Shown here: positions 1 through 64,000 of the stretch, piece by piece
Position numbering within the stretch: the stretch's first letter is position 1
How the letters are laid out: each line of letters starts with the position of its first letter
Assembly (NCBI RefSeq): GCF_003591005.1
Contig: NZ_QYYD01000003.1
Coordinates: 186,001 to 250,000, forward strand
DNA length: 64,000 nt
Source: Rhodopseudomonas palustris
GTDB lineage: Bacteria > Pseudomonadota > Alphaproteobacteria > Rhizobiales > Xanthobacteraceae
Direction: 5' to 3'
Notes under the pieces: model-generated
Seen by the model: the letters and a program-made list of their open reading frames with translations, nothing else
Told to the model about the DNA's origin: nothing
Databases searched by the model: none
Made by a program: the position numbers and the translations under genes

Positions 1-271
1 GGCGCTGCGAATCGGGCTGGTCAACCGGCTGTATCCGGCCGACCAGCTGCGCGAGCAGACCTATGCGTATGCGCGCGATCTCGCCGACAACGTCTCGCCG
101 GCCTCGATGCGAGTGATCAAGCGGCAGCTCTACGAAGTGCCGTTCCAGACGCTCGCCGAAGCCACCATCGAGGCCAACCGCGAAATGACCGTCTCGCTCG
201 GCAGCGAAGATTTCAAGGAAGGCGTCGCCAGCTTCGTCGAAAAGCGCCCACCGCAATTTAAGAGCGCGTGA
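1..271 (+). CDS. Enoyl-CoA hydratase/isomerase family protein, C-terminal part
   Basis: The gene enters from the left edge and only the last 89 codons are present (reading frame starts at base 2, TGA at 269-271). The residues show the C-terminal helical region of crotonases: a run like RIGLVNRLYP, then a long helix and a final SEDFKEGVASFVEKRPP stretch, which is the usual trimerisation tail. Crotonases hydrate or isomerise acyl-CoA thioesters in beta-oxidation or aromatic degradation; the catalytic part lies outside the window, so the exact substrate cannot be given. A palindromic repeat follows the stop. Confidence 0.85.
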   Translation, partial: ALRIGLVNRLYPADQLREQTYAYARDLADNVSPASMRVIKRQLYEVPFQTLAEATIEANREMTVSLGSEDFKEGVASFVEKRPPQFKSA

Positions 272-317
272 GGGGCCTGGAAGTCGGCGTCTGAGATCAG
301 CAACAGCCCTCACCACG

Positions 318-408
318 CGTCATGCCCGGGCTCGTCCCGGGCATCCACGCCTTCGACGGTCGACCTCAGCAAAGGCGTGGATGGCCGGGACAAGCCCGGC
401 CATGACGG
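318..408. repeat. Palindromic intergenic repeat, family A (copy 1)
   Basis: Two GC-rich hairpin arms (CGTCATGCCCGGGCTCGTCC and its diverged inverted partner ending GGCCATGACGG) flank a short spacer with an inner GGCGTGGAT/ATCCACGCC pair. The same element recurs at 19982, 23162, 34057, 44749 and 57899. It lies between convergent genes (the hydratase and the tRNA), where such elements often serve as bidirectional terminators or REP-like units; the function here is inferred. The rest of 272-576 shows no gene. Confidence 0.8.
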
Positions 409-576
409 ATGGGTGGTGCTCAAGTCTAACAGAGCTTGGAAAGGTCAGTGCTGGGATTGTTGCTGCGCGTGGCCGCCTCGGTCAGCGGCCCGTCTTCGCC
501 CTACGGGCTACGTCGCGGCAGCCTTCGCCACGATAGGCAGGCTTGCCGAGCCGAAGCTGGCAAAGCCAGCGAAGGC

Positions 577-652
<76 letters not shown>

Positions 653-694
653 TCCGCGGTCGATGCGCGGGGCACCGATCAGCGAGTGCCGCCA

Positions 695-722
695 TTTACA
701 GTGGCGGCGAACGCCAAGTCAA
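695..722 (-). promoter_or_regulatory. Candidate promoter of tRNA-Ala
   Basis: On the minus strand TTGACT (717-722) is followed after 16 bases by TGTAAA (695-700), a reasonable sigma70-type pair, about 43 bases ahead of the mature tRNA 5' end. The position fits a short tRNA leader. Assignment is by motif and spacing only. Confidence 0.5.
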
Positions 723-854
723 GGACGTGACTGCGGCTTCTGACACGTCATCGTCATCAGGCTTTATTGCCCTGAGTTCCCTTGTTTGGACCGGGCCGAA
801 CCGATATTTACGGCACAGCCTTTCCGCGTTCGAACCCGCGAGCTTTTCCCCGCC

Positions 855-1145
855 ATGCGCGCCATTCTCGACATCATTCTCATCATTCTCGATCTGTACA
901 TCTGGCTGCTGATCGCCTCGGCGATCCTGTCCTGGCTGATCGCCTTCAACGTCGTGAACACCCGCAACCAGTTCGTCTCGGCGGTGTCCGAATTCCTCTA
1001 TCGAATCACCGAGCCTTTGCTGGCGCCGATTCGCAATCTGCTGCCGTCGCTCGGCGGCCTCGACATCTCGCCGATCATCCTGATCCTGATCATCATGTTC
1101 CTGCAGCGGGTGATCACCTATTACATCTACCCTGCGGTGTTCTGA
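855..1145 (+). CDS. YggT family membrane protein
   Basis: A 96-residue protein, the usual YggT length. Two hydrophobic segments are evident: residues about 3-30 (ILDIILIILDLYIWLLIASA) and about 75-93 (PIILILIIMFLQRVITYYI), separated by a loop with the typical RNLLPSLGGLDISP pattern. The family is an inner-membrane protein linked to cell division or osmotic behaviour, often found beside DUF167 genes, as here (28 bp to the next gene). The start was placed at 855 rather than an upstream ATG at 786 because the extra 23 residues do not fit the family. Confidence 0.88.
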   Translation: MRAILDIILIILDLYIWLLIASAILSWLIAFNVVNTRNQFVSAVSEFLYRITEPLLAPIRNLLPSLGGLDISPIILILIIMFLQRVITYYIYPAVF

Positions 1146-1173
1146 GCCGCTGACCAGACTGTCAGGAGTTTCC

Positions 1174-1497
1174 ATGGCGGAGGCGTGGCGGTATTCTGCT
1201 CAGGGCGTCGCCGTGGCGGTGCGGGTTACACCGCGAGGCGGCCGGGACGACATCGACGGCGTGGAGACGCTGTCGGACGGCCGCAGCGTGGTGAAGGTGC
1301 GAGTCCGGGCGATCGCCGAGGGCGGCGAGGCCAACCGGGCGGTGATCGAACTGCTGGCGAAGTCGCTCGGGGTGCCGAAACGTGACGTTCGGCTGCTGTC
1401 AGGGACGACCTCGCGGCAGAAACAGATCGCGATCGACGGCGATCCGAAGAAGCTCGGCGAGGCGCTGCGCCAATTGATGGCAGCAAAGCCCGACTGA
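1174..1497 (+). CDS. DUF167 (YggU) family protein
   Basis: A 107-residue small soluble protein. It shows the DUF167 core: VAVRVTPRGGRDDIDG near the N terminus, KVRVRAIAEGGEANRAVIELLAKSLG in the middle, and VRLLSGTTSRQKQIAIDG near the end. The family has a known fold but no settled biochemical role. It lies 28 bp behind the YggT gene, a conserved pairing, and is closed by an intrinsic terminator. Confidence 0.9.
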   Translation: MAEAWRYSAQGVAVAVRVTPRGGRDDIDGVETLSDGRSVVKVRVRAIAEGGEANRAVIELLAKSLGVPKRDVRLLSGTTSRQKQIAIDGDPKKLGEALRQLMAAKPD

Positions 1498-1537
1498 GCC
1501 GATCGAACGGGAGGCCTTCGAGGGCACAAGGCATTCG

Positions 1538-1565
1538 CCTCTCCAGTCGGAGAGGTTTTTTGTTT
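1538..1565 (+). terminator. Rho-independent terminator after the DUF167 gene
   Basis: CCTCTCC (1538-1544), loop AGTC, GGAGAGG (1549-1555), then a run of six T and TGTTT. It separates the yggT-DUF167 transcript from folD, whose start is 20 bp further on, so folD probably has its own promoter overlapping this stretch or depends on readthrough. Confidence 0.85.
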
Positions 1566-1584
1566 CGACTCGGAAGGGGACGAC

Positions 1585-2472
1585 ATGACTGCCCGGATCA
1601 TCGACGGAAAAATCATCTCGGCCGAACTGCGTGCCCGCGTGGCCGCCGAGGTGGCGCGGATCAAGAGCGATCACGGCATCACGCCGGGCCTGGCGGTGGT
1701 GCTGGTGGGCAGCGACCCGGCCTCCGAGGTCTACGTTCGCAGCAAGCACAAGCAGACTCAGGAAGCCGGCATGGCGTCGTTCGAGCACCGGCTGCCGGCC
1801 GACGTGCCGCAGGCCGAGTTGCTGGCGCTGATCGGACAGCTCAACGCCGATCCGGCGGTGCACGGCATCCTGGTGCAATTGCCGCTGCCGAAGGGGCTTG
1901 ATTCGACCGCGGTGATCGACGCGATCGATCCGGCCAAGGACGTCGACGGCCTCAACCCGACCAATGCGGGCCGGCTCGCCTCCGGGCTGTTCGCGCTGAC
2001 GCCGTGCACGCCGCTCGGCTGCATCATCATGGCCAAGCAGGTGCATGCCTCGCTCGAAGGCATGAATGCCATCGTGATCGGCCGCTCCAATCTGGTCGGC
2101 AAGCCGCTGGTGCAGCTGCTGCTCAATGAGAACGCCACGGTGACGATCGCGCATTCGCGCTCGCGCGACCTGCCGGCGCTGTGCCGGCAGGCTGACCTGG
2201 TGTTCGCCGCGGTCGGCAAGGCCGAGATGGTCAAAGGCGACTGGATCAAGCCGGGCGCCACCGTGATCGACGTCGGCATCAACCGCACGCCGTCGCCGGA
2301 TGGCGGCAAGGACAAGCTGCTCGGCGACGTCGCCTTCGCCGAAGCCAAGGACGTCGCCGGCGCCATCACCCCGGTGCCGGGCGGTGTCGGCCTGATGACG
2401 GTGGCGTGCCTGCTGGTCAACACCGTCCGCGCCGCCAGCGCGATCCACGGTTTGCCGAAGCCGGCGGTGTAA
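1585..2472 (+). CDS. folD: Bifunctional methylenetetrahydrofolate dehydrogenase / methenyltetrahydrofolate cyclohydrolase
   Basis: A 295-residue FolD, normal for the family. It oxidises 5,10-methylene-THF with NADP+ and hydrolyses the methenyl product to 10-formyl-THF in the cytosol. Seen: catalytic YVRSKHK with Tyr50 and Lys54, the substrate motif QLPLPKGLD, the Rossmann motif GRSNLVGKP near residue 165, and the C-terminal [10 protein letters not shown] near 262-271. It provides one-carbon units used by purine enzymes such as PurH, encoded later in this window. An AAGGGGAC ribosome site lies just before ATG 1585. Confidence 0.97.
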
Positions 2473-2481
2473 GCCAGAGCC

Positions 2482-2563
2482 CGTAGCGTGGGTTGAGCGT
2501 AGCGAAACCCACGAGGGACATGCACGGGTTTGATGGCTTTCGCTGCGCTCAACCCATCCTACG
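2482..2563. repeat. Palindromic intergenic repeat, family B (copy 1)
   Basis: CGTAGCGTGGGTTGAGCG-type left arm and a diverged inverted right arm (CTGCGCTCAACCCATCCTACG) around a 25-bp centre. Related copies are at 26102 and 42701. It follows folD directly and is abutted by a family C element at 2584. Confidence 0.75.
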
Positions 2564-2583
2564 AGCTGCGAACTGCGCCTGAC

Positions 2584-2660
2584 CGTCATTGCGAGCGAAG
2601 CGAAGCAATCCAGAAGCGCAGTGCACGGAGCTGGATTGCTTCGCTTCGCTCGCAATGACG
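2584..2660. repeat. Palindromic intergenic repeat, family C (copy 1)
   Basis: GTCATTGCGAGCGAAGCGAA on the left and its near-perfect inverse TTCGCTTCGCTCGCAATGAC on the right, with inner AGCAATCCAG/CTGGATTGCT arms. The whole unit could form a long hairpin between the convergent folD and peptidase genes. Copies occur at 6905 and 43610. Confidence 0.8.
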
Positions 2661-2681
2661 GAGGTAGCGTAACTGGGTGGA

Positions 2682-4166
2682 CTACCCCGCCGTCGCCTGC
2701 ATCAGGCGGACGTAGAACCGGATCATGTCCGCGTAGTTGCCGATGCTGAGGCGTTCGTTGGTGCCGTGGAAGCGCTTGAGGTCGTCGGAATTGGCGCGGA
2801 CCGGCGAGAAGCGGAAGATGTTGTCGGCGATGCCCGCATAGTGCCGCGAGTCGGTCGCGGCAATCATCAGGCCGGGCGCGACGATGACGTCGGGAAATAT
2901 CTCGCGGATGGTGCGGTTGAGCGTGGCGTAGGCCGGGCCGGCGGTGCCGGTCACCGGCGGCGGATCAAAATTGCCGTCGAACGGCGCGATCGAGATGCGG
3001 TCGTTGGCGATGCTGCTGCGGACGTGGTTGGCGATGCTGGTCTGGGTGTCGCCCGGCAGCAGCCGGAAATTCACGCTGGCCTCGGCGACGCCGGGCAGCA
3101 CGTTGTCCTTATCGCCGGCGTTGAACACGGTCAGCGCCGTCGAGGTCTGCACCATCGCCGCAGTGGCGCCGCTCTTGGCGAATTCGCGCAGCAGCAGCGG
3201 CCGGAACAGCCACAGGTTCGACAGCACGATGCGGTTGAAGCCGCGCATCTCCGGCGCCAGCGTGTCGAACATCTCGGCGACCGAGCCGCGGATCCGCATC
3301 GGCAGCCGGTTGTTCTCGAGCTGCGTCAGTCCGGCCGCGAGCATGCCGATTGCGGTGTCGCGCGGCGGCATCGACGAATGCCCCGGCGTGCCGCGCGCGG
3401 TCAGCACCAGAGTAGCGTAGCCCTTTTCGGCGACGCCGATCAGCGCCGCCGGCTTGTCGAGGCCCTTCATCACGCCTTCGGTAATCAGCAGGCCTTCGTC
3501 CAGCACGAAGTCGAGCCGCACGTTGCGGGAGGCGAGCAGATCGGCGATCTGCCTGGCGCCGCGCAGGCCGGAGACTTCCTCGTCATGACCGAAGGCGAAA
3601 TAGATGGTGCGCTTCGGCTTGAAGCCGTGCCGCGCCATCAGCTCGGCGGCTTCCAGAATGGCGAAAAGGTTACCCTTGTCGTCCCAGGAGCCGCGGCCCC
3701 AGACGTAGCCATCGGCGATCACGCCGTCGAACGGCTTGTGTTGCCAGTCCTGCTCGGTTCGTGGCGCGATCGGCACCACGTCCTGATGCGCCAGCAGCGC
3801 GATCGGCTTGGCGGTCGGGTCCGAGCCTTGCCATGTGTAGAGCAGGCTTTTGCCGCCCACGAGTTCGCGCTGGGCGGCGGCGTGCAGCGCCGGAAAGCTG
3901 GCGACGATATGCGCCTGCAGGCCGCGCAGCGCCTCGGCGTCCTGCTCGGGATTGAGGAAATTCGAGATGGTCGGAAACCGGATCGCCGCGGCGAGCCGCT
4001 GCGCGGCGCCCTGGTCGTCGATCTCGACCGGCGGCACCGGATCGACCGCGAGTTGCCGCGACGGCTGGCGGAAGGCGTTGTAGGCCAGCACCGCAGCGAG
4101 GCCGGCGACCGCGACAAGCGCGATCGCCACGATGTTGCGGATCCATTTCAGCAGCCGGCGCATCAC
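2682..4166 (-). CDS. M20 family metallopeptidase (PM20D1/carboxypeptidase S-like), membrane-anchored
   Basis: A 494-residue protein with an uncleaved-looking N-terminal membrane segment (residues about 10-32, NIVAIALVAVAGLAAVLAY). The catalytic body has the M20 signatures: LLAHQDVVP with the first zinc ligand, WGRGSWDDKGN with the bridging Asp, and GHDEEVSG with the general-base Glu pair. M20 enzymes hydrolyse or condense amide bonds of peptides and N-acyl amino acids. The length and the membrane anchor resemble the PM20D1/CPS branch. It sits 27 bp downstream of ppa on the same strand. The physiological substrate is unknown. Confidence 0.88.
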   Translation of the reverse strand: MMRRLLKWIRNIVAIALVAVAGLAAVLAYNAFRQPSRQLAVDPVPPVEIDDQGAAQRLAAAIRFPTISNFLNPEQDAEALRGLQAHIVASFPALHAAAQRELVGGKSLLYTWQGSDPTAKPIALLAHQDVVPIAPRTEQDWQHKPFDGVIADGYVWGRGSWDDKGNLFAILEAAELMARHGFKPKRTIYFAFGHDEEVSGLRGARQIADLLASRNVRLDFVLDEGLLITEGVMKGLDKPAALIGVAEKGYATLVLTARGTPGHSSMPPRDTAIGMLAAGLTQLENNRLPMRIRGSVAEMFDTLAPEMRGFNRIVLSNLWLFRPLLLREFAKSGATAAMVQTSTALTVFNAGDKDNVLPGVAEASVNFRLLPGDTQTSIANHVRSSIANDRISIAPFDGNFDPPPVTGTAGPAYATLNRTIREIFPDVIVAPGLMIAATDSRHYAGIADNIFRFSPVRANSDDLKRFHGTNERLSIGNYADMIRFYVRLMQATAG

Positions 4167-4193
4167 AGTCTCCCTGGTGGCCGCTGCAGGGCC

Positions 4194-4739
4194 TCAAGCC
4201 TTGGCGGCTTTGGCAGCCTTTTCGCGCTCGATGCCTTCGAGGATCAGCTTGTGGGCGTCCTCGGCGCCGCCCCAACGCAGCACCTTCACCCATTTGTTGG
4301 GCTCGAGGTCCTTGTAGTGCTCGAAGAAGTGCTGGATCTGGTGCAGCGTGATCTCGGGCAGGTCCGAATAGGTCTTGATGCGGTCGTAGCGCTGGGTCAG
4401 CTTCGACGACGGCACCGCGATGATCTTCTCGTCGTGGCCGGCCTCGTCGCTCATGAACAGCACGCCGACCGGGCGAACGCTCATCATCGCGCCCGGCACG
4501 ATGCCGCGGGTGTTGGCGACCAGCACGTCGCACGGATCGCCATCGTCCGACAGGGTGTGCGGGATGAAACCGTAGTTCCCCGGATAACGCATGGCGGTAT
4601 AAAGAAACCGGTCAACCACCAAGGTGCCGGCGTCCTTGTCCATCTCGTATTTGATCGGCTCGCCGCCGACCGGGACCTCGATGATCACGTTGACATCATG
4701 AGGCGGGTTGACGCCGACGGGAATTGCGTCGAGACGCAT
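4194..4739 (-). CDS. ppa: Inorganic pyrophosphatase, family I
   Basis: A 181-residue cytosolic enzyme that hydrolyses pyrophosphate to drive biosynthetic reactions. The family I signature DGDPCDV is at residues 66-72 with its magnesium-binding aspartates, a third Asp lies in [10 protein letters not shown] near 103, and YPGNYGFIP near 52-60 is typical. The Lys/Ala-rich tail ([11 protein letters not shown]) is common in alphaproteobacterial forms. Same strand as the M20 gene and the GNAT gene. Confidence 0.97.
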
Positions 4740-4830
4740 CGAGGACTCCAGGGTGATTGATTACGGGAGCGGATCGAATAGCCCGAGCCCGCCGCCTTCG
4801 CCAGAGTAAAACAGCGGCGGCGCAGACGGA

Positions 4831-5340
4831 TCAGTTGCTCCAGGCGAAGGCAACCTTGTCGAGCGACTTTTGGCCGAAGCGTTCCGAGGACCGCGCCACC
4901 ATGCGGCCGCCGAGCGCGCGATAGAACTCTGTCGCGGCTTCGTTGTCCGATAACGCCCAGATCACCATGCTCTTGAGGCCGCTTTGTCCCAGGTCGCGGC
5001 GTGCTGCCGTGAACAGCCGCCGACCGAAGCCGAGGCCCTGGAATTCAGGCCGCAGATAGAGCTCGTAGATCTCGCCGTCGAAATGCAGGCTGCGGGCGCG
5101 GTTGCGGCCGTAGTTGGCGTAGCCGGCAACCTTGTCGCCGAAGCACAGCACGCTCACCCGGCTGCCCTTGCGGATCGCCGAGTCCCACCAGGTCGGGCCG
5201 CGGCGGTTGATCAGCTTTTCCAGCTCGGCGCCCGGGATGATGCCCTGATAGGCAGACCGCCAGGCTTCGTCATGGGTGGAGGCCACCGCGGGCGCATCCG
5301 CAGCCTTGGCCGGCCGAACCTCGATCAGCGTTGTGCTCAT
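4831..5340 (-). CDS. GNAT family N-acetyltransferase
   Basis: A 169-residue GNAT. The acetyl-CoA pyrophosphate loop is QGLGFGRRLF near residues 101-110, preceded by the beta-strand ELYLRPEF and followed by ALSDNEAATEFYRALGG, the usual C-terminal pattern. The start at 5340 (MSTTLIEVR) is preferred over 5382 because an N-terminal strand (IEVRPAKAADAPAV) begins there. Substrate cannot be told from sequence. Confidence 0.88.
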   Translation of the reverse strand: MSTTLIEVRPAKAADAPAVASTHDEAWRSAYQGIIPGAELEKLINRRGPTWWDSAIRKGSRVSVLCFGDKVAGYANYGRNRARSLHFDGEIYELYLRPEFQGLGFGRRLFTAARRDLGQSGLKSMVIWALSDNEAATEFYRALGGRMVARSSERFGQKSLDKVAFAWSN

Positions 5341-5517
5341 ATGCTGATCAAAGCAAGTCAGGGGCGCGGCTTCAAGGTCCAACCTTAATTATCGGTTAAT
5401 ATGTGGACTTTCTGCACCACCGCAGACGCTTCTGTGCCGGAATTGGACAGCAGCCGTGGTTGGGAGGTCGCGACTTATGCAGTGCAGCACCCCCAACTCA
5501 GCTCGCGGCTCTACCAA

Positions 5518-6762
5518 CTACCCAGGCTCTAGGACTTCCTGCGCCGCCCGCTCGCCCGAATCGCGCGCGCCGTGGGCGGTGGAGAAGAAATGCGGCGAGG
5601 TGGCTTCGCCGGCGAAGAACAGACGGCCGTCGACCGGCGCGGCCAGCACCGCGCGGGCGCCGGCGTGACCGGGCAGCGCGTGCGAGTAAGCACCGCGCGC
5701 GAACGGATCGTGCGCCCAGCGCGATTCTGCGAGCGGCGACAACTTGCGGCGGATGTCGTTGCCGAGCAGTCCGGCGATCTCGTCGATCGCCTGCGCTGCG
5801 AAGGCGCCGTCACCAGCGTCCTCCAGCTCGCGCGCGAAGCGGCCGCCGAAGAAGCCTTCGATGCAATCGTTGCCGAATGGGCGAAGGTGATAGGTGCCCA
5901 TCTCGGTCCGCATCGTCGCGGCACGCAGATTGCCATCGGCCGGAAAGTCTCCGGCATCTGACAGCTTCAGCATGACCTTGTCATCGACGCCGAGCGGCAG
6001 GTTGCGGGCGGCATCGAGCTTGACTGGCAGTTCAGGCATGAACCGGATCGCCTCGTCGGCGATCAGATTGGTCGGCACCGTGATGATGACTTTGCCGGCG
6101 GTGAGCGTGCCTTGCGAAGTTCGTAGTTTGATGCTCAGTCCGCTGTGATCGATCAGTTCGACCGCGCAATTCAGCACCACGGGGCAAGCGGCCCCATAGG
6201 CGGCGACCAGCGCGCCGTAGCCTTGGCGGACCCGCCAGTTGATCTCGGTGTCGCGGTAGGCTTCGACGTCGTGAATCGACACACGGTCGAGCTCGGCGCC
6301 GTTGATGTAGGTCGACACCGCATCGATCATCGGATTCCAGCGGTTGCCAGGCTCCAACAGCGTCGAGGCTGCGGCATCGGTCTTGCGCTTGGCCGCGCGC
6401 CACACCCGCTCGTAGTAAGCGTCCAGCGCCGCATTGAAGGCGGCGCGCTCGCGCGGCGGAAAGGCGTCGCGATAGCTCGGCTTGCTCCACGGCGGATCGG
6501 TCTTGTCGACGGCGATGCCGAGCTGCTTGGCGATGCCGACGAAGGAGTTCTCGTCGGCCGAATGCAGCCAGCCGCACCCGAGGTCGAACGCGATCTCGGG
6601 CGTGACCATCCTGGTATAGGCGCGACCGCCGATGCGGTCGCGCGCTTCCAGCACGATTACCGACAGGCCGGAATTCTCCAGCGCATGTGCGGCGCCGAGT
6701 CCGGCCGCGCCGGCGCCGATGATGGCGACATCGATGGAGGAGGGAAGGCTGTGCTCAGACAT
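5518..6762 (-). CDS. Flavin-dependent amine oxidase family protein (NAD(P)-binding, FAD)
   Basis: A 414-residue flavoprotein. The N terminus carries the dinucleotide motif IIGAGAAGLGAAHAL followed by LEARDRIGGRAYT, the GG doublet typical of monoamine-oxidase/polyamine-oxidase folds. The C terminus has LFFAGEATSPHFFSTAHGARDSGERAA, the conserved FAD-closing segment. Such enzymes oxidise primary or secondary amines to imines; the substrate is not evident. A family C repeat separates it from typA upstream. Confidence 0.88.
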   Translation of the reverse strand: MSEHSLPSSIDVAIIGAGAAGLGAAHALENSGLSVIVLEARDRIGGRAYTRMVTPEIAFDLGCGWLHSADENSFVGIAKQLGIAVDKTDPPWSKPSYRDAFPPRERAAFNAALDAYYERVWRAAKRKTDAAASTLLEPGNRWNPMIDAVSTYINGAELDRVSIHDVEAYRDTEINWRVRQGYGALVAAYGAACPVVLNCAVELIDHSGLSIKLRTSQGTLTAGKVIITVPTNLIADEAIRFMPELPVKLDAARNLPLGVDDKVMLKLSDAGDFPADGNLRAATMRTEMGTYHLRPFGNDCIEGFFGGRFARELEDAGDGAFAAQAIDEIAGLLGNDIRRKLSPLAESRWAHDPFARGAYSHALPGHAGARAVLAAPVDGRLFFAGEATSPHFFSTAHGARDSGERAAQEVLEPG

Positions 6763-6821
6763 AGGGCGATCTTATCATGTGCGTCACGGCACATCGATGT
6801 CGTGGCGCGCGCCTGAAACGA

Positions 6822-6848
6822 CAATGCCCGGCGCGCGGCCGGGCATTG
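6822..6848 (-). terminator. Candidate terminator hairpin downstream of typA
   Basis: CAATGCCCGG (6822-6831) and CCGGGCATTG (6839-6848) form a perfect ten-base-pair stem with a short GC loop. On the minus strand it lies between the typA stop and the amine-oxidase start. The T-tract after it is weak (TCGTTTC), so it may be a processing hairpin rather than a full intrinsic terminator. Confidence 0.5.
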
Positions 6849-6904
6849 AGTATTAAGGCGCCTCAAAGTTCCAGTGCTCGACAAAAGAAGCACTGACTCT
6901 CACG

Positions 6905-6987
6905 GTCATTGCGAGGAGCGAAGCGACGAAGCAATCCAGCGCCGATGCACTACGCTCCTGGATTGCTTCGCTTCGCTCGCAACGACG
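6905..6987. repeat. Palindromic intergenic repeat, family C (copy 2)
   Basis: GGTCATTGCGAGGAGCGAAG at the left and TTCGCTTCGCTCGCAACGAC at the right, with inner AGCAATCCAG and CTGGATTGCT arms as in the copy at 2584. It lies just after the typA stop. Confidence 0.8.
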
Positions 6988-7003
6988 AGGCGGCAGGTGG
7001 AGA

Positions 7004-8827
7004 TTAGGCCACCGCCTGCTTGCTCTTCTCGGCGCGCTTGCGTTCGTTGGCGTCGAGCAGGCGCTTGCGCAGCCGGATGGACTTCGGGGTGATCTCGACC
7101 AGCTCGTCGTCTTCGATATAGGCCAGCGCCTTTTCCAGCGTCATGCGGATCGGCGGGGTGAGCCGCACCGCCTCGTCCTTCGAGGTCGTGCGGATGTTGG
7201 TGAGCTGCTTGCCCTTGAGCACGTTGATCTCGAGATCGTTGTCGCGGGTGTGCTCGCCGACGATCATGCCCTTGTAGACCTTCCAGCCCGGCTCGATCAT
7301 CATCGGGCCGCGGTCTTCCAGCTTGAACATCGCATAGGCGACGGCCTCGCCCTGATCGTTGGAGATCAGGACGCCGTTACGGCGGCCCTGGATCTCGCCG
7401 CGATACGGCAGGTAGTTGTGGAACAGGCGGTTCATGATCGCGGTGCCCTTGGTGTCGGTCATCAGTTCGCCCTGGTAACCGATCAGGCCGCGGGTCGGCG
7501 CGTAGAACACCAGCCGCAGACGATTGCCGCCCGAGGGACGCATCTCGATCATCTCGGCCTTGCGCTCGCTCATCTTCTGCACGACGACGCCGGAGAACTC
7601 CTCGTCGACGTCGATCACGACTTCCTCGACCGGCTCCAGCAGCGTGCCGTCCTCGTCGCGGGTCAGCACCACGCGGGGACGCGACACGCTGAGCTCGAAG
7701 CCTTCGCGGCGCATGTTCTCGATCAGGATCGCGAGCTGCAATTCGCCGCGGCCCGACACTTCCATCGCGTCCTTGTCGGCGGATTCGACGACGCGCAGGG
7801 CGACGTTGCCTTCGGCCTCGCGCATCAGGCGGTCGCGGATCAGGCGGCTGGTGACCTTGTCGCCTTCGGTGCCGGCGAGCGGCGAATTGTTGACGATGAA
7901 CGACATCGACACGGTCGGCGGATCGATCGGCTGGGCCTGGATCGGGGTGTCGGCGGCAGGATCGCAGAAGGTATCGGCGACAGTGCCCTTGGTCAGGCCC
8001 GCGATCGCAACGATGTCGCCGGCTTCGGCGATATCGAGCGGCACGCGCTCGAGGCCGCGGAAGGCGAGGATCTTGGTGACGCGGCCGGTCTCGACCAGCT
8101 TGCCGTCGCGCGACAGCACCTTGACGCTCTGATTCGGCTTCAGCGTGCCCGACGCGATGCGGCCGGTGATGATGCGGCCGAGATAGGGATTGGCTTCCAG
8201 AATGGTGCCGAGCAGGCGGAACGGGCCCTCCTCGACCGACGGCGGCGGCACGTGCTTGAGCACCAATTCGAACAGCGGCTTCATGCCTTCGCTCGGATCG
8301 CCGTCGGGCTTGTCCGACATCCAGCCGTTCTTGCCCGAGCCGTACAGGATCGGAAAGTCGAGCTGATCGTCGGTGGCGTCGAGCGCCGCGAATAGGTCGA
8401 ATACTTCGTTGACGACTTCGGTGACGCGCGCGTCCGAGCGGTCGACCTTGTTGATGGCCACGATCGGCTTGAGGCCGAGCTTGAGCGCCTTGCCGACCAC
8501 GAATTTGGTCTGCGGCATCGGCCCTTCGGCGGCGTCGACCAGCACGATAACGCCGTCGACCATCGACAGAATGCGCTCGACCTCACCGCCGAAATCGGCG
8601 TGGCCGGGCGTGTCGACGATGTTGATATGCGTCTCGCCCCACACCACCGAGGTGCACTTGGCCAGAATGGTGATGCCGCGCTCGCGCTCGAGGTCGTTCG
8701 AGTCCATCGCCCGTTCGACCTGGCGCTGGTTGTCGCGATAGGTGCCGGACTGCTGCAGCAGCTTGTCGACGAGGGTGGTCTTACCGTGGTCGACGTGGGC
8801 GATAATAGCGATGTTACGGAGGTTCAT
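7004..8827 (-). CDS. typA: Ribosome-associated translational GTPase TypA/BipA
   Basis: A 607-residue translation-factor GTPase. G1 is IIAHVDHGKTTL near residue 9, G2 includes RGITI, G3 is DTPGHADFGGEV and G4 is NKVDRSDARV, followed by EF-G-like domains and the BipA-specific C-terminal part (RTTSKDEAVRLTPPIRM, then VEITPKSIRLRKR). BipA binds 70S ribosomes and assists large-subunit assembly and stress or cold adaptation. The start at 8827 gives MNLRNIAIIAHVD, the conserved family N terminus; an ORF extension upstream is discarded. Divergent from the TonB receptor locus. Confidence 0.97.
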   Translation of the reverse strand: MNLRNIAIIAHVDHGKTTLVDKLLQQSGTYRDNQRQVERAMDSNDLERERGITILAKCTSVVWGETHINIVDTPGHADFGGEVERILSMVDGVIVLVDAAEGPMPQTKFVVGKALKLGLKPIVAINKVDRSDARVTEVVNEVFDLFAALDATDDQLDFPILYGSGKNGWMSDKPDGDPSEGMKPLFELVLKHVPPPSVEEGPFRLLGTILEANPYLGRIITGRIASGTLKPNQSVKVLSRDGKLVETGRVTKILAFRGLERVPLDIAEAGDIVAIAGLTKGTVADTFCDPAADTPIQAQPIDPPTVSMSFIVNNSPLAGTEGDKVTSRLIRDRLMREAEGNVALRVVESADKDAMEVSGRGELQLAILIENMRREGFELSVSRPRVVLTRDEDGTLLEPVEEVVIDVDEEFSGVVVQKMSERKAEMIEMRPSGGNRLRLVFYAPTRGLIGYQGELMTDTKGTAIMNRLFHNYLPYRGEIQGRRNGVLISNDQGEAVAYAMFKLEDRGPMMIEPGWKVYKGMIVGEHTRDNDLEINVLKGKQLTNIRTTSKDEAVRLTPPIRMTLEKALAYIEDDELVEITPKSIRLRKRLLDANERKRAEKSKQAVA

Positions 8828-8949
8828 GTTGTCTCTGTCGGGTCCTGCGGCCGGTTGCCAATCGTCAGCGCGATTGCAGGCACACCAGCGGAGGCGCCGG
8901 AGGCGCGCCGCAGTCTGCCTATGTCTGAAACGCGTGGGGCAATTCCAAA

Positions 8950-8978
8950 AAACAGGCCCGGCCAATCAGGGGCCGGGC
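8950..8978 (-). terminator. Intrinsic terminator on the minus strand, upstream of typA
   Basis: GCCCGGCC (8956-8963) and GGCCGGGC (8971-8978) form a strong stem with loop AATCAGG. Read on the minus strand it is followed by TG and then six T. It cannot end a known gene: the nearest minus-strand gene upstream is far away and the divergent receptor is on the plus strand. See findings for a possible short transcript. Confidence 0.65.
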
Positions 8979-9093
8979 ACTTGCACGCGTTGCGACGCAA
9001 TATAAGCAAAAATCGCAAAATAACAATGACGATCGGCACTTTTATGATTTCTCGTGCGCCGTCCAAGGCTTGCGGCACCGAGCGAGAGGACGC

Positions 9094-9121
9094 TTGTGGA
9101 ATGCGAGTGTAACGTTATAAC
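9094..9121 (+). promoter_or_regulatory. Candidate promoter of the TonB receptor locus
   Basis: TTGTGG (9094-9099), 16-base spacer, TATAAC (9116-9121). The -10 lies inside a Zur-like palindrome, which would put the start of transcription near 9128 and give a leader of about 470 nt that contains the cobalamin riboswitch. Based on motifs only. Confidence 0.45.
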
Positions 9122-9127
9122 ATAACA
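9108..9127. promoter_or_regulatory. Zur-like operator overlapping the -10 element
   Basis: The 20-bp stretch TGTAACGTTATAACATAACA is AT-rich in a GC-rich genome and is a near-palindrome centred on GTTATAAC. It closely resembles the zinc-repressor motif remembered for Rhizobiales (TGTAATGTTATAACATTACA). Its position over the candidate -10 fits repression. No zur gene is in the window. Confidence 0.5.
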
Positions 9128-9312
9128 TTCACTCGCTCCCGCGTAGAAAATTTCCCATGCTCAGTGATCCGCCAAACCCTCGTCAGCCCAATCTCGGTCG
9201 CCCGCCTCCGGTGGCGGCGCCGGCCCCTATGTTTGCGCTCGCCCGAGCCTGCACGGGGATGGAGTCGACGTTCGCGTTGACAGTGCAACCCGGACCACCC
9301 TACGGTAGCCGG

Positions 9313-9483
9313 CGACGGTTCCCGCAAGGGATCAATAGGGAATGCGGTGCGGAGTCTCACGATTCCAATGCCGCAGCTGCCCCCGCAACTGTGAGCGGCG
9401 AGCCTTTCGCCAAGCGCCACTGGGCTACCAGCCCGGGAAGGCGGCGAAAGGCAGCGACCCGCGAGCCAGGAGACCTGCCGTCG
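9313..9483 (+). promoter_or_regulatory. Cobalamin (adenosylcobalamin-type) riboswitch
   Basis: The aptamer is closed by CGACGG (9313-9318) pairing with CCGTCG (9478-9483). Inside are the hallmark segments in order: GGGAATGCGGTGCGGAG, then the B12 box GCCGCAGCTGCCCCCGC followed by AACTGTGAGCGG, then GCCACTGGG, CCCGGGAAGG, and GCCAGGAGACCTGCC before the closing stem. Such riboswitches lower expression when the cobalamin coenzyme is abundant. It lies 116 nt before the TonB receptor start. Confidence 0.95.
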
Positions 9484-9566
9484 TTCGTGGTCACACGCGA
9501 GCACATTGGGCGGGGTGTCCTGATGGGTGTCGAACTGCGGCGTTCAGCGTCGCGGCCAGGCCTCGT

Positions 9567-9594
9567 TCGCGGTGACGTGCCACGTTTGCCGCGA
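9567..9594 (+). promoter_or_regulatory. Hairpin covering the ribosome-binding region of the receptor gene
   Basis: TCGCGG (9567-9572) pairs with CCGCGA (9589-9594), with an inner ACGTGCCACGT segment, ending five bases before the start codon. It would mask the purine-rich GCGAG before ATG 9600 and is a plausible expression platform for the riboswitch. Inferred. Confidence 0.45.
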
Positions 9595-9599
9595 GCAAA

Positions 9600-11873
9600 A
9601 TGATGACTCCCATCCTCAATGCCGCCGGGCGCAACCGGCGCCTGCTGTCCTCCGTCGCGTTCGTCTCCCTGATCTGGCCGGCTGCCGGCCATACCCAAAC
9701 CGCCCGTGGCCTCGACCCGATCGTGGTCGAGGGCCAAAGCGCGCGGCCGTCGAAGCCACGCGCGACGGCCAATGCCGGCGCCTCGCGCCAGCGCCGCGCC
9801 GCCGCGCGTCCGGTCGCGACGACGCCGGTGCCCACCTCGACGTCGGCGGCCACCACCAGCACCGCCTCGCCGCCGACCTTCAATCTCGGCACGCCGGCGT
9901 CGAGCGCGTCGCGCCTGAACCTGACGCCGCTGCAGACGCCAGCCAGCGTCGAGATCATCACCGCCGACACCATCGCCGAGCGCGGCCAGCACAACGTCAT
10001 CGATGCCGTGACCCAGAACGCCACCGGCTTCACCGCCAGCCCGGCGCCCGGCAATGGCGGGCTCGCCTTCAACACCCGCGGCTTCACCGGCAACGGCACG
10101 GTGATGTCGCTGTACGACGGCACCCGGATGTATGTCGGCTCCGGCACCATGACGTTTCCATTCGACACCTGGACGGCGCAGCGCATCGAGGTGCTGCGCG
10201 GGCCGGCCTCGGTGATGTACGGCGAGGGCGCGATCGGCGGCGCCATCAACGTGATCTCGAAGAAGCCGTCGTGGCTGCCGCGCAACGAGGCCGAGATTTC
10301 GCTCGACACCAATTTGACGCGGCGGCTGGCCGTCGACAGCACCGGCCCGATCAATTCGAATGTCAGCTACCGGCTCGCCGCGATCGGCAATATGTCGGAC
10401 GGCTGGGTCGATCGCGACAACACCTCCAACGTCGCGGTGTCGGGTTCGGTGCGGGTGCAGGCCGCCGACAATCTCGCCTTCACGCTGAGCGAGGACTACG
10501 CCGACCGCAGCCCGTCGCGCTATTTCGGTACGCCGCTGGTCAACGGCCGGCTCGACGAGTCGTTGCGCTTCCAGAACTACAATGTCGGCGACGCCTCGAT
10601 CCGCTATCGCGACAACTGGACCCAGCTCAAGACCGAATGGGACGTCGCCGAAGGCGTCTCGGTCAAGAATGTCAGCTATTATCTCAGCAGCCACCGGCAC
10701 TGGAAGGACGTCGAAAGCGACGCCTACAGCCCGGCGACCGGGACTATCAATCGCAGCTCGTATATCGAGATTTTCCACGACCAGGAGCAGATCGGCAACC
10801 GCTTCGACACCACGCTGCGCGGCCATCTGTTCGGGCTCGCCAACGAGTTCGTCGCCGGCTTCGACGTCAACCGCATCGCCTTCAGCCACACCAACAACTC
10901 GCCCTATGCGGGCACGTCCTCGGTCACGCCGTATAACTTCGATCCCGGTTACTTCTTGCCGGTGAGCCCGACGCGCCCGAGCTTCCACACGCTGACGACG
11001 CAATACGGGTTGTTCGCCGAAAATCGCCTCAGCCTGACCGATCAGCTCTCGGTGGTCGGCGGCGTGCGCTCCGATCATCCGACCGTTGAGCGCACCGATT
11101 TTCTGACGCCGTCGAACAGCTTCGAGAAGAGCTATTCGGCGCCGAGCTGGCGCGCCGGCCTGGTGTACACGCCGATCAAGGATCTGGCGTTCTACGGCCA
11201 GTATGCGACCGCGGTCGATCCGGTCACCAATCTGATCACCATGACCGGCGTCAATCGCGACTTCGCGCTGTCGACCGGCAAGCAGGTCGAAATCGGCGTC
11301 AAGCAGCAGCTCGCCGGCGGCCGCGCCGAATGGACGCTGGCGGCGTATCAGATCGTCAAGAACAACCTGTTGGCGCGCGATCCACAAAACCCCGCCAACA
11401 CCAACCCGTTGCAGATCGGCCAGCAATCGTCCCGCGGCATCGAAGCCTCGGCGGGCGTCAAGGTCACCGACACGCTGAGGCTCGACGCCAATGTGGCGGT
11501 GCTGCGCGCCCAATATGACGACTTCGTCCAGGTGGTGGGCGGCAAGCCGGTGAACTACGCCGGCAACGTGCCCGCTAACGTGCCGCAGGTCGTCAGTAAC
11601 ATCTGGGCCACCTGGGCGTTCGCGCCGGGCTGGTCCGCCAATGCCGGCGTCCAGCTGGTCGGCGACACCTGGGCCGACAATGCCAACACGCTGGTGCGGC
11701 CGGCCTACAACGTCGTCAATGCCGGGCTGATGTGGAAGCCGGACGCGCAGCAAACGTTTGCTCTGCGCGTCTACAATGTGTTCGACACGGTCTACGCGAC
11801 CTCGGGCAACACCACGCAATGGCTGCTCGGCATGCCGCGCACCGCGGAGCTGTCCTACAACGTGAAGTTCTGA
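9600..11873 (+). CDS. TonB-dependent outer-membrane receptor under cobalamin riboswitch control
   Basis: A 757-residue receptor. Residues 1-35 form a signal peptide (RRLLSSVAFVSLIWPAAGHTQ), a TonB-box-like stretch follows (LDPIVVEG), then a low-complexity Ser/Thr/Pro/Ala linker, a plug domain (TPASVEIITADTIAERGQ, GPASVMYGEGAIGGAINVISK) and a beta-barrel ending in the terminal Phe of ELSYNVKF. The plug resembles siderophore receptors more than classical BtuB, but the riboswitch and Zur-like box ahead of it argue for a cobamide, cobalt or zinc-linked substrate. The following PepSY gene starts 2 bp after the stop. Confidence 0.93.
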   Translation: MMTPILNAAGRNRRLLSSVAFVSLIWPAAGHTQTARGLDPIVVEGQSARPSKPRATANAGASRQRRAAARPVATTPVPTSTSAATTSTASPPTFNLGTPASSASRLNLTPLQTPASVEIITADTIAERGQHNVIDAVTQNATGFTASPAPGNGGLAFNTRGFTGNGTVMSLYDGTRMYVGSGTMTFPFDTWTAQRIEVLRGPASVMYGEGAIGGAINVISKKPSWLPRNEAEISLDTNLTRRLAVDSTGPINSNVSYRLAAIGNMSDGWVDRDNTSNVAVSGSVRVQAADNLAFTLSEDYADRSPSRYFGTPLVNGRLDESLRFQNYNVGDASIRYRDNWTQLKTEWDVAEGVSVKNVSYYLSSHRHWKDVESDAYSPATGTINRSSYIEIFHDQEQIGNRFDTTLRGHLFGLANEFVAGFDVNRIAFSHTNNSPYAGTSSVTPYNFDPGYFLPVSPTRPSFHTLTTQYGLFAENRLSLTDQLSVVGGVRSDHPTVERTDFLTPSNSFEKSYSAPSWRAGLVYTPIKDLAFYGQYATAVDPVTNLITMTGVNRDFALSTGKQVEIGVKQQLAGGRAEWTLAAYQIVKNNLLARDPQNPANTNPLQIGQQSSRGIEASAGVKVTDTLRLDANVAVLRAQYDDFVQVVGGKPVNYAGNVPANVPQVVSNIWATWAFAPGWSANAGVQLVGDTWADNANTLVRPAYNVVNAGLMWKPDAQQTFALRVYNVFDTVYATSGNTTQWLLGMPRTAELSYNVKF

Positions 11874-11875
11874 CG

Positions 11876-13321
11876 ATGCGCTCCGCCGTGCGGCGGCTGA
11901 AGCGGTGGCTGTATCTCGGCCACCGCTGGCTGGGCATCGCAAGCTGCGTGCTGTTCGCCATCTGGTTCGTGTCGGGCGTGGTGATGATGTACGTCGCCTT
12001 CCCGAACCTCACGACAAGCGAGCGGCGCGCGGCGCTGCCCGATATCGCCTGGTCACGCGCCTTGCTGTCGCCCGACCAGGCGATGGCGGTGGCCGGCCTG
12101 TCGCGCTACCCGCGCGAGTTGCGGCTGACGATGCTGAACGACGAGCCGGTGTATCGGATCGCCGACTGGAAAGGGCCGCGGCAGACGATTTCCGCGGTGA
12201 CCGGCCGGGCGATCACCAGCATCACCGCGGAGCAGGCGCTCGCAGTGGCGGGGCATCATCCCGCCGCTGTCGCGCCGCGGCTGCTCGGCACCGTCGATCG
12301 CGACCAATGGAGCGTGACGGCGCGGTTTGATTCCGATCGCCCGCTCTATCTGGTCGATCTCGGCGATGCCGCCGGTACGGAACTCTACGTCTCCTCGCGG
12401 CGCGGCGAGGTCGTGCTCGACACCACGCGGCACGAGCGCATCTGGAACTGGCTCGGCGCGATTCCGCACTGGATTTATCTCACCGTGCTGCGTCAGGACG
12501 CGCCGCTGTGGCGGCAGGTGGTGATCTGGATCTCAGGCATCTGCATGGTCACGGCAGTCAGCGGCATCTGGATCGGCCTGCTCCGCGCCGGTCTGCGCCG
12601 CCGCTATGCGGGGGGACGTATCACGCCGTATCGCGGCTGGATGGCGTGGCATCATTTCGGCGGCCTGGTCGCGGGCATCGTTGTGTTGACCTGGATGTTC
12701 TCAGGCTGGCTGTCGATGAACCCGTTCGACTGGTTCGCCGGCCGCGCCGATCGCAGCGAAGCGCTGCAGCGTTATGCCGGCCATGACGCTCCGACCACCA
12801 AGGTTGCGCTGCCGGTCCGTGACCGGCCCGGCGTGGTGGAAGTGCGATTCATCTGGGTGGACGGCTCAGCACTGTTGCTGCTGGCGCATCGCGATGGATC
12901 GCAGAGCATGGTCGACCCGATGAGCGGCGCGTCGCGGATGCTGTCGGAGGATCGTCTGTTCGCAGCCGCCGCCCGGCTGTTGCCGGACGCGACCATGACG
13001 CTGCGGCAGCGGCTCGAGCAGGCGGATCTATACTGGTACACGCACCACCAGCAGCGGCTGTTGCCGGTGCTGCGCGCCGGCTTCGACGATGCGGCGCTGA
13101 GCTGGGTCTATCTTGACCCCGCGAGCGGCGAGATCCTCGGCTGGAGTGATCGCAGCACGCGCCTCCGCCGCTGGCTGTTCAACGCGCTGCACAGCTTCGA
13201 CCTGCCGCCGCTGCTCGCCTATCGGCCGGCGTGGGACATCGTGGTGATCGCGTTGTCGCTGGCCGGACTGCTGATCTCGCTCAGCGGCATCGTGATCGGA
13301 TGGCGGCGACTGCTGCGCTGA
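11876..13321 (+). CDS. PepSY-associated transmembrane protein
   Basis: A 481-residue inner-membrane protein with helices near residues 15-40 (YLGHRWLGIASCVLFAIWFVSGVVMMY), 205-240 (QVVIWISGICMVTAVSGIWIGLL), 255-285 (WHHFGGLVAGIVVLTWMFSGWLSM) and 445-478, and PepSY-like periplasmic loops between them. Conserved HRW, HH and HS histidines near the membrane resemble heme-binding positions of PepSY reductases, which reduce ferric siderophores after import. It is separated from the receptor gene by only 2 bp, so the two are surely co-transcribed and share the riboswitch. Confidence 0.9.
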   Translation: MRSAVRRLKRWLYLGHRWLGIASCVLFAIWFVSGVVMMYVAFPNLTTSERRAALPDIAWSRALLSPDQAMAVAGLSRYPRELRLTMLNDEPVYRIADWKGPRQTISAVTGRAITSITAEQALAVAGHHPAAVAPRLLGTVDRDQWSVTARFDSDRPLYLVDLGDAAGTELYVSSRRGEVVLDTTRHERIWNWLGAIPHWIYLTVLRQDAPLWRQVVIWISGICMVTAVSGIWIGLLRAGLRRRYAGGRITPYRGWMAWHHFGGLVAGIVVLTWMFSGWLSMNPFDWFAGRADRSEALQRYAGHDAPTTKVALPVRDRPGVVEVRFIWVDGSALLLLAHRDGSQSMVDPMSGASRMLSEDRLFAAAARLLPDATMTLRQRLEQADLYWYTHHQQRLLPVLRAGFDDAALSWVYLDPASGEILGWSDRSTRLRRWLFNALHSFDLPPLLAYRPAWDIVVIALSLAGLLISLSGIVIGWRRLLR

Positions 13322-13333
13322 GCGCTCCGCGTC

Positions 13334-14779
13334 TCACACCGCCTGCGGACGGGCGGGGCGAAGGGGCGCGGGCGGCACAGCGGCGAGCAGCGTTTTGCGA
13401 TCGGCCACGGCGTTGTGAAACTGCTCAAGCGCGATGCTGAACGCGGTCAGCGCCGCGCTGTCGATCGCGCCGTTTTCGTAGCAGTTCAGAGCGTCGCGCA
13501 GGATCGCGTCGGCTTCGGTCTGCATCGCGTCGAGCTCGTCGCAAGAGTCGCAGCGCCGCGCGCTGGCCAGCATGTCGAGCAGTCGGTCGCGCTGCGACGC
13601 GTTACTGATGCGTTCGTCCTTGCGCAGATAGCTGGCGAACCAGGCGCCGATCGAACCGGTTGCCGAAAGTCCCATCAGCGAGAACCAGATCAGGTCGCTG
13701 TAGCGGTCGAGAAAGCTCTTCTCGTCACCGTCCACATAGGCGGCGGCGCCGGGTTGCACCGGGATCACCGCGTCCTTGTCGGTGTCGGGCGTCTCGATCT
13801 TTGCCGCCAGAGGGTTTTCCGTCATCACTGTCTGACGCGCGGTGAAAAGTTGCTGGGTGAAGGTGGCGATCGTGCTGTCGGCGACGCCGTCGCGCGCCAC
13901 GATGTAGTGCGAGAAGCTGATCGTCTTGATATCGTCACTCGGCCGTACCGGCCCGCCGCCGAACGCCCCCGCAGGAATCGTCGCGGCCTCGTAGGTCGGA
14001 TGATTGGCGACCAGGGCTTCCGATGAATCGATGCCGAGGAACACCGGCTCGTGGCCCGACGACGCGGTCGCCGCCAGCGCCTCGCTGATCACCTTGCTGT
14101 TGAGCGGGCCGGCGGCCAGGAAGGCGTCAACCTTGCGGTTCTGCACCGCGTCGGGGACGTCGCCGACCGCAAGTTGCACGTTCTCCACCTTGCTGGGGTC
14201 GACGCCATATTGCTGCAGGATCACCCGCAGCAGTCCGGCATTGGCCTCGGTGCGGCCGATCACGCCGACGCGTTTTCCGACCAGTTCGGTGATCGCGGTG
14301 ATACCTGGCGTCTTCTTGCGCTTGCCGCCGGCCCGCCCGGGTGCCCACAGCACCGCCAGGTTCTTGTGCAGCACTGCCACCGAGCGCGCGTTGCGTGGCA
14401 CCGGCAGGTCGCCGCGGATCACCGCGAGATCGGCGGCATCCGCGCGCAACGCCGAGGCGCTCGCTGCCGGCCCGTCGGTGACGATCGGGCGTATCCGCAC
14501 GGTGTTGCGCTCCCGCGAAAACACTTGCGCCAGCGCCTGGATCAGCCGGACGTCGTCGCCGGCCGGGGGGCCGACTGCGATCTTCAGCGTCGCCGGGCGC
14601 ATCGCGAAGTAGTACGCAGCACTCACTGCGCCGATCAGCGCCAGGATGGCGGCCAGCGTGATCAGCCGCATTCTCCGGCGCACCGGACGTGGCGCAGGCT
14701 GCAGATAAGGATCCAACGTCTCGGACCCACCCGTCGACCGGGCAGGGGGCAATGTCGCTGTCGCCCGTCGGAACTCCAT
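13334..14779 (-). CDS. TAXI family TRAP solute-binding protein, membrane-tethered
   Basis: A 481-residue protein. A positively charged N terminus (RPVRRRMR) leads into a membrane helix near 37-59, then a TAXI-type periplasmic binding fold ([34 protein letters not shown]). A second membrane helix lies near 365-387 ([26 protein letters not shown]), followed by about 90 cytosolic residues with CDSCDEL. Ordinary TAXI proteins are free in the periplasm and pair with TRAP permeases; none is encoded here. It may be a sensor or an orphan binding subunit. Convergent with the PepSY gene, 12 bp apart. Confidence 0.82.
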
Positions 14780-14923
14780 CCTACCAGTTCCCTTCGCGAC
14801 CGCACTTCTGTTTTGCGGCCGCTGCGATATGGTTGGGTCTCAGGCGCAATTTGGCCCTTTGTTTGTGGCCGGCTTCAGTCCGCCGCGGGCTCGGCCGATA
14901 ACATCGGCGTGAGGAGAAGGTTC

Positions 14924-15223
14924 ATGAAGCTGTTGTCGGGCGCCGACCTGCGTGCGGCATTGGACGATCTGCCAGGTTGGAGTGAAGTGTCCGGCCGCGC
15001 CGCGATCGCCCGCACCTTCGTGTTCGGCGATTTCAATCAGGCATTCGGCTTCATGACCCGCGTGGCGCTGATCGCCGAAAAGAGCGATCACCATCCGGAA
15101 TGGCGCAACGTCTACAAGACTGTCGAGGTGGTGCTGACCACGCACGATGCCGGCGGCGTCACCGTCCGCGACATTGCGCTGGCGACCGCCATGAATGCGA
15201 TCGCCGGCGAATTCGGCGTCTGA
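14924..15223 (+). CDS. phhB: Pterin-4a-carbinolamine dehydratase
   Basis: A 99-residue enzyme that dehydrates 4a-hydroxytetrahydrobiopterin, recycling pterin cofactor. The catalytic signature SDHHPEW is at residues 54-60 and a further conserved His lies in TTHDAGGVT near 74. A strong GAGGAGAAGG ribosome site precedes ATG 14924. No phenylalanine hydroxylase gene is adjacent, so the role here may be general pterin recycling. Confidence 0.94.
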
Positions 15224-15299
15224 CCGCGGCTGCTTGCAGCGCGGATCGCGAACCCCCACATCATGTAGCGTTGATATCCGTGGGGAGCGGAGGGACGCG

Positions 15300-15671
15300 A
15301 TGACCGAACATAGTGTGGGGTTCGAGCCGGCCGACCGGCTGGCGCAGGATCCCGAGACGTTGCGCCGCAAGTTCTGGCACAAGATCAAGCGCGTCGCGGC
15401 GCATCTGCCGTTGGCCGAGGAAATCCTGGCGGCGTACTACTGCGCGTTCGATCGCCAGACGCCGCGGCACGTCCAGGTCGCGCTGCTCGGCGCGCTGGCG
15501 TATTTCGTGCTGCCGTTCGATTTCGTGCCGGACATCCTGCCGGTGCTCGGCTTCACCGACGATGCCGCGATTCTGGCGGCGGCGATCCGCATGGTCGCCA
15601 GCAACATCACCCCCGCTCACCGCGAGGCCGCCCACGCCGCGATCCAGCGCGGCCTGCAGGACGAGGCTTAA
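15300..15671 (+). CDS. YkvA (DUF1232) family protein
   Basis: A 123-residue protein with the DUF1232 core [24 protein letters not shown] near residues 60-84, a hydrophobic hairpin that ends in the conserved D-D pair. The function is unknown. ATG 15300 has GGAGCGGAGGGA ahead of it. Its last four bases overlap the end of the convergent TetR gene. Confidence 0.88.
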
Positions 15672-16291
15672 GCCGCCCCCAGCATCCGCTCCGTCGCACG
15701 CCGTGCCAGCGCGGCGCGTTCGGTGATCGCGTCGGCGCTCAGCGGCGGCGCGGTGCCGAGCAGCGTCTGCAACTGCGCAAAGCCGATCAGCACTGAAAAG
15801 AACACGTTGATCAGCGTCAGGATCTCGTCGCTGCGGACGATGCCGCGCGCCGCAGCCTGTTCGAAAAACCGCGTCATCGCCCGCATCACCGGCTGCCGGC
15901 CGTGAACGTCGAGCTCGCGCGCTACCTCGCCGCCGCCGCGCGCGGCTTCGGCGATCGCCAGCCGATACATCGCGGTGCGCTCGGGATGGAGAAACTCGGC
16001 CAGAAAGCCGCGGCCGAATTGCTCCAGCACGGCGAGAAACTGCGCGCGGTCCTGCGGCTCCGGCAGGGCGGGCGAGGGCTGCATCTTCTGGCTGCCGTAG
16101 CGCACCAGCGCCACCAGGATGTCCTGCTTGCTGGCGAAGAACGCGTACAGCGTTCGCTTCGAGGTCCGCGCCCGGCGCACGATCTCGGCCGTGGTCGCCG
16201 ACTCGAATCCCTTCTCAACGAACACGTCGAACGCCGCCTGCAGGATCGCACCGCGCCGGGAATCGTCAGGTTTTTCTTGTGAGTTCATCAC
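15668..16291 (-). CDS. TetR family transcriptional regulator
   Basis: A 207-residue repressor. The N-terminal helix-turn-helix is [20 protein letters not shown] with [24 protein letters not shown] following; the rest is an alpha-helical ligand domain (TetR C-terminal type found with AcrR-like regulators). It is transcribed away from the CrtI-like fusion gene, and four GGTACC cores sit in the shared intergenic space, so it very likely represses that gene and itself. The ligand is unknown. Confidence 0.93.
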
Positions 16292-16322
16292 CTTGGCATC
16301 GTTCGTCGCAGGTTTCGAGAAT

Positions 16323-16375
16323 CCGGTACCATTCGGTACCAGATGTGCTAAGAGTCCGGTACCGGATGGTACCGG
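16323..16375. promoter_or_regulatory. Four-core TetR-type operator (paired GGTACC sites)
   Basis: GGTACC occurs at 16325, 16335, 16358 and 16368. The two pairs are each spaced by exactly 10 bp and lie 33 bp apart. The left pair on the plus strand (CCGGTACCATTCGGTACC) matches the right pair on the minus strand (CCGGTACCATCCGGTACC) at 17 of 18 bases, so the array is one large inverted repeat. It lies between the divergent TetR and CrtI-like genes. Confidence 0.75.
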
Positions 16376-16448
16376 CTACCGCTCCGGCCGACAACCCCGC
16401 CGTGCCGCCGGCGCCGACGCGACGTCGATGCAAGACGTGGAGGCTGCG

Positions 16449-18617
16449 ATGCGAACCTTCCTAACCGTCAAACTGGTGCTGGTGCCGTTCGCCATGTTCT
16501 GGGCGCTGCTGGCGCTGCATCAGCCGAGCGCGGCGATCTGGAGCGGGCTGGCGCTGTCGCTGCTTGGCAATGTGTGGCGGGCGTGGCGCCGCGAGCTGTT
16601 CGTGCTCGAGGCCGGCGGGCTTGGGCTGTTCTGCGGCCTTGCGGCGCTGCTGCTGACCGCGCCGCAACTCGCGGGAGCGAACGCGCTGTGGCTGTCGTTC
16701 GCCGGCCTGTCGGCGATCAGTGTCGCAAGCCTGATCGCGCGGCGGCCCTGGACGGCCGATTACGCCCGCGCCGCTTATCCGGACAACGCCGCCACGCCGC
16801 AATTCTTTGTCGTCAACGCCGCCATCACTGGCCTGTGGGCGGTGCTGTTCGGCACGATCGCGGCCTGCCGCTATGGCGGCGCGCCCGGCGAAGTGATCAC
16901 CGCGCTGGTCAGCTTCGGCGCGCTGGTGTCGATGTTCGGCCCGAAGCTGGCGATCCGGCTGGTGCTGCGGCGGCTCGCCGCCTCGCAGGAAACCTATCGC
17001 TGGCCGGCGCCGTCGTTCGCCGCCGATCCATCGGCCGATTGCGACGTCGTGGTGATCGGCGCCGGCATCGGCGGCCTCACCGCGGCGGCGCTGCTCGCCG
17101 ATGCCGGGCTGAAGGTGAGGGTGTTCGAGAAGCACGTCGTCGCCGGCGGCTATTGTCACAACTACCTGCGCAAAGCGCGTCATGAGGGCCGGCCGGTGCT
17201 GTACCGATTCGATGCCGGACCGCACGATTTCTCCGGCGTGCATCCCGGCGGCCCTTTCAATCGCCTGCTGCAGCGGCTCGGCGTCGCCGACCGCATCGTC
17301 TGGGAGCGGGTGACGCAGAGCTTCCAGACCAAAGACGGCCTGATCGATGTGCCGCCGGATTGGCGCGACTACGTCCGCGTTCTCGGCGAGCGATTTCCGG
17401 ACAGCGCGGCCGGCATCGCGGCGTTGTTCGCTGAGATCAAGGCGATCCTCGACGATATGTTCGCCACCGGCGACCGCAACGGCGGCATCCCCGGTCCGCC
17501 GGCGACGCCCGACGAGCTGCTGGCGTTTCCGCGGCAACATCCGCACGCTTACAAATGGATGCAGCGGCCGTTTGCCGAACTCATCTCTGCGCATGTGCGC
17601 GATCCGGCGGCGGTCGCGGTGATCAACGGCCTATCGGGCTATATCGGCGATGGCACCGAATCCTTCATTTGCGCCCGTATGGTGCCGATCTTCGGCTACT
17701 ACTTCCATGGCGGCTACTATCCGCGCGGCGGCTCCGGCGTGGTCGCCGATGCGCTGGTTGCTGCGATCGAAGCGCGCGGCGGCGAGGTGCGGCTGAAGTC
17801 GGCGGTGAGGCAGATCGTGGTCGAAGAGGATCGCGCGGCCGGCGTCGTGCTCGCCAATGGCCAGACCGTGCGGGCGCGTGCGGTCGTGTCGAACGCCGAC
17901 TTGAAACGCACGCTGCTGGAGTTGGTGCCGTCATCGGCTCTGCCGCAGGACTTCCGCGCCGGCATCGAAAAAGCCGCGCCGGCGAATTCCTGTTTCAGCG
18001 TGCATATCGGCGTGGATTTCATCCCCGACCTCTGTCCCTCGACGCATCTGCACGCGCCGATTCAGCTCGGCATCGCGATGATGTCGAAGCTCGACACGTC
18101 CGCTGCGCCGCCCGGCCATTCGATCCTGTCGCTGATCGCGCTGGTGCCGCATGCCGAGGCGCAGAGCTGGTTTCTGCCTACTGGCAGCGGCAACGAGTGG
18201 CAGGAGTGGCGGCGCTCCGATGATTACTTGCGCCGCAAGCGCGACTTCGGCGACCGCATGATCGCCGCCGCCGAGACGGTGATCCCGAACCTGTCGCAAC
18301 ACATCGTGTATCGCACCGACGCCAGCCCGGTGACCTATGCGCGCTACGACTGGGCCAGCGCCGGCTCGATCTACGGCATGTCGACGGCCGGTCAGCTCAA
18401 AGGCTCCAAAACCCCGCTACGCAATCTGGTGATCGCCGGCGGCGGCAATATCGGCGCTGGCGTCGAAGCGGTGGTGATTTCAGGCGCGCATGCGGCCGAA
18501 GCGCTGGTGCCGGGGTTGCTGGCGCGGGCCGGCGGCAAACCAAACGCTTCGCTCAGTCCACGCACGCCCGCCACGCGTGCCCCGGACAACGCGGACCGCG
18601 AAGCAGTGCGCTGCTGA
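16449..18617 (+). CDS. Membrane-domain / CrtI-like FAD oxidoreductase fusion
   Basis: A 722-residue protein. Residues 1-180 are hydrophobic with about five membrane segments (VKLVLVPFAMFWALLAL, LGLFCGLAALLLT, WLSFAGLSAISVASLI, FFVVNAAITGLWAVLFGTI, ITALVSFGALVSMF). Residues 199-700 are a carotene desaturase/isomerase-type flavoprotein: VVIGAGIGGLTAAALLADAG at 202-221, VFEKHVVAGGY, GPHDFSG, GYYPRGGSGVVADAL, and the closing PLRNLVIAGGGNIGAGVEAV. It could act on a polyprenoid or retinoid-like lipid at the membrane. Start 16449 is supported by GGAGG at 16439-16443. The last 18 or so codons come from an intergenic repeat. Confidence 0.85.
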   Translation: MRTFLTVKLVLVPFAMFWALLALHQPSAAIWSGLALSLLGNVWRAWRRELFVLEAGGLGLFCGLAALLLTAPQLAGANALWLSFAGLSAISVASLIARRPWTADYARAAYPDNAATPQFFVVNAAITGLWAVLFGTIAACRYGGAPGEVITALVSFGALVSMFGPKLAIRLVLRRLAASQETYRWPAPSFAADPSADCDVVVIGAGIGGLTAAALLADAGLKVRVFEKHVVAGGYCHNYLRKARHEGRPVLYRFDAGPHDFSGVHPGGPFNRLLQRLGVADRIVWERVTQSFQTKDGLIDVPPDWRDYVRVLGERFPDSAAGIAALFAEIKAILDDMFATGDRNGGIPGPPATPDELLAFPRQHPHAYKWMQRPFAELISAHVRDPAAVAVINGLSGYIGDGTESFICARMVPIFGYYFHGGYYPRGGSGVVADALVAAIEARGGEVRLKSAVRQIVVEEDRAAGVVLANGQTVRARAVVSNADLKRTLLELVPSSALPQDFRAGIEKAAPANSCFSVHIGVDFIPDLCPSTHLHAPIQLGIAMMSKLDTSAAPPGHSILSLIALVPHAEAQSWFLPTGSGNEWQEWRRSDDYLRRKRDFGDRMIAAAETVIPNLSQHIVYRTDASPVTYARYDWASAGSIYGMSTAGQLKGSKTPLRNLVIAGGGNIGAGVEAVVISGAHAAEALVPGLLARAGGKPNASLSPRTPATRAPDNADREAVRC

Positions 18618-18702
18618 TCCGGGGGCCCGGTTACGTCGGCGTACCAACCGGGGTCCCGGATCTGCGCAGCAGCGCTATCGCGCTGCCGCATGTCCGGGAC
18701 AC
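18563..18702. repeat. Long palindromic repeat, family E, unit 1
   Basis: A 140-bp unit beginning CACGCCCGCCACGCGTGCCC and ending GCATGTCCGGGACAC. Its two halves are imperfect inverted copies (GCGCTGCTGATCCGGG versus CCCGGATCTGCGCAGCAGCG), giving a long hairpin. It overlaps the last 55 bases of the CrtI-like gene and supplies its stop codon. Confidence 0.85.
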
Positions 18703-18746
18703 CACGTTTCGCACACGTCGTAGCGCGCAGCCCGTCGTTAGGTACA

Positions 18747-18885
18747 CACGCCCGCTACGCGTGCCCCGGACAAAGCGGACCGCGAAGCGGTGCGCTGCTG
18801 ATCCGGGCCCCGGTTACGTCGGCACACCAACCGGGGTCCCGGATCTGCGCAGCAGCGCTATCGCGCTGCCGCTTGTCCGGGACAC
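18747..18885. repeat. Long palindromic repeat, family E, unit 2
   Basis: A 139-bp tandem copy of the unit at 18563, differing at only a few positions, in the same orientation after a 44-bp spacer. It ends 22 bp before the stop of the convergent oxidoreductase gene. The pair occupies almost all of the intergenic space. Confidence 0.85.
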
Positions 18886-18906
18886 GGCCGCGTGGTCGAT
18901 TGTTAG

Positions 18907-19881
18907 TTACGGATGCAGGATCACCTTGCCCATGGCCTGACGGCCGGCGAGCACCTTCAAGGCGTCGGCGGTTTGGGCCAGCGGGAAGGTGCGGTCGACG
19001 TGAGACGAGATCTTGCCCTCAGCGGCCCACTTCACCAGCTTCTCGAGATTGGCGCGGTTTTTCTCAGGATTGATCCGCGTCCACGCGCCCCAGAACACGC
19101 CGCGGATGTCGCAGCCCTTCAGCAGCGCGAGGTTGAGCGGCATCTTCGGGATGTCGCCGGCCGCAAAGCCGATCACCAGGAAGCGGCCTTCCCAGGCGAT
19201 CGAGCGCAGCGCCGCCTCGGCATAGCTGCCGCCGACCGGATCGAAGATGATATCGACGCCCTTGCCGCCGGTCAGCTTCTTCAGGCCTTCCTTCAGATCT
19301 TCCTTCGCGTAGTTCAGTCCCAGCTCGGCGCCGTGCTGCTTGGCGAATTCGAGCTTCTCGTCAGACGACGCGCAGGCGATCACCTTGAGGCCCATCAGCT
19401 TGCCGAGTTCGCAGGCGGCGAGGCCGGTGCCGCCGGCGGCACCGAGCACGGCGAGCGTCTCGCCCGGCTTCGGGCTGGCGCGGTCTTCCAGCGCATGCAG
19501 CGCGGTGCCGTAGATGATGAAGATGCCGGCGGCGCGGTCGTAGTCGAGATTGTCGGGGATCTTGACGATCGAGGCGGCCGGCAGCGCGATCTTCTCGCGC
19601 GCGCCATTGTGGCCGCATGAAGCGGCGACGCGGTCGCCGGGCTTCAGATCGGTGACGCCTTCGCCGACGCTCTCGATCACGCCCGCCACTTCGGCGCACG
19701 GCGAGAATGGGAATGGCGGCTTGATCTGATACTTGCCCTGGATCATCAGGATGTCGAAAAAGTTCAGCGCCGCCGCCTTGATGGCGATCACCGCTTCGCC
19801 TGGGCCTGCAACCGGATCAGGAACCTCGGCATATTCGAGCTCGTCGGGACCGCAATATTGCCGGCAGAGAATCGCCTTCAT
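18907..19881 (-). CDS. NADPH:quinone oxidoreductase family protein (zinc-independent MDR)
   Basis: A 324-residue medium-chain dehydrogenase/reductase of the quinone-reductase branch. Seen: N-terminal GroES-like fold (MKAILCRQYCGPDELEYAEVP), GEAVIAIKAAALNFFDILMIQGKY, the nucleotide-binding motif VLGAAGGTGLAACELGKLMG near 145-164, and GGKGVDIIFDPVGGSYAEAAL. Catalytic-zinc cysteines of alcohol dehydrogenases are absent. Start 19881 matches the family N terminus; upstream ORF sequence is discarded. Confidence 0.92.
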   Translation of the reverse strand: MKAILCRQYCGPDELEYAEVPDPVAGPGEAVIAIKAAALNFFDILMIQGKYQIKPPFPFSPCAEVAGVIESVGEGVTDLKPGDRVAASCGHNGAREKIALPAASIVKIPDNLDYDRAAGIFIIYGTALHALEDRASPKPGETLAVLGAAGGTGLAACELGKLMGLKVIACASSDEKLEFAKQHGAELGLNYAKEDLKEGLKKLTGGKGVDIIFDPVGGSYAEAALRSIAWEGRFLVIGFAAGDIPKMPLNLALLKGCDIRGVFWGAWTRINPEKNRANLEKLVKWAAEGKISSHVDRTFPLAQTADALKVLAGRQAMGKVILHP

Positions 19882-19981
19882 GTATCCACCCAGGGTGCGA
19901 GGTTTGTGATTGCGTGCCGTTGTGCCGGATTTGGTCGCCACGGACAATTGGTTTCGGGCTGACGCGACGTCGACACGCACG

Positions 19982-20090
19982 GCGTCATGCCCGGACGTGA
20001 TCCGGGCATCCATCTCTTTTCATAACAAGCGCGATCGGAAGCTTGTTACGTAGTGGATGGATTGCCGGGTCAAGCCCGGCAATGACGCGT
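19982..20090. repeat. Palindromic intergenic repeat, family A (copy 2)
   Basis: GCGTCATGCCCGGACGTGAT and the inverted GGTCAAGCCCGGCAATGACG arms flank a centre that has its own AACAAGC/GCTTGTT pair. It lies between divergent genes, so it probably has no terminator role at this copy. Confidence 0.75.
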
Positions 20091-20142
20091 TGGGAGAGAG
20101 CGGGCTCGAATTCCGCTCCACGGTCAATCAGGGAGAAGCGCG

Positions 20143-20979
20143 ATGTTCGAGGCCGGGCTGCTTGCGGGCAAACGTATTCTGATCACCGGCGGCGGCTCTG
20201 GACTCGGCGCCGCGATGGCGCAGCGGTTCGCGGGACTCGGCGCTGCGCTGGTGCTGTGCGGGCGGCGCGAGCAGCTGTTGCAGGAGACGGCGGAGAGACT
20301 GCGCGCCTCGGGCGCGGAGGTGACGACGCATCGCTGCGACATCCGCGACCCCGACGCGGTCGAGGCGATGCTCGAGGCGATCTGGCAGGAGGCGCCGATC
20401 GACGTGCTGGTCAACAACGCGGCCGCGACCTTCATTGCCCAGACCGAACATTTGTCCGCGCGCGCCGCCGATGCGATCCTGGCGCCGACGTTGCATGGCG
20501 CGCTGTACTGCACGCTCGGCGCCGGCCGCCGCTGGATCGCGGCGCAGCGTCCGGGCGTGGTGCTCAGCATCCTGTCGACCTCGACCGTCACCGGCCGCGC
20601 CTTCACGGTGCCGTCGGCGATGGCCAAGTCGGCACTGCTGGCGATGACCAAGAGCCTGGCGGTCGAATGGGGGCCGAAGCGCATCCGCACCGTCGCAATC
20701 GCGCCCGGTGCGTTTCCGACGCCCGGTGCCTCCGCCCAGTTGCAGCCGCAGGGGCGCAGCGTCGATCCGGCGTCGCGCGCGCCGGTCGGCCGCGTTGGCC
20801 ACCCCGACGAACTCGCCGATCTCGCCAGCTATCTGGTCTCCGATCGTGCCGGCTTCATCACCGGCGAGATGGTGGTGCAGGATGGCGGCGCGCATCTGCG
20901 CTCATCCGGCGCCGAAGACTTGCTGGCCTGGAGTGAGGCGGATTGGACCGCGCATCGCACGGCGCGCGCCAAATCCTGA
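20143..20979 (+). CDS. SDR family oxidoreductase of the 2,4-dienoyl-CoA reductase type
   Basis: A 278-residue short-chain dehydrogenase. The cofactor motif is ITGGGSGLGAAMAQRF near residues 13-28, then VNNAA and a C-terminal GEMVVQDGGAHL. The usual Tyr of YxxxK is replaced by Ser (PSAMAKSALLAMTKSLAVEWG), exactly the arrangement of mitochondrial-type 2,4-dienoyl-CoA reductases, where Ser and Lys act with a Tyr elsewhere. That suggests a role in oxidation of unsaturated fatty acids with NADPH. The assignment to this branch is inferred from the motif and the PGAF segment after it. Confidence 0.88.
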   Translation: MFEAGLLAGKRILITGGGSGLGAAMAQRFAGLGAALVLCGRREQLLQETAERLRASGAEVTTHRCDIRDPDAVEAMLEAIWQEAPIDVLVNNAAATFIAQTEHLSARAADAILAPTLHGALYCTLGAGRRWIAAQRPGVVLSILSTSTVTGRAFTVPSAMAKSALLAMTKSLAVEWGPKRIRTVAIAPGAFPTPGASAQLQPQGRSVDPASRAPVGRVGHPDELADLASYLVSDRAGFITGEMVVQDGGAHLRSSGAEDLLAWSEADWTAHRTARAKS

Positions 20980-21122
20980 CGCAAAAGCGTCGGGCGGTGC
21001 GCTGCCGGACGCGATGCGCCGGGCGGACGCCTTTTGCGAATCGGCCTGGGCCGTTATTCCGGGGGTGGTGAGCAAGCGACCGCCGCGGGCCATTTTGCAG
21101 TCACAATAATGAGGGACCAGAC

Positions 21123-21710
21123 TTGCCCATGAATGTGAGGCGAATGCTGATTGCCGCGACGGCGGGACTGGTGGGGTGCGGCGTGGCGAGCGCCGCGATG
21201 GCGGCTCCTGCTTCGAAGGGGAAATCGTCGAACTCGGAGGCCAAGCCCGCGAGCCTCGGTGCCGAGCCAAGCCTGATCGGCCAGTTCGGCAGTTGGGGCG
21301 CCTATATGGCGGCGCCGGGCGGCAAGAAGGTTTGCTTTGTGCTCGCCAAGCCGGCGTCGTCCAAGACCACCCCGGCAGGCCGGCCGCGCGATCCGGCCTA
21401 TGCGTTCATCTCGACCCGCCCGTCCGAGAAGGTGGTCAACGAAGTCTCGGTGATGATCGGCTATCCGCTAAAGCCGGGTTCTGAATCGACCATGGAGGTC
21501 GGCGGCGCGTCGTTTGCGATGTACACCCAAGGCGACGGCCTGTGGATCAAGAACGCCGCCGAGGAAGAGCGGCTGGTCGAGGCGCTGCGGAAATCGGGCG
21601 AAGTTACCGTGAAAGGTGTTTCCGCCAAGGGAACCGCCACCACCGATACCTTTTCACTGAAGGGTCTCGCCCAGGCGCTCGACAAGGTCGCGCAGAACTG
21701 CGGCGGCTGA
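21123..21710 (+). CDS. Invasion-associated locus B (IalB)-like exported protein
   Basis: A 195-residue protein with an N-terminal signal peptide (MLIAATAGLVGCGVASAAMA) and a beta-rich body beginning LIGQFGSWGAYMAAPGGKKVCFVLAKP, the pattern of the IalB family. A conserved Cys is in KKVCFV and another near the C terminus (AQNCGG). TTG 21123 is chosen because GAGGGA lies six bases ahead of it; ATG 21129 is the alternative with 12-base spacing. The family is periplasmic and widespread in Rhizobiales; its role in free-living species is unknown. Confidence 0.82.
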   Translation: MPMNVRRMLIAATAGLVGCGVASAAMAAPASKGKSSNSEAKPASLGAEPSLIGQFGSWGAYMAAPGGKKVCFVLAKPASSKTTPAGRPRDPAYAFISTRPSEKVVNEVSVMIGYPLKPGSESTMEVGGASFAMYTQGDGLWIKNAAEEERLVEALRKSGEVTVKGVSAKGTATTDTFSLKGLAQALDKVAQNCGG

Positions 21711-21944
21711 GCGCGGCGGCGGGCCGGCTTCCGCCATTCTCGGCTTTGCAGAACCGTGAAAAAGCCTTATCTGACGCTGATTGCCGAGGCGCGATCGTCG
21801 CGCCTTGCTCATGGCCAGGGAGCCTCGGGCTGCCTGACCCCATGGGCCGAATGCCCTTGTCCTTCGAGCCATAGCCGGGTGGCCGCGGCTCGGGATGAGG
21901 CGCCATGCTTGCTGCGGGCCGTGACCCGCCTGAATCGGATCGCC

Positions 21945-23141
21945 ATGACTCTCGCCGCTGCCGTGCCGCTCGAAAAGACCCCGCTCGAAACCTTCGTGCC
22001 GCCGGCCAAGCCATCGCTGGTCGGGCTGTCGCGGGGCGAGATTGCCCATCAGCTCGGCGCCATCGGCGTCGCGCCGGGGCAGCGCAAGATGCGCGCGCAG
22101 CAGCTGTGGCACTGGATGTATGTCCGCGGCGCTCGCGAATTTTCCGAGATGACCAACGTCTCCAAGGAGATGCGCGCTCAGCTCGCCGAGCATTTCACGG
22201 TCGACCGGCCCGAAGTGGTGGCCGAGCAGATCTCCGCCGACGGCACCCGCAAATGGCTGCTGCGGCTGCCGAGCGGCAACGACGCGCAGAAAGCCCACGA
22301 GGTCGAATGCGTCTACATCCCGGAGACCGACCGCGGCACGCTGTGCGTGTCCAGCCAGGTCGGATGCACGCTGAACTGCTCGTTCTGCCACACCGGCACC
22401 CAGCGGCTGGTGCGCAATCTCACGCCCGGTGAGATTGTCGGCCAGGTGATGGTGGCGCGCGATCGCCTCAATGACTGGGTCGACCGCGAAACGCCGAACG
22501 GCAACCGCCTCGTCACCAACATCGTGATGATGGGCATGGGCGAGCCTTTGTACAATTTCGACGCGGTGCGCGACGCGCTGCTGATCGTTACCGACAACGA
22601 AGGCATCGGCATTTCGCGGCGGCGGGTGACGCTGTCGACCTCGGGTGTGGTGCCGAACATCAAGCGCACCGGCGACGAGATCGGCGTGATGCTGGCGATT
22701 TCGCTGCATGCAGTGCGCGACGAACTGCGCAACGAGCTGGTGCCGCTCAACCGCAAATATCCGCTGAAGGAATTGCTGCAGGCCTGCCGCGACTACCCGG
22801 GCGCCTCCAACGCGCGCCGCATCACATTCGAATATGTGATGCTGAAGGGCGTCAACGACTCGCTCGACGACGCGCGGCGCTTGGTCCAGCTGCTCAAGGG
22901 CATTCCGGCCAAGATCAATCTGATCCCGTTCAATCCGTGGCCGGGCTCGAAATACGAGTGCTCGGATTGGGACCAGATCGAGAAGTTCTCGGAATACGTC
23001 TTCAACGCCGGTTACTCGTCCCCCGTGCGCACTCCGCGCGGCCGCGATATTCTGGCCGCCTGCGGTCAGTTGAAGTCGGAGACCGAGAAGTTGTCAGTAC
23101 GCGAACGCGACGCGCTGCGCGCGATGGCGATGACGGACTGA
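21945..23141 (+). CDS. rlmN: 23S rRNA (adenine(2503)-C(2))-methyltransferase / tRNA A37 methyltransferase
   Basis: A 398-residue radical-SAM enzyme that methylates C2 of A2503 in 23S rRNA. The [4Fe-4S] motif is [15 protein letters not shown], the N-terminal domain has [15 protein letters not shown], and the C-terminal part has [31 protein letters not shown] with the methyl-carrying Cys. Start 21945 ([11 protein letters not shown]) gives the normal family length; the frame is open further upstream but without family similarity. Confidence 0.96.
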
Positions 23142-23161
23142 TGAGCGTTACCCCAGATACC

Positions 23162-23310
23162 GACGTCACACGCGGGCCTGACCCGCGTGTCCATCCTCTT
23201 CGAAAGCGATGGATTGCCGGGTCAAGCCCGGCAATGACGCTCGGGGAAAAGGCGGACGTCACCCCAACCACCGTCATGGCCGGGCTCGTCCCGGCCATCC
23301 ACGCCTTTGC
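23162..23310. repeat. Palindromic intergenic repeat, family A (copy 3, compound)
   Basis: Two diverged halves of the family A element in a row: CACGCGGGCCTGACCCGCGTG and GGTCAAGCCCGGCAATGACG, then CGTCATGGCCGGGCTCGTCC with CCATCCACGCC. It fills the gap between rlmN and the following membrane-protein gene, ending 19 bp before that gene's start. Confidence 0.7.
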
Positions 23311-23328
23311 CACACGCAAGGCCGCGCC

Positions 23329-23844
23329 ATGTCGCTGATCGGCCATTTGTTCGCGGTCGCGTTCGGCTTCCTGTTCGCGAGCCTCGCCGCCGGCGTGATC
23401 GTGGTCGGGGCGATGCTATTTCCGGAACTCAGCGCCATCACCGATGCGCCGCTCGATCAGGACACGATGAACATCGTGCTCGGCTTCGGCTTCATCTTCG
23501 TGTCCGGCTTCGCGCTGGTGCCGGCGCTGATCGTGGTGCTGGTCACCGAAGCGTTTTCGATCCGCAGCGCGCTGGCCTATGCGATCGGCGGAGGCTTGGT
23601 CGGCGTCGGCTGCTATCTCGGGCTGGTGCCGTTCGATCCCGGCACGCTGCGGTTCGACGGCATCGTCCGGCGGCACTTCGAAATCATGACCGGCGCCGGC
23701 ATCGTCGGCGGCCTGGTCTATTGGCTGATCGCCGGCCGCACCGCCGGACTGTGGCACGATCCGCCGCGTCCGCGGATGACGCAGCCTGCCCGAACTCCGG
23801 CTTCCCAGCCTTCAGCGCCGGCTGGGCCGCCGCCTGCAGCGTAG
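23329..23844 (+). CDS. Conserved hypothetical membrane protein
   Basis: A 171-residue protein with four predicted membrane helices (about residues 5-28, 45-72, 78-100 and 118-140), then a Pro/Ala-rich cytosolic tail (TQPARTPASQPSAPAGPPPAA). No enzymatic motif is seen. The start at 23329 is the first ATG after the repeat element. It is followed after 47 bp by a PAP2 phosphatase gene. Function unknown. Confidence 0.72.
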   Translation: MSLIGHLFAVAFGFLFASLAAGVIVVGAMLFPELSAITDAPLDQDTMNIVLGFGFIFVSGFALVPALIVVLVTEAFSIRSALAYAIGGGLVGVGCYLGLVPFDPGTLRFDGIVRRHFEIMTGAGIVGGLVYWLIAGRTAGLWHDPPRPRMTQPARTPASQPSAPAGPPPAA

Positions 23845-23891
23845 CGTCGCGCCGGCTTTTCATCCCTGAGCGCGTCGGCTAAACCCCCGCC

Positions 23892-24671
23892 ATGAACCGG
23901 ACCGGACTTTTCATTGCGCTGGCGCTGTTCGCCGTGATCGGCCTGTTGTTCGGGCTCTATCCGGAACTCGACATGCAGTTGGCGGCGCTGTTCTACGACC
24001 CCGCCACCAAGCGCTTTCCGATGAGCGGCGTCACTCTGGCGGCGTTCTCGCGCGATGCCGCGATGTGGATCGCCTGGGGCATCGCTGCGCCATCGGTTAT
24101 CGCGTTCGTGGTCAAGCTGGTTCGGCCGGACAAGCCGCTGCTGGTCAAGGGCCGCACCATGGCGTTCCTGCTGATCAGCATTATCCTGGCGGCCGGCATT
24201 CTGACCAACCTGACCTTCAAGACGCATTGGGGCCGGCCGCGCCCGGCGGCGGTCACCGAATTCAACGGTGCCTGGCAGTTCAAGGCGTGGTGGGATCCGC
24301 GCGGCGCGTGCCCGAAGAACTGCTCGTTCTTCTCCGGCGAGGGCGCCACCGCCTATTGGACGTTCGCGCCGGCGGCACTCACGCCGCCCTCGGTGCGGCC
24401 CTATGCGTACGCCGCCGCCTTCGTGTTCGGCACCGTCACCAGCGGGCTCCGCATGGCGTTCGGCGGGCACTTCTTCACCGACGTGGCGATCGCCGGGCTG
24501 GTGACGTTCCTGGTGATCTGGCTGCTCTATGGCCTGATTTATCGCTGGGCCTGGAGCCGGACCAGCGATGCGGCGGTCGATGTTGCGCTGACCCGGGCCT
24601 TCTGGCCGCTGTACCGTTGGCGGCAAAAGCGCCGCGGCCACGACGTCGGCCCCGCCCCAGCGGCCGTCTAG
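23892..24671 (+). CDS. PAP2 family lipid phosphatase
   Basis: A 259-residue integral membrane protein. The three PAP2 phosphatase motifs are present in order: KTHWGRPRP (KxxxxxxRP-type) near residue 111, SGEGAT near 146, and GLRMAFGGHFFTDV near 186-199 with the catalytic His and Asp. Six helices are likely. Such enzymes remove phosphate from undecaprenyl pyrophosphate, phosphatidate or lipid A; the longer form here resembles LpxE-like proteins but the substrate is not certain. Confidence 0.88.
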   Translation: MNRTGLFIALALFAVIGLLFGLYPELDMQLAALFYDPATKRFPMSGVTLAAFSRDAAMWIAWGIAAPSVIAFVVKLVRPDKPLLVKGRTMAFLLISIILAAGILTNLTFKTHWGRPRPAAVTEFNGAWQFKAWWDPRGACPKNCSFFSGEGATAYWTFAPAALTPPSVRPYAYAAAFVFGTVTSGLRMAFGGHFFTDVAIAGLVTFLVIWLLYGLIYRWAWSRTSDAAVDVALTRAFWPLYRWRQKRRGHDVGPAPAAV

Positions 24672-24691
24672 GCCGGATTATCGGCGATTAA

Positions 24692-26098
<1,407 letters not shown>

Positions 26099-26101
26099 GT
26101 G

Positions 26102-26185
26102 TGTAGGATGGGTTGAGCGTAGCGAAACCCATCACCTCCCGGACTCGCTCGATCGATGGGTTTCGCTTTGCTCAACCCATCCTAC
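26102..26185. repeat. Palindromic intergenic repeat, family B (copy 2)
   Basis: TGTAGGATGGGTTGAGCGTA at the left and TTTGCTCAACCCATCCTAC at the right, with inner CGAAACCCATC and GATGGGTTTCG arms. It directly follows the argG stop. Confidence 0.8.
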
Positions 26186-26201
26186 CCGCTCCGATATTTG
26201 C

Positions 26202-26329
26202 CCGTCATTCCGGGGCGCTCGTGGAGCGAGCGAACCCGGAATCCCCAGATTGCTGAACGACCGGCCGTGCCTTGAACATCGAGATTCCGGGTTCACGCGA
26301 GCTGACGCTCGCGCGCCCCAGAACGACGG
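26202..26329. repeat. Palindromic intergenic repeat, family F
   Basis: CGTCATTCCGGGGCGCTCG at the left and CGCGCGCCCCAGAACGACGG at the right, with inner AACCCGGAATC and GATTCCGGGTT arms. Only one copy was seen in the window. It separates convergent argG and the nuclease gene. Confidence 0.7.
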
Positions 26330-26366
26330 TTGTCGAAAGGCAGCGACGCAGCGCGCGACGAATCAA

Positions 26367-26945
26367 TTACTTCGTCCCGCACCATCCTTCGCGATGCCCG
26401 CCATTGTACGCACGCGCGTGGCCGCCCTCGAGCAGCGCCGCCGAGACGCTCGACGTGCGCTTCGTCGCGACGTCGGCGACGACGCGGCCTTCGTATTTGT
26501 CGGGGCCGATGTTGTAGATAGCAACCTCGCCCTGGCGCAGCAATGCACGCAGCGCCTCTGCGGCGGCTTCGGCGAGTTGCAGTTCCTTGGCACATTGCGC
26601 CTTCAGCTCCGGCGCGTCGATACCGCGCAGTCGCACGCGGGTGACGAGATCTTGGCCGGGTAGCAGATGCACCCGCGCCTCGAAGGTGTCGCCATCGATG
26701 GTGTACAGCACGTCGACCGGATGCCGTATGGTCGGATTGCCGGCCCGCCGCCATACCGTCTCGGCATCTTCCGGATTAACACGCGAGATTGGCTTGCTCC
26801 ACGGCCACTGGATCCAATGCCGCGTCGGCAGCATCGTGCCGGCCGCAATCCCGAGCACGAACACCCACGGCAGAATCGACGCCATCCGCCCGCGCCAAGG
26901 CAGGCGCGCGATCGGGACGCGGTTCGGTCTTGGGCGAGGAGACAT
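26367..26945 (-). CDS. Thermonuclease (SNase)-like family protein, membrane-anchored
   Basis: A 192-residue protein. A basic N terminus leads to a membrane segment near residues 22-40 (SILPWVFVLGIAAGTML). The SNase core follows: YTIDGDTFEARV, VRLRGIDAPELKAQC, and the YEGRVVADV segment with a conserved Arg, so the catalytic Asp and Arg residues appear kept. The C terminus ends in GWCGTK. It probably cuts DNA or RNA outside the membrane. Convergent with argG. Confidence 0.85.
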   Translation of the reverse strand: MSPRPRPNRVPIARLPWRGRMASILPWVFVLGIAAGTMLPTRHWIQWPWSKPISRVNPEDAETVWRRAGNPTIRHPVDVLYTIDGDTFEARVHLLPGQDLVTRVRLRGIDAPELKAQCAKELQLAEAAAEALRALLRQGEVAIYNIGPDKYEGRVVADVATKRTSSVSAALLEGGHARAYNGGHREGWCGTK

Positions 26946-27057
26946 GGTCCGACGTTAGCGTGAGTCGGGCGTTGCAAGCGACGCAATCACCGATTGCAGA
27001 ATCGCGCCAGCGACGTTGTTCTCGAAACAGGTCACAGCGATCGCGCGAGAACGCCGC

Positions 27058-27267
27058 TCAAAAATCCGACGCGATGCCCTTCACTTCCCAGTCGCCGTAA
27101 CGAGTCGGCTCGGGGCCCTTGGGGCCCTGAAACTCTTTGGCGCGGGCTTCGGCGTGCTGGGCGGCTTCGACGCGGCGGGCTTCGGCCTCGGCCAGCGCCC
27201 GCTTGGCGGCCTCCGGCAGGTCCTTGCGCGGCGCGGGAACGGGCGTTTTCGGGACAGCGTCGGTCAT
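27058..27267 (-). CDS. DUF1674 / SDHAF4-like protein
   Basis: A 69-residue protein with the diagnostic C-terminal motif GPEPTRYGDWEVKGIASDF, shared with mitochondrial succinate dehydrogenase assembly factor 4. The N-terminal half is a charged helix rich in Ala and Glu (LPEAAKRALAEAEARRVEAAQ). By homology it helps flavinated SdhA assemble into succinate dehydrogenase. It is divergent from the rRNA methyltransferase gene, an arrangement common in Rhizobiales. Confidence 0.9.
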   Translation of the reverse strand: MTDAVPKTPVPAPRKDLPEAAKRALAEAEARRVEAAQHAEARAKEFQGPKGPEPTRYGDWEVKGIASDF

Positions 27268-27423
27268 GGCTCGGCCTTTCGTTTCAACGCGATCTAAGCC
27301 GCGGCGTTAGCAGGCGCAACATCGCACGTCGCCGGATTCTTAGAATCGGCATATTCGCCTGCCATCCAATTCCGACGCGCGTCGCGCCGCCAGCATCCGT
27401 CCTCCAGTGTGATACCCTCCTCC

Positions 27424-28776
27424 ATGCCAGCTTCTAGATTCGCCCAGCCCTCCGAAGTGCCGGGTTTGGCCGCGCGCCGGATCGCCGCCGACATTTTGGA
27501 CGGCGTGCTCGGCAAGCGCCGGACGCTGGACGAACAACTTGAAGGTCCGGCTGCGCATCCGGGATTAAAGACGCTAGCGGATCGCGACCGCGCGCTGATG
27601 CGGCGGCTGGTGGCGACGATCCTGCGCCGGCTCGGCACGCTGGATCATGTGCTGGCGAAAATGCTCGACCGCGGCGTTCCGACCGACGCGCCGCGGGCGC
27701 GGAGCGCGCTGCTGATCGGGGCGGCGCAGATTTTGTGGATGGACGTGCCGGATCATGCCGCCGTCGATCTGTCGGTGCGGCTGGTACAATCCGACCGCCG
27801 TGCTTCCAAATATACCGGCCTCGTCAACGCCGTGCTGCGGCGCTGCGCCCGCGAGGGCCAGCCGCTGGTCGACGAAGTTGCCGCTCAGGCGCTAGACGTG
27901 CCGCAGTGGCTGATGGCGCGCTGGAGCGCGCATTACGGCGAAGACGCCGCCCGCGCGATTGCGCTCGCGATCAGCCACGAGCCGTCGCTCGACATCACGG
28001 TGAAGTCCGACGCGGAGCATTGGGCCGGCCGGCTGTACGGCGAAATGCTGCCGACCGGCACGGTGCGGACGCTGTTGCAGGGCTCGGTGAAGATGCTGCC
28101 CGGCTTCGACGACGGCGAGTGGTGGGTGCAGGACGCCGCCGCGGCGCTGCCGGCGCGGCTGTTCGGCGATCTCGCCGGAAAAGCGGTGGCCGATCTGTGC
28201 GCGGCGCCGGGCGGCAAGACCGCGCAACTGGCGCAGGCCGGCGCGCGCGTCAGTGCCATCGACCGCTCGCCGGCCCGCGTGGCGCGGCTGCGGGAAAATC
28301 TCACCCGGCTGTCGCTGGAGGCCGAGACCGGCGTCGCCGATGCTACCGAATGGCGGGCCGACGCGCCCGGCAGCTTCGACGCCGTGCTGGTCGACGCGCC
28401 CTGCGCCTCCACCGGGACGATCCGCCGCCATCCCGACGTCGCCTGGCTGAAGCAGGAGGCCGATATCGGCGCGCTCGCGGCGGTGCAGGATCGGCTGCTG
28501 CACAAGGCGGTGGCGCTGCTGCGGCCCGGCGGCACGCTGGTGTATTGCACCTGCTCGCTGGAGCCGGAGGAGGGCGAGCAGGCGATCGCCAAGCTGCTCG
28601 ATGCCGAATCGGCGATGCGCCGCGTCCCGGTGGCTCCCGAGGAGGTCGCCGGCCTCGCCGAATTCCTCACGCCGGACGGTGACGTCCGGACGCTGCCATC
28701 GCACCTGCCGCATGCCGACCCGCGGCTCGCCGGGGTCGACGGCTTCTATGCCGCGCGGCTGTCGAAGTCCCTGTAA
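27424..28776 (+). CDS. RsmB/NOP-family rRNA (cytosine-C5) methyltransferase
   Basis: A 450-residue SAM-dependent methyltransferase. An N-terminal NusB-like helical domain (residues about 1-145: LAARRIAADILDGVL, LMRRLVATILRRLG, ALLIGAAQILWMDVPDHAAVDLSVRL) precedes the catalytic domain with SAM motif LCAAPGGKTAQLA, motif IV DAPCASTGTIRRHPD containing one catalytic Cys, and motif VI YCTCSLEPEEGE with the second. It likely methylates C967-type positions of 16S rRNA. Upstream GTG 27409 is an alternative start. The heparinase gene follows, a linkage remembered from many Rhizobiales. Confidence 0.93.
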   Translation: MPASRFAQPSEVPGLAARRIAADILDGVLGKRRTLDEQLEGPAAHPGLKTLADRDRALMRRLVATILRRLGTLDHVLAKMLDRGVPTDAPRARSALLIGAAQILWMDVPDHAAVDLSVRLVQSDRRASKYTGLVNAVLRRCAREGQPLVDEVAAQALDVPQWLMARWSAHYGEDAARAIALAISHEPSLDITVKSDAEHWAGRLYGEMLPTGTVRTLLQGSVKMLPGFDDGEWWVQDAAAALPARLFGDLAGKAVADLCAAPGGKTAQLAQAGARVSAIDRSPARVARLRENLTRLSLEAETGVADATEWRADAPGSFDAVLVDAPCASTGTIRRHPDVAWLKQEADIGALAAVQDRLLHKAVALLRPGGTLVYCTCSLEPEEGEQAIAKLLDAESAMRRVPVAPEEVAGLAEFLTPDGDVRTLPSHLPHADPRLAGVDGFYAARLSKSL

Positions 28777-28949
28777 TCGTTGACAAAGCCCGTCGCGTGG
28801 ATGCCGCGCGACAGTCCCGGAAGTTGTCCGTCCACACCCCGCCCAACGGGTGGGTGTGCGGTGGCCGATTCCGGACTAAAAGGATTTGAAACGAATTTTC
28901 GTTAATCCGAGGTTGCTTTAGTTCACAACGTCCTTCCGCTTGCGCGCCG

Positions 28950-30851
28950 ATGTCCTCAGAGCTGTTTCAATCAGGGCTGGCTTCATCGAAGGCGCCACGG
29001 CGCGCGAAGGTCGCCGCCGTCTTGCTGAAACTGAGATCCGCTGGTCCACGGTCGCGCCAAGCGGACGCCATCCACGAACCGGGAGTCCTGGCACGCGTGT
29101 CCGCCGTCCACCGCCGACGAGTCTCCAGTCTGATCGTGGGCCGTTTCGCGCGGAATCTCGTGGCGCGTGCGTCCGGCGGCTCGGCGGCGCTGGCGCGGTT
29201 GTGGCCCGGCCGCACCGATCGGCTGATCATCGCGCCGCACGATCTGCGCACCGCCGACGCCACCCGCGCGGCTGAGATCTATGCGGGGCGCTTCGTGTTC
29301 GCCGGCAAGATCGTCACCTGCCACGGCCGCTCGATCTTCGAACTGGAATCGCCGTCGGAGGATTGGGAAGCCGCATTGTTCGGCTTCGGCTGGCTCCGCC
29401 ATCTGCGCGCCGCCGACACCGCCATCACCCGCGCCAATGCCCGCTCGCTGGTCGACGACTGGCTCGGCAACATGGCGTGGCACCGGCCGGTCGGGCGTCG
29501 CCCGGAGGTGATGGCGCGGCGGGTCATCTCGCTGCTGTCGCAGGCGCCTCTGGTGCTGTCGGACACCGACGGCCGGTTCTACCGCCGCTATCTGCGCGGC
29601 CTGACCCGCGAGGTCCGGGCGCTGCGCCTCGCGCTACTCGACGTCTCGGACGGCGTGCCGCGGCTGCAGGTGACGATCGCGCTGTGCTACGCGGCGCTGT
29701 GCCTCGCCAATCAGGCGCGCAACATCCGTGCCGCCACCAAGCGGCTGTCAGACGAACTGCAGCGTCAGATTCTGCCGGACGGCGGCCACGTCTCGCGCAA
29801 CCCCGGCGCGCTGATCGAGCTCCTGATCGACCTGTTGCCGCTGCGTCAGACTTTCTCGGCCCGCAACATCGCGCCGCCGCCGGCGCTGCTCAACGCGATC
29901 GACCGGATGATGCCGATGCTGCGGTTCTTCCGCCACGGCGACGGCGCCATCGCGCTGTTCAACGGCATGAGCGCGACGCCGCAGGATCTCTTGGCGACGC
30001 TGCTGGCCTATGATGACAGCCACGGCACGCCGATGGCCAGCATGCCGCATTCCGGCTATCAGCGGATCGACGCCGGCTCGACGCTGGTGCTGGTCGATGC
30101 CGGTGCGCCGCCTCCGGCGAATGTCAGCCAGGATGCGCATGCCGGCTGCCTGTCGTTCGAACTGTCCTCCGGGGCGTGCCGGATCGTCACCAATAGCGGC
30201 ATGCCGGGCACCAATCGCGAAAGCTGGCGCGGCTTCGCGCGCTCGACCGCGGCGCATTCCACCGTGGTTTGCCACGACACCTCGTCGTGCAGCTTCGTCG
30301 AGCGCTCGGCGATGAAGAAGCTGCTGCAGGGCGCGCCGATCGTCAGTGGTCCGAACCACGTCGAGAACCGCCGCGAAGACGTCGCGAACGGCGTGCTGCT
30401 GACGATGTCGCACGACGGCTATCGCGACAAATTCGGCGTGCTGCACCAGCGCGTCATCATGGTGAAGCACGACGGCAGCCGGGTCGACGGCGAGGATTCG
30501 CTGGCGCCGGGGCAGGGCGGCCGCCACCGCGCTGCGCAGGCCGACTACGCGCTGCGCTTCCATCTGCATCCGCAGGTCAAGGCGAGCCGGCTCAGCGACG
30601 CCAAGGGCGTGATGCTGGTGCTGCCCAATCGCGAGGTCTGGACCTTCGAGGCCGCCGACGACACCGTCGATCTCGAGGAAACCGTGTTCCTGGCCGGCAA
30701 TGACGGGCCGCGCCGTTCGGCCCAGATCGTCATCCGGCAAAATTCGATCGAGGCACCGAGCGTGCGCTGGAGCTTCATCCGCTCCAATGCTTCGCCGCAG
30801 GCCACCTCGGCCCGCCGCGCCGCACGGCGGGAGCCGGAACTGCCGCTGTAG
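28950..30851 (+). CDS. Heparinase II/III family protein
   Basis: A 633-residue protein. The N-terminal half is an alpha/alpha toroid (RAAEIYAGRFVFAGKIV, WLRHLRAADTAITRANARSLVDDWL, RRVISLLSQAPLVLSDTDGRFYRRYLRGL) and the C-terminal half a beta-sandwich beginning near residue 365 (YQRIDAGSTLVLVDAG) with NPGALIELLIDLLPLRQ and the conserved HDGYRDKFGVLHQR. Family members are polysaccharide lyases; several rhizobial relatives lie in this rsmB-purH neighbourhood without a proven substrate. No signal peptide is evident. The first 45 or so residues are poorly conserved-looking, so a later start near 29097 is possible. Confidence 0.88.
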   Translation: MSSELFQSGLASSKAPRRAKVAAVLLKLRSAGPRSRQADAIHEPGVLARVSAVHRRRVSSLIVGRFARNLVARASGGSAALARLWPGRTDRLIIAPHDLRTADATRAAEIYAGRFVFAGKIVTCHGRSIFELESPSEDWEAALFGFGWLRHLRAADTAITRANARSLVDDWLGNMAWHRPVGRRPEVMARRVISLLSQAPLVLSDTDGRFYRRYLRGLTREVRALRLALLDVSDGVPRLQVTIALCYAALCLANQARNIRAATKRLSDELQRQILPDGGHVSRNPGALIELLIDLLPLRQTFSARNIAPPPALLNAIDRMMPMLRFFRHGDGAIALFNGMSATPQDLLATLLAYDDSHGTPMASMPHSGYQRIDAGSTLVLVDAGAPPPANVSQDAHAGCLSFELSSGACRIVTNSGMPGTNRESWRGFARSTAAHSTVVCHDTSSCSFVERSAMKKLLQGAPIVSGPNHVENRREDVANGVLLTMSHDGYRDKFGVLHQRVIMVKHDGSRVDGEDSLAPGQGGRHRAAQADYALRFHLHPQVKASRLSDAKGVMLVLPNREVWTFEAADDTVDLEETVFLAGNDGPRRSAQIVIRQNSIEAPSVRWSFIRSNASPQATSARRAARREPELPL

Positions 30852-30923
30852 ATTCGCGGTGGAAATTCCCGCCGGTCCGCGCTAGCCGTGGGTCCGGGAG
30901 TGGGCACCGGCGAGCGCGTGAGG

Positions 30924-32093
30924 ATGCAGGACGGCATTAAGGCCGATATCGAGGCGGTGCAACGGATCGAGTCCGTGCCGCTGATCCTGGAGGTCGTCTG
31001 CCGTACCACCGGGATGGGCTTTGCGGCGGTCGCGCGCGTGACCGAGGACCGCTGGGTGTGCTGCGCGGTGCGCGACGAGATCGCGTTCGGCCTGGAGCCG
31101 GGCGGCGAACTGCAGATCGAGACCACCATCTGTCACGAGATCCGGCAGAGCCACCAGGCGGTGGTGATCGATCACGTCGCCGAGGACGCCACCTTCCGCA
31201 ATCACCACACGCCGGCCCAATACGGCTTCCAAAGCTACATCTCGGTGCCGATCATGCGGGCCAGCGGCGAGATGTTCGGCACGCTGTGCGCGATCGATCC
31301 GCGGCCGGCGCTGCTCAGCACGCCGCACACCATCGCCACCTTCAAGCTGTTTGCCGAACTGATCGGCTCCCATCTCGATGCGCTCGATCGTCTGCAGGCA
31401 TCGGAAGCGGATCTGCGCGATGAACGCCACACCGCCGGGCTGCGCGAGCAATTCATTGCCGTGCTCGGCCACGATCTGCGCAACCCGCTGGCCGCGATCG
31501 ACGCCGGCACGCGCGTGCTGAGCAGGGCGCCGGAGCGCGCGCCCGAGGTGCTCGACCTGATGCGCAACGCCGTGAAGCGGATGTCGGGACTGATCGACGA
31601 CGTGATGGATTTCACGCGCGGCTGGCTCGGCGACGGGCTGTCGCTGCGCAAGCGCTCGGTGCAGCTTTTGCTGCCGGTGATCGAGCAGGTCGTGTCGGAA
31701 GCGCGGGCGACGGCGCCCGATCGCCGCATCGAGCTGGAGGCCGATCTCGCCGTGCCGGTGAACTGCGATGCCGGGCGGGTCGCGCAAGTGCTGTCCAACC
31801 TGCTCGCCAACGCGGTGACCTATGGCGCGCCGGATCAGCCGATCCGCGTGGTGGCCCGTTCGGACGCTGCGCGGTTCGAGCTGTCGGTCGCCAACGCCGG
31901 CGAGCCCATCCCGGCCGCGGCGCTGCTGCAGCTGTTTCAGCCGTTCTATCGCGGCCAGACCGAGCCGGCGAAACCGGGGCTCGGTCTCGGCCTGTACATC
32001 GCCTCCGAAATCGCCCGCGCCCACGGCGGCACGCTCACGGCGAGTTCGACGCCGCAGGAAACCCGCTTCGTCTTCAGCATGCCGGTGAGCTGA
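30924..32093 (+). CDS. GAF-domain sensor histidine kinase
   Basis: A 389-residue soluble kinase. A GAF domain covers residues about 15-160 ([20 protein letters not shown], then [20 protein letters not shown]), followed by a HisKA domain with H box [17 protein letters not shown] near 177-193, and a HATPase with N box [10 protein letters not shown] and G box [18 protein letters not shown]. There is no membrane segment and no receiver domain, and no response regulator gene is adjacent. The start could be GTG 30888, which adds 12 residues. It separates the heparinase gene from purH. Confidence 0.9.
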
Positions 32094-32185
32094 CGCGCGC
32101 GTCCGCGTGCGATGCAAATCGGCCCTGCGCCGCGAGCGACCCCGGTCGGCGTTGTCGCGGCCGGCCAAACCTGCTAATCCACCGG

Positions 32186-32257
32186 CGTTTCGCGCGACTG
32201 GCGACCACGGATGGAGCACCATCGGGAAGCGCGGAATGGATCTGCCGCGCGCCTGGG
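32186..32257 (+). promoter_or_regulatory. ZTP (pfl-type) riboswitch upstream of purH
   Basis: P1 pairs TTTCGCGC (32186-32193) with GCGCGGAA (32227-32234). Between them are the conserved GACTGGCGA, a P2 hairpin GGATGG-AGCA-CCATC and the CGGGAAGCGCGG joint. A second hairpin region ends in the hallmark CCTGGGCA at 32250-32257. ZTP aptamers bind ZMP/ZTP, the intermediate consumed by PurH, and turn expression on. The conserved GGGCA could alternatively pair with TGCCC just before the purH start, enclosing the AAGAGGA ribosome site. Confidence 0.9.
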
Positions 32258-32290
32258 CATGTGTTTCCTTCCCCTAAGAGGATCCTGCCC

Positions 32291-33883
<1,593 letters not shown>

Positions 33884-33888
33884 GCCAT

Positions 33889-33941
33889 ACCCTCTCCCCT
33901 TGCGGGAGAGGGTGGCGAGCGCAGCGAGCCGGGTGAGGGGA
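33889..33941. repeat. Palindromic repeat, family D (copy 1)
   Basis: CCCTCTCCCCTTGCGGGAGAGGG forms the hairpin (a few bases mismatch), followed by GCGAGCGCAGCGAGCCGGGTGAGGGG, which is the tail usual for this element. It lies 5 bp after the purH stop and may act as its terminator. Confidence 0.7.
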
Positions 33942-34056
33942 CACAGCCGCCTGAAGCAGTCGTCTCAAGCACGGAGTCGGTGGCTTGAGAGTCGGACTCA
34001 AAATGCGAACCGACCTCTCAGGCCCTTTCTAACTTACTTGGTTGCTCCCGAACTCC

Positions 34057-34146
34057 GTCATGGCCGGGCTAGTCCCGGCCATCCACGCCTTTTCTGAGTT
34101 TCAGTCAGCAAGGCGTGGATGCCCGGCACAAGGCCGGGCATGACGC
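34057..34146. repeat. Palindromic intergenic repeat, family A (copy 4)
   Basis: CGTCATGGCCGGGCTAGTCC left arm and GCACAAGGCCGGGCATGACG right arm, with inner ATCCACGCC and GGCGTGGAT arms. It fills most of the 338-bp space between convergent purH and the DAHP synthase gene; nothing else recognisable is in that space apart from the family D copy. Confidence 0.8.
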
Positions 34147-34221
34147 GTGGAGACGAGCTTGCTTGCTTCAGAAGATCATAGTTCGTGTAGCAACACGACG
34201 ATTGCCATCTCGCTTAGCTGA

Positions 34222-35310
34222 TCAAGCCGCCGCACCTTTCTGCTGAGCGCCGCGACGTGTCGTTCGCCGGCTCAGCACTGCGTCAGCCAGCTCATGCAGC
34301 ACGGTCTCGGTGGTCGCCCAGTCGATGCAGCCGTCGGTGATGCTTTGGCCGTAGAGCAGCGGGCGGCCCGGGACGACGTCCTGGCGGCCGGCGACCAGAT
34401 TGCTTTCGATCATTACGCCGATGATGCGGTCGTCACCGGCCGCGAGCTGGCGGCCGATATCGGCTGTGACCTTGGGCTGGTTCTCCGGCTGCTTGTGGCT
34501 GTTGGCGTGGCTGGCGTCGATCATCAGCCGCGGCGCCAGGCCGTTCTTCCCCAGCACCGCTGCTGCGGCGTCGACGCTGGCGGCATCGTAGTTCGGCGCA
34601 ATGCCGCCGCGCAGGATGACGTGGCAGTCGCTGTTACCGGTGGTGGCCGCGATGGCGTTGCGGCCACGCTTGGTCACCGCCATGAAGTGATGCGGCTGCG
34701 CCGCGGACTTCACCGCCTCGGCGGCGATCCGCACGTTACCGTCGGTGCCGTTCTTGAAGCCGATCGGGCACGACAGGCCGGACGCCAGTTCGCGGTGAAT
34801 CTGGCTCTCGGTGGTGCGGGCACCGATCGCGCCCCAGGCGACCAGGTCGGCGATGTATTGCGGCGTGATCAGATCGAGGAATTCGGTGGCGGCGGGCAGG
34901 CCGAGATTGTTGACGGCCGCCAGCACATGGCGCGCCAGCCGCAGACCCTTGTCGATGCGGAAGCTGCCATCGAGATCGGGGTCGTTGATCAGCCCCTTCC
35001 AGCCCACGGTGGTGCGCGGCTTCTCGAAATACACCCGCATCACGATCTCGAGCCGGTCGGACAGGGTCTCGCGCAGCGCCGCCAGACGGCTGGCATAGTC
35101 CATGGCCGCGGCCGGATCGTGGATTGAACAGGGGCCGACCACGACCAGCAGCCGGTCGTCGGCTCCGTTCAGGATGGCGTGAATCGCGCTGCGGCTCGCC
35201 GCGACGGTGCGGGTCGCGGTCAAGGTACGCGGCACCTCGCCCAAAACTTCGTCGGGCGTACTCAGTTCGGTGATGTTCTGCAGGCGAAGGTCGTCGGTGG
35301 TGGTCAACAC
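34222..35310 (-). CDS. aroG: 3-deoxy-7-phosphoheptulonate synthase, AroFGH (class I) type
   Basis: A 362-residue DAHP synthase, the first enzyme of the aromatic (shikimate) pathway, joining PEP and erythrose 4-phosphate. Seen: VVVGPCSIHDPAAAMDYA near 56-73, RVYFEKPRTTVGWKGLINDPDLDGSF, GAIGARTTESQIHRELASGLSCPIGFKNGTDG and the metal-binding DASHANSHKQ. GTG 35310 has AGGAG ten bases upstream. The gene is preceded by a terminator and an aromatic-rich leader peptide, so it is very probably controlled by attenuation. Which symbol (aroF, aroG or aroH) fits the feedback type is not certain. Confidence 0.95.
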   Translation of the reverse strand: MLTTTDDLRLQNITELSTPDEVLGEVPRTLTATRTVAASRSAIHAILNGADDRLLVVVGPCSIHDPAAAMDYASRLAALRETLSDRLEIVMRVYFEKPRTTVGWKGLINDPDLDGSFRIDKGLRLARHVLAAVNNLGLPAATEFLDLITPQYIADLVAWGAIGARTTESQIHRELASGLSCPIGFKNGTDGNVRIAAEAVKSAAQPHHFMAVTKRGRNAIAATTGNSDCHVILRGGIAPNYDAASVDAAAAVLGKNGLAPRLMIDASHANSHKQPENQPKVTADIGRQLAAGDDRIIGVMIESNLVAGRQDVVPGRPLLYGQSITDGCIDWATTETVLHELADAVLSRRTTRRGAQQKGAAA

Positions 35311-35351
35311 GGCAGTTTGCTCCTGATGAGGAGACCTGCCGGCTTCAAACG

Positions 35352-35378
35352 AAAAAGCCGCCAGGTCTGGCGGCTTTT
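35352..35378 (-). terminator. Intrinsic terminator (attenuator) ahead of DAHP synthase
   Basis: On the minus strand AAAAGCCGCCA, loop GACC, TGGCGGCTTTTT. It lies 42 bases before the aroG start codon and 22 bases after the leader-peptide stop. The 5' arm GCCGCCAG (35367-35374) can instead pair with CTGGCGGC in the leader peptide coding region (35422-35429), the expected antiterminator. Confidence 0.85.
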
Positions 35379-35399
35379 CGGATCTCTATGCTGCAATCT

Positions 35400-35477
35400 T
35401 CAGATCGCGCGAAATCCTCCCGCCGCCAGCGAGCTGCTAAAATAGAAGTACCAGTACGAGGCGGTCGGACGGATCAT
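35400..35477 (-). CDS. Aromatic leader peptide of the DAHP synthase attenuator
   Basis: A 25-codon ORF whose residues 7-13 are SYWYFYF: six aromatic codons in a row (TAC TGG TAC TTC TAT TTT), followed by a small Ser/Ala/Gly tail and a final GFRAI before TGA. Tyr, Trp and Phe are the three end products of the pathway started by the downstream DAHP synthase. A stall at these codons would free CTGGCGGC (codons Leu-Ala-Ala) to pair with the terminator 5' arm. The start ATG 35477 lies seven bases after a candidate -10, so the transcript may be leaderless; GTG 35495 is a longer alternative. Confidence 0.85.
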   Translation of the reverse strand: MIRPTASYWYFYFSSSLAAGGFRAI

Positions 35478-35483
35478 GCGGCT

Positions 35484-35512
35484 GATATAGACCACGCCGG
35501 CGGCTTTGTCCA
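35484..35512 (-). promoter_or_regulatory. Candidate promoter of the aro leader transcript
   Basis: On the minus strand TGGACA (35507-35512), exactly 17 bases, TATATC (35484-35489). Six bases then separate it from the leader ATG, so the predicted first base of the RNA is the A of ATG or next to it. It lies between the MFS stop and the leader, independent of the MFS gene. Confidence 0.6.
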
Positions 35513-35522
35513 CGGATCGCGT

Positions 35523-36923
35523 TCAGGTGTCCGACGAAGGCTGGACCCGCGTCAGCAGCGCCAGGCCGCCGACGAAGAACAGCACCAGCACCGCCATGCC
35601 GGCCTTCTGGCTGGCGGTGATGGCCGTCACCGTGGCGATCAGCAGCGGGCCGATGAACGACGTCACCTTGCCGGTCAGCGCGAACAGGCCGAAATACTGC
35701 GCGATGCGATCGCGCGGCGCGATGCGGATCAGCAGCGTGCGCGACGCCGCTTGCAACGGTCCGCCGGCGATGCCGATCAGGCAGCCGAGCAGCAGATAGG
35801 CGCGCTCGGCCGGCGCGGCGAACAGCGCGCCGCCGGGTTGCGGCGCGGTGACTTCGACGAACAGGATGTGGGACGGATCGATCAGCAGGATGCCGGCGAT
35901 CGCGATCAGCAGCAGCACCATCGAGCCGGCGATCACCCGCTTGGAGCCGAGCGCGTCGTCGAGCCGGCCGCCGATGAAGGCGCCGAAAGTTGCGGCGATC
36001 GCCAGGATGACACCGAAGCTGCCAATCTGAATCGTGTTCCAGCCGAACGTGCCCGTGGCATAGATGCCGCCGAATGCGAATAGCGAGACGAGGCCGTCGG
36101 TGTAGATCATGTTGGCGAGCAGGAAGGCGGCGAGCGAGCGCCGGTTCGGCAGATCGCGCAGCGTCTCGCGGAGTTCGCGCAGGCCTTCGCGCACCGCGGC
36201 GCGGACTTTCAGCTTGGCGGGAAAATCCGGCGTCAGCAGAAACATCGGCAGCACGAACACGACGAACCAGATGCCGGTGAGCGGTCCGCTGATGCGATCG
36301 CCTTCATGCGTCGCCGGATCGAGCCCGAACAGCGGTGTGATGCCCAGAAGCGTCTTGCCGCTCTCGGGGCTTGCGGCCAGAAAGCCGAGCACCAGGATCA
36401 ACGATAGGATGCCGCCGATGTAGCCGGTGGCCCATCCGGTGCCTGATAATCGGCCGATCTTCTCGGGCGGCACCAGATTGGGCATCATCGCGTTGTTGAA
36501 CACGGTGGCGAACTCGACCCCGATGGTGGCGAGCGCGTAGGCGATCAGCAGCGGCAGGATCAGATGCGGGTCGCCCGGTCTGCCGAACCACATCAGGCAA
36601 GAGCCGATCACCAGCATCGCGCCGAACAGCGCGATCCACGGCTTGCGCCGGCCGCTGGCGTCGGCCACCGCGCCGAGCACCGGCGAGGCCAGTGCGATCA
36701 CAAAGCCGCTCGCCGCGGTGGCGAAGCCCCACCAGGATTGTCCGGTTGCCGGATCGGGCGCGACGTAAGTGACGAAATACGGCGCGAAGATGAACGTGGT
36801 GATCAGCGTGAAGTAGGGCTGCGCCGCCCAGTCGAACAGGATCCAGCCAAGCACTGCAGGGCGCGACGGATAGACTCGCGGCGTCGCGTCCGATGCGATG
36901 TTCGTGGCGAGCGATGACGCCAT
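35523..36923 (-). CDS. MFS transporter, UMF1/Atg22-like family
   Basis: A 466-residue membrane transporter with about 12 hydrophobic segments. The N-terminal GWILFDWAAQPYFTLITTFIF is the signature of the UMF1 family, followed by SGFVIALASPVLGAVADASGRRKPWIALFG, the usual MFS loop between helices 2 and 3. Members move unknown solutes. The start was placed at 36923 (MASSLATN); extra upstream codons are not family-like. It ends 45 bp before the aro leader peptide start codon. Confidence 0.9.
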   Translation of the reverse strand: MASSLATNIASDATPRVYPSRPAVLGWILFDWAAQPYFTLITTFIFAPYFVTYVAPDPATGQSWWGFATAASGFVIALASPVLGAVADASGRRKPWIALFGAMLVIGSCLMWFGRPGDPHLILPLLIAYALATIGVEFATVFNNAMMPNLVPPEKIGRLSGTGWATGYIGGILSLILVLGFLAASPESGKTLLGITPLFGLDPATHEGDRISGPLTGIWFVVFVLPMFLLTPDFPAKLKVRAAVREGLRELRETLRDLPNRRSLAAFLLANMIYTDGLVSLFAFGGIYATGTFGWNTIQIGSFGVILAIAATFGAFIGGRLDDALGSKRVIAGSMVLLLIAIAGILLIDPSHILFVEVTAPQPGGALFAAPAERAYLLLGCLIGIAGGPLQAASRTLLIRIAPRDRIAQYFGLFALTGKVTSFIGPLLIATVTAITASQKAGMAVLVLFFVGGLALLTRVQPSSDT

Positions 36924-37051
36924 TTTGTTTGCCCATGCTGCGCGAGGGCCACATTGTTCGCCCCTGCTGCGCCGGCATTTGGCCGGCCCGGGCAATCCCT
37001 ATAGGATTCTCCGGCGCAAAGGCAGCCCGCGCATCTCTTCGGAACCTACAG

Positions 37052-38794
37052 ATGAGCACCATGACGTTTCTTCATCGCAGCATCGTGACGGCGTTCACCA
37101 TCACCGCGCTGGTGATCGCGCCGGTCATCGCTTCTGCGCAAGACATGCGCGGCGGCGGGCTGCGCGAGTCCGCGTCCGCGCCTGCCGTGGTCGCCAAGCA
37201 CGGCATGGTGGTGGCGCAGGAGAAGCTCGCGGCCGAGGTCGGCGCCAAGTTTCTGGCGCGCGGCGGCAATGCGATCGACGCCGCGGTGGCGACTGGGTTT
37301 GCGATGGCGGTGACCTATCCGCGGGCCGGCAACCTGGGCGGCGGCGGCTTCATGGTAATCCACTCTGCGGCGAAGAACGAGAATATCGCGATCGATTATC
37401 GCGAGACTGCACCGCAGGCTGCGACTGAGGACATGTTTCTGACGGGTGGCAAGCCCGACGCCGACAAGTCGCGCAAATCCGCGCTCGGCATCGGCGTGCC
37501 CGGCACGGTCGCCGGTCTGGCGATGGCGCTGGAGAAATACGGCTCGGGCAAATTCACACTGCGCGACGTGCTGCAGCCGGCGATCGAACTCGCGCGTGAC
37601 GGTTTCATCATCGCCGATGACAACGCCGATACGTTTCCGCAATGGCACGCCTGGCTGTCGCGCTGGCCGACGACTTTGAAAGTGCTGGCTCGGCCGGACG
37701 GCTCGGCGCTGCAGGGCCGCGACGTCCTCAAGCAGCCGGATCTCGCCGCGACGCTGCAGGCGATTGCCGAAAGGGGCCAAGACGGGTTCTATCGCGGCGA
37801 AGTCGCGGAGAAACTTTCGCGCGCGGTCCGCGATGCCGGCGGGCTGATCACCACGGAGGATCTCGCGAATTATCAGGCGGTGGTGCGCGCGCCGGTGCGC
37901 GGCACCTATCGTGGTTACGACATCGTGGCGATGCCACTGCCGTCGTCCGGCGGCGTGGTGCTGATCGAGACGCTGAATATTCTCGAAGGCTACGCGCTGC
38001 ACGACTATGCGCAAGGCAGCGCGCCGTCGCTGCATCTGCTGATCGAAGCGATGAAGCGCGCCTATGCGGACCGGGCCCGCTATCTCGGCGATCCGGCATT
38101 CAGCGATGCGCCGACCGCCAAGCTGCTGTCGAAGGACTACGCGGCGGCGCTGCGCAAGGGCATCGATCTTTTGCGTGCGACGCCGGCGGCCGATGCGGTG
38201 TCGCAGCCCAAGGAGGGCGAGAACACCACCCACTACTCGGTCGCCGACGATCAGGGCAACGCGGTCAGCAACACCTACACGCTGAACTTCTCTTACGGCG
38301 TCGGGCTGATCGCCGACGGCACCGGCGTGCTGCTCAACAACGAGCTCGACGATTTCACCGCCGCGCCGGGCGCCTCCAACGCCTATGGGCTGGTCGGTTT
38401 CGCCGCCAATCTGCCGGCGCCCGGCAAGCGGCCGCTGTCGTCGATGTCGCCGACCATTGTGCTGAAGGACGGCCGGCCGGTGCTGGTCACCGGCTCGCCC
38501 GGCGGCAGCCGGATCATTTCGGCGACCCTGCAGGTGATCGTCGATGTGCTCGACTATCGCATGAACGTCGCCGCCGCCGTCGCCGCGCCGCGGCTGCACC
38601 ATCAATGGATGCCCGACGAAGTCCGCGTCGAATCCGGCTTCCCCGACGCCACGCTGGACGCGCTGCGCGCGATGGGCCACCGCATCGCGGTGCCGCTCGG
38701 CCAGACCTCGACCAACACGATCTTCATCGACGCCGCCGGCTTCCACGGCGCCCCGGATCCACGCACGCGAGGCGCTACGGCGGCGGGGAATTGA
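37052..38794 (+). CDS. ggt: Gamma-glutamyltransferase
   Basis: A 580-residue secreted precursor. A signal peptide covers residues 1-30 (FLHRSIVTAFTITALVIAPVIASA). The large-subunit part has GGNAIDAAVATGFAMAVTYPRAGNLGGGGFMV, and the self-cleavage nucleophile Thr opens the small subunit at the motif GENTTHYSVADDQGNAVSNTYTLN. GSPGGSRIISA and LSSMSPTIVLKDG are also family marks. It splits glutathione and other gamma-glutamyl compounds in the periplasm. The start 37052 is chosen over in-frame codons at 36893 because the signal peptide begins there; 37061 is an alternative. Divergent from the MFS gene. Confidence 0.95.
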   Translation: MSTMTFLHRSIVTAFTITALVIAPVIASAQDMRGGGLRESASAPAVVAKHGMVVAQEKLAAEVGAKFLARGGNAIDAAVATGFAMAVTYPRAGNLGGGGFMVIHSAAKNENIAIDYRETAPQAATEDMFLTGGKPDADKSRKSALGIGVPGTVAGLAMALEKYGSGKFTLRDVLQPAIELARDGFIIADDNADTFPQWHAWLSRWPTTLKVLARPDGSALQGRDVLKQPDLAATLQAIAERGQDGFYRGEVAEKLSRAVRDAGGLITTEDLANYQAVVRAPVRGTYRGYDIVAMPLPSSGGVVLIETLNILEGYALHDYAQGSAPSLHLLIEAMKRAYADRARYLGDPAFSDAPTAKLLSKDYAAALRKGIDLLRATPAADAVSQPKEGENTTHYSVADDQGNAVSNTYTLNFSYGVGLIADGTGVLLNNELDDFTAAPGASNAYGLVGFAANLPAPGKRPLSSMSPTIVLKDGRPVLVTGSPGGSRIISATLQVIVDVLDYRMNVAAAVAAPRLHHQWMPDEVRVESGFPDATLDALRAMGHRIAVPLGQTSTNTIFIDAAGFHGAPDPRTRGATAAGN

Positions 38795-38844
38795 GCGCTG
38801 GTAGGTAGTCACTGAGGCGACACCTCTCCGCGCGCGCTGCGCGC

Positions 38845-38985
38845 TCCCTCTCCCGCTTGCGGGAGAGGGCTGGGGTGAGGGTGCCCCAGGCAGTGAGCTC
38901 ACCGCTGCTGGATCAGCCTCGAGGCGCGCGCTGCGACTCGTGGCTTTCCCTCACCCCAACCCGCCCCCGCAAGCGGGGGCGGGAG
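38845..38985. repeat. Palindromic repeat, family D (copy 2, compound)
   Basis: CTCCCTCTCCCGCTTGCGGGAGAGGGCTGGGGTGAGG at the left and TTTCCCTCACCCCAACCCGCCCCCGCAAGCGGGGGCGGGAG at the right are inverted relatives of each other around about 55 bp of unique sequence. It lies between the ggt and SDR genes. Confidence 0.75.
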
Positions 38986-39108
38986 CTCGCCTCGTGCGCG
39001 GCAACTGCTTCGGCTTGCAGATGAAACCAACGTCTCGCCGCAAGCGGGTGTAGCGAGGCTCTGCTAAGCTGGCCGGCGATTTCGAATCTAAGCGTTCAGG
39101 AGACCACC

Positions 39109-39984
39109 ATGGCATCACTGAAGGGCAAAACCCTGTTCATCACCGGCGCGAGCCGCGGCATCGGGCTGGCGATCGCGCTGCGAGCGGCGCGGGATGGGGC
39201 AAATATTGCGATCGCCGCCAAGACGGCGGAGCCGCATCCCAAGCTCAAGGGCACGATCTACACCGCGGCGGACGAGATCCGCGCCGCCGGCGGCAAGGCG
39301 TTGCCGCTGGTGTGCGACATCCGCGACGAAGCGCAGGTGATTGACGCGATCGACAAGACGGTCGCCGAGTTCGGCGGGCTCGATATCTGCGTCAACAATG
39401 CGAGCGCGATCAGCCTCACGACATCGCAGGCGACCGACATGAAGCGCTATGATCTGATGACCGGCATCAACACCCGCGGCACTTTCATGGTGTCGAAATA
39501 CTGCATTCCGCATTTGAAGAAAGCGCCGAGCCCCCACATCCTGATGTTGTCGCCGCCGCTCGACATGAAGCCGAAATGGTTTGCGGCCTCGACCGCCTAC
39601 ACGCTGGCGAAGTTCGGCATGAGCATGGTCGTGCTCGGTCTATCCGCCGAATTGAAGAGCGCCGGCATCGCCGTTAACGCGCTGTGGCCGCGCACCACGA
39701 TCGCCACGGCGGCTGTCGGCAATCTGCTCGGAGGCGACGCCATGATGCGCGCCAGCCGCACGCCCGAGATCATGGGCGACGCCGCATATGCGATCCTCAC
39801 CAAACCGTCGCGCGAGTTCACCGGACAATTCTGCATCGACGACCGCGTCTTGTACGATTCCGGCGTCACCGACTTCGAGCCTTACCGCGTCGATCCCAGC
39901 GTGCAGCTGATGTCCGACTTCTTCGTACCCGACGACGACGTCCCGCCGCCTGGCGTGAAGGTGACGCCGCTGCCGATGGGGTAG
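39109..39984 (+). CDS. SDR family oxidoreductase, HSDL2-like
   Basis: A 291-residue short-chain dehydrogenase. The cofactor loop is FITGASRGIGLAIALRAARDGANIAIAAKTAEPHPKLKGTI, where the long loop after the second strand is typical of the hydroxysteroid-dehydrogenase-like 2 group. The catalytic Ser and YTLAK are present (SPPLDMKPKWFAASTAYTLAKFG). The C-terminal DDRVLYDSGVTDFEPYRVDPSV fits that group. The substrate, probably a fatty or hydroxy acyl compound, is not established. Confidence 0.9.
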   Translation: MASLKGKTLFITGASRGIGLAIALRAARDGANIAIAAKTAEPHPKLKGTIYTAADEIRAAGGKALPLVCDIRDEAQVIDAIDKTVAEFGGLDICVNNASAISLTTSQATDMKRYDLMTGINTRGTFMVSKYCIPHLKKAPSPHILMLSPPLDMKPKWFAASTAYTLAKFGMSMVVLGLSAELKSAGIAVNALWPRTTIATAAVGNLLGGDAMMRASRTPEIMGDAAYAILTKPSREFTGQFCIDDRVLYDSGVTDFEPYRVDPSVQLMSDFFVPDDDVPPPGVKVTPLPMG

Positions 39985-40002
39985 GGCGTATTGCTAGTTG
40001 TT

Positions 40003-40165
40003 GCCCTCCCCGAGCACAGCGAGCCCCCTCTCCCGCTTGCGGGAGAGGGTTGGGGTGAGGGAGCCGCGGGCGATCACGTCTCGATTTCGATGAAGGTCAG
40101 TAGCAGCAGGCGATGTACCTGGGGCTCCCTCACCCCCGCCCTCTCCCGCAAGCGGGAGAGGGAGC
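40003..40165. repeat. Palindromic repeat, family D (copy 3), MITE-like compound
   Basis: CCCTCTCCCGCTTGCGGGAGAGGGTTGGGGTGAGGGAGCC at 40025-40064 and its inverse GGCTCCCTCACCCCCGCCCTCTCCCGCAAGCGGGAGAGGG at 40122-40162 flank about 57 bp of unique sequence. The whole could form a long hairpin with terminal inverted repeats of about 40 bp. No target-site duplication could be made out. Confidence 0.75.
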
Positions 40166-40189
40166 CGGCCGTGCCTGGGGCGCTGTTAC

Positions 40190-40858
40190 TTACGCTTTCC
40201 CGATCTCGTACGGTCCGCCCTTGTCCAACGCCCGTTGATACGCCGGGCGGGCGTGGATATTTTCCAGCCAGGCCTGCGCCTTCGGGTAGCGCCCGTCCAA
40301 GCCGGCGCGCGAGGCGGCGGCCTCTAACGGGAAGCTCATCTGGATATCGGCGGCGGTGAAATCATTGCCGGCGAAGTAGGTGCTTTTGCCGAGTTCGCTT
40401 TCCCAGAACGCCATGTGCTGCTTGAGTTGCGGGTCGACGAAGCCGGTCAGCGCGCCGCCCGCCACCATCTTCACCAGCGGCCGCAGCAGCGCCGGCGCCC
40501 GCTTGGGCATCATGCTGAACAGCAGCTTCAGCAGCAGCGGCGGCATCGCCGAACCTTCGGCATAATGCAGCCAATAAGTGTAGCGCAGCCGCTCGGGCGT
40601 TTTCGGCGGCGGGATCAGCCGGCCTTCGCCGTAGGTATCGATGATGTACTCGATGATCGCGCCGGACTCGGCAATCGTGTTGCCGGCGTCGGTGATCACG
40701 GGCGATTTGCCGAGCGGATGCACGGCACGCAATTCTTTGGGCGCCATCATGTCGGGCTGGCGCTGATAGCGCTTGATCTCGTAGGGCACGCCGAGCTCTT
40801 CCAGCAGCCAAAGCACGCGTTGCGAGCGGGAGTTGTTGAGATGGTGGACGGTGAGCAT
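40190..40858 (-). CDS. Glutathione S-transferase family protein
   Basis: A 222-residue protein with an N-terminal thioredoxin-like domain (LTVHHLNNSRSQRVLWLLEELGVPYEIKRYQR; then HPLGKSPVITDAGNTIAESGAIIEYIIDTYG, with the cis-Pro and the Glu-Ser motif that bind glutathione) and an all-helical C-terminal domain. Serine in the NSRSQR loop may activate glutathione. It probably detoxifies electrophiles. Convergent with the upstream SDR gene, separated by a family D repeat. Confidence 0.92.
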   Translation of the reverse strand: MLTVHHLNNSRSQRVLWLLEELGVPYEIKRYQRQPDMMAPKELRAVHPLGKSPVITDAGNTIAESGAIIEYIIDTYGEGRLIPPPKTPERLRYTYWLHYAEGSAMPPLLLKLLFSMMPKRAPALLRPLVKMVAGGALTGFVDPQLKQHMAFWESELGKSTYFAGNDFTAADIQMSFPLEAAASRAGLDGRYPKAQAWLENIHARPAYQRALDKGGPYEIGKA

Positions 40859-40954
40859 GGCGACCTCGCTGCATGATGCGATGGGTTGATAGCCCGAAAA
40901 CGCTCGAGGCGGATGACGATTTCGGCGCCACGCGCTGCCGCGAGGCGCTCCACC

Positions 40955-41293
40955 TCAGAGCGGGCGGGCGCCGAGCTGCTCGCGCCAATGCGCGGCGCGA
41001 TCCTTGAGCTGGTTGTCACGCAAATAGCGGTCCTCGTCCGGCTCGAATACTTCCAGGGTCTCGAGCGCGAAGGCGTCGGCGCCGTGCGCCGTCCAGGCCA
41101 GCTGCAGTTCGCGGTTGGGATGGCTGCCCTGGCGCAGCGTGAACCAGATCTTGTTGTGCACCGTGTCCGGATTGAGCGTCGGCCCGATCCACACCGCGTC
41201 CGCCGCTGCGCAGCGCAGCGCAAAGATTGCCGCCTTCGGCTTGCGCTCCTTGTAGGCGTTGATCGCCGCCTTGCGGTCGAGTTTGGTCATCAC
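40955..41293 (-). CDS. GIY-YIG nuclease-like protein
   Basis: A 112-residue protein with the layout of a small stand-alone GIY-YIG family member: AAIFALRCAAADAVWIGPT near 21-39 and GSHPNRELQLAWTAHGADAFALETLEVF near 56-83. The GIY and YIG residues are degenerate (AIF, WIG), so catalytic activity is doubtful. It is divergent from a DUF2239 gene across a short intergenic space with an 18-bp palindrome. Confidence 0.65.
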   Translation of the reverse strand: MMTKLDRKAAINAYKERKPKAAIFALRCAAADAVWIGPTLNPDTVHNKIWFTLRQGSHPNRELQLAWTAHGADAFALETLEVFEPDEDRYLRDNQLKDRAAHWREQLGARPL

Positions 41294-41350
41294 GGGTCCT
41301 TTGAGTGCCGGTTCGGCGTGCGTCCTAGCAGGGAGGGGCAGGGCTTGTCA

Positions 41351-41368
41351 ATTTTACCCGGATAAAAT
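41351..41368. promoter_or_regulatory. AT-rich palindrome between the GIY-YIG-like and DUF2239 genes
   Basis: ATTTTACCCGGATAAAAT is an 18-bp palindrome with one symmetric mismatch pair (C/A at positions 7 and 12). It is centred in a 110-bp space shared by two divergent genes, so one regulator could control both. AT-rich ends are rare in this GC-rich sequence. The protein that binds it is not known. Confidence 0.5.
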
Positions 41369-41403
41369 ATTGAGGCTTGGACGTCGACAGCGGAGCGCCT
41401 GCC

Positions 41404-41994
41404 ATGAACCCCAATGACGTGCCCAGCTACGTCGCCTTTCGCGGCGAACGCCTGCTCGCCGAGGGCGAGCTTCGCAGCGTCGTGGCGGCGATCAAACCAC
41501 TGGTCGATCGCGGCGAAGCGGGCGTGCTGGTTTTCGACTGCGCGTCGCAGCAGGTCGATTTCGATCTGCGCGGGTCGCTGGCCGATGCGCTGGCGCGACT
41601 GCCGGCTGATCCGCTGTCGTCGGAGCCTGTCGACGGCGGAGTGCCGCGCGGGCGAGGGCGGCCGAAGCTCGGCGTCGTGGCGCGCGAGGTGACGCTGCTG
41701 CCGCGGCATTGGGAATGGCTTGGCCGGCAGCGCGGCGGCGCCTCCGTGGCGCTGCGCCGGCTGGTCGACGAAGCGCGTCGCACCTCGGCCGACACCGACC
41801 GCCTGCGCGCCGCGCAGGAAGCCGCGCATCGCTTCATGACAGTGATGGCCGGCGACCGGCCGGATTACGAGGAGGCGGCGCGCGCGCTGTTCGCAGGAGA
41901 GCGCGACAAGTTCGCACGCTGTACCCAAGCCTGGCCGGCGGACATCCGCGATCATGCGCGGCGGCTGGCGCAGCCGTCGTGGTTGCCGGGTTGA
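41404..41994 (+). CDS. DUF2239 family protein
   Basis: A 196-residue protein. Its N-terminal part, VAFRGERLLAEGELRSVVAAIKPLV, followed by VLVFDCASQQVDFDLRGS, is the DUF2239 signature, and the middle RGRPKLGVVAREVTLLPRHWEWLGRQRGGASVALRRLVDEARR is typical too. That middle part resembles a DNA-binding ribbon-helix-helix-like segment, but function is unknown. Start 41404 is preferred to 41377 because the conserved N terminus begins there. Confidence 0.85.
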   Translation: MNPNDVPSYVAFRGERLLAEGELRSVVAAIKPLVDRGEAGVLVFDCASQQVDFDLRGSLADALARLPADPLSSEPVDGGVPRGRGRPKLGVVAREVTLLPRHWEWLGRQRGGASVALRRLVDEARRTSADTDRLRAAQEAAHRFMTVMAGDRPDYEEAARALFAGERDKFARCTQAWPADIRDHARRLAQPSWLPG

Positions 41995-42075
41995 TTGCGC
42001 AGCGACGACCCGCTAGGCTGATGGGATGATGAAAATCATATAAGCGCGCCTCGCAACGCGCCGCCGGAGGACACG

Positions 42076-42678
42076 ATGCCCACGCCCGCCCCGCAATTCC
42101 TGTTCGACTTCGGCAGCCCCAACGCGTTTCTGGCGCACGAGGCGATCCCGGCGATCGAACAGCGCATCGGCGCCAAATTCGACTACGTGCCGGTGCTGCT
42201 CGGCGGCATCTTCAAGGCGACCAACAACAAGTCGCCGGCCGAGACGCTGGCCGGCGTCAAGAACAAGCGCGAATTCCAGGCGGTCGAGACCGAGCGTTTC
42301 ATCAAGCGCTACGCGGTGAAGCCATATGTGTGGAATCCGCATTTCCCGGTCAACACGCTGAACCTGATGCGCGCGGCGGTCGCGGCGCAGCTCGATGGCG
42401 TATTCGCGAAATATGTCGCGGCGGCGTTCCATCACATGTGGGTCGAGCCGAAGAAGATGGACGATCCGGAGACCGCGGTGGTGGCGCTTTCGTCATCCGG
42501 GCTCGACGGCAAGGCGCTGCTGACCCGCGCGCAGGAGCCGGATGTTAAGGCCAAGCTGATCGCCAACACCGAAGACGCGGTGCAACGCGGCGCGTTCGGC
42601 TCGCCGACCTTCTTCGTCGGCAACGAGATGTTCTTCGGCAAGGAACAGCTTCGCGACGTCGAGGAGATGTACGGCTGA
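42076..42678 (+). CDS. 2-hydroxychromene-2-carboxylate isomerase (DsbA-family) protein
   Basis: A 200-residue protein of the HCCA isomerase/GST-kappa type. It begins QFLFDFGSPNAFLAHEAIPAIEQR, with the conserved Ser of the FGSP motif replacing the DsbA cysteine. KPYVWNPHFPVNTLNLMRA and the C-terminal RGAFGSPTFFVGNEMFFGKEQLRDVEEM, containing the cis-Pro, complete the thioredoxin fold. Such proteins use glutathione to isomerise aromatic breakdown intermediates; a link with aromatic degradation is inferred only from the family. Confidence 0.92.
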   Translation: MPTPAPQFLFDFGSPNAFLAHEAIPAIEQRIGAKFDYVPVLLGGIFKATNNKSPAETLAGVKNKREFQAVETERFIKRYAVKPYVWNPHFPVNTLNLMRAAVAAQLDGVFAKYVAAAFHHMWVEPKKMDDPETAVVALSSSGLDGKALLTRAQEPDVKAKLIANTEDAVQRGAFGSPTFFVGNEMFFGKEQLRDVEEMYG

Positions 42679-42700
42679 AGGCCGGTGCTCGGGACGCATC

Positions 42701-42778
42701 GTAGGATGGGTTGAGCGGAGCCAAACCCATGCTGACGCCATCGATCGATGGGTTTCGCTCCGCTCAACCCATCCTACA
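42701..42778. repeat. Palindromic intergenic repeat, family B (copy 3)
   Basis: GTAGGATGGGTTGAGCGGAG left arm and TCCGCTCAACCCATCCTAC right arm, with inner CCAAACCCAT and ATGGGTTTCG arms. It lies 22 bp after the isomerase stop. Confidence 0.8.
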
Positions 42779-42815
42779 GGCTCGCCCGCAATGACGGAGC
42801 CCAGGGAGACTCCAA

Positions 42816-43553
42816 ATGCAGCCACGCAACGCCACGGTCGCGGTGATCGGCGCCGGAGACTACATCGGGGCGGAGATTGCCAAGAAGTTCGCATCCGAAG
42901 GCTTCACGGTGTTTGCCGGGCGGCGCAACGGCGAGAAGCTGCAGCCGCTCGTCGAAGAGATCGAGGCGGCCGGAGGCAAGATCGTCGCGCGCTCGCTGGA
43001 TGCCCGCAAGGAAGACGAAGTCACGGCATTCCTCAACGACGCCGACGCCCATGCGCCGCTCGAAGTGACGATCTTCAATGTCGGCGCCAACGTCAATTTT
43101 CCGATCCTCGAGACAACCGACCGCGTGTTTCGCAAGGTCTGGGAGATGGCGTGCTGGGCCGGTTTTGTCTCCGGCCGCGAATCGGCGCGGCTGATGCTGG
43201 CGCGCGGGCAGGGCAAGATCTTCTTCACCGGCGCGACTGCGTCGCTGCGCGGCGGCTCCGGCTTCGCGGCGTTCGCCTCCGCGAAGTTCGGCCTGCGCGC
43301 GGTGGCGCAGGCGATGGCGCGCGAACTGATGCCGAAGAACATTCACGTCGCGCATCTGATCATCGACTCCGGCGTCGATACCGCCTGGGTCCGCGAGCGC
43401 CGCGAGCAGCTGTGGGGCAAAGAGGCGCTCGACAACCCCGACCTGCTGATGCCACCGGCCTCGGTCGCCGGCGCCTATTGGGGGCTGTATCAACAGCCGA
43501 AAAGCGCCTGGACGTTTGAGATGGAGATCAGGCCGTTTGGCGAGAAGTGGTGA
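42816..43553 (+). CDS. SDR family protein with an altered active site
   Basis: A 245-residue short-chain dehydrogenase fold. The cofactor motif is atypical, VAVIGAGDYIGAEIAKKFASEGFTVFAGRRN, with NAD(P)-type GAGxxIG. The Asn-Val pair (FNVGAN) is kept, but the active site reads TGATASLRGGSGFAAFASAK, so the Tyr of YxxxK is Phe. Either it uses another residue or it is not a normal oxidoreductase. The C terminus WTFEMEIRPFGEKW is conserved-looking in this subfamily. Confidence 0.85.
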   Translation: MQPRNATVAVIGAGDYIGAEIAKKFASEGFTVFAGRRNGEKLQPLVEEIEAAGGKIVARSLDARKEDEVTAFLNDADAHAPLEVTIFNVGANVNFPILETTDRVFRKVWEMACWAGFVSGRESARLMLARGQGKIFFTGATASLRGGSGFAAFASAKFGLRAVAQAMARELMPKNIHVAHLIIDSGVDTAWVRERREQLWGKEALDNPDLLMPPASVAGAYWGLYQQPKSAWTFEMEIRPFGEKW

Positions 43554-43609
43554 GCGCCGAGTTCATCAGGCGGAACGGCCGAAGGTGGCTGTCCTCGAGC
43601 TCTCCTGGC

Positions 43610-43725
43610 GTCATTGCGAGCAGCGAAGCGACGAAGCAATCCAGCTCCGTGCGCCGGGAATGGATTGCTTCGCGGAGCCTGTCATCGGGCGGCGCGTTGC
43701 GCCGACCCGGTGGCTCGCAATGACG
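43610..43725. repeat. Palindromic intergenic repeat, family C (copy 3) with an insert
   Basis: GTCATTGCGAGCAGCGAAGC at the left and CTCGCAATGACGCAGTG at the right, as in copies at 2584 and 6905, but the right arm is interrupted by about 40 bp that includes GGGCGGCGCGTTGCGCCGACCC, a small hairpin of its own. Confidence 0.75.
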
Positions 43726-43772
43726 CAGTGATCGCCTGATGCTAAGAACCTCATCAGGGAGGACCAACGGCA

Positions 43773-44693
43773 ATGCGGATTCTGATCGTCGGCGCCGGCG
43801 CTATCGGCGGGTATTTCGGCGGGCGGCTGTTGCAGGCAGGGCGCGACGTCACGTTTCTGGTGCGGACGGGGCGCGCCGCGGAGCTGGCGCGCGACGGCCT
43901 CGTCATCAAGAGCCCGAACGGCGATGCGACGATCAAGAACCCGCCAGCGCTGCAGTCCGCCGATCTGAAGCCGGATTACGATCTGGTGCTGCTGAGCTGC
44001 AAGGCGTTCGATCTCGACGATGCCATCGCGTCGTTTGCCGGCGGAGTCGGGCCGCAGACCGCGGTGCTGCCGCTGCTCAACGGTCTGAAGCATCTCGACA
44101 CGCTGGACGCCAGATTCGGCCGCGACCGCGTGCTCGGCGGGCAATGCGTGATCGCCGCGATGCTGGACGCGCAGCGCCATGTCGTGCAACTGGCGCCGAT
44201 GAACGCCATCACCTTCGGCGAGCGTGACGGCACACAGAGCCCGCGCGTGACCGCGATTGCCGCGGCGCTCGGCGGCGCCGGCTTCGACGTCAACGCGTCG
44301 GCCGACGTGATGCAGGAGATGTGGGAGAAGTGGGTGTTTCTGGCCTCATTGGCCGGCTCGACCAGCCTGATGCGCGCACCGGTCGGCGACATCCTGGCCG
44401 CACCTGGCGGCGCCGAGTTCATGCTCGGCGCGGTCGCGGAGATCAGCGCGATTGCCTCTGCGGCCGGCCATCCGCCGCGCCCGCCGTTCGTCGAGCGCAC
44501 CCGCGGCATGCTGCTCGCCGAAGGCTCCAAGCTGACCGCGTCGATGTTCCGCGACATCCAGGCCGGCGCCAGTATCGAAGCCGACCACGTCATCGGCGAC
44601 CTGATCGCCCGCGGCGACGCCGCCAGCCTGCCGGTCGAGCGGCTGAAGGTGATCTACACGCATCTGAAGGCCTACGAGCATCAGCGCGCCTGA
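43773..44693 (+). CDS. 2-dehydropantoate 2-reductase family protein
   Basis: A 306-residue ketopantoate reductase-fold enzyme. Residues 2-30 are ILIVGAGAIGGYFGGRLLQAGRDVTFLV, the NADPH motif; then VLLSCKAFDLDDAI with the conserved Lys, LLNGLKHLDTL with the Asn-Gly, and the C-terminal SMFRDIQAGASIEADHVIGDLIARG with the catalytic pattern SSMxxDxxxGxxxE. It may make pantoate for coenzyme A or act on a related keto acid; panE paralogues are common in this group, so the symbol is not given. Confidence 0.9.
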   Translation: MRILIVGAGAIGGYFGGRLLQAGRDVTFLVRTGRAAELARDGLVIKSPNGDATIKNPPALQSADLKPDYDLVLLSCKAFDLDDAIASFAGGVGPQTAVLPLLNGLKHLDTLDARFGRDRVLGGQCVIAAMLDAQRHVVQLAPMNAITFGERDGTQSPRVTAIAAALGGAGFDVNASADVMQEMWEKWVFLASLAGSTSLMRAPVGDILAAPGGAEFMLGAVAEISAIASAAGHPPRPPFVERTRGMLLAEGSKLTASMFRDIQAGASIEADHVIGDLIARGDAASLPVERLKVIYTHLKAYEHQRA

Positions 44694-44748
44694 GCAGCGG
44701 GCTGTCGATCTAACGAACGCCTGGACCGTCGCGCACTGACTCTCCTCC

Positions 44749-44839
44749 CGTCATGCCCGGGCTTGTCCCGGGCACCCACGCCTTGCTGACTGAAACGCCG
44801 TAAAGGCGTGGATGGCCGGGACGAGCCCGGCCATGACGG
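44749..44839. repeat. Palindromic intergenic repeat, family A (copy 5)
   Basis: CGTCATGCCCGGGCTTGTCC left arm and GACGAGCCCGGCCATGACGG right arm around inner CACGCC/GGCGTG arms. The remainder of the 487-bp space before ccoN holds the FixK/FNR box at 45105 and nothing else recognised. Confidence 0.8.
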
Positions 44840-45104
44840 GACTGATATCATTCGTTTGCCGATCACGAAGCGCGACCTGGGATGCGCCGCGCCTTCATCG
44901 CGCTAGGCAGCATTCGCCACTAGCTATCAGTTGCGCCAGATCGGCGCTTAATCCCTTCGTCTAAAGCCCTCGTTCATTGCAGTTGAAAACGCCTCGTGCT
45001 CGTCCGAGGCGACGCCGCGCTATGCGCTTGCTTTGCTGCGCTTCCTGCCGAATCCGAAAGCTGCGCGTCGCTGGTCAGGTCGATCTGCCGCAAAATGATG
45101 CAAT

Positions 45105-45118
45105 TTGATTTCGATCAA
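45105..45118 (+). promoter_or_regulatory. FixK/FNR-type binding box upstream of ccoN
   Basis: TTGATTTCGATCAA is a perfect TTGAT-N4-ATCAA palindrome, the binding site of the FixK2/FnrN/AadR class of anaerobic activators. It ends 62 bp before the ccoN start codon, which fits activation from about -40 of a nearby promoter. It explains low-oxygen induction of the cbb3 operon. Confidence 0.9.
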
Positions 45119-45180
45119 TCGACCTCGACGGATTCCAGGTTTGGTGCGACCAACTGCCCCGCCGAGAAAAGATTGATCAG

Positions 45181-46827
45181 ATGAATCAAGCTCTCACATC
45201 CAAACGGATCACCCTGGGCGAGGGTGGTCTTACGCTCGTATTCACCTTGAGCACAGTGCTGTGCATCTACGCGACGATCTTCGCCAAGGATGCGCCGTTC
45301 GCCTTCCATGCCGCCCTCGGCGCTGCCTTCAGCGCCTGGGCCGTGTTCGCGATCATCACCCGCTACAGCCGCCGTACCGGGCTGCCGCCGCAAGAAATCA
45401 ACGGCGTGCCGAACTACAATCTCGGCCCGATCAAGTTTCTGTCGTTCATGGCGATGTTCTGGGGCATCGCCGGTTTCACGGCGGGCCTCTACATCGCGCT
45501 GGAGCTGGCGTATCCCGGCCTCAACGTCGCCCAGTGGGTGAATTTCGGCCGGCTGCGGCCGCTGCACACCTCCGCGGTGGTGTTCGCCTTCGGCGGTAAC
45601 GTGTTGCTCGCGACCTCCTTTTACGTCGTGCAGCGAACCACGCGGGCGCGCCTCGCCGGCGACCTCGCGCCATGGTTCGTCGCGATCGGCTACAACTTCT
45701 TCATCGTGATTGCGGGCACCGGCTATCTGCTCGGCGTCACCCAGTCGAAGGAATACGCCGAACCCGAATGGTACGCGGACCTCTGGCTGACGATCGTCTG
45801 GGTCACTTATCTGTTGATCTTCGTCGCGACCTTGATGAAGCGCAAAGAGCCGCACATCTACGTCGCGAACTGGTTCTATCTCGCCTTCATCCTGACCATC
45901 GCGGTGCTGCATCTCGGCAACAACCCGACGCTGCCGGTGTCGCTGCTCGGCTCCAAGTCCTACATCGCCTGGGCCGGCGTGCAGGACGCAATGTTCCAAT
46001 GGTGGTACGGCCATAACGCGGTCGGCTTCTTCCTGACCGCCGGCTTCCTGGCCATCATGTACTACTTCATCCCGAAGCGGGCGGAGCGGCCGGTCTATTC
46101 CTACCGGCTGTCGATCATCCACTTCTGGGCGCTGATCTTCCTGTACATCTGGGCAGGCCCGCATCACCTGCACTACACCGCGCTGCCGGACTGGACACAG
46201 ACGCTCGGCATGACGTTCTCGATCATGCTGTGGATGCCCTCCTGGGGCGGCATGATCAACGGCCTGATGACGCTGTCGGGCGCCTGGGACAAGCTGCGTA
46301 CCGACCCGGTGCTGCGCATGATGGTGGTGTCGGTCGCGTTCTACGGCATGTCGACCTTCGAAGGCCCGATGATGGCCATCAAGGCAGTCAACTCGCTCAG
46401 CCACTACACAGACTGGACCGTCGGCCACGTGCACTCCGGTGCGCTCGGCTGGGTCGGCTTCGTCTCCTTCGGCGCGCTGTACTGCCTGGTGCCGTGGGTG
46501 TGGGGCCGCAAGCAGCTCTACAGCCTGCGCCTCGTCAACTGGCACTTCTGGATCGCGACCCTCGGCATCGTTCTCTACATCTCGGCGATGTGGGTGTCGG
46601 GAATTCTGCAGGGGCTGATGTGGCGCGCCTACACCTCGCTCGGCTTCCTCGAATACTCGTTCATCGAATCCGTCGAGGCGATGCATCCCTTCTATGCGAT
46701 CCGCGCCGCGGGTGGCGGGCTGTTCCTGATCGGCGCTCTGATCATGGCCTACAATCTGTGGATGACGGTTCGGGTCGGTGAATCGTCGGAGGCCCAGCCG
46801 CGCGTCGCCCTGCAGGCCGCCGAGTAA
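45181..46827 (+). CDS. ccoN: cbb3-type cytochrome c oxidase subunit I
   Basis: A 548-residue integral membrane subunit holding the heme b and the heme b3-CuB centre. About 12 helices are visible. Histidine ligands appear in [17 protein letters not shown], in the [15 protein letters not shown] helix near 277, the [14 protein letters not shown] pair near 323 and [21 protein letters not shown] near 405-423. It reduces O2 with high affinity. It is the first gene of ccoNOQP and lies behind a FixK/FNR box. Confidence 0.98.
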
Positions 46828-46838
46828 GGAATAGGTCG

Positions 46839-47573
46839 ATGTCTTTCTGGAATCGTCACAAGATCTTCGAGACGAACTCGATCGTCCTGATCGTGGGTAT
46901 TCTCCTCGTCATCGCGGTCGGCGGCCTGGTCGAGATCACGCCGCTGTTCTACCTCAAGAGCACGATCGAGAAGGTGGACGGGGTTCGTCCCTACACGCCG
47001 CTCGAACTCGCCGGCCGCAACGTCTACATCCGCGAGGGCTGCTATCTGTGCCACTCGCAGATGATCCGTCCGCTGCGCGACGAGATCGAACGCTACGGCC
47101 ACTACTCGCTGGCGGCGGAGTCGATGTACGACCATCCGTTCCAGTGGGGCTCCAAGCGCACCGGTCCGGACCTCGCCCGGGTCGGAGGCAAGTACTCCGA
47201 CGACTGGCACGTCGCGCATCTGAAGAACCCGCGCTCGATCGTGCCGCAGTCGGTGATGCCGAGCTACGCGTTCCTGGCCGACAACAAGGTCGACCCGTCG
47301 AGCATCGCCGACCATCTGCGCACCAACCGGACGCTGGGGGTGCCCTACACCGACGACGACGTCGCCAAGGCCGCGGAGGATCTGAAGACCCAGATCGACC
47401 CGGACAGCGCCGATGCCGCCGATCTGCTCAAGCGCTACCCGAAAGCGGTCGTCCGCAACTTCGACGGCCAGGGCGGCGATCCCACCGAACTCGACGCGCT
47501 GGTCGCCTATCTGCAGATGCTCGGCACGCTCGTCGACTTCAAGCTCTACAACGAAAAAGCCAATCTGCGCTGA
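46839..47573 (+). CDS. ccoO: cbb3-type cytochrome c oxidase subunit II (mono-heme)
   Basis: A 244-residue membrane-anchored cytochrome c. One N-terminal helix ([20 protein letters not shown]) is followed by the periplasmic domain with heme motif CYLCHSQM near residue 68 and the axial Met probably in SVMPSYAFL. It passes electrons from CcoP to CcoN. It starts 11 bp behind ccoN. Confidence 0.97.
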
Positions 47574-47582
47574 GGCCGGGAC

Positions 47583-47747
47583 ATGAAAGCGATCATCTCA
47601 GTCGAGAACATCGTATCCAGCTTCGTCACCGTATGGTGGACGCCGCTGTTCATGGTGATCTTCTTCGCCATCGTCGCCTACGCGCTGTGGCCGAAAAACA
47701 AGACGGCTTTCGACGACGCCGCGCGCATGCCGCTGCGAGAGGACTGA
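47583..47747 (+). CDS. ccoQ: cbb3-type oxidase small subunit CcoQ
   Basis: A 54-residue ORF between ccoO and ccoP. It has one hydrophobic helix (TPLFMVIFFAIVAYALW) followed by PKNKTAFDDAARMPLRED, the exact CcoQ/FixQ tail pattern. CcoQ stabilises the CcoP-CcoN contact. It starts 9 bp after ccoO and ends 6 bp before ccoP. Confidence 0.93.
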   Translation: MKAIISVENIVSSFVTVWWTPLFMVIFFAIVAYALWPKNKTAFDDAARMPLRED

Positions 47748-47753
47748 ATCACC

Positions 47754-48635
47754 ATGGCTGACCACGCACATCACGCCGAGATCGACAAGGTCACCGGCAC
47801 CAGCACGACCGGCCATGAGTGGGACGGGATCAAGGAGCTGAACACGCCGCTGCCGCGGTGGTGGATCTGGACCTTCTACGCCACCATCGTCTGGTCGATC
47901 GGCTACTTCGTCGTCTACCCGGCCTGGCCGCTGGTGGACGGCTACACCAAGGGCCTGTTCGGCTATTCGTCCCGCGCAGAACTCGCCGTCGACCTCGCCA
48001 ACCTCGACAAGGTGCGCGGCGACAAGATGGCGGCGCTGGCCGCCGCGCCGCTCGCCGAAATCGAGAAGGATCCGGCGCTGCTGGCGCTGGCCCGCGCCAA
48101 GGGCAAGGTGGTGTTCGGCGACAATTGCGCCGCCTGCCACGGCTCCGGCGCCGCCGGCGCCAAGGGCTATCCGAACCTCAACGACGACGATTGGTTGTGG
48201 GGCGGGTCGCTCGAACAGATCGAGCAGACCATCAAGTTCGGTGCCCGCTCCGGCAATGACGAAGGTCACATGGGCAACATGCCGGCGTTCGGCAAAGACG
48301 GCCTGCTGACCAAGGAGCAGATCGTCACGGTTGCCAACTACGTGCGGTCGCTGTCGGGTCTGTCGACCCGTCCCGGCACTGACCTCGCGGCCGGCAAGCA
48401 GATCTTCGCCGACAACTGCTCGTCCTGCCACGGCGACGAAGCCAAGGGCAATCCCGAACTCGGCGCCCCCAACCTGACGGATCGGATCTGGCTGTACGGA
48501 TCGGATGAAGCCACCATGGTCGAGACGCTGACCAACGGCCGCGGCGGCGTGATGCCGGCCTGGGCAGGGCGCCTCGACCCCGCCACCATCAAGGCGATGG
48601 CGGTGTACGTGCACTCGCTGGGCGGCGGCAAGTAG
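47754..48635 (+). CDS. ccoP: cbb3-type cytochrome c oxidase subunit III (di-heme)
   Basis: A 293-residue membrane-anchored di-heme cytochrome c. After an N-terminal TM helix (WWIWTFYATIVWSIGYFVVYPAWP) there are two heme motifs, NCAACHGSG near 123 and NCSSCHGDE near 222, with axial Met in MGNMPAF and VMPAWAG. It takes electrons from soluble cytochrome c. It is the last gene of ccoNOQP; an inverted-repeat hairpin follows. Confidence 0.97.
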   Translation: MADHAHHAEIDKVTGTSTTGHEWDGIKELNTPLPRWWIWTFYATIVWSIGYFVVYPAWPLVDGYTKGLFGYSSRAELAVDLANLDKVRGDKMAALAAAPLAEIEKDPALLALARAKGKVVFGDNCAACHGSGAAGAKGYPNLNDDDWLWGGSLEQIEQTIKFGARSGNDEGHMGNMPAFGKDGLLTKEQIVTVANYVRSLSGLSTRPGTDLAAGKQIFADNCSSCHGDEAKGNPELGAPNLTDRIWLYGSDEATMVETLTNGRGGVMPAWAGRLDPATIKAMAVYVHSLGGGK

Positions 48636-48654
48636 CCGCCTCCTTTCGGGACGG

Positions 48655-48683
48655 ACTCTCGGGTGGCGGGGGCGCCCGAGAGT
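48655..48683 (+). terminator. Hairpin between ccoP and ccoG
   Basis: ACTCTCGGG (48655-48663) and CCCGAGAGT (48675-48683) form a perfect nine-base-pair stem with an 11-base loop. No T-run follows, so it may be a partial terminator or an RNA stability hairpin that lowers expression of the assembly genes relative to the oxidase subunits. Confidence 0.5.
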
Positions 48684-48702
48684 GCGGCCCCGAAACAAGA
48701 CC

Positions 48703-50217
48703 ATGCGGAACGAGCCGATGCTCGACGAATCAACGACAAGAACGAGCCCCGAAATGAACAAGCCGCTGCGCCAGGCCGATTTTGCTCCCGTCGAAGACGA
48801 TGACGGGCCCCTGTATGCGGCGGGCAAGAAGATCTACCAGCAGAGCGTCACCGGCCCGTTCCGCCGCACCAAGTGGATCCTGATGGCGGTGTGCCTCGGC
48901 ATCTACTACTTCCTGCCCTTCGTGCGCTGGAATCGCGGCCTCGGCGCGCCCGATCAGGCGGTGCTGATCGATCTCGCCAACAACCGGTTCTATTTCTTCT
49001 TCATCGAGCTGTGGCCGCAGGAGGTCTATTACTTCACCGGCCTCCTGATCGTCGCCGCGGTGGCGCTGTTCCTGATGAACGCGCTCGGCGGCCGGGTCTG
49101 GTGCGGCTATCTGTGCCCGCAGACGGTGTGGACCGATCTGTTTTACTCGGTCGAGCGGCTGATCGAAGGCGATCGCCGTGAGCGGATGCGCAAGGCCACT
49201 GAGCCGTGGAGCCTGCAGCGCGGCGCCGAACTGGTGCTCAAGCATTCGATCTGGCTGATGATCGCGTGGTGGACTGGTGGCGCCTGGGTGCTGTACTTCG
49301 CCGACGCGCCGACCCTGATCAAGGAGCTGGTTACCTTCCAGGCGCCGATGGTGGCCTATATCTGGATCGGCATTCTCACCTTCACCACCTATACGCTGGC
49401 CGGCTTCATGCGCGAGCAGGTCTGCGTCTATATGTGCCCGTGGCCGCGCATTCAGGCGGCGCTGACCGACGAATGGGCGCTCAACGTCACCTACAAATAC
49501 GACCGCGGCGAGAAGCGTACCTCGCTCAAGAAGGCCGCAGCGCTGCGCGCCGCCGGCGAGCACGTCGGCGACTGCATCGACTGCAACCAGTGCGTCGCGG
49601 TGTGCCCGACCGGCATCGACATCCGCAATGGCCCGCAGCTCGACTGCATCCAGTGCGGCCTGTGCATCGACGCCTGCGACAATGTGATGACCAAGATCGG
49701 TCGCCCGACCCGGCTGATCGGCTACGACAACGACATCAACATCCACCGCCGGATGGAGGGCAAGCCGGAGGTGTTCAAGCCGCTGCGCGCCCGCACCGTG
49801 GTGTATTCGGCGATCATCGTCGGCATCGGCGCCGTGATGTTGTACGCGCTGATGAACCGCAGCCTGCTCGACCTCAACGTGCTGCACGACCGCAATCCGG
49901 TCGCGGTGCGGCTGAGCGACGGCTCGATCCGCAACGGCTACACCATCCGCTTCCTCAACAAGCGCGGGTTCGACCGCGTCGTCGCGGTCGACGTCGACGG
50001 CCCGCCGAACGCCCGCATCCACGTGGTCGGCGCCGACTCCATCGTGCCCGACCGGCCGATGATCATCCTCGGTCGCGACGCCACCACCGAGCTGCGCGTC
50101 CTGGTGGATTCCAATTCGAATGAAGACATCGCCAAGTCGGTGCCGGTGACGTTCCACGTCACCGATATCGGCCTCGGCGAAGTCGCGTCCGCCAAGGACG
50201 TATTCGTCACGCCCTGA
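48703..50217 (+). CDS. ccoG: Cytochrome c oxidase assembly protein CcoG (iron-sulfur, FixG)
   Basis: A 504-residue membrane protein that acts as a copper reductase in cbb3 assembly. It has five or so TM helices, with GRVWCGYLCPQTVWTDLFY and CVYMCPWPRIQ as conserved membrane cysteine motifs, and two [4Fe-4S] motifs CIDCNQCVAVCPTG and CIQCGLCIDACD. The start is uncertain: GTG 48682, ATG 48703, 48718 and 48754 are all in frame, with MNKPLRQ at 48754 a plausible conserved start. Confidence 0.93.
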   Translation: MRNEPMLDESTTRTSPEMNKPLRQADFAPVEDDDGPLYAAGKKIYQQSVTGPFRRTKWILMAVCLGIYYFLPFVRWNRGLGAPDQAVLIDLANNRFYFFFIELWPQEVYYFTGLLIVAAVALFLMNALGGRVWCGYLCPQTVWTDLFYSVERLIEGDRRERMRKATEPWSLQRGAELVLKHSIWLMIAWWTGGAWVLYFADAPTLIKELVTFQAPMVAYIWIGILTFTTYTLAGFMREQVCVYMCPWPRIQAALTDEWALNVTYKYDRGEKRTSLKKAAALRAAGEHVGDCIDCNQCVAVCPTGIDIRNGPQLDCIQCGLCIDACDNVMTKIGRPTRLIGYDNDINIHRRMEGKPEVFKPLRARTVVYSAIIVGIGAVMLYALMNRSLLDLNVLHDRNPVAVRLSDGSIRNGYTIRFLNKRGFDRVVAVDVDGPPNARIHVVGADSIVPDRPMIILGRDATTELRVLVDSNSNEDIAKSVPVTFHVTDIGLGEVASAKDVFVTP

Positions 50218-50238
50218 GCCGCAGCTGGAGTTGCTATC

Positions 50239-50736
50239 ATGTCCCGTTCGTCCAAGTCTCGCCCGCTCACCGGCAAGGTCGTGCTCGCATCGCTGGTCGC
50301 GTTCTTCGGCGTCGTGTTCGGCGTCAACGGACTGATGATGACGCTGGCGATCAAGACGCTGCCCGGCACCGAGGTCGACAGCGCGTACGCGGCAAGCCTG
50401 GCCTATGAAAACGAGATCTCCGCGGCGCGCGACCAGGAGCAGCGTGGTTGGAAGGTCGATGCCAAGCTGACGCGTGAGCTGGACGGCAAGGCGACGCTGC
50501 AGCTCGAGGCCCGCGACAAGGCCGGTTTGCCGCTGACCGGGCTGGCTTTCACTGGTCGTCTTGAACGGCCTGCCGACAAGCAGTTCGATCGCGAGATCAC
50601 GCTCGCCGAGCTTGGCGGCGGCGTCTATCAGGGCGCTATCACCGATGTTTTGCCGGGGCGCTGGGATCTCGTGCTGGAAGGCGACCAGAACGCCGTCCGC
50701 ATGTTCCTGTCGAAGAACCGCCTGAAGCTGGATTGA
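50239..50736 (+). CDS. ccoH: Nitrogen fixation/cbb3 assembly protein FixH
   Basis: A 165-residue FixH. An N-terminal TM helix (LASLVAFFGVVFGVNGLMMTLAIKTLPG) leads to a periplasmic domain with the FixH marks SAYAASLAYENEISAARDQEQRGWKVDA and GRLERPADKQFDREITLAELGGGVYQGAI. It is needed for cbb3 oxidase assembly. It follows ccoG by 21 bp and is followed by ccoI after 37 bp. Confidence 0.95.
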   Translation: MSRSSKSRPLTGKVVLASLVAFFGVVFGVNGLMMTLAIKTLPGTEVDSAYAASLAYENEISAARDQEQRGWKVDAKLTRELDGKATLQLEARDKAGLPLTGLAFTGRLERPADKQFDREITLAELGGGVYQGAITDVLPGRWDLVLEGDQNAVRMFLSKNRLKLD

Positions 50737-50773
50737 TTGGGGCGCTCGGGGTTCGGGATCAAAGGGTCGCTGC

Positions 50774-52960
50774 ATGTTGATGACGCGGGACTTCTCTCAC
50801 TACGTCAAGGATGTCGATCAAGAGGTCGCGCATCTCGATCTCGCCGTCGAAGGCGTCACCTGCGCCGCCTGTATGGCCAAGATCGAGCGCGGCCTTGCGG
50901 CGATCCCGGACGTGACGCTGGCGCGCGTCAACCTCACCGACCGCCGCCTCGCGGTGGAGTGGAAGAAGGGAGAGCTGGAGCCGGCGCTGTTCATCGATCG
51001 GCTCGCCGAGCTCGGCTACAAGGCCTATCCGTACGAGCCGGTGCGGGCGGAGGTCGAGGAAAGCGAGCGCTCGAAGTTTCTGCTTCGCTGCCTCGGCGTT
51101 GCTTCGTTCGCCACCATGAACGTCATGATGCTGTCGGTGCCGGTGTGGTTCGGCGGCGACCTTTCCCCGGAAGCCCGCGACTTCTTCCACTGGCTGTCGG
51201 CGCTGGTGGTGCTGCCCTGCGCCGCCTATGCGGGCCAGCCGTTCTTCCAGTCGGCCTGGCGGGCGCTCAGCGCCAGAAGCGTCAACATGGACGTGCCGAT
51301 CTCGATCGGCGTCACGCTGGCGCTCGGCATGTCGCTGGTCGAAACCATCAATCACGCCGAGCACACCTATTTCGACGCCGCCATCATGCTGATCGCCTTC
51401 CTGCTGGCGGGCCGCTTCCTCGATCAGAAGATGCGGCAGAAGACCCGCGCGGTCGCCGGCAATCTGGCGGCGCTGAAGGCCGAGACCGCGACCAAATTCG
51501 TCGGTCCCGACGAGATCGCCGAGGTGCCGATCGCAGCAGTGCGCGCTGGCGACATCGTGCTGCTGCGCCCCGGCGAGCGCTGCGCGGTCGATGGCCATGT
51601 CATCGAAGGCCGCTCCGAGATCGACCAGAGCCTGATCACCGGCGAGACTCTCTACGCCAAGGCCGAGCGCGGCACCCAGGTCTATGCCGGCACGCTGAAC
51701 ATCACCGGCACGCTGCGCGTCCGCGTCGCCGCGGCGGCCGAAGGCACGCTGCTGTCGGAGATCACCAGGCTGCTCGACCACGCGCTGCAGGCGCGCTCGC
51801 GCTATGTCCGGCTGGCGGATCGTGCGTCCCAACTCTATGCGCCGGTGGTGCACGCCACTGCGCTGCTCACCGTGATCGGCTGGGTGCTGGCCGGCGCCAG
51901 CTGGCACGATGCCATCGTCACCGGCATCGCGGTGCTGATCATCACCTGTCCGTGCGCGCTCGGCCTCGCGATTCCGGCGGTGCAGACCGTGGCGTCGGGC
52001 GCGATGTTCCGCGCCGGCGTGCTGCTCAATGCCGGCGATGCGATCGAGCGGGCCTCGGCGGTCGATACCGTGGTGTTCGACAAGACCGGCACGCTGACGT
52101 TGCCCGAGCTCGACGTCGTCAACGCTGCCGCCGTGGCCCCCGATGTGTTTCAACTCGCCGGCCGGCTGGCGCTGGCCAGTCATCATCCGGTCGCCGCCGC
52201 GGTGGCGCGCGCCTCGGGCGCCAAGGCGCCGCTGCCCGGCGTCACCGAGGAGCCCGGCCGCGGCGTTCGCGCCATGATCGACGGCGAGGAGCTGCGGCTC
52301 GGCAGCCCGGCGTTCTGCGGTGCGGATTATGAAGCCAATGCAATCCTCAGCGCCGATCCGGAAGTCTCGGTCGTGGCGTTCAGCCGCGGCGAGCAGCGTA
52401 CCGTTTTCGCGGTGCGGCAATTGCTGCGGCCCGATGCCGCCAAGACCATCGACGCGCTGATCAACCGCGGCATCGCAGTCGAGCTGCTGTCCGGCGACCG
52501 CGAGCCGGCGGTGCGCCACGCCGCGGACGCGCTCGGCGTCGGCGCCTGGCGCGCCAGCGTCACCCCGGCCGAGAAGATCGCCCATATCGAGGCGCTGAAG
52601 GCGCAGGGCCGCATCGTGATGATGGTCGGCGACGGCATGAACGACGCGCCGTCGCTCGCCGCCGCGCATGTCTCGATGTCGCCGATCAGCGCCACCCATC
52701 TCAGCCAGGCCACCGCCGATCTGGTGTTTCTCGGCAAGGAGCTGGCGCCGGTCTTGGCCGCGGTCGACTATTCGCGCAAGGCGATGAGCGTGATGCGCGA
52801 GAACCTGACGCTGGCAATCGGCTATAATGTGCTGGCGGTGCCGATCGCGATCGCCGGCTTCGCCACGCCGCTGATCGCCGCGCTGGCGATGTCCGGCTCG
52901 TCGGTGCTGGTGATGCTGAACGCGATGCGCGCTCGTCGCGTTCGCCGAGGAGGCAGGTAG
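50774..52960 (+). CDS. ccoI: Copper-translocating P-type ATPase CcoI (FixI)
   Basis: A 728-residue P1B-type ATPase that supplies copper to CuB of the cbb3 oxidase. The N-terminal metal-binding domain has GVTCAACMAKIERG near 28-41; the membrane copper site is CPCALGLAIP near 395; the phosphorylation motif is DKTGTLT; the ATP-binding site has SHHPVAAAVARASG, GDREPAVRHAADALG and the hinge GDGMNDAPSLA. The last base abuts the ccoS start. Confidence 0.97.
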   Translation: MLMTRDFSHYVKDVDQEVAHLDLAVEGVTCAACMAKIERGLAAIPDVTLARVNLTDRRLAVEWKKGELEPALFIDRLAELGYKAYPYEPVRAEVEESERSKFLLRCLGVASFATMNVMMLSVPVWFGGDLSPEARDFFHWLSALVVLPCAAYAGQPFFQSAWRALSARSVNMDVPISIGVTLALGMSLVETINHAEHTYFDAAIMLIAFLLAGRFLDQKMRQKTRAVAGNLAALKAETATKFVGPDEIAEVPIAAVRAGDIVLLRPGERCAVDGHVIEGRSEIDQSLITGETLYAKAERGTQVYAGTLNITGTLRVRVAAAAEGTLLSEITRLLDHALQARSRYVRLADRASQLYAPVVHATALLTVIGWVLAGASWHDAIVTGIAVLIITCPCALGLAIPAVQTVASGAMFRAGVLLNAGDAIERASAVDTVVFDKTGTLTLPELDVVNAAAVAPDVFQLAGRLALASHHPVAAAVARASGAKAPLPGVTEEPGRGVRAMIDGEELRLGSPAFCGADYEANAILSADPEVSVVAFSRGEQRTVFAVRQLLRPDAAKTIDALINRGIAVELLSGDREPAVRHAADALGVGAWRASVTPAEKIAHIEALKAQGRIVMMVGDGMNDAPSLAAAHVSMSPISATHLSQATADLVFLGKELAPVLAAVDYSRKAMSVMRENLTLAIGYNVLAVPIAIAGFATPLIAALAMSGSSVLVMLNAMRARRVRRGGR

Positions 52961-53128
52961 ATGGAAGTCATGGTGATCCTGGTGCCGCTGGCACTGGTGC
53001 TCGGCCTGCTGGGGCTCGCGGCCTTCCTGTGGTCGCTGAAGAGCGGCCAATACGAAGATCTCGACGGCGCCGCCTGGCGCGCGATTTCCGACGACGACCA
53101 GCCGCCGCCGGTTCCGAAACGAGGCTAG
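52961..53128 (+). CDS. ccoS: cbb3-type oxidase assembly protein CcoS
   Basis: A 55-residue ORF. It has a single TM helix (MVILVPLALVLGLLGLAAFLW) followed by SLKSGQYEDLDGAAWRAISDDDQ, the conserved CcoS signature. CcoS is needed to insert cofactors into CcoN. It starts one base after the ccoI stop. Confidence 0.93.
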   Translation: MEVMVILVPLALVLGLLGLAAFLWSLKSGQYEDLDGAAWRAISDDDQPPPVPKRG

Positions 53129-53140
53129 AGCGAGGCTGCC

Positions 53141-53347
53141 ATGGCACTGCTCACTTATGTCGATCCCGACGCCCTGATCCCGCGGCCCGCGCCGCCCGAG
53201 CCGCGGAGCGATGCACCGCCCGGCAGCGACGACGACATCAAGGAACGCTGGCTGCAGGCACAGCCCTGGCCGTACCGCGTCTTCGCCCGCTGCTACCGCG
53301 CCCTGCGCAAACTGCAGCCGATGTTCCCGCCGATGTCGTGTTGCTGA
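53141..53347 (+). CDS. Small hypothetical protein following ccoS
   Basis: A 68-residue ORF 12 bp behind ccoS in the same direction, with GAGCGAGGCTGCC before ATG. It is rich in Pro and Asp at the N terminus, has a helical centre (DIKERWLQAQPWPYRVFARCYRALRKLQPMF) and ends in PPMSCC. No family is recognised. The operon position and the terminal Cys pair suggest a link with copper handling, but this is only inference. Confidence 0.5.
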   Translation: MALLTYVDPDALIPRPAPPEPRSDAPPGSDDDIKERWLQAQPWPYRVFARCYRALRKLQPMFPPMSCC

Positions 53348-53738
53348 GCGGCGGGCTATCGGTCTCCCATCTTCGCCGCAGCCACCGCGCTCAAGCTTCG
53401 CGGACGAAGAGCCTTCTGCTGGATCGCATGCGGGGCGAGGTTGCGTCGTGCCGATGGCGGCCGGTGTGCGATCAATTCCGTCAGACAACTGGACGCCGCC
53501 CGAGCGGTCCAGGCACTCGCATCCATGTCCTAATCAGGCGCTAGCCGCAGCCTGACTGGCGTTGCCGCATTGCTGCCCGGTCGAGCGGGCATGCGGAGCC
53601 TGGGTGGCACAAGCGAGGCTTCGCGGCTAAGCAGGGTGGCTGCCTGGCCGGCGGCATCGGCCGCAGCGCCTTGAGGCAAGTGTTTCGACCGCCGCGCGGG
53701 CAGGATTCACGCGGGGCGCATCAGGATGAATCGCGATC
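53348..53738. other. Intergenic space between the cbb3 cluster and bioF
   Basis: A 391-bp stretch with no convincing ORF. A strong hairpin is visible at 53565-53596: CCGCA and TGCGG with a nested TGCCCG/CGGGCA stem, 143 bp before the bioF start. It may end the cbb3 transcript or be a leader of the bio operon. No BioR-type box was found. Confidence 0.4.
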
Positions 53739-54869
53739 ATGCATGAGGACTTCGAGGCGGATCTGCGCGGATTGGCGGCGCGGGGGCGGCTGCGGGCGCT
53801 GAAGGCGCGGGCGGGGATCGACTTCACGTCGAACGACTATCTGGGACTTGCCGAGTCCGAGGAGCTCAACCGCGCAGCGGCCGAGGCGGTGGCGCGCGGC
53901 GTGCCGGTGGGGTCGGGCGGCTCGCGGCTGCTGCGCGGCAATCATCCGGAGCACGAGGCGCTGGAAGCCGAAGCCGCGGCGTATTTCAGCGCCGAGACGG
54001 CGCTGTATTTCGGCGGCGGCTTCGTCGCCAATCAGGCGATCTTCTCGACGCTGCCGCAGCGCGGCGATCTTGTCGTCCACGACGAACTGATCCACGCCAG
54101 CGTCCATGAAGGGCTGCGCCGCGGCCGCGCCGAGTTCGTCGGCGTGGCGCACAACGATATCGACGCGTTCGAGAGCACGATCGTGCGCTGGCGCGCGACC
54201 GGCGGCAAGGGGCGGCCGTGGCTGTCGGTCGAGAGCCTGTACAGCATGGACGGCGACAGTCCCGATCTCGACGGCCTGTTCGCCATCGCCGATCGGCACG
54301 ACGCCATGCTGGTGATCGACGAGGCGCATGCCACCGGCGTGCTCGGGCCAAACGGCCGCGGCCTCGCGGCGCGGTTCGAGGGCCGCGCCAACGTCGTCAC
54401 GCTGCACACCTGCGGCAAAGCACTCGGCACGGTCGGCGGCTTCGTCCTGGCGCCGCGTGTGATCCGCGATTTTCTCGTCAACCGCTGCCGGCCCTTCATC
54501 TTCGCCACCGCGCCGTCGCCGCTCACCGCCGCGATCACCCGCGCGGCGATCGAGCTGTCGCGCACCAATCCGGACCGCCGCGAGCGGCTGGCGCGCCTCG
54601 TGGCTTTCGCCGGGCGCGAGTTGCGCCGGACCTGCGGGCTGCAGGCGTCCGGCTCGCACATCGTGCCGGTGGTGATCGGCGCCGATCAGGCGGCGGTCGC
54701 GGTGGCGGCGTCGCTACAGCGGCGCGGCTTCGACATCCGCGCGATCAGGCCGCCGACCGTGCCGGAAGGCACTGCGCGGCTGCGCATCGCGCTGACGGCG
54801 AACGTCGACGAGGCAATCGTCGCGGAATTGTTCGCGGCGCTGGCCGAAGACATGCGGATGGCCGCATGA
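53739..54869 (+). CDS. bioF: 8-amino-7-oxononanoate synthase
   Basis: A 376-residue PLP enzyme that joins pimeloyl-ACP/CoA and alanine in biotin synthesis. Seen: [57 protein letters not shown] with the PLP Asp nearby, [17 protein letters not shown], and [15 protein letters not shown] with the catalytic Lys. It overlaps bioD by ATGA. Confidence 0.96.
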
Positions 54870-55501
54870 GCGCGCGTATCATCGTTACCGGCACCGACAC
54901 CGGCGTCGGCAAGACCGTATTCGCCGCCGCGCTCACCGGTGCGCTCGATGCCGACTATTGGAAGCCGGTGCAGGCCGGGCTTGATGAAGGCACTGACAGG
55001 CAGACGGTGCTGCAACTGTCGGGCCTGCCGGAAGCGCGGCTGCTCCCGGAAGCGTATCGGCTGGCCACGCCGGCCTCGCCGCATCTCGCCGCCGAAATCG
55101 ACGGCGTCACCATCGATCCGGACAAACTCGCGCTGCCGCAGACGCAGCGGCCGCTGGTGATCGAAGGCGCCGGCGGGCTGTTGGTGCCGCTGACCCGGAC
55201 GCTGCTGACCATCGATGTGTTCGCGCGCTGGCAGGCGCCGGTGGTGCTGTGCGCCCGCACCACGCTCGGCACCATCAACCACACGCTGCTGTCGGTCGAA
55301 GCGCTGCGGGCGCGCGGCATTCCGCTGCTCGGCATCGCCTTCATCGGTGACGAGAATGCGGAGTCCGAACGCGTCATCGTCGATTTCAGCGGCGCGCGGC
55401 GGCTCGGCCGGCTGCCGCATCTGCCGACGCTGAATGCTGCGGCGCTGCGCGCGGCGTTCGCCGCGAACTTCAACGCCGATGATTTTCTGAAGGCTGTTTG
55501 A
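54866..55501 (+). CDS. bioD: Dethiobiotin synthetase
   Basis: A 211-residue ATP-dependent enzyme that closes the ureido ring with CO2. The N-terminal P-loop-like motif is [19 protein letters not shown] near residues 4-22, then YWKPVQAGL, and [22 protein letters not shown]. It starts inside the last codons of bioF and its stop overlaps the bioA start (TGATG), so the three genes are translated as one coupled unit. Confidence 0.95.
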
Positions 55502-56754
55502 TGACCTCCAAATCTCCCGTCTGGCATCCGTTCACCCAGCACGCGGTGCAGCCCGACGCGATCCCGATCGCGCGCGGCGAGGGCGCGTGGCTCGAGACGC
55601 CGGACGGCCGCCGCATCTATGACGCGATCTCGTCGTGGTGGGTGATCACCCACGGTCATCGCCATCCCCACATCGTGCAGGCCATCAAGGCGCAGGCCGA
55701 CAAGCTCGACCAGGTGATCTTCGCCGGCTTCACGCATGAGCCCGCCGAGAGGCTGGCGCGGCGGCTGGTGGAGATTACGCCGCCGCAGCTGGAATACGTG
55801 TTCTTCTCCGACAGCGGCTCGACCTCGGTCGAGGTCGCGCTGAAGATGGCGCTCGGCTTCTGGCGGCATCGCGGCGAGAACCGAACGCGTATCCTGGCGC
55901 TGCAGGGCGCGTATCACGGCGACACCATCGGCGGCATGTCGGTCGGCGAGCGCGGCGTGTTCAACGCGCCGTATGATCCGCTGCTGTTCGCAGTCGACCG
56001 CATTCCGTATCCGGAGCCGGGCAGTGAGCAGGAAACGCTGGATGCGCTGGACGCGGCGTGCGCGGCCGGCGGCGTTGCGGCGCTGATCGTCGAGCCGCTC
56101 ATCCTCGGCGCCGGCGGCATGCTGATCTATCCGCCTGCGGTGCTGGCCGAGATGAAGCGGGTGTGCGAGCGCCACGATGTGCTGTTCATCGCCGACGAGG
56201 TGATGACCGGCTGGGGCCGTACCGGCACGCGCTTCGCCTGCGAGCAGGCCGGCATCGCGCCGGACATCGCCTGCTACTCCAAGGGCCTCACCGGCGGTTC
56301 GCTGCCGCTGGCGGTGACGCTGTGCCGCGCCGACATCTTCGACGCGCACTACTCGCCCGACCGCACCCGCACCTTCTTCCACTCCAGCTCCTACACCGCC
56401 AACCCGATCGCCTGCGCGGCGGCATTGGCGAATCTGGAGGTGTGGGACACCGAACCGGTGATGCAGCGCATCGAAACGCTGGCTGCGCTGCAGACGCGCA
56501 AACTGGATCGCTTCCGCGCGGATGCCCGCTTCACTAATCTCCGCCAGCTCGGCACCATCGCGGCGCTCGACGTCGTCGCCGGCGATGCCGGCTACATGGC
56601 GAATATCGGCCCGTCGCTGTACGAAAGTTTCCGCGCCCGCAACCTGCTGGTCCGCCCGCTCGGCAATACGATCTATCTGATGCCGCCTTATTGCAGCACG
56701 GAGGCGGATCTCGATCTGGTCTACGACGCGATCGACGAGATTGTGCCGCGCTGA
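55501..56754 (+). CDS. bioA: Adenosylmethionine--8-amino-7-oxononanoate aminotransferase
   Basis: A 417-residue class III PLP aminotransferase of biotin synthesis. Marks include VWHPFTQHAVQPDAIPIARGEGAW, SSWWVITHGHRHPHIVQAI, FFSDSGSTSVEVALKMA, FIADEVMTGWGRTGTRFACEQAGIAPDIACYSKGLTGG with the PLP Lys, and HSSSYTANPIACAAA. The WHPFTQ and SSWWV signatures point to BioA rather than other aminotransferases. The order bioF-bioD-bioA is complete except for bioB, which is not in the window. Confidence 0.95.
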   Translation: MTSKSPVWHPFTQHAVQPDAIPIARGEGAWLETPDGRRIYDAISSWWVITHGHRHPHIVQAIKAQADKLDQVIFAGFTHEPAERLARRLVEITPPQLEYVFFSDSGSTSVEVALKMALGFWRHRGENRTRILALQGAYHGDTIGGMSVGERGVFNAPYDPLLFAVDRIPYPEPGSEQETLDALDAACAAGGVAALIVEPLILGAGGMLIYPPAVLAEMKRVCERHDVLFIADEVMTGWGRTGTRFACEQAGIAPDIACYSKGLTGGSLPLAVTLCRADIFDAHYSPDRTRTFFHSSSYTANPIACAAALANLEVWDTEPVMQRIETLAALQTRKLDRFRADARFTNLRQLGTIAALDVVAGDAGYMANIGPSLYESFRARNLLVRPLGNTIYLMPPYCSTEADLDLVYDAIDEIVPR

Positions 56755-56898
56755 CATCATGGAGGCGGAGCGTCGTTGCGGCTTGCGTGGCTCAATCGTT
56801 CGCTCTAACCCGACTCGCAGACGGCTGCCGCCTATGGCGCCCTCACGCTCCGCCCATCGCATCGGAGCGCCGCCCGCTCTTGCGCGAAAGGAACTTCG

Positions 56899-57864
56899 AT
56901 GTCTGTCGATCGCCGTACGCTTTTGAAAATGTCGCTCGCCGGCGGTGTCGCCGGTGCGCTGGGCTTGAAGAGCGGCGTTGCAGCGGCGCAGCAAACAGGC
57001 AGCGACGGCGTCAAGTGGATCTGCCTCGGCACCAAGGGTGGACCGCGGGTCGGCACCGGCCGCTCCAATCCCGCCAATGTGTTGCTGGTCGACGGCGTGC
57101 CCTATGTGGTCGACTGCGGCCCTGGCGTGTCGAAGCGGCTGGTCGAGGCCAAGGTCGCGTTGCCGAGCCTGCGCTACGTATTCATCACCCATCTGCATTC
57201 CGACCACGTGCTGGAATTCGGCAACATGGTGTATGGCGGCTGGTCGGCGGGACTCAATCACGATGTCGAGGCGTTCGGCCCTGTCGGCCTCGACGCGCTC
57301 GCCAGGAACTATTGGGAATCGATCAGGGACGACGTCGAGACCCGCATTCCGGACGAAGGCAAGCCGGATCCGCGCAAGCTGCTCAAGGTGAAGGAGATCA
57401 CCGAACCGGGCCCGGTGCTCACGACCGACAAGGTCAAGGTCACCGCGTTCCGCACGCCGCATCCGCCGATTCTGGAGAAGAACTACGCCTATCGGTTCGA
57501 AACCCCGAGGGGCGTGATCGTCTACGTGTCGGACAGCGCCTACAACCCGGAACTGGCGACGTTCGCCGAGGGCGCCGACCTGCTGATCCACGAGACGCTG
57601 TATGTGCCGGGCGTCGACGCGATGGTGAAGCGGGTGAAGAACGCCGCGTCGCTCAAGGAACATCTGATCGCCTCACACACCACCACCGAGGACCTCGGCA
57701 GGCTCGCCGCTGCCGCCAAGGTGAAGAAGCTGGTGATGACGCATCTGGTGCCGGGCGACGATCCCTCGATCACCGACGAGATGTGGATGCAGGACGCCAG
57801 CAAACACTACAGCGGCCCGATCGTGGTCGCCCGGGATTTGATGGAGATTGCGCTGGAGGGGTGA
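56899..57864 (+). CDS. MBL-fold metallo-hydrolase with a Tat signal
   Basis: A 321-residue exported protein. The N terminus SVDRRTLLKMSLAGGVAGALG is a twin-arginine signal, so it is folded before export. The catalytic motif is FITHLHSDHVLEFG near 96-110, and further metal ligands are likely in VSDSAYN, the HTTTEDLG loop and MTHLVPGDDP. The overall layout resembles ribonuclease Z-like or arylsulfatase-type members of the family; substrate unknown. It lies 144 bp behind bioA. Confidence 0.9.
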   Translation: MSVDRRTLLKMSLAGGVAGALGLKSGVAAAQQTGSDGVKWICLGTKGGPRVGTGRSNPANVLLVDGVPYVVDCGPGVSKRLVEAKVALPSLRYVFITHLHSDHVLEFGNMVYGGWSAGLNHDVEAFGPVGLDALARNYWESIRDDVETRIPDEGKPDPRKLLKVKEITEPGPVLTTDKVKVTAFRTPHPPILEKNYAYRFETPRGVIVYVSDSAYNPELATFAEGADLLIHETLYVPGVDAMVKRVKNAASLKEHLIASHTTTEDLGRLAAAAKVKKLVMTHLVPGDDPSITDEMWMQDASKHYSGPIVVARDLMEIALEG

Positions 57865-57898
57865 CATCCCTCGCGGTTGCGAAGTGGTAGCTATGATT

Positions 57899-57990
57899 CG
57901 TCATGGCCGGGCTTGTCCCGGCCATCCACGCCTTGACTCGGGGGGAGGCCTGAAGGCGTGGATGCCCGGGACAAGCCCGGGCATGACGGT
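57899..57990. repeat. Palindromic intergenic repeat, family A (copy 6)
   Basis: CGTCATGGCCGGGCTTGTCC left arm and GGACAAGCCCGGGCATGACG right arm, a near-perfect inverse, with inner ATCCACGCC and GGCGTGGAT arms. It separates the convergent hydrolase and TetR genes. Confidence 0.85.
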
Positions 57991-58032
57991 GGAAAGGCTA
58001 ATGCACGAACTAACTCATTGAATGCTGGCGTC

Positions 58033-58701
58033 TCACGGCTTCTCCAGATACGCCGCCAGCATTTTTCGCGCGTCGGCGCGGCGGGCGGCGCGCCAGTCGG
58101 CGGCGCTGAGGTCGGTGTCGAATTCGGCCGATAGCGTCGGGGTGTTGGCGAGGTGGAACTGGCTGAGGGCGGCGATCAGCACGTAGAGCCGTAGCGGATC
58201 GAGATCGGCGGCGAGCCGGCCTTCGGCGACGCCGCGCGCGAGCAGCCGCTTGGTCATCGTCAACACCGGCGACGACATCTCGCGGATCCGTGCGGATTTG
58301 CGGATATGCCGCGCCTTCAGCATGTTCTCGCTGCGCAGCAGGCTGACCAGATGGCCGTTGCGCTCGAAATGGCCGTTCATGAAGTCGAACAGCTTGAGCA
58401 GCCCCTCGAGCGGATCGAGATGCATTACTTCGAGCGTTAGCTCCTCGGTGCGCAGCGCGCCGAGTGCGCTTTCCAGGGTCGCGACGTACAGCGCCGATTT
58501 GCTGCCGAACTGCTCGTAGATCATCCGCGGATTGGAGCCGGCCTTCTTGACGATGCGGTCGATGCGCGCGCCGGCGTAGCCGTGGGTGGCGAACTCGGCG
58601 GTGGCGGCCTTGAGGATCTCGGCGCGGTTCTGCTCGGCGGAGCGGCGCGCCCGCCGGCGCGGCTTGGGGACGGCGTCGAGATCAGTCATCGAATTCGTCA
58701 T
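58033..58701 (-). CDS. TetR family transcriptional regulator
   Basis: A 222-residue repressor. After a basic N terminus (KPRRRARRSAEQNR) comes the helix-turn-helix EILKAATAEFATHGYAGARIDRIVKKAGSNPRMIYEQFGSKSALYV. The C-terminal domain is all helical. Its ATG 58701 overlaps the amidase stop (ATGA), so it is co-transcribed with the amidase. It may control the amidase-BMP transporter locus; the ligand is unknown. Confidence 0.93.
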   Translation of the reverse strand: MTNSMTDLDAVPKPRRRARRSAEQNRAEILKAATAEFATHGYAGARIDRIVKKAGSNPRMIYEQFGSKSALYVATLESALGALRTEELTLEVMHLDPLEGLLKLFDFMNGHFERNGHLVSLLRSENMLKARHIRKSARIREMSSPVLTMTKRLLARGVAEGRLAADLDPLRLYVLIAALSQFHLANTPTLSAEFDTDLSAADWRAARRADARKMLAAYLEKP

Positions 58702-59918
58702 GCCATTGCCCGGTGAGCCAAACGTGCGATCAGCGTCCGCGCCGCATCGAGCAGTGCGCGATCCTGGCCAGCGCCCGCGACCAGCGACAGGCCGACCGGG
58801 CAGCCGTCGACAGTGGCGACCGGGAGATTGATCTGCGGCAGGCCGGCATGACCGGCGATCGAGGTCAGCGTCAGCGCGCGGCCGTAGAACGGGCCGATCT
58901 GCGCGCCGGCGCCGGGCGCATCCTTGCGCAGCGCGGTGCACGGCGCCGTCGGAATCAGCCAGGCGACGCCGCCGCCGAGCTGCGCGCGCAGCTTGGCGCG
59001 GACCGCATCGCGCAAAGGCCGCCAGCGCGCGACGTCGTCCTCGGTGATCTCGGCGGTGCCGGCGAAGCGCGGTGCGATCGCCTCGCCGAAGCGCGGCTGC
59101 GTCGCCGTGATCCATGGCCCCAGCTCGCGCCAGTTTTCGGTGCCCTGCAGGATGCGATAGGCCTCGAACCAGTCGGCCTCGGCGCCGTCGAACACGGTGA
59201 TCTCTTGCGTGACGCCGAGCCTGGCGCAGAGATCGCGCAGCGCGGCCGCGACCGGCGCATCGGCGATCGCGAAGGCGTCGCGGACGATGATCAGCGTCTC
59301 GATCGGCGCGGGCTTCGCTGGCGGCAGCAGCACGTCGCCCACTTTAGCCAGTAACTCCGCGTCACGCGCGAACCAGCCGACGGTGTCGTAGCTCGGCGCG
59401 AACGGCAGCACGCCGTCGAGGGAGATCGCATTGTGGGTCGGCCGCATCCCGTACAGGCCGCAGAAGCTCGCCGGCACGCGCACCGAACCGCCGGTGTCGG
59501 TGCCGAGCGCGAAGTCGACCAGGCCGGCCGCGACCGCCGACGCGGAGCCGGACGACGAGCCGCCTGGGATGCGATCGGGGCAGGCGGTGTTGAGCGGCGT
59601 GCCGTAATGTTCGTTGACGCCTTCGAGGCTGAAGGCGAGTTCGTCGGTGATCGTCTTGCCGAGGACGCTGGCGCCCGCCGCAAGTAATCGATCCACCACA
59701 GGCGCAGAGCGCGGCGCCGGCTCGTGCGTGCGCTGCCAGTCCGGATTGCCGCCTCCGGTGACGGTGCCGGCGACGTCGATCAGGTCCTTGACGGCGAAGC
59801 TTAGTCCGTCGAGCGGACCGGACGCCGTGGCAGCAACCTGTAGCAGGGGCCCGGGGACGAACGCACCGACATCCTGCGCGATCTTCGCGCGCTGATCGGG
59901 TGTGGCGGTGGTCATCAT
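58698..59918 (-). CDS. Amidase signature family protein
   Basis: A 406-residue amidase. The Ser-cisSer-Lys catalytic system is visible: GLSFAVKDLIDVAG with the Lys, and PGGSSSGSASAVAAGLVDFALGTDTGGSVRVPASFCG with the Ser-rich motif and nucleophile. Such enzymes release ammonia or amines from amides. The start MMTTATPDQ at 59918 or MTTATPDQ at 59915 both fit. It is divergent from a BMP-family ABC importer behind a sigma54-type promoter, suggesting nitrogen scavenging. Confidence 0.92.
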   Translation of the reverse strand: MMTTATPDQRAKIAQDVGAFVPGPLLQVAATASGPLDGLSFAVKDLIDVAGTVTGGGNPDWQRTHEPAPRSAPVVDRLLAAGASVLGKTITDELAFSLEGVNEHYGTPLNTACPDRIPGGSSSGSASAVAAGLVDFALGTDTGGSVRVPASFCGLYGMRPTHNAISLDGVLPFAPSYDTVGWFARDAELLAKVGDVLLPPAKPAPIETLIIVRDAFAIADAPVAAALRDLCARLGVTQEITVFDGAEADWFEAYRILQGTENWRELGPWITATQPRFGEAIAPRFAGTAEITEDDVARWRPLRDAVRAKLRAQLGGGVAWLIPTAPCTALRKDAPGAGAQIGPFYGRALTLTSIAGHAGLPQINLPVATVDGCPVGLSLVAGAGQDRALLDAARTLIARLAHRAMA

Positions 59919-60003
59919 GCTGGCATCTCCATTGCGCGCATCATCGTCGTGGGACGCGCTCTTCACTACGGGGCGACTACAAACTGTGCCGATCAACCTG
60001 TTT

Positions 60004-60030
60004 GCAAATTCGCTGCCAGCGGCGATTTGC
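60004..60030. promoter_or_regulatory. Inverted repeat between the amidase and BMP genes
   Basis: GCAAAT (60004-60009) and ATTTGC (60025-60030) lie 15 bases apart with flanking CGC/GCG, an interrupted palindrome in the 323-bp divergent space. It could bind the TetR protein of the amidase operon. It is 152 bp upstream of the sigma54-type promoter. Confidence 0.35.
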
Positions 60031-60181
60031 GAGCAGATTCAATGCCGGCGCAGCTGCCAAACGAACGCCCTGCTTGCGGATTCGACAAAAGCCTCAGGGT
60101 GCGGCTTAAAAAGTAAGCATTTGTTTGTTTCGGGCGATAGCTACGTCGGATTTTGCGAGGAAAGTCAACGTACTGGGCTGT

Positions 60182-60197
60182 TGGCATGTCACTTGCT
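60182..60197 (+). promoter_or_regulatory. Sigma54 (RpoN)-type promoter of the BMP importer
   Basis: TGGCATGTCACTTGCT has the invariant GG and GC separated by exactly ten bases and matches TGGCAC-N5-TTGC at all but one of the strongly conserved positions. The predicted start of RNA is about 60208, 34 bases before the ATG of the substrate-binding protein, whose AGAGG ribosome site follows. An NtrC or other bacterial enhancer-binding protein would be needed; no clear enhancer site was found. Confidence 0.75.
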
Positions 60198-60241
60198 GCA
60201 GGGGAGTGGCCGAAACAAACCAGCTTCCAAAGAGGGCTCCT

Positions 60242-61210
60242 ATGAGGTCACGCCGTTCCGTCCTGAAAGCCGCGCTGCTCGCCGGCGCGCTGACGTTGTC
60301 TGCCACGCTTGCGTACGCCGAGCCGCTCAAGGTCGGCATCCTGATTCCGGGATCGAGGTCCGACAAAGGCTGGATGGAGTCGTCCTATGACGGCCTCAAG
60401 GCTGCCGAGAAGAAGTATGGCGACAAGATCAAGGTGCAGATGATCGAGAACATCAACTACGCCGATATGGATCAGGCGCTGACCAACCTCGCCAGTAAGA
60501 ACACGCTGGTGATCGGCGTCGGCGGCCAGACCCAGGCGTCGGTGTACAAGATCGCCAAGCGCTTCCCGAAAGTGCATTTCTCGATCGTCGGCGGCAATGA
60601 CGGCGAGAGCGCGCCGAACGTCGCCGGCTACGACGTCAAGCAGGCCGAGATCGCCTACGTCGCCGGCGCCGCTGCGGCGATGCTGTCGAAGACCGGCGCC
60701 ATCAGCTATGTCGGCGGCCTCGAGATCCCGTCGATCGTCAATGCCGGCAAGGAGTTCGGCAACGGCGCCAAGTCGATCAACCCCAACATCAAGTACACCG
60801 AGAATTACACCGGCGATTTCGACGACGTCGCCAAGGCCAAGGAAGCGACGCTGGCGGCGATCGCGCAAGGCGCCGACATCCACTATCACATTCTCAATCT
60901 CGGCCTCCGCGGCATGGAGCAGGCCGCGAAGGAGAAGGGCACCCACATCATCGGCAGCTACACCGATCGCTGCGGTACCGATCCGTTGTATGTCGCCTAT
61001 TCGATCACCGGCACCGGCTATCAGGTGCAGTACGCCATCGACGAAGCCGTGAAGGGAAGCTGGGCGCCGGGCTACAAGGAATTCGGCCTGAAGATGGGTC
61101 CGGAAGCCTCCAACATGGTGATCTGCGGCGCGACCCCGGAGCAGAAGGCCAAGCTCGACGCCATCATGAAGGATCTGCTGGACGGCAAGATCAAGGTGCT
61201 GAAGGGCTAG
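60242..61210 (+). CDS. BMP family ABC transporter substrate-binding protein
   Basis: A 322-residue periplasmic protein. The N terminus RSRRSVLKAALLAGALTLSATLAYA is a signal peptide with an RR pair reminiscent of Tat. The mature part is a BMP (basic membrane protein/PnrA-like) fold: LKVGILIPGSRSDKGWMESSYDGLKAAE, IGVGGQTQASVYKIAKRFPKVHFSIVGG and NVAGYDVKQAEIAYVAGAAAAMLSK. This group binds nucleosides, purines or related ureides. It precedes its ATPase by 2 bp. Start 60242 has AGAGG at 60231-60235. Confidence 0.93.
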   Translation: MRSRRSVLKAALLAGALTLSATLAYAEPLKVGILIPGSRSDKGWMESSYDGLKAAEKKYGDKIKVQMIENINYADMDQALTNLASKNTLVIGVGGQTQASVYKIAKRFPKVHFSIVGGNDGESAPNVAGYDVKQAEIAYVAGAAAAMLSKTGAISYVGGLEIPSIVNAGKEFGNGAKSINPNIKYTENYTGDFDDVAKAKEATLAAIAQGADIHYHILNLGLRGMEQAAKEKGTHIIGSYTDRCGTDPLYVAYSITGTGYQVQYAIDEAVKGSWAPGYKEFGLKMGPEASNMVICGATPEQKAKLDAIMKDLLDGKIKVLKG

Positions 61211-61212
61211 TC

Positions 61213-62787
61213 ATGATCAGCACCTCGTCCGCTGTCGAGGCCTCCGCGCCGCTGCTCAGCCTGTCGCAGGTCACCAAGCGGTTCGGCAGCTTCACCGCAT
61301 TGTCGGAGGTCTCGCTCGACCTGCGGCCGGGCGAGGTGCATTGCATCCTGGGCGAGAACGGCGCCGGCAAATCGACGCTGTGCAATGTGATGTTCGGCGT
61401 GCATCGGCCGGACGGCGGCGCGATGAGCTATCGCGGCGCCGCCTATCAGCCGGCCGGCCCTGCCGATGCGCTGGCCCAGGGCATCGCCATGGTGCACCAG
61501 CATTTCAGCCTGGTCGGCGACATGAGCGTCGTCGACAACGTGCTGCTCGGCCGCGGCCGCGGCTTGCTCAATCGCAAGGAATGCGCGCGGCAACTGGCCA
61601 GGCTGGCGGATGAGTACGGCCTGCCGCTCGATCCCAGTGCCAAGATCGACGATCTCTCGGTCGGCGAACGGCAGCGGGTCGAGATCGTCAAATGCCTGAT
61701 CCGCGATCCGCAGCTGTTCGTGCTGGACGAGCCGACGGCCGTGTTGCTGCCCGACGAGATCGCCGCGCTGCTGCAGGTCTGCCGCCGCGTTGCGGCGAGC
61801 GGCCGCGCCGTGGTGCTGGTCACCCACAAGCTCGCCGAGATCAAGGAAGTCGCCGACCGCGTTACCGTGCTGCGCGGCGGCCGCACGGTTGCGACTTCGG
61901 AGGCGCCGGCGCGCGATATCGATGCTCTGGTGCGGGCGATGATCCACGGCGACGTCGCCGAACTCGACGGCGCCGTGGCCTCGACGCTCGGTCTCGGCAA
62001 GGTCGCGCATGTCGGCCATCAGCCGCCGCCGCGCAGCAAGGTCGAGGCGCTGCAGATCGACGGGCTGACGGTGAAAGATCGTCAGGGCGTCACCCGGCTC
62101 GATAACTTCACGCTGACGGTTGACCGCGGCGAGATCGTCGGCGTCGCCGGCGTCGAGGGCAACGGCCAGAGCGAGCTCGCCGCTGTGCTGGCCGGGATGA
62201 TGACGCCGACCTCCGGGCGTTATTACTTGGGCGAGGCCGATCTGACCGGGCGCTCGCCGAAGGAGATCACCGCTGCGGGCATCGGCATCGTCTCCGAAGA
62301 TCGCCATGCCGTCGGCTGCGTGCTCGGCATGAGCCTCGCCGAAAACATCTATCTCAACCGCCTCGATGAATTCACCCGCTTCGGCTTCCTCAACCGCACC
62401 GCCCTGCAGCGCGAGGCGACGACGCTGATGCAGCGCTTCGACGTCCGCGCACGCGGGCCGGGCGCTCCCTTCTCGAGCCTGTCCGGCGGCAATCAGCAGA
62501 AGGCCGTGCTGGCGCGCGAGATCACGCTGCCAAATCTCTCCTGCCTGGTCGCGTCGCAGCCGACGCGCGGCCTCGACGTCGGCGCGGTCGCGGCGGTGTA
62601 CGGCCATATCCGCGAAGCCTGCGGCCGCGGCATCGCGGTGCTGCTGGTGTCGTCCGAACTCGACGAGCTGCTCAGCGTCGCCGACCGGATCGTGGTGCTG
62701 TATCGCGGCCGGATCATGGGCGCGTGCCGGGCCGATCCGGCCCGCAAGGCGGAGATCGGCGCCATGATGGCGGGGCAGGCGCAATGA
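61213..62787 (+). CDS. BMP-type ABC transporter ATP-binding protein (double ATPase)
   Basis: A 524-residue protein with two ABC cassettes. The first has Walker A LGENGAGKSTL near 47-57, Q loop HQHFSLVGD, signature LSVGERQRVEIVK and Walker B LFVLDEPTAVL; the second, as in RbsA/YufO-type proteins, has GVEGNGQSELAAVL and SLSGGNQQKAVLAREI. It drives uptake by two permeases encoded after it. It overlaps the next gene by ATGA. Confidence 0.95.
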   Translation: MISTSSAVEASAPLLSLSQVTKRFGSFTALSEVSLDLRPGEVHCILGENGAGKSTLCNVMFGVHRPDGGAMSYRGAAYQPAGPADALAQGIAMVHQHFSLVGDMSVVDNVLLGRGRGLLNRKECARQLARLADEYGLPLDPSAKIDDLSVGERQRVEIVKCLIRDPQLFVLDEPTAVLLPDEIAALLQVCRRVAASGRAVVLVTHKLAEIKEVADRVTVLRGGRTVATSEAPARDIDALVRAMIHGDVAELDGAVASTLGLGKVAHVGHQPPPRSKVEALQIDGLTVKDRQGVTRLDNFTLTVDRGEIVGVAGVEGNGQSELAAVLAGMMTPTSGRYYLGEADLTGRSPKEITAAGIGIVSEDRHAVGCVLGMSLAENIYLNRLDEFTRFGFLNRTALQREATTLMQRFDVRARGPGAPFSSLSGGNQQKAVLAREITLPNLSCLVASQPTRGLDVGAVAAVYGHIREACGRGIAVLLVSSELDELLSVADRIVVLYRGRIMGACRADPARKAEIGAMMAGQAQ

Positions 62788-63875
62788 CGACGCTCGATCA
62801 GCAGAAATCACCTCCGCGCACGCCGCGGTTCACTCTGCGGCCGTCACTACTAGTACCAGTCGCAGCCGTGGCCTTCGCGGCGGCCGTGGGCCTCGCGCTG
62901 ATCGCCGCGATCGGCGTGTCGGTGCCGGAGGCAATTGAAGCGTTCGTCGATGGCACCATCGGCTCGCCCTATGCGCTCGCCGCCTCGCTCAACCGCGCCT
63001 GCGTGTTCGCGCTGGTCGGCTTCGGCTTCGTGCTCGCCAACCGCGCCAATCTCACCAACGTCGGCGGCGAGGGCCAGATCGCGGTCGGCGGCATCGCCGC
63101 GACCGCTGTCGCGCTGTATGGCCACGTCGCCGATCTGCCGCTCGGGCTCGCCTTCATGCTGCCAATGCTCGCGGCAGTGATCGCCGGTTCGCTGTGGGGC
63201 GCGCTCGCCGCGGTGCTCAAGGTGAAGTCCGGCACCAACGAGGTGATCTCGACGCTGCTGCTGTCGTTCATCGGCGTCTGGCTGCTGTATTGGTGCGTGC
63301 AGTCGCCGGCGCTGCTGCGCAAGCCGATGACCAGTTCGGCGACGCTGCCGGAGTCGCTTGAAATCCCCGAGGCGACGCAGCTGCCGCTGCTGACCGGCGA
63401 CTACGGCTTCCCGGTGCATATCGGGCTGCCGCTGACGTTGCTGATTGCGCTGGTGGTCGGCGTGTTGCTGGCCAAGACGATTTTTGGCGTGAGGCTGCGT
63501 GCCGTGGGTCTCAACCCAATGGCGGCGCATCGGGCCGGCATCTCGACTGCGAAGACCGTGATTATCGCGCTGGCCGGCGCTGGTGCCCTCGGTGGTCTCG
63601 CCGGCGCGCTGATGCTGCTCGGCGAGCAGCACACGCTGAAGGACGGCTTCTCGTCCGGCTACGGCTTCGATGGTCTGGTCGCGGGGTTGCTGTCGCGCGG
63701 CTCGATCCCCGGCGTGATCGCCGCGTCGCTGCTGTTCGGCTTCATGCGCTCGGGCGGCATCAACATGGAGATGGTCGCGGCGGTGCCGACCGCGCTGGTG
63801 GTGGTGATTCAGGGCCTGATCGTGATCACGCTCGCCGGCGCCGCGCTGTTCATCGAGAAATGGGAGCGGACATGA
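62784..63875 (+). CDS. ABC transporter permease, BMP-type
   Basis: A 363-residue integral membrane protein with about nine to ten helices and the conserved GGEGQIAVGGIAATAVALYGH segment of this permease class (BPD_transp_2). The start overlaps the end of the ATPase gene, and the second permease follows after 13 bp. Confidence 0.93.
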   Translation: MTTLDQQKSPPRTPRFTLRPSLLVPVAAVAFAAAVGLALIAAIGVSVPEAIEAFVDGTIGSPYALAASLNRACVFALVGFGFVLANRANLTNVGGEGQIAVGGIAATAVALYGHVADLPLGLAFMLPMLAAVIAGSLWGALAAVLKVKSGTNEVISTLLLSFIGVWLLYWCVQSPALLRKPMTSSATLPESLEIPEATQLPLLTGDYGFPVHIGLPLTLLIALVVGVLLAKTIFGVRLRAVGLNPMAAHRAGISTAKTVIIALAGAGALGGLAGALMLLGEQHTLKDGFSSGYGFDGLVAGLLSRGSIPGVIAASLLFGFMRSGGINMEMVAAVPTALVVVIQGLIVITLAGAALFIEKWERT

Positions 63876-63888
63876 GCGGGGTGCGCGA

Positions 63889-64000
63889 ATGACCTGGGAT
63901 CTGTTCGCCGTCTTCCTCGGCTCGTCGATCCGGCTTGCCACGCCGCTGTTACTTGCCGGCATCGGCGAAATGGTCAGCGAACGTGCCGGCGTGCTCAACA
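63889..64000 (+). CDS. Second ABC transporter permease, BMP-type, cut by the window edge
   Basis: The first 37 codons are present: MTWDLFAVFLGSSIRLATP then LLLAGIGEMVSERAGVLN, the standard N terminus of the second BMP-type permease, whose GEMVSERAGVLN loop corresponds to the conserved motif of this family. It completes the set binding protein-ATPase-permease-permease. Confidence 0.9.
   Translation, partial: MTWDLFAVFLGSSIRLATPLLLAGIGEMVSERAGVLN

Follow-up and report, generated by a model that had tools for sequence, protein, structure and literature searches.

A leader with mixed Tyr, Trp and Phe codons precedes type I aroG in alpha-, beta- and gamma-proteobacteria and is very probably a ribosome-mediated attenuator

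Introduction

Attenuation ahead of a DAHP synthase gene has two described precedents. In the aroR-aroF attenuator of C. glutamicum (Neshat et al. 2014, as covered in the available part of the review PMC11802643), an aromatic leader peptide precedes DAHP synthase, and ribosome stalling at that leader raises DAHP synthase transcription. The uORFC-13-1 motif lies before aroF and combines a putative Phe-reading uORF with a terminator and possible -10 and -35 elements; in the available part of its description, the 24 representatives come from Acholeplasma and environmental sequences only (PMC8632094). The rhizobial trpL attenuator (rnTrpL) of alphaproteobacteria belongs to a transcript that opens with the leader ORF (available part of PMC7298713). 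The Rfam family Phe_leader (RF01859), which serves pheA and pheST, consists of an aromatic leader and a terminator. The DAHP synthases of E. coli are under TyrR and TrpR control (PMC11802643), and TyrR or TrpR control of aroG has been predicted for Vibrionales and Pasteurellales (available part of PMC5343134).

Here we analyse an element upstream of aroG in Rhodopseudomonas palustris. The window, meaning the whole stretch of 64,000 nucleotides that was analysed (contig NZ_QYYD01000003.1, positions 186,001 to 250,000), contains a short leader ORF rich in codons for the pathway end products, with an intrinsic terminator between this ORF and aroG. The resemblance to aroR was considered at the level of function only; aroR belongs to another phylum, and its F-Y-F run contains no Trp (PMC11802643). 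Compared by description, uORFC-13-1 differs in that it carries an RBS and one or more Phe codons, with no Tyr/Trp run described in the available part of the source (PMC8632094). The rhizobial trpL leader, in turn, has Trp codons only, controls trpE(G) and has demonstrated trans roles (PMC7298713), whereas the present one is a mixed Tyr/Trp/Phe leader before aroG. Phe_leader differs in its genes, and the window scores 25.3 bits against it, below the gathering score of 55. The mechanism and the target enzyme are thus already known from the two precedents; what is new is a separate, very wide RNA family, mostly with all three aromatic amino acids in each run. No paper on a proteobacterial aroG attenuator was found in the literature searched, which takes in few subscription journals and not the older comparative genomics of attenuators.

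Results

Anatomy, conservation, covariation, spacing, the folding switch point and promoter position were all determined by computation. On the minus strand of the window, a -35-like hexamer TGGACA (35507..35512) is followed after 17 nt by a -10-like hexamer TATATC (35484..35489), which ends 6 nt before the leader ATG, a leaderless geometry with a predicted start at 35477. The leader ORF (MIRPTASYWYFYFSSSLAAGGFRAI and stop, 35400..35477) has 25 codons, from the ATG at 35477 to a TGA at 35402-35400. Within it lie region 1 (35460..35475, including ACCGCC), which in the fold may form a protector stem with region 2; six control codons in a row, Tyr-Trp-Tyr-Phe-Tyr-Phe (35439..35456); and region 2, the 5' arm of the antiterminator (CTGGCGGC, 35422..35429). 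Region 2 is complementary to region 3 (GCCGCCAG, 35367..35374), whose partner is either region 2 in the antiterminator or region 4 (TGGCGGC, 35357..35363), the 3' arm of the terminator. The terminator is laid out as GCCGCCAG-ACC-TGGCGGC-TTTTT, and its T-tract (35352..35356) supplies the predicted 3' end, at 35352, of a leader RNA of ~126 nt. Downstream are AGGAG (35320..35324), the likely ribosome-binding site of aroG, and aroG itself (34222..35310, GTG start at 35310), the presumed regulated gene. It encodes a type I DAHP synthase of 362 aa that matches PF00793 (DAHP_synth_1) at E 1.2e-92 and scores above the cut-off of TIGR00034 (aroFGH). The promoter, the 25-codon ORF, the aromatic run, the antiterminator arms, the terminator and the aroG start had all been read from the minus strand by a first-pass annotation, and each is present there base for base.

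The leader RNA of the window folds at -56.1 kcal/mol, as compared with -40.1 (sd 4.1) for shuffled sequences; this is 3.9 sd lower, and none of 200 shuffles was as low. Its minimum-energy fold consists of the 1:2 stem and the terminator. A consensus scan of the window for promoters and terminators called neither the leader promoter nor the leader terminator, and both depart from consensus: the terminator stem extends into the T-tract, and the -35 hexamer is TGGACA instead of TTGACA.

Promoter position was scanned in 110 distinct upstream stretches (75 alphaproteobacterial, 23 betaproteobacterial and 12 Xanthomonadales-type), some of them grouped by kinship code or leader likeness alone. In 68 of the 75 alphaproteobacterial stretches, 6-7 nt separate the best -35/-10 pair from the leader ATG, and the distance is 4-9 nt in 97%, as compared with 18% in shuffles; TGGACA or TGACA stands at a similar position in most of the alphaproteobacterial loci displayed. 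Shine-Dalgarno-like 4-mers precede the leader in 4/75 (15-nt stretch) and aroG in 63/83 (22-nt stretch), a comparison that is not like-for-like. The Xanthomonadales-type distance is 7-9 nt in 10/12. In the 23 betaproteobacterial stretches, the best promoter pair is no better than in shuffles (3.2 vs 4.4) and none has an SD-like 4-mer before the leader; by eye, TATAGT or TATAAA is found ~25-40 nt upstream of the leader. This geometry suggests leaderless transcripts in the alphaproteobacteria and near-leaderless ones in Xanthomonadales, with perhaps a short 5' UTR without an SD sequence in the betaproteobacteria. The leaderless start proposed in the annotation is therefore well supported for the alphaproteobacteria, as a start predicted from promoter geometry. 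The aroR transcript of C. glutamicum is reportedly leaderless. A term search of the main text of two transcription start site papers, one on B. japonicum (PMC4842269) and the other on B. cenocepacia (PMC4603805), did not find the word aroG.

Both alternative stems are conserved in an alignment of 46 leaders. The antiterminator (2:3) forms in 87.8% of cells, where shuffles average 84.1 and none of 500 was as high; its covariation score was also reached by none of the 500. Four 2:3 pairs are changed on both sides, a number reached by 20/500 shuffles, and further pair types were matched by 57/500. In 26 of the 46 rows the outermost pair is not intact, and sliding the partner gives at most 50.4% pairing. 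For the terminator (3:4), pairing is 95.6% (0/500 shuffles), the covariation score is again unmatched (0/500), and four pairs are changed on both sides (3/500). An alignment of aroG upstream regions had been chosen beforehand as the check on the annotation, which it largely bears out: the aromatic codons persist, and the stems persist and covary.

The protector stem, which is the competing stem of the annotation, is only partly supported. By duplex energy, 1:2 pairing beats shuffles at p<=0.05 in 31 of 88 leaders, with 4.4 expected, and the window is among them (p = 0.04); as a contiguous helix it does so in 22/88, again with 4.4 expected, and the window gives p = 0.41. A second antiterminator helix, between GGA after region 2 and TCC before region 3, had been suggested by the alignment; it did not exceed shuffles (p<=0.05 in 4/88, with 4.4 expected) and was dropped.

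From this arrangement we infer translation of the leader, ribosome stalling, termination and a response to each of Tyr, Trp and Phe. Transcription would start at or beside the leader AUG, and the leader would be translated at once. When charged Tyr-, Trp- and Phe-tRNA are ample, the ribosome is expected to pass the run and to cover region 2 while the polymerase makes region 3; with region 2 covered, 3:4 would form and transcription would stop at the T-tract. When any one of the three is short, the ribosome would stall in the run with its front edge just short of region 2, allowing 2:3 to form, the terminator to be pre-empted and DAHP synthase to be made. Judged on its sequence features, the aroG element is very probably a ribosome-mediated transcription attenuator, and one that shortage of any one of the three charged tRNAs would probably open.

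The position of the ribosome was modelled by folding the RNA up to region 3 under a mask from -15 to +12 around the A-site codon, limits that were our choice. In the window, the antiterminator has a probability of 0.75-0.78 at every codon of the run, 0.78 before the run and 0.73 without a ribosome. Past the run it falls to 0.55, 0.33 and 0.00 at the next three codons and stays at <=0.05 for six codons; at later codons it is 0.16-0.22, returning to 0.76 at codon 25 and standing at 0.21 at the stop. Over 88 leaders, the median antiterminator probability goes from 0.70 where the run begins to 0.565 at the last aromatic codon. Relative to that codon, the drop below half comes at -1 to +2 codons in 65 leaders and elsewhere in 22, with no switch in one. 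With the ribosome at the stop, values in the 12 loci folded range from 0.00 to 0.88. Pre-terminator RNA without a ribosome favours the antiterminator in 9 of the 12 (range 0.09-0.86), which suggests that termination would depend on timing and on coupled translation. Since the fold favours the antiterminator without a ribosome, and equally before and inside the run, readthrough may occur on transcripts that are untranslated or translated slowly.

Spacing between the control codons and region 2 was counted from the first base of the last aromatic codon. The region 2 core begins 14 nt past this base in 47/88 leaders, and 11-20 nt past it in 86/88 (1 and 24 nt in the other two), although this count was not blind, the core having been picked as the one nearest to the best complement of region 3. 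The 88 leaders include the weak leaders L049 and L068; L192, L194 and L196 were omitted from the spacing and mask analyses. The aromatic fraction is 0.86/0.22/0.15 in frames 0/1/2, a comparison that is biased, the run having been defined in frame 0, and is given no weight.

The composition of the run bears on which amino acids are sensed. We consider it unlikely that the attenuator senses mainly one of them, Phe or Tyr, with the other aromatic codons as interchangeable drift. Such a reading has a precedent in the F-Y-F leader of C. glutamicum aroR, where Phe limitation triggers the response and Tyr availability is without effect (available part of PMC11802643); it also accords with the interchange of F and Y at the same place in related leaders, and with the 19 of 88 non-redundant runs that contain F and Y and no Trp. 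However, 68 of the 88 runs, from loci of all three groups (alpha, beta and gamma), contain F, Y and W together (the one remaining run has F and W without Tyr), and in the window the masked fold gives a near-equal antiterminator probability at each codon of the run. These observations favour a run that reads all three. Among named loci, the leaders of Oxalobacteraceae, Bordetella and Cupriavidus (within L040-L087) have a run without Trp.

Region 2 lies inside the leader ORF and is read in frame 2 in 67/88 leaders, in frame 0 in 11 and in frame 1 in 10, and is therefore kept as RNA and not as peptide. This bears on the possibility that the leader RNA or peptide acts mainly in trans, like rnTrpL/peTrpL of S. 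meliloti, with cis attenuation minor. The rhizobial trpL transcript does start at its AUG (available part of PMC7298713), and the aroG leader has a similar promoter geometry, but a peptide that is not kept past the aromatic run, together with linkage to aroG and the antiterminator spacing, points to cis action, and we regard a mainly trans-acting leader as very improbable.

Conservation of the element was followed with R1, a covariance model built from the 46 aligned leaders, from which the weak leaders L049 and L068 were excluded. A protein search found type I aroG at E <= 1e-40 in 23 of 198 family genomes, and strong R1 matches (84-111 bits) occur in exactly those 23; the other 175 all remain at <=38 bits. 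The sensitivity of R1 within the family is partly by construction because 7 of the 46 training rows come from it. Most weak family matches cover the 3' part of the model alone, and a few (24.6-33.6 bits) span its whole length. Six of the weak matches (32-38 bits) were inspected at their loci, and none has aroG next to it or an aromatic leader. One genome of the 11 drawn from the genus (G089) has neither type I aroG nor an R1 match.

Leader, region 2 arm and terminator were found together in 83 of 103 aroG loci, with start and end placed by hand in seven of them (L034, L038, L055, L058, L059, L082, L091). The leader ATG was shifted two codons up in L015, L018 and L032, and the leader of L188 was taken from a GTG. 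Two loci with too little upstream DNA, L060 (52 nt) and L067 (199 nt), were left out; L067 nevertheless shows leader and terminator. Among named loci, the best 80 of at least 590 relatives, leader and terminator precede aroG in 61 (the weak leaders L049 and L068 included) and are absent in 19, one of these with only 52 nt of DNA before aroG. Among the carriers are Mesorhizobium, Bradyrhizobium, Devosia, Phenylobacterium, Dyella, Rhodanobacter, Xanthomonas, Stenotrophomonas, Bordetella, Massilia, Janthinobacterium, Burkholderia and Cupriavidus; aroG loci without the element, among the same best 80, include those of Erwinia, Buttiauxella, Photobacterium, Enterovibrio, Thauera, Methylotenera and Rhodocyclus. 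In a quick protein tree, the carrier label changes 6 times, as compared with 17.1 in shuffles, and well-supported branches force 2 changes. Leaders of family members are near-identical to those of named Bradyrhizobium loci.

Wider draws gave a similar picture. Among 398 genomes drawn phylum-wide, R1 has 52 matches at E <= 1e-5, of which 48 precede aroG (10 in family members by protein search, 38 by locus inspection). The remaining four are Rfam Phe_leader at gathering score, and the ORFs behind them are presumably, as recognised from sequence, two pheA-like and two pheS-like genes. The order-level draw of 397 genomes yielded 64 that match R1, at 65 places; of the 53 places examined, 47 precede aroG (11 + 36), five precede tyrS and one is a decayed second copy. 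Homologues of the aroG leader thus occur in alpha-, beta- and gamma-proteobacteria; carriers are present in rhizobial groups, the setting that the annotation had in mind, but the range is much wider. The decayed copy (G888, L226, G888:C48:62204-64032) has an aroG fragment alone downstream; by eye, against the intact copy L216, three Tyr codons of the leader are lost and regions 2, 3 and 4 are unchanged. This single case of codon loss is what would be expected if the gene imposed selection on the codons.

A run of at least six F/Y/W residues occurs in one of the 846 small ORFs of the window (10-60 aa, counted from the first start codon), namely the aroG leader. That the hairpin merely terminates a small RNA or the MFS-type gene upstream (35523-36995, minus strand), whose end lies 45 nt ahead of the leader ATG, with the aromatic ORF there by chance, is scarcely credible, given that 20 first-order Markov windows contain no such run in 25,530 small ORFs, that the element tracks aroG across genomes and precedes it in alpha, beta and gamma loci, and that sequence farther upstream already diverges within the genus (L002 vs L009, by eye).

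In an Anaerolineae (Chloroflexota) MAG record (L084), an aromatic leader MSRYFSFFSWYGYF stands before aroG, ~206 nt upstream of the aroG match, and is followed by an unrelated long GC-rich hairpin; this may be an attenuator of independent origin, or the contig may be misbinned.

Rfam 15 assigned no family at gathering score to the leader of the window, where the best sub-threshold match is RNAI (33.1 bits, cut-off 47), probably reflecting the hairpin. Among 20 further loci, none of 12 aroG leaders or 3 tyrS leaders has a family at gathering score. Elsewhere in the window there are a cobalamin riboswitch (9299-9496, plus strand) and a ZMP/ZTP riboswitch (32184-32265, plus strand), the latter immediately upstream of an ORF that we take to be purH.

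Leaders that match R1 were also found upstream of tyrS. In the family of G843 (81 genomes), tyrS is the next gene at 29 of 30 R1-match loci (L251-L278, L280); these 29 include the five order-level tyrS places (L235, L236, L237, L239, L240). One tyrS product that was checked matches TIGR00234 and PF00579. The leaders are Tyr-rich, of the FVYFYYVTDIPAAA type (for example MTKTSASFVYFYYVTDIPAAA), and are followed by a terminator; by eye, stretches CGGCGGCT and AGCCGCCG, which complement each other, lie behind the leader together with a T-tract. A literature search on tyrS attenuation turned up a paper on histidine genes. The Tyr-rich leader is thus a candidate attenuator of the tyrosyl-tRNA synthetase gene tyrS.

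Other aromatic genes of the genome that holds the window were inspected as well. A trpL-like leader ending in RRWWRTS precedes trpE(G) (L106, position 1019, plus strand), so that trp and aroG may be attenuated separately. The same genome holds a type II DAHP synthase (L107/L001, G000:C10), and no aromatic leader was seen in the upstream stretch of that gene that was read (L107).

Discussion

Taken together, the leader may represent one homologous RNA family of alpha-, beta- and gamma-proteobacteria that travels with type I aroG and acts as a three-input switch, opening the shikimate pathway on shortage of Phe, Tyr or Trp. Its inputs would be retuned by codon swaps in different lineages, as in the leaders whose run has no Trp, namely those scored from named Oxalobacteraceae and some others; a related Tyr-reading attenuator would act on tyrS; and wherever aroG is not under TyrR and TrpR, the aroG element would be the main control of entry into aromatic synthesis. 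We offer this wider picture tentatively, as having slightly less than an even chance of being right as a whole.

In such a switch, one leader could integrate three tRNA pools, with the distance from control codons to antiterminator serving as a built-in ruler in keeping with ribosome size. If it does read all three end products, this widespread attenuator would provide a testable answer to how flux into the shikimate pathway is set in many other proteobacteria.
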